A stretch of DNA of 24,098 nt from a virus: positions 1 to 24,098 of the IMG/VR virus record IMGVR_UViG_3300025818_000182. One strand, given 5' to 3'. This document shows positions 1 through 24,098 of this stretch, piece by piece. Both the position numbers and the translations under genes were made by a program. How positions within the stretch are numbered: the first letter of the stretch is position 1; each line of letters opens with the position of its first letter. Under the pieces are notes generated by a model. It did not search any database. It was not told where the DNA came from and worked only from the letters and a program-made list of their open reading frames with translations.

Positions 1-54
1 AAACCTACACAGTTGAATTCTCGCGTAGGTAATGTTACAGTGAGCACGTCATGA
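1..54 (+). CDS. C-terminal end of upstream virion gene (partial)
   Basis: Frame 1 is open from the window edge and ends at TGA 52-54, encoding 17 residues (ending VTVSTS). The other two forward frames stop before the next gene. The stop overlaps the next ATG as ATGA, the usual coupling between adjacent phage genes. From its position just before a head-tail adaptor it could be the end of a capsid or other head gene. The fragment is too short to identify. Confidence 0.55.
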   Translation, partial: KPTQLNSRVGNVTVSTS

Positions 55-707
55 CCGATTATTCCGATTTAACAGATAACGTACGAAATTATACAGAAAC
101 AACTACTACAGTGCTTTCAGATGCTGTTATTCAACCTTTTATTGAATCTATAGAAGATAAAGTAAGAAGAACAGTAGATTTAAATTATTACAGAAAATAT
201 GACACAGCAACACTGACAATTAACAATCCTTTTTTACCACTTCCCTCTGATTGGGAAGCAACGAGATATGTACAGTTGATAGATAGTAACGATGATAGAA
301 CTTACTTGATACAGAAAGATATTTCGTTTATGAATGAATACGCACCAGATAGAACTTCTACCTCAACGCCTAAATTTTATGCGATGTGGGATCAAGACAC
401 ACACTATCTTGCGCCAACCCCGAACGCTGCATTAACTGTAGAGCTCGCATACACGTACAAGCCACCTGGTTTAACAAGTTCAAATACATCAACTTGGTTA
501 AGTCAAAATGCTCCAAACGTGCTATTGTATGGTTGTATTTTAGAAGCACTTGGATACTTGAAAGGTCCAGCAGATATGATACAATACTACGATAAAATGT
601 ATAATCAGTCTGTACAAGCATTAGCCACATATGAGATGGGGCGTGATCGTAGAGACGAATTTCGGGACGGCGTTATTCGTATCCCTCTCGAATCAAGGAA
701 CCCATAG
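51..707 (+). CDS. Head-tail adaptor (neck) protein, SU10-adaptor-like
   Basis: The 218-residue protein has the layout I associate with the podovirus SU10-type adaptor family. It has an N-terminal helical part, then a middle section with LPSDWEATRYVQL (about residues 62-74) and a strand containing YLAPTPNAALTVELAYTY (about 116-134). A C-terminal helical section follows with NVLLYGCILEALGYLKG (about 156-172). In this family the protein forms a ring between portal and tail. It starts at an ATGA overlap with the preceding gene, and the position before tail genes fits a neck role. The family is recalled from pattern, not from a search. Another head-completion protein is the main alternative. Confidence 0.65.
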   Translation: MTDYSDLTDNVRNYTETTTTVLSDAVIQPFIESIEDKVRRTVDLNYYRKYDTATLTINNPFLPLPSDWEATRYVQLIDSNDDRTYLIQKDISFMNEYAPDRTSTSTPKFYAMWDQDTHYLAPTPNAALTVELAYTYKPPGLTSSNTSTWLSQNAPNVLLYGCILEALGYLKGPADMIQYYDKMYNQSVQALATYEMGRDRRDEFRDGVIRIPLESRNP

Positions 708-716
708 GAGATTATT

Positions 717-1163
717 ATGGCAATTACTCAAGCTGTATGCAACAGTTTCAAAGTGGAAATCCTTAAAGGCCTACACAATTTTACGGCTACGACAGGGAAC
801 ACTTTTAAACTAGCATTATACGATAACGAAGCAACTTTAAATAAATCAACAACTGCTTTTTCAGGAACTGATGAAGTAGCGAACTCAGGAACATATTCTG
901 AAGGTGGTGGTGCGTTAACATCTGTTACGCCAACATTATCTACAGACACGGCTGTTTGTGATTTTGCTGATATATCATTTACAAGTGCAACTATTTCAGC
1001 ACAAGCTGCTGTAATTTATAACAACTCAACTGTATCTGGTTTGACAACCAATGCATCTGTTTGTGTACTAGATTTTGGTGCAGTAAAAACTTCTACTTCA
1101 GGAACATTTACAATAACGTTCCCAGCAGCAGAAGCTACAGCAGCAATTTTAAGGATCGCATAG
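717..1163 (+). CDS. Conserved phage structural protein, function unknown
   Basis: A 148-residue Ser/Thr/Ala-rich protein beginning MAITQAVCNSFKVEILKGLH, with predicted beta-rich content and an end like FTITFPAAEATAAILRIA. I recall this type of protein between adaptor and tail genes in marine and cyanobacterial phages, annotated as hypothetical. A virion role (decoration or tail component) is likely from context but unproven. A clear AGGAG at 706-710 precedes the ATG. The gene follows the adaptor with a 9-base gap and is followed by another strong ribosome site, so it belongs to the same forward operon. Confidence 0.6.
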   Translation: MAITQAVCNSFKVEILKGLHNFTATTGNTFKLALYDNEATLNKSTTAFSGTDEVANSGTYSEGGGALTSVTPTLSTDTAVCDFADISFTSATISAQAAVIYNNSTVSGLTTNASVCVLDFGAVKTSTSGTFTITFPAAEATAAILRIA

Positions 1164-1173
1164 GAGATAAATT

Positions 1174-2586
1174 ATGGCCTCTATCCAAGGATGGGGCCGA
1201 GAAACCTGGAACTCAGGTGCTTGGAACCAACAAGCACCTGTAGAGGCTTCAGGTAATGGTCTCACTTCTACAGTTGGAACTGTATCGCTTGTCACGACAA
1301 ATATTTTTGAAGTAACAGGAAACCAACTTACATCTAGTATAGGAGATGCTACTCAAGCAAGTGAGTATGCAGCGACTGGTAATGCAGTAACGTCATCATT
1401 AGGCACAATGCCTGATCCGACGATTGTTGATAACCAATTATTAACTGGATGGAATAGAGGTGTAGGCACAACAGTTCCACTAGGATGGAATGCAGCGTCA
1501 TGGAATAATGGCGACTTTATTTTAACAACTAGCAATGGACTATCGGGTGCAGGCTTAACTTCATCTTTAGGTGAAGAAACCCCAACTGGTAGTGCTTCCA
1601 TTTCTGTAACTGGTTTAAGCACAACCACATCTTTAGGCACTGCAGTAGCAACTGGAATTGCAGTAGCAACTGCTACTGGCAACTCTATCACGTCTACTCT
1701 TGGAACAGAAACTGTTACAGGATCTTCTACGCATACTGTTACTGGTGTCGGAACAACAGCATCACTTGGTGATGAGACCGCTACGGGCGTACCTCAATCT
1801 GGTTGGAACCGTGGAGCAAATCAAGTTACAAGTCAGTTAATTGGATGGAATGATAATCTTTGGAATATTTTAGAAACGTCTTATTCTTTAACAGGTGTTC
1901 AAGGGTCAACGGCAACTGGTTCACCAACAATAAACATTTCTGTTGCTCCAACTATTACTGGTGTCGGATTAACTGCTTCTACAAACACACCAGGCACATC
2001 AGTATTTGTAACTGGTGTTAGTTCAACAACATCAATTGGTACATTCTCTATATCAGGAGATTCACAGACAACAATTGTTGCTGCTAGTGAACCTGAGATG
2101 GATATTAGTACAGGAACTGCTACTGTTGAAATTGGTAAGACAGCTTTTCCACCAGGAAATGCTATTACTTCAAGTCTTGGATCATTAAGTGTTGTAGGTA
2201 CTTCTGTTGTTTCACCTTCAGGTATTAGTTTAACTAGTAGTCTTGGTACTGAAGTTGCCTCTGCTGATGTTAATATCACTGTTGTAGGAAACAGTCTTAC
2301 TATAACAGGAGCACCTGTTACAGCAACGGCTGGAGCTATAGTAAGTGTTACAGGAACCTCGTTAACCTCTAGCTTAGGAGAAGAATCACAGGAAACAAGC
2401 TACCTATTACCAGGTGTTTCTTCAACAACGTCATCAGGCACTGTAACTATAACTGCAAGTTCTACTTTGACACTTACGGGAGTTTCTGCTACAAGTACTA
2501 CAGGAACCCTACAAGGTACTTTTTGGAACCAAGTAGATGATTCTAACTCGGATATAAGTTGGACAGAAGTTCATCAAGCCGCATAA
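1174..2586 (+). CDS. Repetitive beta-rich structural protein with Trp-rich motifs
   Basis: A 470-residue protein made mostly of degenerate units of about 15-30 residues with the core (V)TGxxLTSSLGTxxxTG, which suggests a stacked beta-strand fibre or decoration protein. Three Trp-rich blocks break the array: WGRETWNSGAWNQ near residues 7-19, GWNRG...GWNAASWNNG near 93-114, and GWNRG...GWNDNLWN near 213-234. The end contains FWNQ and SWTEVHQ. There is no signal peptide, membrane segment or enzymatic motif. AGGAG lies at the usual distance before the ATG. The position between adaptor and tail fibre supports a virion role. The exact function is unknown. Confidence 0.65.
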   Translation: MASIQGWGRETWNSGAWNQQAPVEASGNGLTSTVGTVSLVTTNIFEVTGNQLTSSIGDATQASEYAATGNAVTSSLGTMPDPTIVDNQLLTGWNRGVGTTVPLGWNAASWNNGDFILTTSNGLSGAGLTSSLGEETPTGSASISVTGLSTTTSLGTAVATGIAVATATGNSITSTLGTETVTGSSTHTVTGVGTTASLGDETATGVPQSGWNRGANQVTSQLIGWNDNLWNILETSYSLTGVQGSTATGSPTINISVAPTITGVGLTASTNTPGTSVFVTGVSSTTSIGTFSISGDSQTTIVAASEPEMDISTGTATVEIGKTAFPPGNAITSSLGSLSVVGTSVVSPSGISLTSSLGTEVASADVNITVVGNSLTITGAPVTATAGAIVSVTGTSLTSSLGEESQETSYLLPGVSSTTSSGTVTITASSTLTLTGVSATSTTGTLQGTFWNQVDDSNSDISWTEVHQAA

Positions 2587-2624
2587 AAGTTTTGACAAAC
2601 TTTAAAATAATAACTAAAACTTTA
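2587..2624 (+). promoter_or_regulatory. Possible promoter and small inverted repeat before tail fibre gene
   Basis: The 53-base gap before the tail fibre gene holds a perfect TTGACA at 2592-2597. Seventeen bases later comes TAAAAC (2615-2620), a weak -10 match. The TTGACA overlaps a perfect 7-bp inverted repeat (AAAGTTT at 2586-2592, loop TGAC, AAACTTT at 2597-2603), which starts on the last base of the preceding TAA stop. No T-run follows the repeat, so it is not a convincing terminator. The sequence AAACTTTAAA recurs 20 bases downstream. A promoter or a processing site are both possible. Confidence 0.35.
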
Positions 2625-2639
2625 AATAGGAGATAAAAA

Positions 2640-3956
2640 ATGGCGTCAACTTATTCAACAAGTTTGAGAATAGAGCTTCAAGGTTCGGGAGAAAATTCTG
2701 GAACTTGGGGAACTATTACCAACAACAATTTTTCACAATCTTTAGAATTTAGTATTGCTGGTGTAGTAAATGTTGCGTGCGGCGATAGTGCTGTAACAAC
2801 GCTGACGAACGCTGACGGTCCACAATCACAAGCTAATAACCAAGCAAGAAATGCTCACATAAGATTAACGGGTGCACATGGTGCAGTAAGAATAGCTCAA
2901 TTCCCAGCTACTCAAAAAACATATTTAATTACTAACGCAACGACTGATTCAGGATCTTCTGGTCCTTATGCAATGACTTGTAGATTAGGTGCTTCAGGTA
3001 ATACACTTTCAATAGCTAACGGCACAACTCGTCTTGTTTCTACAGATGGTACAAACTGGTATGATGTTTTTTCTTCAGGCGGATCATATGATCTTAATGG
3101 TCAAGACTTAGTTTTAGATACTGATGGAGACACTAAAATAATTTCATCAACTGATGATAGAATTGAATTTTCTATTGCAGGTACAGGTGTTGGTAACTTT
3201 ACAAATTCATCTAGTGATTTTGTAATTACTTCAGGTGTACAAGATAAAGACATTGTATTTAAAGGCGATGATAATGCTAGTGCTATAACTGCTTTAACTT
3301 TAGACATGTCTGAAGCAGGAGCTGCTACTTTTAATGCAGGCGCTACATTTGGTGGTGTCGTAGATGCAGACTCAGGTGTCACTATTGACAATATTACAAT
3401 TGATGGCACAGAGATAGATTTATCATCTGGCGATTTAACTTTAGATGTTGCTGGTGATATAATTTTAGATGCAGCAGGCAACGATTTAATTTTTCAATCT
3501 GCTGGAACAGCTATTGGTCATATTACTAATAGTGCAAGTGATTTAGTTATTGAATCAAAAGTATCTGATAAAGACATGATATTTAAAGGTAATGATGGTG
3601 GCTCTGGTATTACAGCTTTAACTCTTGATATGTCAGGTGCTGGTGCAGCAACTTTTAATAATGATGTAACAGCTTTCTCTGATAAAAGACTTAAAACAGA
3701 TATAAAAAATATTGATAATGCATTATCTAAAGTAATGAAAATGCAAGGTGTCTACTATAAAAGAAATGATGTAGATGATGCTAAAGAACAAGTTGGAGTG
3801 TTAGCTCAAGATATGGAAGAGATTTTACCTCAAGTTGTATTGACGGCCGACGATGAAATGAAAACCAAATCTGTTGATTATGGAAAAATATGTTCTGTTT
3901 TGATAGAAGCAATTAAGGATTTAAAGCAACAGGTTGATGAATTAAAGGGTAATTAA
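2640..3956 (+). CDS. Tail fibre protein with S74 intramolecular chaperone
   Basis: The 438-residue protein has a fibre-like N-terminal body and a C-terminal chaperone-peptidase S74 domain (about residues 347-438). The domain opens with SDKRLKTDI. Ser347 and Lys352 match the Ser-(x4)-Lys spacing of the self-cleavage dyad in endosialidase-type fibres, and GVLAQDMEEILPQVV and VDYGKICSVLIEAIKDLKQQ follow as expected. In this family the domain trimerises and folds the fibre, then cuts itself off just before the Ser. The body contains a repeated unit of about 50 residues (185-236 and 293-343) with ITALTLDMS and GAATFN. The protein probably recognises the host or forms a side fibre. The next gene starts 2 bases after the stop. 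Confidence 0.85.
   Translation: MASTYSTSLRIELQGSGENSGTWGTITNNNFSQSLEFSIAGVVNVACGDSAVTTLTNADGPQSQANNQARNAHIRLTGAHGAVRIAQFPATQKTYLITNATTDSGSSGPYAMTCRLGASGNTLSIANGTTRLVSTDGTNWYDVFSSGGSYDLNGQDLVLDTDGDTKIISSTDDRIEFSIAGTGVGNFTNSSSDFVITSGVQDKDIVFKGDDNASAITALTLDMSEAGAATFNAGATFGGVVDADSGVTIDNITIDGTEIDLSSGDLTLDVAGDIILDAAGNDLIFQSAGTAIGHITNSASDLVIESKVSDKDMIFKGNDGGSGITALTLDMSGAGAATFNNDVTAFSDKRLKTDIKNIDNALSKVMKMQGVYYKRNDVDDAKEQVGVLAQDMEEILPQVVLTADDEMKTKSVDYGKICSVLIEAIKDLKQQVDELKGN
3192..3668 (+). repeat. Two-copy internal repeat in tail fibre gene
   Basis: Two copies of a unit of about 50 codons lie at roughly 3192-3347 and 3516-3668. Both encode a pattern of (F/I)TNSxSDxVI, then DKDxxFKG, then ITALTLDMSxAGAATFN. 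The second copy runs directly into the S74 cleavage Ser. A diverged tandem unit of this kind is typical of fibre shafts and may reflect duplication or recombination that changes fibre length. Confidence 0.6.
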
Positions 3957-3958
3957 AA

Positions 3959-4996
3959 ATGACTTTACCTTCAGGTACTATATCACTTTCGCAAGTAAAC
4001 ACGGAATTAGATATATCACCATCTAGCACAGCCATTAATATGGGTGCTACAGCAGTAAGAGACCTTGCAGAAGTTCCTTCTGGTGCAATTGGGATGTCTG
4101 ATTTACAAGGAAAAACAAACGCAGCATTCGTTACTGCAACTGGTGGAACAATTGCTACATCAGGTAATTTTAAAATACATACTTTTACCTCATCAGGAAC
4201 TTTTTCAGTTTCTGACGCAGGAGATGCAAACGGATCAAACACAGTAGAATATTTGATAGTAGCTGGTGGTGGTTCTGGCGCAGCTAGTTATGGCGGTGGC
4301 GGTGGAGCAGGTGGATTTAGAATTAATTTTCCTCAACCCGCAACTGGTGGAACTCCTGTTTCTGCAACAAATTATCCTATTACTATAGGCGCTGGTGCAT
4401 CTGCTTCAGGAACTCCTGGTTCTTCGCCAGGTAATAATGGAAACCCTAGTTCTGCTTTTGGTATTACTTCTGCAGGAGGTGGTAAAGGGGGTAATGGACC
4501 TGGTGGTAATAATCCTGTTTCAGCTCCAGGTGGACAAGGCGGTTCTGGTGGTGGAAAAGTACACGGTGGCGCATCAGTAGGACAAGGAAATACTCCTCCT
4601 GTTTCTCCTCCTCAAGGAAATCCTGGTGGACAAGGAAACATTCAAGAGAATCAAGGAGCTGGTGGCGGTGGCGGTGGAGCCAATGCAACTGGTGGAAATG
4701 GTAGAGGTGGTCCTTCAGGCCCTGGTGCTGGCGGAACGGGTGGAGCTGGTACAGCAACAAATATTTCAGGTTCTTCTGTAACATACGCAGGCGGCGGTGG
4801 TGGAGGTTATCATGCACACTACGGTCAAGGTAGCCCTGCTCCTGGTGGTGCAGGTGGCGGTGGAGCAACAGGTCAAGCTGGAACTGCAAACACAGGCGGC
4901 GGTTCTGGTGGTGGTTCTGTAGGTGCTTCAGGAACTCCCAGCGGTAGCGGCGGTTCTGGAGTTGTAATTATAAGATATAGGTTTCAAGCAGATTAA
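3959..4996 (+). CDS. Glycine-rich tail adhesin-like protein
   Basis: The 345-residue protein has three parts. The N-terminus (about 1-52) carries LPSGTISLSQVNTEL and VPSGAIGMSDLQGK, a segment common at the start of phage tail fibre proteins. A beta-rich bridge follows (FKIHTFTSSGTFSV). Residues about 103-335 form a Gly/Pro/Ser-rich domain with runs such as GGGGGAGG, ending GSGGSGVVIIRYRF. Similar glycine-rich domains occur in phage tail adhesins that form polyglycine-II-type sandwiches. The many Pro-Gly dipeptides are noteworthy given the neighbouring hydroxylase-like genes. It sits between the S74 fibre and a conserved accessory gene. Receptor binding is inferred. Confidence 0.7.
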   Translation: MTLPSGTISLSQVNTELDISPSSTAINMGATAVRDLAEVPSGAIGMSDLQGKTNAAFVTATGGTIATSGNFKIHTFTSSGTFSVSDAGDANGSNTVEYLIVAGGGSGAASYGGGGGAGGFRINFPQPATGGTPVSATNYPITIGAGASASGTPGSSPGNNGNPSSAFGITSAGGGKGGNGPGGNNPVSAPGGQGGSGGGKVHGGASVGQGNTPPVSPPQGNPGGQGNIQENQGAGGGGGGANATGGNGRGGPSGPGAGGTGGAGTATNISGSSVTYAGGGGGGYHAHYGQGSPAPGGAGGGGATGQAGTANTGGGSGGGSVGASGTPSGSGGSGVVIIRYRFQAD

Positions 4997-4997
4997 T

Positions 4998-5489
4998 ATG
5001 GCACATTTTGCAAAATTAAATGATAGTAATGTAGTTATTAGCTGTGAAGTTGTAGCTGATGCAGACACTAAAGATGAAAACGGAAATGAAGTTGAATCTG
5101 TAGGCGTTGCTTTTTTAACGAGTGTACACGGTTATACAAATTGGAAAAAGTATTCTAGAAATACTATGGCTGGAAAATATTATAATGTTGATTCTAATGG
5201 CAATTGGACTTCTGAAGGAGATCAATCAAAAGCATTTAGAAAAAATCCTGCAGCGATAGGATACACTTATGATCCAGGCAGAGATGCTTTTATTCCACCA
5301 AAACTTTTTGATTCTTTTATTTTAAATGAAACAACTTGTACTTGGGATGCTCCTGTAGCTTATCCAACGGTAACTTCTCATGATGGATTAATGTACTTGA
5401 TTGAATGGGATGAAACTAATCTTAGATGGATAGCTGAAGCAGAAAATAAAAAATGGAATCCAGAGACATTTGCGTGGATAGACATCTAG
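4998..5489 (+). CDS. Conserved tail-associated phage protein, function unknown
   Basis: The 163-residue protein starts MAHFAKLNDSNVVISCEVV and contains NWKKYSRN, FRKNPAAIGYTYDPGRDAFI and a Trp-rich C-terminus (WDETNLRWIAEAENKKWNPETFAW). I recognise this layout from small proteins next to tail fibre genes in T4-like cyanophages and marine phages, where its role is unknown. A part in fibre assembly or attachment is likely from position. It begins one base after the adhesin stop and overlaps the next gene by 37 bases in a different frame, which is longer than other overlaps here. Confidence 0.65.
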   Translation: MAHFAKLNDSNVVISCEVVADADTKDENGNEVESVGVAFLTSVHGYTNWKKYSRNTMAGKYYNVDSNGNWTSEGDQSKAFRKNPAAIGYTYDPGRDAFIPPKLFDSFILNETTCTWDAPVAYPTVTSHDGLMYLIEWDETNLRWIAEAENKKWNPETFAWIDI

Positions 5490-6073
5490 AAAAAATAAAA
5501 CCTTACAGTGTATTTAAAAAACATCTTCTTTCAGAAGAATTTGTCACGGTTCATACTGTTTCAAAAAATTTATTAATTGATAATAAAAAAATAACAAATC
5601 ATATAAAAAAGGCTAAGAAAAAAAAACAAAGATGGCGACCTGAAGTTTGGTATTCTGATAATAATTATTTTAAATTTGACTTACATCAACATATAACTTG
5701 GTTAAATGACTATATAAGAGACACCTTTAGCACTGAAATTGATGAGGATTTAATGTTAAGTTCAAATCATGTTTCAGGTATTTATCTTGAAAAAAATGAA
5801 AGTATAGGATCACACAATCACATTGATGAATGGGACTATCAAAACTCCCCTGATATATCAGTTATATACTGTGCAGACACAGGTAAAGATAAATGTGATA
5901 TTATATTTGAACATGAGTACGGAAGACATAAGAAAAGAAGATGGGCCGTTTTTTTAGAAAAAGGTAAGTGTATTATTTTTCCATCTTATATTAATTTTTT
6001 TATCACTCAGAATATTAATGAAAAACCTTTTGCAGGGTTGTGTTATAGGTATCAATTATCTAAAAAAACTTAA
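5453..6073 (+). CDS. Double-stranded beta-helix protein, 2OG-oxygenase-like, probably degenerate
   Basis: The 206-residue protein resembles the PF13759-type dioxygenases. It has SHNHIDEWDY (His121, His123, Asp125), a strand ISVIYC, and a core motif IIFPSYINFF. In active relatives the last motif reads FPSWLxH; here the metal-binding His is replaced by Phe182. The C-terminal Arg that normally holds 2-oxoglutarate is not in its usual place (end: FAGLCYRYQL). The protein may therefore be inactive or act as a binding protein. The ATG at 5453 lies inside the previous gene with only a weak ribosome site. An in-frame GTG at 5474 is an alternative. The gene meets the minus-strand cluster tail to tail with a 4-base overlap. 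Confidence 0.6.
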   Translation: MESRDICVDRHLEKIKPYSVFKKHLLSEEFVTVHTVSKNLLIDNKKITNHIKKAKKKKQRWRPEVWYSDNNYFKFDLHQHITWLNDYIRDTFSTEIDEDLMLSSNHVSGIYLEKNESIGSHNHIDEWDYQNSPDISVIYCADTGKDKCDIIFEHEYGRHKKRRWAVFLEKGKCIIFPSYINFFITQNINEKPFAGLCYRYQLSKKT

Positions 6074-6636
6074 TAATTAAAATTTATTACAACTCTTCTT
6101 TTTTCATCTGTACAGGAAGATCCTGTGTGTTTTGTACGGCAATCAAACTCTACATACCTATTTCTTTTACTTTTAATTTTTTTTCCGTTTTCTAATTTAG
6201 TATAGCCATTACAAGTATTTATATAAAAAATACCTGTCTTTTTCATTCCATAATTTGCCCATTCACCATTTCTATCTGTATGCATACCATGTTCAACTAT
6301 TTTTTCAGTTTTAGGTGAAAGATTAGCTTTTACTCTATAAAAATTTCTATGGTAAGGTATTCCTAATTTTAAACGAAAAGGTTCTAAAAGACCCATCATA
6401 AATTCATCGCAATTTATTTCGCCACCTTGTCTAATAAAACCATAAACAAATTGAAAATAATCATCACCTTCAGTATTAACATGATCGTTAAAATACCAAG
6501 GCATGAAAGACGACATCATTATATCTTCTAATTTTTTTAAATCATCTTCATTTAAAAAATTATCAATTACTTTGTGTTTAACATTCATGTTAACATCAAA
6601 ATGTGTTTTTGTACCAACATTGTATTCTATACTCAT
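6070..6636 (-). CDS. 2OG-Fe(II) dioxygenase family protein
   Basis: The 188-residue protein has a full set of dioxygenase residues. HGMHTDR gives the HxD pair (His119, Asp121). Strands follow with TGIFYINTCNGYT. The distal His is probably His170 in CRTKHTGSS, and an Arg (180 or 181) sits in EKRRVVINFNY near the end, where family members bind the 2-oxoglutarate carboxylate. Such enzymes use Fe(II), O2 and 2-oxoglutarate to hydroxylate proteins, nucleic acids or small molecules. The substrate is unknown. It starts at an ATGA overlap with the upstream 112-residue gene, so the two are probably translated together. It is the last gene of the minus-strand cluster. Confidence 0.75.
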   Translation of the reverse strand: MSIEYNVGTKTHFDVNMNVKHKVIDNFLNEDDLKKLEDIMMSSFMPWYFNDHVNTEGDDYFQFVYGFIRQGGEINCDEFMMGLLEPFRLKLGIPYHRNFYRVKANLSPKTEKIVEHGMHTDRNGEWANYGMKKTGIFYINTCNGYTKLENGKKIKSKRNRYVEFDCRTKHTGSSCTDEKRRVVINFNY

Positions 6637-6971
6637 ATTAAAGCCTCTTCACTATTTCCTGATTTAATAAATATTTTATTGTCAGTTTCTTTTTCTGAAA
6701 AAAGACAATTAGTTAAAACACAATACATATTTGAATTTGTTTCATTATGTAATTCTGATTCTTCAATAATTTGTAAAGCTCCTTCTTTTAAACCAAAGGC
6801 TTTTTTAATAATAAATAAAACGTTACCAGGTGTAATAGTAATTTTAGTTTTTTTTTGTATTTTTAAAAAAGTTTGTTTGTCATAAAATACTTCTATACCA
6901 GGATGATTTGATTTTTCGTATCTTCTTGTTTTTAAAAAATTAAATTTTTCTATAAGTTCATTCACGTTCAT
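6633..6971 (-). CDS. Hypothetical 112-residue protein in dioxygenase cluster
   Basis: I do not recognise this protein. It is Lys-rich and soluble, with alternating hydrophobic stretches (TKITITPGNVLFIIKKAFGL) and two cysteines near residues 84 and 89. It has no signal peptide or membrane segment. It overlaps the upstream dioxygenase gene by 14 bases and the downstream one by 4 bases (ATGA), so it is part of the same translationally linked unit. That linkage and the intact frame make it a real gene. It might be a partner or substrate-binding subunit of a neighbouring dioxygenase, which is a guess from position alone. Confidence 0.6.
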   Translation of the reverse strand: MNVNELIEKFNFLKTRRYEKSNHPGIEVFYDKQTFLKIQKKTKITITPGNVLFIIKKAFGLKEGALQIIEESELHNETNSNMYCVLTNCLFSEKETDNKIFIKSGNSEEALI

Positions 6972-7521
6972 AACCCTTAATTATTTTATCAAAATATATA
7001 TTAAAAGAAATTATTGTTTTTCTTTTAGATGATTTGTTTTTAGGTGCTCGGTGAACAACAAAACTAGGAAAGATAACAAAGTCTCCCTCTTGCACATTTA
7101 AATTAATTATATTGTTCATATTAGAAGGATCAACTATTTGAGTTACAGGAGATTCTTTTGGCATTTCTAAATAATACACTCCAGTATAATTACCGCCATG
7201 AACATGCCAACCATGTTTGCCATTTTCAAGATATTGTTGATACCATACTACGGGTAAAGTAAAATTTTCAAACCCTAATGGTTTTATCATTGTATAAATT
7301 TGTTTGTTTAAAAAAGGTAAAAATTGTTTTACCCACGGTCTTTCAAAATCTTTATTTTTATGCCAATCTAATTTATGAATATTATCACTGTAATATTGAT
7401 CATCAGCTTCTAGTTTTTCATGAGAAGAAATATCTATACTTAATAAAAGTTTTCCTTTTATTTTATTGTGATCGTTAAATTTATTTATTATATACGGAAC
7501 AGATAAATTATTAATTATCAT
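6958..7521 (-). CDS. 2OG-Fe(II) dioxygenase, PF13759-like (HxH type)
   Basis: From the ATG at 7521 the protein has 187 residues. A longer reading from 7566 would run 15 residues into the upstream gene, while 7521 lies one base after that gene's stop, so I chose it. The motif WHVHGGNYTGVYYLEMP (His106, His108) matches the HxH...SGVYYL signature of this family, and FPSFVVHRAP supplies the distal His157. The end, KRKTIISFNI, puts Lys168 where relatives often have Arg for 2-oxoglutarate binding. It is probably an oxygenase of unknown substrate. The missing Asp in the HxD position is usual in this family. Confidence 0.7.
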   Translation of the reverse strand: MIINNLSVPYIINKFNDHNKIKGKLLLSIDISSHEKLEADDQYYSDNIHKLDWHKNKDFERPWVKQFLPFLNKQIYTMIKPLGFENFTLPVVWYQQYLENGKHGWHVHGGNYTGVYYLEMPKESPVTQIVDPSNMNNIINLNVQEGDFVIFPSFVVHRAPKNKSSKRKTIISFNIYFDKIIKGYERE

Positions 7522-7522
7522 T

Positions 7523-8155
7523 TTAATCCTGACAATAAAAAAAATGAGTAATAGTGTATCGTCCATTTCCTATTTCTTTAAATTTTTTTGTTTTAATAGG
7601 TAATACTTCATGAAGGTAATAACACGGAAACATTAACATTCTATTGTGCTTTACATTAATTTCATAATCTGGTTCTGTAAATTTTAAATTACCACCTGTA
7701 AATTTTTTTGGTTCACGATAAAACCATATGAGAGAAGTCCATTGAAACTTATCATAATGAGGTTCATAATAATCATTATTTTCGTAGTAAGAAATTATAT
7801 TTGCATCGTGATCGCTGCCTATAAAACTTCTATACTGCGGTGTTATGTTTTGTATTATTTCATGAAATTTAGGTGTTCTAAATAAATTCATGTTTTGTAT
7901 TATTGGTGAATAGGTTCTACCTTCCTGCGTATAGAGTCTATCAATATAGAACCTATATGATTTACCTTTAGCAGTCCCATCTTCATGACGTGCAACAACA
8001 GTGTCTTCTGCTCTTAGTTGGTCATGTTTGTTTTTGGTAGATAAAAAATCTAACTCAGTCCAAATAAATTTTTCTGTTTCCTTGTCATACCAATTATCAA
8101 TGACAAGAAAAGGAAAGGGTTGATCCCCTCCAATTTGTACTATCCAATCTTTCAT
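7523..8155 (-). CDS. 2OG-Fe(II) dioxygenase family protein
   Basis: The 210-residue protein has a canonical dioxygenase core. EPHYDKF gives the HxD pair (His133, Asp135), followed by SLIWFYREPKKFTGGNLKF, a typical strand with the GG turn. FPCYYLHEVLPI gives the distal His182, and GNGRYTITHFF supplies Arg199 for 2-oxoglutarate. The layout resembles prolyl-4-hydroxylase-type enzymes (PF13640), which modify proteins. The actual substrate is unknown. Its ATG overlaps the stop of the upstream dioxygenase as ATGA, so four or more cluster genes are read as one unit. All key residues are present, so it is likely active. Confidence 0.75.
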   Translation of the reverse strand: MKDWIVQIGGDQPFPFLVIDNWYDKETEKFIWTELDFLSTKNKHDQLRAEDTVVARHEDGTAKGKSYRFYIDRLYTQEGRTYSPIIQNMNLFRTPKFHEIIQNITPQYRSFIGSDHDANIISYYENNDYYEPHYDKFQWTSLIWFYREPKKFTGGNLKFTEPDYEINVKHNRMLMFPCYYLHEVLPIKTKKFKEIGNGRYTITHFFYCQD

Positions 8156-8772
8156 TGTTTTTTAAATTCTGCAGGTAATCCTAAAAAAGGTCTTGTATCA
8201 AATAAATTTGGTTCTTCTAATGCACCATCAGTGCTATTGTAATGTAGAAAAACTTGACAACAATCTTTTCCTGTAAAACTTTCCCTCCAATGCTCCAAAT
8301 CACATCCGCTGTAAGCTAACATATCTCCAGGTTTAAGAACTATTTTTTTACCTTTATTACCTTGATTTCCTGTAGGGTCTAAATAAATTGGCCATTCATC
8401 TCCTCCTAAGTTAAGAGTGCAAGAAATTTCACAAGAAGGCCTGTCTTTGTGTCTATGAAGAACATCACCAAATTTATAAATTCTAGCATAGCTATATGTT
8501 GGTATAAGACTTAAATCAGTTACTTGCATCATTTTTGGTAATACTCTTTCCAATAAAGTTTCCATAACCATGTCTGCATAGTGACTATATGTGTTTGGTA
8601 TTTGATCATCTTTCCACGTCCCCCAAGTTTGATCAAAAGGAGAAATAAATTTATTTTCCTGTAAATGTTGTGCAACTTTTCTTTTATTACTAAAATATGC
8701 AAAACAAAAACTTGCTAGTTCGTTTGATATTGCTTTTTTAACTACTGCGTATTTATTTTGTTTAAAACTCAT
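8152..8772 (-). CDS. 2OG-Fe(II) dioxygenase-like protein
   Basis: The 206-residue protein has YKFGDVLHRHKDRPSCEIS, giving an HxD pair (His108, Asp110). Strand SCTLNLGGDEWPIYL follows, and LKPGDMLAYSGCDLEHWRE gives the distal His161. I recall similar proteins from T4-like cyanophages. The usual C-terminal Arg is not obvious in DCCQVFLHYN. Arg111, just after the HxD motif, or another residue might take over 2-oxoglutarate binding, so activity is less certain. A clear AGGAG precedes the ATG in the 8-base gap after the upstream gene, and the downstream gene starts at an ATGA overlap. The substrate is unknown. Confidence 0.7.
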   Translation of the reverse strand: MSFKQNKYAVVKKAISNELASFCFAYFSNKRKVAQHLQENKFISPFDQTWGTWKDDQIPNTYSHYADMVMETLLERVLPKMMQVTDLSLIPTYSYARIYKFGDVLHRHKDRPSCEISCTLNLGGDEWPIYLDPTGNQGNKGKKIVLKPGDMLAYSGCDLEHWRESFTGKDCCQVFLHYNSTDGALEEPNLFDTRPFLGLPAEFKKQ

Positions 8773-8780
8773 ATTATCTC

Positions 8781-9398
8781 CTATTTAAATAAATTACCTT
8801 TATTCCAACATACCAATGAATATCGTGTCCCTTTCGTTACTGGAACAACCCTATGCCAAACAAAAGAAGGAAAAAATATCATTGTCCCTTTTTGTTTAAG
8901 TTTAATATTAATTATTTTATTTTGTTTTGGATTAGGTATACAAATTTGAAAATCACCGCCTTCATATTCATCATCATTTGCTAAAATTAAACTAGCAGAT
9001 ATTTTTCTTGTTAAACCATTTTCATCAGCATCTCCTGAATCGGTGTGCCAATCGTAATGTTGTTTTTGTGTGCCTTCATATTTTGTAAATTGAAAAGATT
9101 CTGTCATGCTCCACTGAAAATTCCAACCCGCTTGTGCATTCACTTGATGAATTATTGGTTGAATTTCTCTGTACATCCAATTATCGCTCATCCAAATAAC
9201 TTTAGATTTTCTTGTTTTTTCTAATTCTTGTCTATCATAATCACTTAGATTATTTGTGTCGTATCCCCATGTTGTTGCAACCTGTTCTTTTAAATATTTA
9301 CCGTACTCAATGACATGATCACAAAACCTGTTGGTGACTGCGTTTTCTAAAATAAAATAATTATTTCGTAAATTCATTCTTTTTTCTGCCTCTTTCAT
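8781..9398 (-). CDS. PKHD/prolyl-4-hydroxylase-type 2OG-Fe(II) dioxygenase
   Basis: The 205-residue protein is the clearest dioxygenase of the cluster. HYDWHTDSGD gives His118 and Asp120. ISASLILANDDEYEGGDFQI is the typical strand pair with the EGGDF turn. FPSFVWHRVVPVTKGTRYS supplies His182 and Arg192. This matches the PKHD-type hydroxylases (PF13640, relatives of prolyl 4-hydroxylase), which often modify proline. The ATG at 9398 is the annotated start. A second in-frame ATG at 9377 has AGAGG 11 bases upstream and is a real alternative. It is the first gene of the minus-strand cluster. A TATAAT on the minus strand at 9425-9430 could be its -10 box, but no good -35 is visible. Confidence 0.8.
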   Translation of the reverse strand: MKEAEKRMNLRNNYFILENAVTNRFCDHVIEYGKYLKEQVATTWGYDTNNLSDYDRQELEKTRKSKVIWMSDNWMYREIQPIIHQVNAQAGWNFQWSMTESFQFTKYEGTQKQHYDWHTDSGDADENGLTRKISASLILANDDEYEGGDFQICIPNPKQNKIINIKLKQKGTMIFFPSFVWHRVVPVTKGTRYSLVCWNKGNLFK

Positions 9399-9440
9399 AA
9401 CACGAATTCTCTGTCAAGAAAACAATTATAAAAAGATTGC

Positions 9441-9469
9441 TTGATATATTCTGTACACATGTTTAAATT
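9441..9469 (+). promoter_or_regulatory. Sigma70-like promoter for the 9506-9739 gene
   Basis: TTGATA (9441-9446) and TAAATT (9464-9469) are separated by 17 bases, matching five and four of six consensus positions. It lies in the 107-base divergent gap between the dioxygenase cluster and the small forward gene, 36 bases before its ATG. An AT-rich background makes chance matches likely. Confidence 0.4.
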
Positions 9470-9505
9470 AGATCTCACCCAAAAATTATAAATCAAGGAG
9501 ATATT

Positions 9506-9739
9506 ATGGAAAATCAAGAAGTATTGAAGGCTATAGCTACCCTTGCTGATAAGGTGAGTCGTTACCACGAACGTTTATTAGCAGTGGAAAGAGACAATGA
9601 AAAACTACAACAAGAATTATTAGAACACAAAAAAAGTTCTCATATACATACAATTCAAGGTAAACCACATAACTCCGATGCAACTGTTATGATAACAGGC
9701 TTAGATTCTGATATGGAATGTGAAGCGTGTAGCGCTTAA
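9506..9739 (+). CDS. Small coiled-coil protein with C-terminal CxxC
   Basis: The 77-residue protein has a Glu/Lys-rich heptad-like region (about residues 10-43, KVSRYHERLLAVERDNEKL). A tail with several His residues follows and ends ECEACSA, a CxxC pair that could bind metal or form a disulfide. I do not recognise the family. A strong AAGGAG at 9495-9500 lies 5 bases before the ATG. It is the only forward gene between two minus-strand blocks, and its stop abuts the stop of the next gene with no gap. A regulatory or virion role is equally possible. Confidence 0.6.
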   Translation: MENQEVLKAIATLADKVSRYHERLLAVERDNEKLQQELLEHKKSSHIHTIQGKPHNSDATVMITGLDSDMECEACSA

Positions 9740-9991
9740 TTAATCAGGAGTTACACCTAACATATCTGCTAAAGAAGGGGCGAATATTTTTACGTCTCTT
9801 CTAATTTTTTCAGCAGTTGTAGATGTTCCTGGATTATCAACATCAGCTTGAGCCGCAGCCTCTGATTCATATTCAGCGCCCGTATCAACATGAGTAATTG
9901 TTGTTTCAGTTTTTACTTTATAATGTGGAATTCTTCTTCCATCTTCAGTCGTAATGTGACCTAGTAATTCAGCAGGTTCAACTATCGGCAT
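9740..9991 (-). CDS. Small conserved marine-phage protein, function unknown
   Basis: The 83-residue protein starts MPIVEPAELLGHI and has GRRIPHYKV, ITHVDTGAEYESEAAAQADV and a disordered middle (NPGTSTTAEKIRRDV). I recall very similar small proteins in uncultured marine phages, always as hypotheticals. The THVDTGxxYxSExxAxxDV stretch looks like a folded beta/alpha unit. It overlaps the upstream dioxygenase gene by 14 bases. No signal peptide, membrane segment or catalytic motif is visible. The role is unknown. Confidence 0.65.
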   Translation of the reverse strand: MPIVEPAELLGHITTEDGRRIPHYKVKTETTITHVDTGAEYESEAAAQADVDNPGTSTTAEKIRRDVKIFAPSLADMLGVTPD

Positions 9992-10574
9992 CTTCGTTTC
10001 TCCAATTTATGTTAAAACTGATGATAACTCTATCTTCATCAGAATTATTTGTTTGTACTTCATGTTGTAACCATGATGGAAAAAAAATCAAGGAATTTTC
10101 AACAGGCTCCCATTGTACGCTGTGAGCAAGGTGTATAGAGGCTTTATCTGTTTTAGGTGGTGATAGCACCTCTGACTGTGGTTTAGGCTCTAGAAACACA
10201 ATATTTCCACACTTTTTAGGAGCTTTAAGATAAAATACACCTGATAAATAGTTATATGGATGCGTGTGAACATTGTTTCGTGATCCTGGTGGATTAATCA
10301 TACCCCACATACCAGTCATTTCAGGAACATAATTGTGTTTGACATCTAAGTGATTAAAACAATCTTTAGAATATTTTAATATATCACCAACCAAAGGACG
10401 AAACTTTTTAATATCATATATTTCATCATGACTATGCCAACCGCCGACATTGGACCGTGGCATACCCATCTCATCTTTTTCTCGTAGTTGATAGATGCTA
10501 TCAATAAGATGTTCGTGGCCTTTTAATTGTAGTGAAAATACGGGAGTAATAAATAACGAATGAAGATTGATCAG
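9978..10574 (-). CDS. 2OG-Fe(II) dioxygenase, PF13759-like, with CTG start
   Basis: The first ATG (10469) gives only 163 residues and cuts off a conserved N-terminus. The frame is open upstream and encodes SLFITPVFSLQLKGHEHL then QLREKDE, which fits the usual start of this family. CTG at 10574 overlaps the previous stop as CTGA, in the place of the usual ATGA, with AAGGA 5 bases upstream. It gives 198 residues. NNVHTHPYNYLSGVFYL provides the HxH pair (His103, His105). FFPSWLQHEV supplies His171, and DRVIISFNI supplies Arg182. It is probably an active oxygenase. The substrate is unknown. The start is inferred. Confidence 0.75.
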   Translation of the reverse strand: MINLHSLFITPVFSLQLKGHEHLIDSIYQLREKDEMGMPRSNVGGWHSHDEIYDIKKFRPLVGDILKYSKDCFNHLDVKHNYVPEMTGMWGMINPPGSRNNVHTHPYNYLSGVFYLKAPKKCGNIVFLEPKPQSEVLSPPKTDKASIHLAHSVQWEPVENSLIFFPSWLQHEVQTNNSDEDRVIISFNINWRNEDADS

Positions 10575-10933
10575 AGTTGTCCTTTTGTGATCTCCAAAAA
10601 ACTTGCTATAATGTGCACCTGATTGGCAGCATTAGCTTGAACTTTAAGAATATCACTTTCTTGCAAAACTAAAGGTTGTGTCAATAGTTCTGTGGTTGTG
10701 TTTGTAGCAACACTCTTTGCTTTAAATACTTCAAAGGTTGCAGCCCCTCTGACAACTTCAACATCAACTAAAGTTGTTGAACCAGAGTCATTGCAAACTA
10801 AAAGAGATTTTACTATATCTGTAGTTGGTGGAACTGGTGGCGTTGCACCAGGATCAGCCGTGGGAACTGTCAAGACAGTTGTTAAATTCGTAGTAGTTAC
10901 ATCTACCATTGCACTTTTAAATGTATTAGCCAA
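10571..10933 (-). CDS. Conserved phage protein, probably virion, TTG start
   Basis: The 120-residue Thr/Val-rich protein reads MANTFKSAMVDVTTTN, then SLLVCNDSGSTTLVDVEVV, and ends VHIIASFLEI. It has repeated beta strands. I recall this type as a common hypothetical protein near tail genes in marine phages. The start is TTG at 10933, with GGAGG 9 bases upstream (10943-10947). It overlaps the stop region of the 55-residue gene by 8 bases. The later ATG (residue 9) would lose the conserved N-terminus. A virion component is likely but unproven. Confidence 0.65.
   Translation of the reverse strand: MANTFKSAMVDVTTTNLTTVLTVPTADPGATPPVPPTTDIVKSLLVCNDSGSTTLVDVEVVRGAATFEVFKAKSVATNTTTELLTQPLVLQESDILKVQANAANQVHIIASFLEITKGQL
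10580..10584 (-). promoter_or_regulatory. Ribosome binding site supporting the CTG start
   Basis: AAGGA on the minus strand lies 5 bases before CTG at 10574, a normal spacing. No comparable site precedes the downstream ATG at 10469 closely enough to favour it over the CTGA overlap. Confidence 0.45.
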
Positions 10934-11093
10934 GGAAAACAGCCTCCGACTCTGATTCGTTTTTTAAATCTTGTTGGTAGTTTGTATTAAGTAAAAAAAT
11001 TATTTGATCTAATAATTGAATCATTTGATCAAACTGATTGGCATCATATTCTGGAGTCGCATTGGGTAATCGTGTGATAGTTATTCTAGCCAT
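10926..11093 (-). CDS. Small 55-residue conserved phage protein
   Basis: An intact short frame starts MARITITRLPNATPEYDANQ and ends ESEAVFLG. It is helical in the middle (FDQMIQLLDQIIFLL) and acidic at the end. I recall similar small proteins (MARITLPNAT..., with QxDIKNE near the end) beside the TTG-start protein in marine phages. It overlaps the sulfotransferase gene by 8 bases at its start and the next gene by 8 bases at its end, which fits a translationally coupled operon. AAAGAG lies a few bases before the ATG. Function unknown. Confidence 0.6.
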   Translation of the reverse strand: MARITITRLPNATPEYDANQFDQMIQLLDQIIFLLNTNYQQDLKNESESEAVFLG

Positions 11094-11853
11094 TTTTACT
11101 CTTTATTAAATTATCAAACATAATATGGGTTTTTTCATATTTTTCAATTATTTTATCTGGTATCAAAGACAAGTAATCATAAGGATTTTTTTTAATATTG
11201 TTAGTTCTAATATGATGCCATTCAGGAATAGGGTCATTATACTGTATATTCTGTATAGAAAATTGATTAAAATTTTTAGTTTTTATTCTATACTGAGGCA
11301 CATTTAAAAATTTTAATATTTTAAAAATTGTTTGTTTAGGAGACTTTATTAACTCATCGTAAGTAATAATTTTATATTTTTCTTCTGAGTTAAGTATATT
11401 TTCAATGCTCCATATAGATACTCCTATGTTGTGATCTCTTCTTAATAAAGAATTACACATTTCTTCTTTACGTGATTCTTTAATGTTCATAACTTTAAGA
11501 GTTGAAGCTAAACATTCAAAGACAGGTCTATACAGTATTACAAATTTACTGTTTAATTTTAATTCTCTTAAATAATTTAGGTTTGCTTCAGTGCCCCAAG
11601 ATCCTCTATCCAAAACATGTTTGCACTTATAATGTTTGTAGTAAGAAAAAAATGCTTGTTTAGCTGCGTTGTGTACTCCAGTATAATCTGGAAATTCTTG
11701 ATACTGTGGAAAATCCTGTAAGGTTAAAATACGATGAACTAATTCGGTTACAACGCTATTTGCTGTAACTTTAATATCATCACTTTGATTAAGTAAAGAG
11801 CCTAGCAAAGTGTTACCTGCTCTAGGCATAGAACATAAAAAATTTATTTTAAT
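11086..11853 (-). CDS. Sulfotransferase family protein, probable ATT start
   Basis: The ATG at 11829 starts directly on the cofactor motif and gives 247 residues. Seven codons upstream the frame encodes KINFLCS, the beta strand that normally precedes this motif. ATT at 11853, one base after the previous stop, would give 255 residues. PRAGNTLLGSLL matches the 5'-phosphosulfate loop (PRSGTTL type). FVILYRPVFECLAS matches the 3'-phosphate motif, with Arg and Ser eight residues apart as in known sulfotransferases. TYDELIKSPKQTIFKILKFL is the usual C-terminal helix region. The enzyme would move sulfate from PAPS to a sugar or protein. The substrate is unknown. Confidence 0.75.
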   Translation of the reverse strand: MKINFLCSMPRAGNTLLGSLLNQSDDIKVTANSVVTELVHRILTLQDFPQYQEFPDYTGVHNAAKQAFFSYYKHYKCKHVLDRGSWGTEANLNYLRELKLNSKFVILYRPVFECLASTLKVMNIKESRKEEMCNSLLRRDHNIGVSIWSIENILNSEEKYKIITYDELIKSPKQTIFKILKFLNVPQYRIKTKNFNQFSIQNIQYNDPIPEWHHIRTNNIKKNPYDYLSLIPDKIIEKYEKTHIMFDNLIKSKNG

Positions 11854-11854
11854 A

Positions 11855-13699
11855 TTATCTTCTTCCGTCTGGTCTAAGTTGTAATTTTGTTGATCCTAGT
11901 CTCCAAGCAGTGTCGTTTACAGTGTTTGTTTGATATTTAATTTTAACTGCTCTTCCTCTACCTCTTACATCAATCTTCTCCGTAGTATTGGAAATAGATC
12001 CAGTGGTAGTAACCGTATCTGCTGATTGAGGATATTGTTCAAGTGTTAGTGTAGCCGTCATGGTATTAGTTAAATTATCAAAGTCTGGAACAAGTTTACT
12101 TACAGACATAAGTTCATCACCGTCCGCTATTTCAACAGAACCTGATGTTAAAAAAGCAGAGATAGCTGTGCCGTCCGCTTGATTATTACCATTCTCATGT
12201 TCGTAAATATACGAAGCACCTGCAGTTAACCCAAGTATAGTAGAGTTATTTGCTGTTAAGCTTGCATCGTATTCTGTAGCAATAGGTAATTCATATACAT
12301 AAGCACCTAACCAAGTAGTTCTTGCAAGGGATGTAGTATACCAAGTGTTCTCTAGATAGTTGTAAGCCACAGCTCTGTCTATTTGTGTAGCATTAGCTGA
12401 TGGGTAATACCAAATTATTTCATTAAATGCGGTGTTAATACCACAGGCTATGTCTTTTTTATTAGTATAACTTATATCGTCAAATACATAATCTTGAACA
12501 GAACAAGGCATTTTTTTGACAACACCATCGTACATGTAAAAAGAATTATCAGACATCCAATAAGATCTACCATTTATTTCTACTGCTGCGTGTTGAGCTA
12601 TTAACCCACAGTTAGCACCAAGCTGTCTAAGACCAAAAGTAAAAGGTGTGCCAACAAATTGAATACCGTGCATAGATGTATCTGTCCAAACTAATATTTG
12701 ACCAGATGATTTAACAGCGCCTACTATTCTAGAGCCATCTGATATACGAAGAGAACCAGCTTCATTAGTTGATACTGGTGTATAATCCGTAGCGTCTTCT
12801 CGATCAGAAAATCTAAATAATAAATCATCTTGCGTATCACTGTTGCCTATTGTTGTTTCTGTACCAAAAATTAATAAATGTCTTGTGTCGGTAGACACTA
12901 AACTAAACCTAGAAGCTGTTGGAGCATTAGATAAAGTTGTTGCTCTATTACTTGTACCCCCTGATGTATCCCAAACAAACGTTCCACCATTTAAAACGGT
13001 AGCAATTAAATCTTCACCAAAATTATCTAAAGACCAGTTTCTTGCGTCTACTACAACACTTGAAGATGATCTTGGCGTATTCCATGTGCTATTATTCCAA
13101 GCCAATGTTCCCCAACCATAACCATAACTAGATGTAGATGGCCCTGTTCGAATTTGATAATTAGCATTTCCAGATCCACCGCCGCCTGATGTTGACCCAG
13201 AAGCTGTGCTTGTATGAGTTACTGTATATGTACTAGCAGAAGGAACTGTAATAACTTCAAACTCGTTATTCATATCTAATCCATCTATTGCAGAGAATGA
13301 ATCAAAAGTAACAAAGTCACCAATGTGTGCTCCATGAGCTGCATCCGTAACTGTAACAGTTGTTGTACCATTTGTGGTAAAAGGATTTGTTAAAGCTGCT
13401 GTTTCTCTAATAGGAGTTATGTCAGTTACTGCGCCATCAGAATAAATATATAATTTTCTGTCTGTACCTAAAGCAAGATATCTGGTTCCGTCTAAACCAA
13501 TCCAGCTATGCGTATCACGGACCACGCCCACAATAGTTTTATTTGGATTTGGCAAATATGTCCAACCTTTCCATCTTTCAGGTTTACCATAGTGAAATCG
13601 AACAAAGTCAGAATCAACATACTTACGTTGATCTCCTGCTGAATAAGCAGTATCTTGTTTATCTATACCTGGTTGAAACTTTAAATCGACTAATTTCAT
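11855..13699 (-). CDS. Tail nozzle/stabilisation protein (P22 gp10-like)
   Basis: The 614-residue beta-rich protein starts LKFQPGIDKQDTAYS and has VDSDFVRFHYGKPERWKGW, then repeated WxxLDGTRYLALGTDRKLYIY-like blades. I associate this layout with the tail nozzle or stabilisation proteins of P22-like and marine podoviruses, which extend the portal-adaptor stack as a tail tube tip. YGWGTLAWNNSTWNTP (about residues 191-206) resembles the Trp-rich motif of the repetitive protein at 1174-2586. The family assignment is recalled rather than searched. It is transcribed opposite to the other virion blocks. It ends before the sulfotransferase start. Confidence 0.6.
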   Translation of the reverse strand: MKLVDLKFQPGIDKQDTAYSAGDQRKYVDSDFVRFHYGKPERWKGWTYLPNPNKTIVGVVRDTHSWIGLDGTRYLALGTDRKLYIYSDGAVTDITPIRETAALTNPFTTNGTTTVTVTDAAHGAHIGDFVTFDSFSAIDGLDMNNEFEVITVPSASTYTVTHTSTASGSTSGGGGSGNANYQIRTGPSTSSYGYGWGTLAWNNSTWNTPRSSSSVVVDARNWSLDNFGEDLIATVLNGGTFVWDTSGGTSNRATTLSNAPTASRFSLVSTDTRHLLIFGTETTIGNSDTQDDLLFRFSDREDATDYTPVSTNEAGSLRISDGSRIVGAVKSSGQILVWTDTSMHGIQFVGTPFTFGLRQLGANCGLIAQHAAVEINGRSYWMSDNSFYMYDGVVKKMPCSVQDYVFDDISYTNKKDIACGINTAFNEIIWYYPSANATQIDRAVAYNYLENTWYTTSLARTTWLGAYVYELPIATEYDASLTANNSTILGLTAGASYIYEHENGNNQADGTAISAFLTSGSVEIADGDELMSVSKLVPDFDNLTNTMTATLTLEQYPQSADTVTTTGSISNTTEKIDVRGRGRAVKIKYQTNTVNDTAWRLGSTKLQLRPDGRR

Positions 13700-13715
13700 G
13701 TCGGGGTATACTAAA

Positions 13716-14504
13716 TTATTTATTGTTTTGTGGCAAGAATTGAGTTCCTACATTACCTTTGAAGGAGTAATTACCCATGTGTGTCATACCACTAGCAATA
13801 TCAGCATATATTTTACCGCCTATTTTTTGCCATAAACGACAAAAAGCATAATCTTCAGATAAATATCTTTTAGTACCAGGCTCTATCATAGTGTCAAAAA
13901 AAGCATAGTTCCAATCAGACGTGTCGTGATATCCAAAGGTTTTGTCGTGAGGATCGCCTAAATGTTGATCAGATTTAAATCTTAAATGAGGATATGCCAA
14001 TGCCATTTTTTTAAATACATTTCTTTTTATCAACATAAAACCAGTTGCACCGTCCAATACTTCTATAAAACCTTTTTTAACCATAATATTTTTTGGATCT
14101 TTAACATTTAAATTATATTGCAACGATGCTGCATGTAATTCATCTTCACTTATATTTGGTTTTTCTTTTACTTTTTTGATTGCCTTGGTCCAATCAATTA
14201 CCTTTCGTGGGTATACTCCTGTCACTACATCTTCATCTAAATCTAACATACGAAACACTGACTCAGAATTAAAAGCTAAATCAGCGTCAATAAATAAAAG
14301 ATGTGTATATTGTTCGTCGTCCATAAATAATTGCACCAATGTGTTTCGAGCTCTTGTTACTAAAGATTCATTACCAATAGTTCCAAATTGTATTTCTATT
14401 TTTTTACTAGCTGCTAAAGCCGTAAGTTGTAGACAGCTTTTAAAATAGTCGGCTGTCAACATATTGCCGTAACAAGGTGTTCCAATAAATATTTTAGAAT
14501 TCAC
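13716..14504 (-). CDS. GT-A fold glycosyltransferase
   Basis: The 262-residue protein starts IFIGTPCYGNMLTADYF, as GT-A enzymes do with a nucleotide-binding strand. HLLFIDADLAF holds the DxD-type metal motif (Asp73, Asp75). DVVTGVYPRKVI, DGATGFMLIKRNVF and KRYLSEDYAFCRL (Glu217-Asp218 acidic pair) continue the family pattern. His242 near the end fits a metal ligand. It would move a sugar from a nucleotide sugar to an unknown acceptor. No membrane segment is seen. It overlaps the upstream 91-residue gene by 11 bases and lies next to the nozzle-like gene, so virion or host glycan modification is possible. Confidence 0.7.
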   Translation of the reverse strand: MNSKIFIGTPCYGNMLTADYFKSCLQLTALAASKKIEIQFGTIGNESLVTRARNTLVQLFMDDEQYTHLLFIDADLAFNSESVFRMLDLDEDVVTGVYPRKVIDWTKAIKKVKEKPNISEDELHAASLQYNLNVKDPKNIMVKKGFIEVLDGATGFMLIKRNVFKKMALAYPHLRFKSDQHLGDPHDKTFGYHDTSDWNYAFFDTMIEPGTKRYLSEDYAFCRLWQKIGGKIYADIASGMTHMGNYSFKGNVGTQFLPQNNK

Positions 14505-14769
14505 TATAACTTACTTTTAAATATTCTATTTTCTTTAACCAATCTTTAGGTATTGCGATAGCACCACCGCCTGATATGTCTTCTTTGTCTTTGCTATACG
14601 AACGCATAATAATTATTTTTTCTTTACCATTATGTATCATCCACCCTACTTCTTGGCACACGGCCAACGGAGCATCCATAACTTCTTTTATATCAATCCA
14701 ACCAGTCTCAGTATCACGAGCATCGAGCCACGTCACACGGACCATCGGCACTTTGTTAATGTCAATCAT
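14494..14769 (-). CDS. Small conserved phage protein, function unknown
   Basis: The 91-residue protein reads VRVTWLDARDTETGWIDIKEV, then VCQEVGWMIHNGKEKIIIMRSY, and ends IAIPKDWLKKIEYL. It looks like a compact beta-rich fold, and I recall similar proteins in marine phages and cyanophages. It overlaps the upstream dioxygenase gene by 8 bases and the downstream glycosyltransferase gene by 11 bases. No enzyme motif is visible. Confidence 0.65.
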   Translation of the reverse strand: MIDINKVPMVRVTWLDARDTETGWIDIKEVMDAPLAVCQEVGWMIHNGKEKIIIMRSYSKDKEDISGGGAIAIPKDWLKKIEYLKVSYSEF

Positions 14770-15424
14770 TAATAGGTTCTTTTTTCTTTAAATGTAAATT
14801 AAAAGAAACAGATCTTCTCTCTTCATTAGGAGTTCTAAATGGATAAACACCATGAGATAACCAAGAAGGAAATAAATATATTGCACCTACTTCAGGTGTT
14901 ACTTGATGTTTGTGACCACTAAAAGTTGCAGCTTGACCACACATAAAATGTATATCGCCTACACAAGGATAGTGATCTTCTTTTGCATATTCATCTTTTA
15001 AACTTGGAGGCACTCGTAAATAGATAACACCTGACAATTCGCCCTGATGTACATGCATAGGATTAAAGTCTCCAGCCCACTGACTCACGACCCACATAGA
15101 TTCTATAAGCATAGATCCAACAAATGCTGGTGATATTGTATCACTAGCAGGAGGTATAGAAATATATTGATGAACTACTTTACCTAAAGCATCTATTAAA
15201 GGTTTAAATTCTTTGCTAATTAAATCATCGTTAGGATAACGAACTTCTTGTTGAACATTACCTGCTAAATTCATAGAGTGATCGTATTCTTTTGATAATT
15301 TTTTGTCCTCTAATAATTTTGTAGCTCTGTTATCAAGAATTTTAATTAAGTTATTAGGTAGTTTACCTTCTAATATAGTCGGACCAAAAGGTCTAATGGC
15401 ATGAAAATCTACTTTAGTTGACAT
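14762..15424 (-). CDS. 2OG-Fe(II) dioxygenase, PF13759-like (HxH type)
   Basis: The 220-residue protein carries FNPMHVHQGELSGVIYLRVP (His124, His126), LFPSWLSHGVYPF (His191) and EERRSVSFNLHL (Arg203 or 204). This is the full signature of the HxH subfamily. Its N-terminus, IRPFGPTILEGKLP, fits the family start. An extra stretch (HFMCGQAATFSGHKHQV, about 159-174) separates the motifs. It should be an Fe(II) oxygenase, but the substrate is unknown. It is the first gene of the minus-strand block and starts after a 139-base divergent gap, with AAAGGAAA a few bases before the ATG. Confidence 0.75.
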   Translation of the reverse strand: MSTKVDFHAIRPFGPTILEGKLPNNLIKILDNRATKLLEDKKLSKEYDHSMNLAGNVQQEVRYPNDDLISKEFKPLIDALGKVVHQYISIPPASDTISPAFVGSMLIESMWVVSQWAGDFNPMHVHQGELSGVIYLRVPPSLKDEYAKEDHYPCVGDIHFMCGQAATFSGHKHQVTPEVGAIYLFPSWLSHGVYPFRTPNEERRSVSFNLHLKKKEPIND

Positions 15425-15451
15425 GGTTTCCTTTCTACTTACAAATATCTA

Positions 15452-15480
15452 TTGTCATATAGCAATTATTTGCCTATAAA
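15452..15480 (+). promoter_or_regulatory. Strong sigma70-like promoter for ejection-protein operon
   Basis: TTGTCA (15452-15457) and TATAAA (15475-15480) are exactly 17 bases apart and each match five of six consensus positions. The site lies in the divergent gap and points at the 15564-23881 operon, leaving an untranslated leader of about 77 bases. Confidence 0.55.
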
Positions 15481-15508
15481 TATAGTATTAATTAGGCTTA
15501 TCTATATT

Positions 15509-15526
15509 CAAGGCCGAGCCTCCTTG
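15509..15526 (+). other. Small hairpin in the leader of the ejection operon
   Basis: CAAGG (15509-15513) pairs with CCTTG (15522-15526) around an 8-base loop. An alternative inner stem AGGC/GCCT with a 3-base loop is also possible. It is the GC-richest part of the divergent gap. It could stabilise the leader RNA. It has too few T residues after it to be a convincing terminator. Confidence 0.3.
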
Positions 15527-15563
15527 CCTTTTGTTAACAATATCATGAATTGCATAGGAGTAC

Positions 15564-16682
15564 ATGTTTAAGAATTTTTTTAGAAAAGTAAGGGCAACCT
15601 TAAAAAATAGCGGAGAAGCAATCGCTGGAATAGCAGGTATAGCGGCGGGACTTCCCATGTTCGGGAATCTTAACCCGATGGCACAACTAGCTATAAAGTA
15701 CTTACCAAATTTACTAACATCTCAATATCAAGACGATCCACTTAGTTCTTTTGTAAAAAATCAAGGTATTACAACTGCGGCAACCGCAGGTACTAACTTT
15801 CTTAGACCAGATGTAGATCCAAGTTCTATTGTTAACCAAGGAACAAGAGCAAGTAGTTTTGACCAAAATAATCAACTTGCTAAAGTATTAAATGAAGCTG
15901 ATCCTGCTTACGGAAAGTCTATGAGAGACTTTCAAAAAATAAGTCAAATGACTAAAGACAAATCTGGTAATTTTATAACTGATCTTTTTACAGATTTATA
16001 TAATGATGAGGGATTAACAGGTAAAGGTAAGTTAATTGGTTCGTTAGCCTCGTCCCTCGGACCAGGGCTCGCTACTTATTTAGCATTAATTGGTGAAGAC
16101 AATCCAGAAACAATGGATCCAAAAGAATACAGAAGTGCTGTAGATGATTACTACTCAGCAAAAGCTAGAGGAGAAAATCCTAACCCTGCTGATTATGGTC
16201 TAGCACCTACACCAGCAGAAGACATGGTAGGAGATTTACGATATGAAGGTGGTGAAGATTATTCAGATGTACCTGCTTCACGTGGTGGTATGGCTATGGG
16301 AGGGGTTGCAGGAATAAATGCTGACAGCACACCTTTAGAATTAGACCCAAGAGAAAATTTAATGTCAGCTCTTAACATAAGAGACAAGGCAATAGCATCT
16401 AGAGGTAGCGTTGGCTTATCCGCTATGCCAATGACAGATATGTCTCAAGATGTAAAACAAGCAAACATGGGTGGAATAATAGGATTAGCTATGGGCGGAT
16501 TAGAAAAAAGAGGTATGGTATATGGACCTGGTGGACCAAAAGAAGATAAAATACCAGCAATGTTAAGTAATGGCGAATTTGTAATGACAGCGAAAGCTGT
16601 TGACAATGCAGGTGGACCTAACGCAATGTACAATTTAATGAATAAATTAGACCCTGAGTCTTCGAAAGGACCAACAGCATAA
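15564..16682 (+). CDS. Virion protein with LSNGEFVMT motif, ejection-type
   Basis: The 372-residue protein has a small basic N-terminus (MFKNFFRKVRATLKN) followed by a hydrophobic Gly/Ala stretch (AIAGIAGIAAGLPMFG). Its C-terminal part holds repeated MGG turns and GGPKEDKIPAMLSNGEFVM (about residues 324-342), a motif I recall in virion proteins of marine phages. It is the first gene of a run of five large proteins and is followed by TAATG coupling. In podoviruses such genes near the tail encode proteins ejected with DNA. The hydrophobic start suggests membrane contact. TAGGAG precedes the ATG. Confidence 0.65.
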   Translation: MFKNFFRKVRATLKNSGEAIAGIAGIAAGLPMFGNLNPMAQLAIKYLPNLLTSQYQDDPLSSFVKNQGITTAATAGTNFLRPDVDPSSIVNQGTRASSFDQNNQLAKVLNEADPAYGKSMRDFQKISQMTKDKSGNFITDLFTDLYNDEGLTGKGKLIGSLASSLGPGLATYLALIGEDNPETMDPKEYRSAVDDYYSAKARGENPNPADYGLAPTPAEDMVGDLRYEGGEDYSDVPASRGGMAMGGVAGINADSTPLELDPRENLMSALNIRDKAIASRGSVGLSAMPMTDMSQDVKQANMGGIIGLAMGGLEKRGMVYGPGGPKEDKIPAMLSNGEFVMTAKAVDNAGGPNAMYNLMNKLDPESSKGPTA

Positions 16683-17677
16683 TGGCCGCTGATAACGCAT
16701 CAACAAATATACAAAGAGAAGCTCCTTTTCTAGAGGATTACAGAAGACGTTTAATGGACTCTGTCTTCGCAGCGACAAAAGACGCTATTGTACCAGGGGA
16801 AAGAGACATAGCAGGATATGATCCTTTTCAAACAGCAGGTTTTGGCGAAGCAGCAAGCCAATTAGGTTATACGTTTGATCCCGAAACGGGAAGCATGACG
16901 AAAACAGGGCAGGCAGTTTTTGAACCTTATCTACAACAAGGATTAGCAGGAATGCAACAAGGTCAACAGACCGCGGCTCAAGGCATACCAGCATTACAAG
17001 CAGCTCAAGGACAGTTTGATCCTAGCACAAGTAACTATCAACAGTTTTATGATCAGTATCAAGCAGATGTTACAAAGCAAGCGTTGCAACAAATGGATGA
17101 AGAAGCTGCAAAAGCACAGAGTAATTTAGCAACGCAAGCGCAACAGGCAGGAGCTTTTGGTGGTTCTCGTTTTGGTGTACAAGAAGCAGAACTCGCAGGT
17201 AATTTACAAGACATAAAATCACAAAGAATATTTCAAGATTTATCCAATAACTTTCAACAAGCTCAAGGCAAAGCAATGCAAACGTTTGAGAATGCACAAG
17301 CAAGAAATCTTGGTGTAGGTCAAGCGTTAGGACAAATGGGTGGTATGCAAGCTCAACTAGGACAAGGTATTGCTGGTTTAGGACAACAAGCATTTGGATT
17401 AGGACAAGCAGGTATTGGTTCACTCGGTGCTGTGGGTGGTCAACGACAAGCATTCCAACAAGGTCAGTATGATGAGGATTTAAGAGTAAAAACTGCTAGA
17501 CAACAAGAGCCTTTACAACGATTAGGCTTTATTGGAGATCTTCTTTCAAGAACTCCTTCAGTGCAACAAGGATACCAACAACAACCTATACCTTACACAA
17601 ATCCACTATTAGGTGCGATAGGTGCGGGTATATCTGGTTTAGGAACATTCGGATCAATGTTCGCTGGTAATAACTAA
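16682..17677 (+). CDS. Gln-rich helical virion protein, ejection-type
   Basis: The 331-residue protein is rich in Gln, Ala and Gly and mostly helical. It begins NIQREAPFLEDYRRRLMDSV, which I recall from conserved phage virion proteins, and includes AKAQSNLATQAQQAGAFGGSRF. The C-terminus is a Gly-rich hydrophobic segment (LLGAIGAGISGLGTFGSMF). Such composition is typical of P22 gp7/gp20-like DNA-ejection proteins, but no specific family is proven. It starts at a TAATG with the previous gene and ends one base before the next. Confidence 0.6.
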   Translation: MAADNASTNIQREAPFLEDYRRRLMDSVFAATKDAIVPGERDIAGYDPFQTAGFGEAASQLGYTFDPETGSMTKTGQAVFEPYLQQGLAGMQQGQQTAAQGIPALQAAQGQFDPSTSNYQQFYDQYQADVTKQALQQMDEEAAKAQSNLATQAQQAGAFGGSRFGVQEAELAGNLQDIKSQRIFQDLSNNFQQAQGKAMQTFENAQARNLGVGQALGQMGGMQAQLGQGIAGLGQQAFGLGQAGIGSLGAVGGQRQAFQQGQYDEDLRVKTARQQEPLQRLGFIGDLLSRTPSVQQGYQQQPIPYTNPLLGAIGAGISGLGTFGSMFAGNN

Positions 17678-17678
17678 T

Positions 17679-19418
17679 ATGGTAACGTATCCAGATCCAA
17701 ATTTAGAAGAAGATATATTTGATACATCTGCCGATGCTGGTGGTGATTTCGCTGTTAACACAGGCGACATTAATAGAATGCCAACTACACTTCCAGGTAG
17801 TATGTTTCAAATGCCTGCAAAACCTGAAAACATAGGTCCTTTAGATTTAACACCAGCAATGGTGAATATGGAAAAGTTTGCTACTATGTTTACGCAACCA
17901 GCAAAAACAGAAGCAGAGCTTGCAGCAATGTTTCCTGATGCAAGTTATAAAAGTGATAAGTATTTAGCTTTAGCAAAAGCAGGTCTTGCTTTAATGCAGC
18001 CAACTATTGGAGGTAGAATTGCTCCAGCTATTGCAAACGCGGGTACGGGTTTACTTAATGACGTCGCTGCTATCTCAGCAAAAGAAAGAGCGGCAAAAGC
18101 AAAGGCACGAGCGGGTAGAATATCTTACAAACAACAAGAAGCTGCTAACTTTTTACAAGCAAAAGCACAAGCTTTTGGTATTAATCAAGGGTTAATTACA
18201 AAAGAGCTAGTGACAAACTACGAACAACGAGCAAAAGTAAATGCTTCTCAATGGGAGACCTATACTAAAATGGCCAACACAAACATGACCAAAGCATTAG
18301 ATTTTGGCATGAAAAAGTTTGAATCAAAACCTGTAAAAATTAGAGGTACTTTTAATGGGGTAAGAAAAGACGTAGCAGGGTTTCTTGTTAACGATCAATA
18401 CTATGTTCCTACTACAAAAAAGGATGCTGTAACAGGTGATTATATTTATGAAATTGTTCCTGATCCAACAAACATAGAAATCATATCTTCAACAACACAA
18501 GACGTTGATGACGTAACAAAAAATATGACTCAATATAATGAGATATTTTCTGACTATAATAATATAGCAAAAAATATTTATTCATTAAGACAGATCATGC
18601 GTTCTGTTGATCCTGGTCAAGGGGGTGATCCAACACGTGTTGCTGTAACAGGTTATATTAGAAGACAAGTACAAAAGTATGGTCAAATTGCTAGTGACTT
18701 TACAAAAGATTTCTTTGGTGACGAATACGTAGATCCTATTACAGGAGATAAAAAAGGTGGAAGAGGAAAAACAGTTTGGTTAACTGATTTAAGTGACATC
18801 GTTGTTATGTCTGAAGATGGTTCTATAAATCCTGCACAAAAAGAAAACTTTAAAATGATTAACAATTTATTTAGCAGCATTGAAGCAGACGGCATGGCCT
18901 TAGTAGATCGTGCTAGAAGTGAAGATTTAAGTTTACACTTTGAAGGTGATACACAAGCTGAAAGACAAGCTAATAAAACAAAGATATTTAACAGATTACA
19001 ATTTGATAAAAAAATTCCTGAAAACGAAGCAAGAGCACAAGCGATTATTTATGCGTTAGCAAGAGCTCGTAAATCATCAGGTCGATTAAACTTAGACGAT
19101 ATTGAACGTGCAGCAGAAACATTAAACATCTACAATGATTCTTCACAAGCAATTCTAACTAAACTTAAAGTTGTTGAAGAAGAATTGATCGCGGCTCACC
19201 AGGTGCAAGCAGATTTACTTAAAAGAAACTTTCCAACAGATGCAGCTCAGTTGGCAAAAGAAAGAGGCGGTAGTCTTAGTTATGTTGTTGATGGTCAATT
19301 TATCGGTGATAACTATTATAATAGTTTGTTTGGATATTCTAACACTCCTGTTAAACAAACATTTACAGTAGTTCCAAAAGACGGAGGCGGGTTCGAATAC
19401 GTACCTGTTAACCAATAA
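17679..19418 (+). CDS. Large internal virion protein, ejection-type
   Basis: The 579-residue protein has an acidic unstructured start. A helical Ala/Lys-rich section follows (ISAKERAAKAKARAGRISYK, about residues 133-152), then a middle beta section (KIRGTFNGVRKDVAGFLVND) and a helical end with ARKSSGRLNLDDIERAAE, a motif I recall from marine phage virion proteins. It has no enzymatic motif. The gene sits between two other ejection-type genes and shares a TAATG with the next one. Role inferred from position and composition. Confidence 0.55.
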   Translation: MVTYPDPNLEEDIFDTSADAGGDFAVNTGDINRMPTTLPGSMFQMPAKPENIGPLDLTPAMVNMEKFATMFTQPAKTEAELAAMFPDASYKSDKYLALAKAGLALMQPTIGGRIAPAIANAGTGLLNDVAAISAKERAAKAKARAGRISYKQQEAANFLQAKAQAFGINQGLITKELVTNYEQRAKVNASQWETYTKMANTNMTKALDFGMKKFESKPVKIRGTFNGVRKDVAGFLVNDQYYVPTTKKDAVTGDYIYEIVPDPTNIEIISSTTQDVDDVTKNMTQYNEIFSDYNNIAKNIYSLRQIMRSVDPGQGGDPTRVAVTGYIRRQVQKYGQIASDFTKDFFGDEYVDPITGDKKGGRGKTVWLTDLSDIVVMSEDGSINPAQKENFKMINNLFSSIEADGMALVDRARSEDLSLHFEGDTQAERQANKTKIFNRLQFDKKIPENEARAQAIIYALARARKSSGRLNLDDIERAAETLNIYNDSSQAILTKLKVVEEELIAAHQVQADLLKRNFPTDAAQLAKERGGSLSYVVDGQFIGDNYYNSLFGYSNTPVKQTFTVVPKDGGGFEYVPVNQ

Positions 19419-22276
19419 TGCAATACACAATAGTAGGTTCAAAATACGGAGTAGCAGCAGGTGATTTTGTTATAGACTTACCTGAAGTTGTAGACGGCAT
19501 TCCTTTATACGGACAAGACGGAAAAGACAACTTCCCACGAAACGAAGCTGAATCACAAATGTTAAATGAAATCATTGCAGGGTTTCAAGCTCAACAAAAT
19601 ATAATAACAAACAATACCTCTCCTGAAGCTGGTCTCGAAACAATGACAATTGAAGAAGAGAATGCTTTAAAAATGAAACAGTTTACAGAAATGCAAATTA
19701 AAGATCCTCTTGCTGCAGACCTTGCTTTTCAAAAAAGTAAAGCAGAAATGTCTAGCTTTAAATACGCTGGCGACATAGCGGGAGAAATAGGTAAGATACT
19801 TCCAGGCGGCGAATCCATACTTAATTTTTCACCTAAGGCTCTTGGCGAAGCGTATACAAATCTACTTTACAAAAATGCTCCGAAAGATCCAAAAAGAGCA
19901 GCTGGAGATATATCTGTTATAGCGTCTGATATATTTTTAGCAGGGTTATCACTTGGTAACGTAAAGTTTGCTAGTAAGAAAAATTTTAACATACCTTTAT
20001 TTACAAATGAAGCTAGAAGACAAGGACTTCGCGGGTATTTAGAACAGAATCCAGTTAAGAGCACTGTTATGGTTAACATGCTCGCAAGAGCAGGATCAGA
20101 TGCTGTGTATGATATGTTAAACGAATCATATAGATTTTTACAAGACATACCCCCAGATCAAAGTGATGACGCTACTGTAGAAAACATTTTAAATATTAGA
20201 AATGAACTACTGTGGTCAGGTGGTGCTGGTGGGTTAGCAAAACTTTTTCCTTACATAAAACCATTTATTGGTAAAAACTTTTTAGGTATAGATAGTGAAG
20301 CAAAACGATTGGCAACACTTGGTAGAACACACAACATACCAATGAGTACGTTTAACGTATCAAGTAGTGGGTTAGTACAAGGTCTACCTCCAGTTGTAGG
20401 TCTATTTCCAATCGTTGCAACAAACGCACGTACAGCACAGAATGCACAGTTAGCTGCTTCTTATGAAGCAATGCTAAGAAACATTGAAACTTTTTCACCT
20501 GTTCAATTATTTAGTGATGCAGGTTTGATGATAGACAAAGGTTTTAGAGATATGATCGGTCAATACGGCATAATGAAAGGTGTATTGTATAATAACGTAG
20601 CAAAATATGCTGACGCTCTTAATGGAGAAGCTTTCATACCAACAAATAAAATAAAAGAAATGGCTTTGGCTATGCGTACGGCAAAAACAAAAGGTCAAAT
20701 ACCTATGCAGACTACGCCAATACAAGCTGGTCCTAATGACTATGTATACGGTCAACAAATAAGTTTTGATAATTTAATGAAAGGTATCAAAGGATCTGGT
20801 GCTGATATTGAAGATGCTTTAATGCAGTTTGATTCACTACCTGATAATTTAAATGCTCAGCAATTCAAATCTCTTATTGAAGGATTAAATCAAGTTAAAA
20901 GAAATATGCCTAACTTAAAGCTATCAGAGAATTCTGATGAGGCTTTAATGATAAATGATTTTCATAGTGTTGCTTTACAAGCAATGAATGACCCTAAAGG
21001 TTGGAAAACATTAAAACCAGAACAACAAGCAATTGCTAAAGAATGGGCTGATAGTTACACAGTTGCAAACGATTTTATATTTCAAAACGCTGATAGTCTA
21101 CAAGGTAGAACAGCAATGCTTCTTAAACAAACAGATCCTAATATTGCTATACCAGGAGCTGTTCAAAGACCTGGTTATTTATATGCGGATCAAATGGCAA
21201 AAATATTCTTTGATGATCAAACTATAACATCACCTATGGCACTTAGGGAAATGCGTAAAGCATTTGGAGATGATGCATTTAATGCGTCAACAAGTGCTTA
21301 CTTTAATAATATACTTAATAAAAATACAGACTTTGTAAGTGGTAAAATAAAAATATTAGATAACGAAGCAGGTATTTGGAAGAGAGCTAAATCATTTGTT
21401 ACAGGAAAACAAATTACACCAAAGACACAAACAATTAATTACAACATTCCTGTTATGGACATTGAAAAAATAGCTGATGCTTTTTCTTTAAATGATATTC
21501 AAAGAAGAGCTGGTGTTCTTGAAATGTTTAAATCACAAGTGCCAGGTTCTGAAGCGGTAAAAACAAAACATGCTGAGGGAGTATTACAACAAATATCAGA
21601 AGTAATTGAATTAGCAAGAGCTGTTGAAGTACCTAACTACGGAAACGTTTCATCATTTGTTAAACGTCGTGGTGTGTTAGGTGGTCTTGGTTCTATTGCT
21701 AACTTGTTTACAGGTGGTGCAATCTTATCAAACCCTATTAGTTCTGCTGGTGTTATGTTAATGGCACGTTTTGGTATGAATGGGTTATCTGATCCTAAAT
21801 TTTTAGATAGCATGACAAAAGTTTTAGATCCAACTTTGGGTGACGTAGCAAGAAAATCTGCTTTAGTAACAATAGGTAGAAATTTCTTTGATCCTGAAAG
21901 AGCGGTAATGGCTGGATACGATATTAATAATGTAAATGATATTTTAGAACTAATTGTTTTAGGAGACATGGAACAATCACCTGTTTATAATGTAAGAGCA
22001 GAGGATGAGTTTGATGAACAAAGTAGAGTACCAGAAGCTATTAGAGGAGAGAGACAATTTAATACAGCAACATCTGAAGCACCGAGTGGGTTTAATATGC
22101 CTGAAGGCGGCTTCACACCAACAGATATGAGTGCTTTGGAGACAGCTTCAGCAGCACCATCACCAATTAATAATGCACAACGTGTAGCACTAGCTGGTGG
22201 TAACTTAGATGAAGCGATCGCTTTACGAAGTAATGCAAACGCGGGCCTCGGCTCACTTAGACAAGGAGCAGCATAA
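19418..22276 (+). CDS. Very large virion protein, probable DNA-ejection protein
   Basis: The 952-residue protein is the longest in the window. It is mainly helical, with hydrophobic Gly-rich sections near residues 260-275 (GGAGGLAKLFPYIKPFIG) and 750-785 (GVLGGLGSIANLF, then GAILSNPISSAG), which could insert into a membrane. I see no lysozyme, protease or other catalytic motif. Its size and place in the run resemble the largest ejection proteins of podoviruses (P22 gp16, T7 gp16). This is by analogy only. TAATG couplings join it to both neighbours. Confidence 0.55.
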   Translation: MQYTIVGSKYGVAAGDFVIDLPEVVDGIPLYGQDGKDNFPRNEAESQMLNEIIAGFQAQQNIITNNTSPEAGLETMTIEEENALKMKQFTEMQIKDPLAADLAFQKSKAEMSSFKYAGDIAGEIGKILPGGESILNFSPKALGEAYTNLLYKNAPKDPKRAAGDISVIASDIFLAGLSLGNVKFASKKNFNIPLFTNEARRQGLRGYLEQNPVKSTVMVNMLARAGSDAVYDMLNESYRFLQDIPPDQSDDATVENILNIRNELLWSGGAGGLAKLFPYIKPFIGKNFLGIDSEAKRLATLGRTHNIPMSTFNVSSSGLVQGLPPVVGLFPIVATNARTAQNAQLAASYEAMLRNIETFSPVQLFSDAGLMIDKGFRDMIGQYGIMKGVLYNNVAKYADALNGEAFIPTNKIKEMALAMRTAKTKGQIPMQTTPIQAGPNDYVYGQQISFDNLMKGIKGSGADIEDALMQFDSLPDNLNAQQFKSLIEGLNQVKRNMPNLKLSENSDEALMINDFHSVALQAMNDPKGWKTLKPEQQAIAKEWADSYTVANDFIFQNADSLQGRTAMLLKQTDPNIAIPGAVQRPGYLYADQMAKIFFDDQTITSPMALREMRKAFGDDAFNASTSAYFNNILNKNTDFVSGKIKILDNEAGIWKRAKSFVTGKQITPKTQTINYNIPVMDIEKIADAFSLNDIQRRAGVLEMFKSQVPGSEAVKTKHAEGVLQQISEVIELARAVEVPNYGNVSSFVKRRGVLGGLGSIANLFTGGAILSNPISSAGVMLMARFGMNGLSDPKFLDSMTKVLDPTLGDVARKSALVTIGRNFFDPERAVMAGYDINNVNDILELIVLGDMEQSPVYNVRAEDEFDEQSRVPEAIRGERQFNTATSEAPSGFNMPEGGFTPTDMSALETASAAPSPINNAQRVALAGGNLDEAIALRSNANAGLGSLRQGAA

Positions 22277-23685
22277 TGGCAAGACCAAACCCACACGGAG
22301 GCAAAAGATACACTTCACCTAGACCTAGAAATTCTCCTTCAGCAACACCTAAACCTTCAGTTAATAAAGCAGCGCAAAAAAAAGCAGCGGAAGATAGAAG
22401 AGATGCAGCGCGATCTATGCAATCACAAGGCGTACAAAGTCTGTCTGGTGTTTCAGGATCACAAGGTCAAGTTGCTAGATTTAAAACAGAACAGAATCAA
22501 TTAAGAAATGAATACAATAACAAGAATACAAGTGATGATAGAAAAGAAGAGATAGTAAAAGATCTACGCGGTGTAAGCCGTGATTTAAATAATCAAAGCA
22601 GAGCAGCAGCTCTTAATCAAGTTATAAGAGAATTCGGTCCAGGTTCCGTTACCAATACAGGTGGTATCATGGGATCAGATGCAGGCGCACGTTTTAGTGA
22701 ATTAAGAGGAGATTTTGTTGGTAATCAAGGAGCTTTTAAAACAGGAGATAAAAACTTATTTAAACAAGTACACCCTAATCCACTTAAAGTATTATTAGGT
22801 GCAGCAACGCAGGCAGGAAATATAAGCCCGCTGGGTTTAGTTAGAAATATAAACAAAATAAGAACAGGTGAGCCTTTAATGGATTTAAGTTTCATGGATA
22901 GAAACATGAGCGAGTCGCCAAGCAGAATGAAAAATTTTTATGAGACATACATGAAAGGCATGAATAAAAAAATAGCTGATTTAAAATCATCAAAAAATGC
23001 AGAACAGTTTGATGCTGTAGACATGGACCCTGGATTTAGAAAGTTTATGCCAACACAACTTGAAACGGAGGACATGACTTTAGATCGAACTATGTTTTTA
23101 CCAGATGATCAGACAGATAGGTTTGGTATACCAGCAGGCGCAGAGCCAGGTGAAGAGGATATGATAGATGATGAAGAGTTTACTAATTTATTAAATCAAT
23201 ACAGCTTATTAAATCAAGATGATCTAGCTGACTCTTTATTAGATGATTCTGAAACAGAAAAAGAATTAACTGATACAGATTCAATGTCACAAGAAGAATA
23301 TGATGCAAAACTTCAAGAAACTCTTTCTGGAATTAATCCTATTTATGACCCTCAGCTTAACCCTGAGTTTCAAGGTCTTAGAAATCAAATAGATATGAAC
23401 ACAGAAGAACCAAATGATTTATTTGGAAGTGATCTCTTTATGGGGGCAGGCGCTAACTTTCCAGCGGGCGGTGTACCAACAAATAAAACGGTAAACACAG
23501 GTTTAGATATGTATGGAAATAAAGTAATGCCATCAGAAGGCGGATCACAAGCAGCGTTAGATATTCTTAATGCCAACGCTGATCCGTATTTTAGTGGTAT
23601 CCCTGTAATGCGAAAAGCAGACGGCGGTAGCGTCAACACATATGATGTGTTAAAATTAATTAACGATACGATGAACGATGGATAA
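22276..23685 (+). CDS. Virion-associated protein of the ejection operon
   Basis: The 469-residue protein has a basic, Pro/Lys-rich unstructured N-terminus (MARPNPHGGKRYTSPRPRN), a central part with a Gly/Pro-rich segment and a strongly acidic middle (about residues 290-360). It ends RKADGGSVNTYDVLKLIND. Short ADGG ends like this occur in other marine phage virion proteins that I recall. No enzyme motif is seen. It begins at a TAATG and overlaps the next gene by 8 bases. A scaffold-like or ejected role is possible. Confidence 0.55.
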   Translation: MARPNPHGGKRYTSPRPRNSPSATPKPSVNKAAQKKAAEDRRDAARSMQSQGVQSLSGVSGSQGQVARFKTEQNQLRNEYNNKNTSDDRKEEIVKDLRGVSRDLNNQSRAAALNQVIREFGPGSVTNTGGIMGSDAGARFSELRGDFVGNQGAFKTGDKNLFKQVHPNPLKVLLGAATQAGNISPLGLVRNINKIRTGEPLMDLSFMDRNMSESPSRMKNFYETYMKGMNKKIADLKSSKNAEQFDAVDMDPGFRKFMPTQLETEDMTLDRTMFLPDDQTDRFGIPAGAEPGEEDMIDDEEFTNLLNQYSLLNQDDLADSLLDDSETEKELTDTDSMSQEEYDAKLQETLSGINPIYDPQLNPEFQGLRNQIDMNTEEPNDLFGSDLFMGAGANFPAGGVPTNKTVNTGLDMYGNKVMPSEGGSQAALDILNANADPYFSGIPVMRKADGGSVNTYDVLKLINDTMNDG

Positions 23686-23881
23686 CAGTCTTAAAAATAT
23701 TATTTGGGTCGGATTGATCTTAGTAACCGCAGGTGCAACCTACGGAATGATGTCAACACGGCTACAAGCAGTTGAATCAAAACAAGTGCAACTAGAAAAA
23801 ATAATATTACAAGACATCCCAGAAATAAAAGAACGAGTGATAAGACTCGAAGTATTGCTCGAAAGAGCATTATCCGAATAG
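23678..23881 (+). CDS. Small membrane protein with coiled coil
   Basis: The 67-residue protein has one N-terminal membrane segment (IIWVGLILVTAGATYGMM, about residues 8-25) followed by a charged amphipathic helix to the end (LQAVESKQVQLEKIILQDI). This layout fits an inner-membrane spanin-like or holin-accessory protein, but no lysis enzyme is nearby in the window, so the role is open. It overlaps the upstream gene by 8 bases. Its end overlaps the convergent helicase gene by 12 bases. Confidence 0.6.
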   Translation: MDNSLKNIIWVGLILVTAGATYGMMSTRLQAVESKQVQLEKIILQDIPEIKERVIRLEVLLERALSE

Positions 23882-24098
23882 TATTTTCTTTGGGTCTTCT
23901 CCCATAACTTGACTAGCTAGATCTATTTTAGCATTCAATGCTTTCACAATCTTCTCATCTATAGTATGATCTGCCATTAAATCTACGTATGTCACCTTTG
24001 ATGTTTGCCCTATTCTATGCGCTCGGTCTTCTGATTGTAACCGTACTTCTAATGAGTAATCGTTAGAGTAATACACAACAGTGTGAGAAGAAGTAAGA
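23870..24098 (-). CDS. SNF2-type helicase, C-terminal end (partial)
   Basis: The frame is open to the window edge (24098), so the gene is cut and its N-terminal part lies outside. The visible part reads ASHTV-like sequence (LTSSHTVVYYSNDYSLEVRL), then QSEDRAHRIGQ, the motif VI of SNF2/SWI2 helicases with the arginine finger, then the usual downstream TYVDLMADHTIDEKIVKAL. Such ATPases move along or remodel DNA, and in phages they likely act in replication or repair. It runs toward the ejection operon, overlapping its last gene by 12 bases. A start at the GTG at 24076 is not credible, because the motif context extends upstream. Confidence 0.85.
   Translation of the reverse strand, partial: LTSSHTVVYYSNDYSLEVRLQSEDRAHRIGQTSKVTYVDLMADHTIDEKIVKALNAKIDLASQVMGEDPKKILFG

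Follow-up and report, generated by a model that had tools for sequence, protein, structure and literature searches.

Oxygenase-type genes beside the tail fibre genes

The window, the whole stretch of 24,098 nucleotides that was analysed (IMG/VR record IMGVR_UViG_3300025818_000182), holds part of the genome of a phage akin to the HTVC023P type. The published markers of that type are PolA, primase, helicase and capsid, and the end of the helicase gene is the only one of these within the fragment. The 11855 protein (genes are named by their first coordinate) is 45.5% identical to that of DSL-LC04 and 41.5% identical to that of HTVC023P. The open reading frames of eight oxygenase-type genes listed in a first-pass annotation of this DNA were confirmed (Table 1). 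Seven of them are packed into about 5 kb (5453-10469); the eighth, 14762, lies 4.3 kb from the others, past sulfotransferase-, tail- and glycosyltransferase-like genes. The fibre genes lie on the opposite strand to most of the array. Proline makes up 8% of the glycine-rich segment of the 3959 protein. The conserved 6633 protein has no match in Pfam or PHROG.

Table 1. Features of the fibre and oxygenase region of the window
Feature	Position	Strand	Basis or remark
Tail fibre, C-terminal Peptidase_S74 intramolecular chaperone	2640..3956	+	PF13884 1.3e-16; PHROG tail fibre
Glycine-rich fibre/adhesin protein (PF21722), proposed substrate	3959..4996	+	PF21722 4.5e-16
Partner gene, 163 aa, phrog_7759	4998..5489	+	directly after glycine-rich gene; search anchor
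D1, PF13759-like DSBH protein of the fibre operon	5453..6073	+	start overlaps end of 4998 gene
D2, 2OG-Fe(II) oxygenase, PF13640-like	6070..6636	-	HTD...H...R intact
Conserved protein of unknown function, 112 aa	6633..6971	-	inside array; recurs in relatives
D3, PF13759 oxygenase	6958..7566	-	43 bits; phrog_81 5.9e-32; HVH...H
D4, PF13640 oxygenase	7523..8155	-	42 bits; phrog_61; HYD...H...R
D5, oxygenase-fold protein, "ferrochelatase" in phage annotations	8152..8772	-	HKD...H invariant
D6, PF13640/PKHD-type oxygenase	8781..9398	-	61 bits; phrog_61 1.1e-36; HTD...H...R invariant
D7, PF13759 oxygenase	9978..10469	-	85 bits; HTH...H; 3bvc 3.5e-14; syntenic in relatives
Sulfotransferase-like protein	11086..11829	-	PF13469 29.7 bits, above cut-off
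Virion structural/stabilization-like protein, phage marker	11855..13699	-	phrog_3287 2.7e-81
Glycosyltransferase-like protein	13716..14504	-	phrog_1574 1.3e-42; PF01501 sub-threshold
D8, PF13759 oxygenase	14762..15424	-	70 bits; HVH...H

Folds and active-site motifs

The first-pass annotation had read all eight proteins as dioxygenase folds. Profile searches bear this out for the majority, five of the eight passing the Pfam cut-offs of PF13640 or PF13759, while 6070 is assigned through its family and 8152 and 5453 through predicted structures that match oxygenase folds (double-stranded β-helix, DSBH). The proteins are, as also claimed, not simple copies: the best pairs are only 24-37% identical, over partial alignments.

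The 6070, 7523 and 8781 proteins have the features of the 2OG oxygenase superfamily, namely the DSBH, the HxD/E...H triad and the 2OG-binding arginine, the 7523 residues being read from its own sequence only. By itself 6070 scores 19.9 bits against PF13640, under the cut-off; 9 of 21 members of its family match, the best at 1.4e-7, and H119, D121, H170 and R181 are invariant across the family. The label "DNA endonuclease V" (PHROG 274) was set aside for 6070 because of the HTD...H...R motif and these PF13640 matches. Solved structures related to 8781 include PiuC and Sbal_3634. Its profile has no significant link to that of 6070 or 8152, and these proteins are therefore very divergent. Both 8781 and 7523 match PHROG 61, a family that resembles the human prolyl hydroxylase EGLN3 in fold according to the available portion of a published study (PMC12774648), which names no substrate in that portion. 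Fold similarity alone does not assign a substrate, and 8781 is a candidate prolyl hydroxylase of the fibre.

The 6958, 9978 and 14762 proteins pass the PF13759 cut-off, a family whose solved structures are 3bvc and 2rg4. The alignment of the PF13759 genes shows H124, H126 and H191 to be invariant. These three proteins have HxH...H in place of the canonical HxD/E...H triad; use of a metal and co-substrate is therefore putative.

The 5453 protein has no oxygenase match in a Pfam search. Its assignment comes from PF13759 matches in 5 of 10 family members, from alignment of its family profile with the 9978/14762 family (hhalign, 95%, E 1.7e-8) and from a predicted structure (pLDDT 73) that matches 3bvc and 2rg4. 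The distal metal histidine is replaced by phenylalanine (FPSYINFF) in the window and close kin, leaving the metal triad incomplete, and in the alignment the HTVC023P homologue has lost all three triad residues. Because of these losses 5453 is unlikely to be a normally active enzyme and is read as a probable pseudo-enzyme.

The "ferrochelatase" of phage annotations

The 8152 protein has no Pfam match, and its sequence profile gave only non-significant matches against the PDB. Its AlphaFold2 model (pLDDT 80.7) matches 2OG oxygenases, with PHD2 at the top; the best 50 matches listed in the fold search are all 2OG oxygenases. H108-x-D110 and H161 are invariant in 34 relatives, cyanophages included, so that 8152 has both the fold and the HxD...H motif of the superfamily. 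Q173 is invariant roughly where the 2OG-binding arginine usually sits, and R97, R111 and R163 are invariant elsewhere. None of 24 family members matches a ferrochelatase family in Pfam. Fold, motif and the Pfam results rule out a ferrochelatase or haem partner, and the "ferrochelatase" label of PHROG 2954 (3531 is named likewise) and of T4-GC 615 is corrected here. In cyanophages the 8152 family also occurs between dam and gp62, away from the fibre genes.

The array in related phages

The array layout is repeated in separate assemblies, in one contig (L089) and in two others with one extra copy (L093 and L094), which makes an assembly artefact unlikely. Related contigs carry as many as 11 such genes at this place. 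Gene number and order differ widely between close relatives, 9978 and 14762 alone being almost constant, which makes the array look like an exchangeable set. With this variability, a fixed form of the multi-step pathway first suggested for the eight genes is not supported.

Their number is not unusual either, contrary to the initial impression, and multi-2OG arrays as such have been described before, both from pelagiphages of the HTVC023P type and from cyanophages (PMC9599517, PMC9602691, PMC9964418). The HTVC023P-type pelagiphages, which are related to the phage of the window and have similar sets, carry eight non-orthologous 2OG families, often close together and beside a "ferrochelatase" (Wittmers et al. 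2022, PMC9599517). Among cyanophages, S-SCSM1 has 24 such genes and S-CREM1 ten (PMC9602691, PMC9964418), about nine of the latter in a row and not adjoining annotated fibre genes. As in the window, each of these cyanophages has many divergent PF13640/PF13759 genes, clustered in S-CREM1; a role in host metabolism was assumed for them, unlike the role proposed here.

Genes of the 8781 and 8152 types co-occur with the glycine-rich tail fibre protein (PF21722) in podoviruses and in one pelagimyovirus. In the clade of the window, canonical 8152 is present in about 12 of 12 contigs with the glycine-rich fibre and in none of 8 without it. The cultured phages HTVC023P, HTVC033P and HTVC008M carry both fibre and enzymes, and in Mosig (L176) the glycine-rich gene and oxygenases are neighbours.

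Proline content of the glycine-rich domain

The glycine-rich domain contains about threefold more proline at loci with 8781/8152 than at loci without, 7.7% against 2.8% (72 versus 54 non-redundant loci, p = 4e-19; first set plus newly fetched loci, thresholds fixed). In the first set, where proline was chosen out of 20 residues and later replicated, the values were 7.6 versus 2.6% (p 1.2e-9). The newly fetched loci alone gave 7.9 versus 2.9% (p 5e-9), and none of eight other residues tested in them was significant. This link between 8781/8152 and a proline-rich fibre is apparently new; the literature searched held no paper naming a substrate for marine-phage 2OG oxygenases.

Host or habitat as the sole cause is opposed by comparison within shared metagenomes, where proline is higher with the enzymes in 9 of 9 (p 0.004). 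A GC or proteome-wide effect was rejected from the other residues tested in the new loci, from the flanking proteins and from independent contrasts, of which those for G, A, S, T, N, Q and C are not significant. The fibre has no collagen-like Pro-Gly signature beyond composition, because prolines do not preferentially precede glycine (34% glycine after proline versus 42% glycine overall in the domain).

Proposed role of the array

The proline association suggests that some of the array enzymes hydroxylate the fibre. The explanation we tentatively place first, though short of probable, is an exchangeable oxygenase array beside the fibre genes from which the 8781 enzyme, with partners, would hydroxylate the fibre adhesin. 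The dioxygenase-fold enzymes would act on the fibre while the virion assembles. The 8781 enzyme, a PF13640/PKHD-type protein with kinship to prolyl hydroxylases, may together with 8152 and others hydroxylate adhesin prolines or neighbouring residues, and this could change how stable the adhesin is or how it binds the receptor. The other enzymes and the glycosyltransferase- and sulfotransferase-like proteins might modify this fibre or the surface of the host, in combinations that differ between lineages, and 5453 would be a non-catalytic relative produced alongside the fibre. A more specific and more doubtful version holds that phage prolyl-hydroxylase-like enzymes hydroxylate the prolines of their own glycine-rich adhesin and that the exchangeable array makes the receptor-binding tip chemically more diverse. 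The analysis supports the earlier view that eight dioxygenase-fold genes stand inside the virion module and probably serve in modification. The substrate, given at first as unknown, is narrowed insofar as the 8781/8152 pair tracks the proline-enriched glycine-rich fibre domain. Marine phages commonly encode 2OG oxygenases. The association offers a concrete candidate substrate for them, the glycine-rich fibre tip.

A glycine-rich receptor-binding fibre has a counterpart in Salmonella phage S16, whose tail-fibre adhesin is described as polyglycine-rich (Dunne et al. 2018, as cited by PMC6957217). The 3959 protein is likened to this adhesin, S16 gp38, in general type, as a part of a tail fibre that is rich in glycine and would bind the receptor. 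We know of no oxygenases in the S16 adhesin system.

Alternative explanations

A rather unlikely alternative, yet the most serious, is linked inheritance alone: a cassette of proline-rich adhesin and adjoining oxygenase genes would have spread together, the job of the enzymes being unrelated to the fibre. The two sets of genes are physically adjacent, and on the tree of the partner gene (used instead of a fibre tree, the glycine-rich domain being of low complexity) the trait is strongly clustered, with 6-8 changes and one independent pair on well-supported branches. The supported-branch phylogenetic control is weak, and with one such pair the fibre-plus-enzyme cassette may share a common ancestry. 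However, independent contrasts remain significant for proline (r 0.33, p 2e-4), and the rise is confined to the glycine-rich protein, with nothing comparable in flanking virion proteins. The response is also graded, with 2.1% proline without a DSBH gene, 3.7% with other DSBH genes and 7.7% with the 8781/8152 types, and one locus with 8152 and only a remote 8781 (L033) has a glycine-rich domain without proline. Finally, the association recurs in the myovirus HTVC008M (L175), where the neighbours are the same although the array runs on the opposite strand.

In the literature on cyanophages and phages of the HTVC023P type (PMC9599517, PMC9602691), such genes are read as auxiliary metabolic genes that would affect the host's metabolism, 2-oxoglutarate levels or iron physiology. 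Wittmers et al. 2022 proposed such genes with a haem-enzyme partner, whereas here that partner proves to have the fold of an oxygenase, and a connection with the composition of the fibre is put forward. The haem and iron arguments in the literature rest upon the "ferrochelatase" label, and the genes lie in the virion module and follow fibre type, which makes the metabolic reading improbable.

Less probable still is that the array, along with the glycosyltransferase- and sulfotransferase-like genes, modifies small molecules or the surface glycans of host or progeny. Those two genes share the block, and the 2OG genes of S-SCSM2R sit among glycosyltransferases, but the sulfotransferase-like gene 11086 is limited to close kin and the proline association is left unexplained. 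AlkB- or TET-like modification or repair of nucleic acids is very improbable. In its favour, the 8152 profile gives a weak, non-significant match with TET-like enzymes (E 0.45); against it, AlkB and TET families are unmatched in Pfam, and the genes lie in the virion module.

Fold and family of the eight proteins

All eight open reading frames were found at the positions in the first-pass annotation, and its assignment of a dioxygenase fold to each was borne out, by Pfam or family matches for most and by predicted models for 8152 and 5453. Above the Pfam cut-offs, 6958, 9978 and 14762 match PF13759, and 7523 and 8781 match PF13640. Taken alone, 6070 scores under the PF13640 cut-off; 9 of the 21 members of its family match, and the HTD...H...R residues are invariant in the family. 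Judged by sequence, its PHROG 274 label is probably wrong.

The sole database match of 8152 is a PHROG family called 'ferrochelatase'. The structures of 8152 and 5453 were modelled from alignments of the window's relatives. The 8152 model (pLDDT 80.7) matches 2-oxoglutarate (2OG) oxygenases, PHD2 at the top. H108, D110 and H161 are invariant among 34 relatives, as is a Gln close to the usual position of the 2OG-binding Arg. The name 'ferrochelatase', which many marine phage records give this family, is probably mistaken, a correction that appears to be new. The first half of PHROG 3531 matches 8152 and the second half 8781, pointing to an apparent fusion of the two in cyanophage ACG-2014f.

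5453 had no oxygenase match of its own in Pfam and PHROG searches. Its model (pLDDT 73) matches 3bvc and 2rg4, solved PF13759 proteins, and its profile matches that of 9978/14762. The distal metal His is retained in three related contigs (L071, L099, L105) and replaced by Phe in the window; the entire triad is absent in HTVC023P. Genes of this family usually lie near the fibre partner gene. By their residues, then, not all eight are ordinary enzymes: 5453 has lost its distal His, the PF13759 members carry HxH...H, and 8152 has the invariant Gln.

The array in related phages

The window spans 24 kb and is a viral fragment, with an adaptor, the Peptidase_S74 tail fibre, the glycine-rich fibre protein (PF21722) and its 163-aa partner on the left. 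On the right are a helicase end and a DNA-ejection-like protein. Phage DSL-LC04 has the nearest counterpart of the 11855 virion protein (45.5% identity), followed by pelagiphages HTVC023P (41.5%) and HTVC027P (38.5%).

In related contigs, retrieved with the 11855, 5453, 8152, 4998 and 8781 proteins as queries, the array region contains as many as 11 dioxygenase-fold genes. The near-constant members are 9978 and 14762, and between them and the fibre genes lies a hypervariable stretch. Distant podoviruses, HTVC033P among them, share the order 8781-type, other oxygenase, 8152-type closely behind the glycine-rich gene and partner. In myovirus HTVC008M the same set adjoins a glycine-rich gene and its partner, on the opposite strand, and in Mosig an oxygenase array follows a glycine-rich gene. 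S-CREM1 has about nine consecutive oxygenase genes elsewhere in its genome. The multi-step pathway first proposed finds partial support: the array looks more like a set of exchangeable enzymes in the virion module than like a fixed pathway.

The array is already known, since multi-2OG sets have been published: eight non-orthologous families in HTVC023P-type phages, often mutually close and adjoining 'ferrochelatase' (Wittmers et al. 2022, PMC9599517), 24 genes in S-SCSM1 (PMC9602691) and ten in S-CREM1 (PMC9964418). No named substrate of phage 2OG oxygenases was found in the literature searched.

Association with the fibre

In the window's clade, canonical 8152 occurs in about 12 of 12 distinct contigs with the glycine-rich fibre and in 0 of 8 without. 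Loci were located by the partner gene and made non-redundant at 90% identity; at each, proline was measured in the 150-residue segment densest in glycine. In the first set it was 7.6% with homologues of 8781 and 8152 and 2.6% without. Because all 20 residues had been inspected in that set, further loci were fetched, with thresholds unchanged. These alone gave 7.9 versus 2.9% (n=19 vs 35, p 5e-9), and the eight further residues that were tested showed no significant difference. All loci together gave 7.7 versus 2.8% (n=72 vs 54, p 4e-19); loci with other dioxygenase genes only were intermediate (3.7%). This association appears to be new. Proline is raised in the N-terminal part of the glycine-rich protein too; in flanking virion proteins it is equal or slightly lower, one small protein being slightly higher. 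At L033, a locus with 8152 and only a remote 8781, the glycine-rich domain has zero proline.

The preferred reading, tentative and somewhat short of probable, is that array enzymes hydroxylate the tail fibre. 8781 would be the likeliest enzyme on proline because of its PF13640/PKHD and PHROG 61 assignments and intact HxD...H...R, with 8152, from co-occurrence, as a possible partner. PHROG 61 proteins are reported to be similar to human EGLN3 (PMC12774648). Fibre prolines show no collagen-like Pro-Gly pattern, so the hydroxylated residue may sit in other contexts (PP, TPP and SPP are enriched), or proline may be a correlate and a different residue the target.

Linked inheritance of array and fibre is an unlikely alternative to fibre hydroxylation, if the nearest one. 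In all 9 metagenomes containing both locus kinds, the proline difference runs in the same direction, and independent contrasts on the partner-gene tree gave r 0.33 (p 2e-4) for proline, with G, A, S, T, N, Q and C not significant; a paired test had no power because few supported branches separate the states. A role in host metabolism is improbable, and action on surface glycans more so.

Features of the window and of related loci
Position	Feature	Observation
5453-6073; L003:9542-10042 (related locus)	5453 family	metal triad lost stepwise
6070-6636	PHROG 274, 'DNA endonuclease V'	name at odds with oxygenase motif and PF13640 matches in members
6070-15424	most genes, including 11855	minus strand; HTVC023P counterparts on the strand of other virion genes, left-to-right order unchanged
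6633-6971; 9740-9991	two small conserved proteins without known function	positions within array kept in many relatives
8152-8772	phage 'ferrochelatase' (PHROG 2954; 3531 by its name; T4-GC 615 in cyanophages)	oxygenase-fold protein
L180:6001-7089 (ACG-2014f)	362-aa protein	contains 8152-like domain
11086-11829	sulfotransferase-like gene in virion module	only in close kin
13716-14504	glycosyltransferase-like gene adjoining 11855	conserved in relatives
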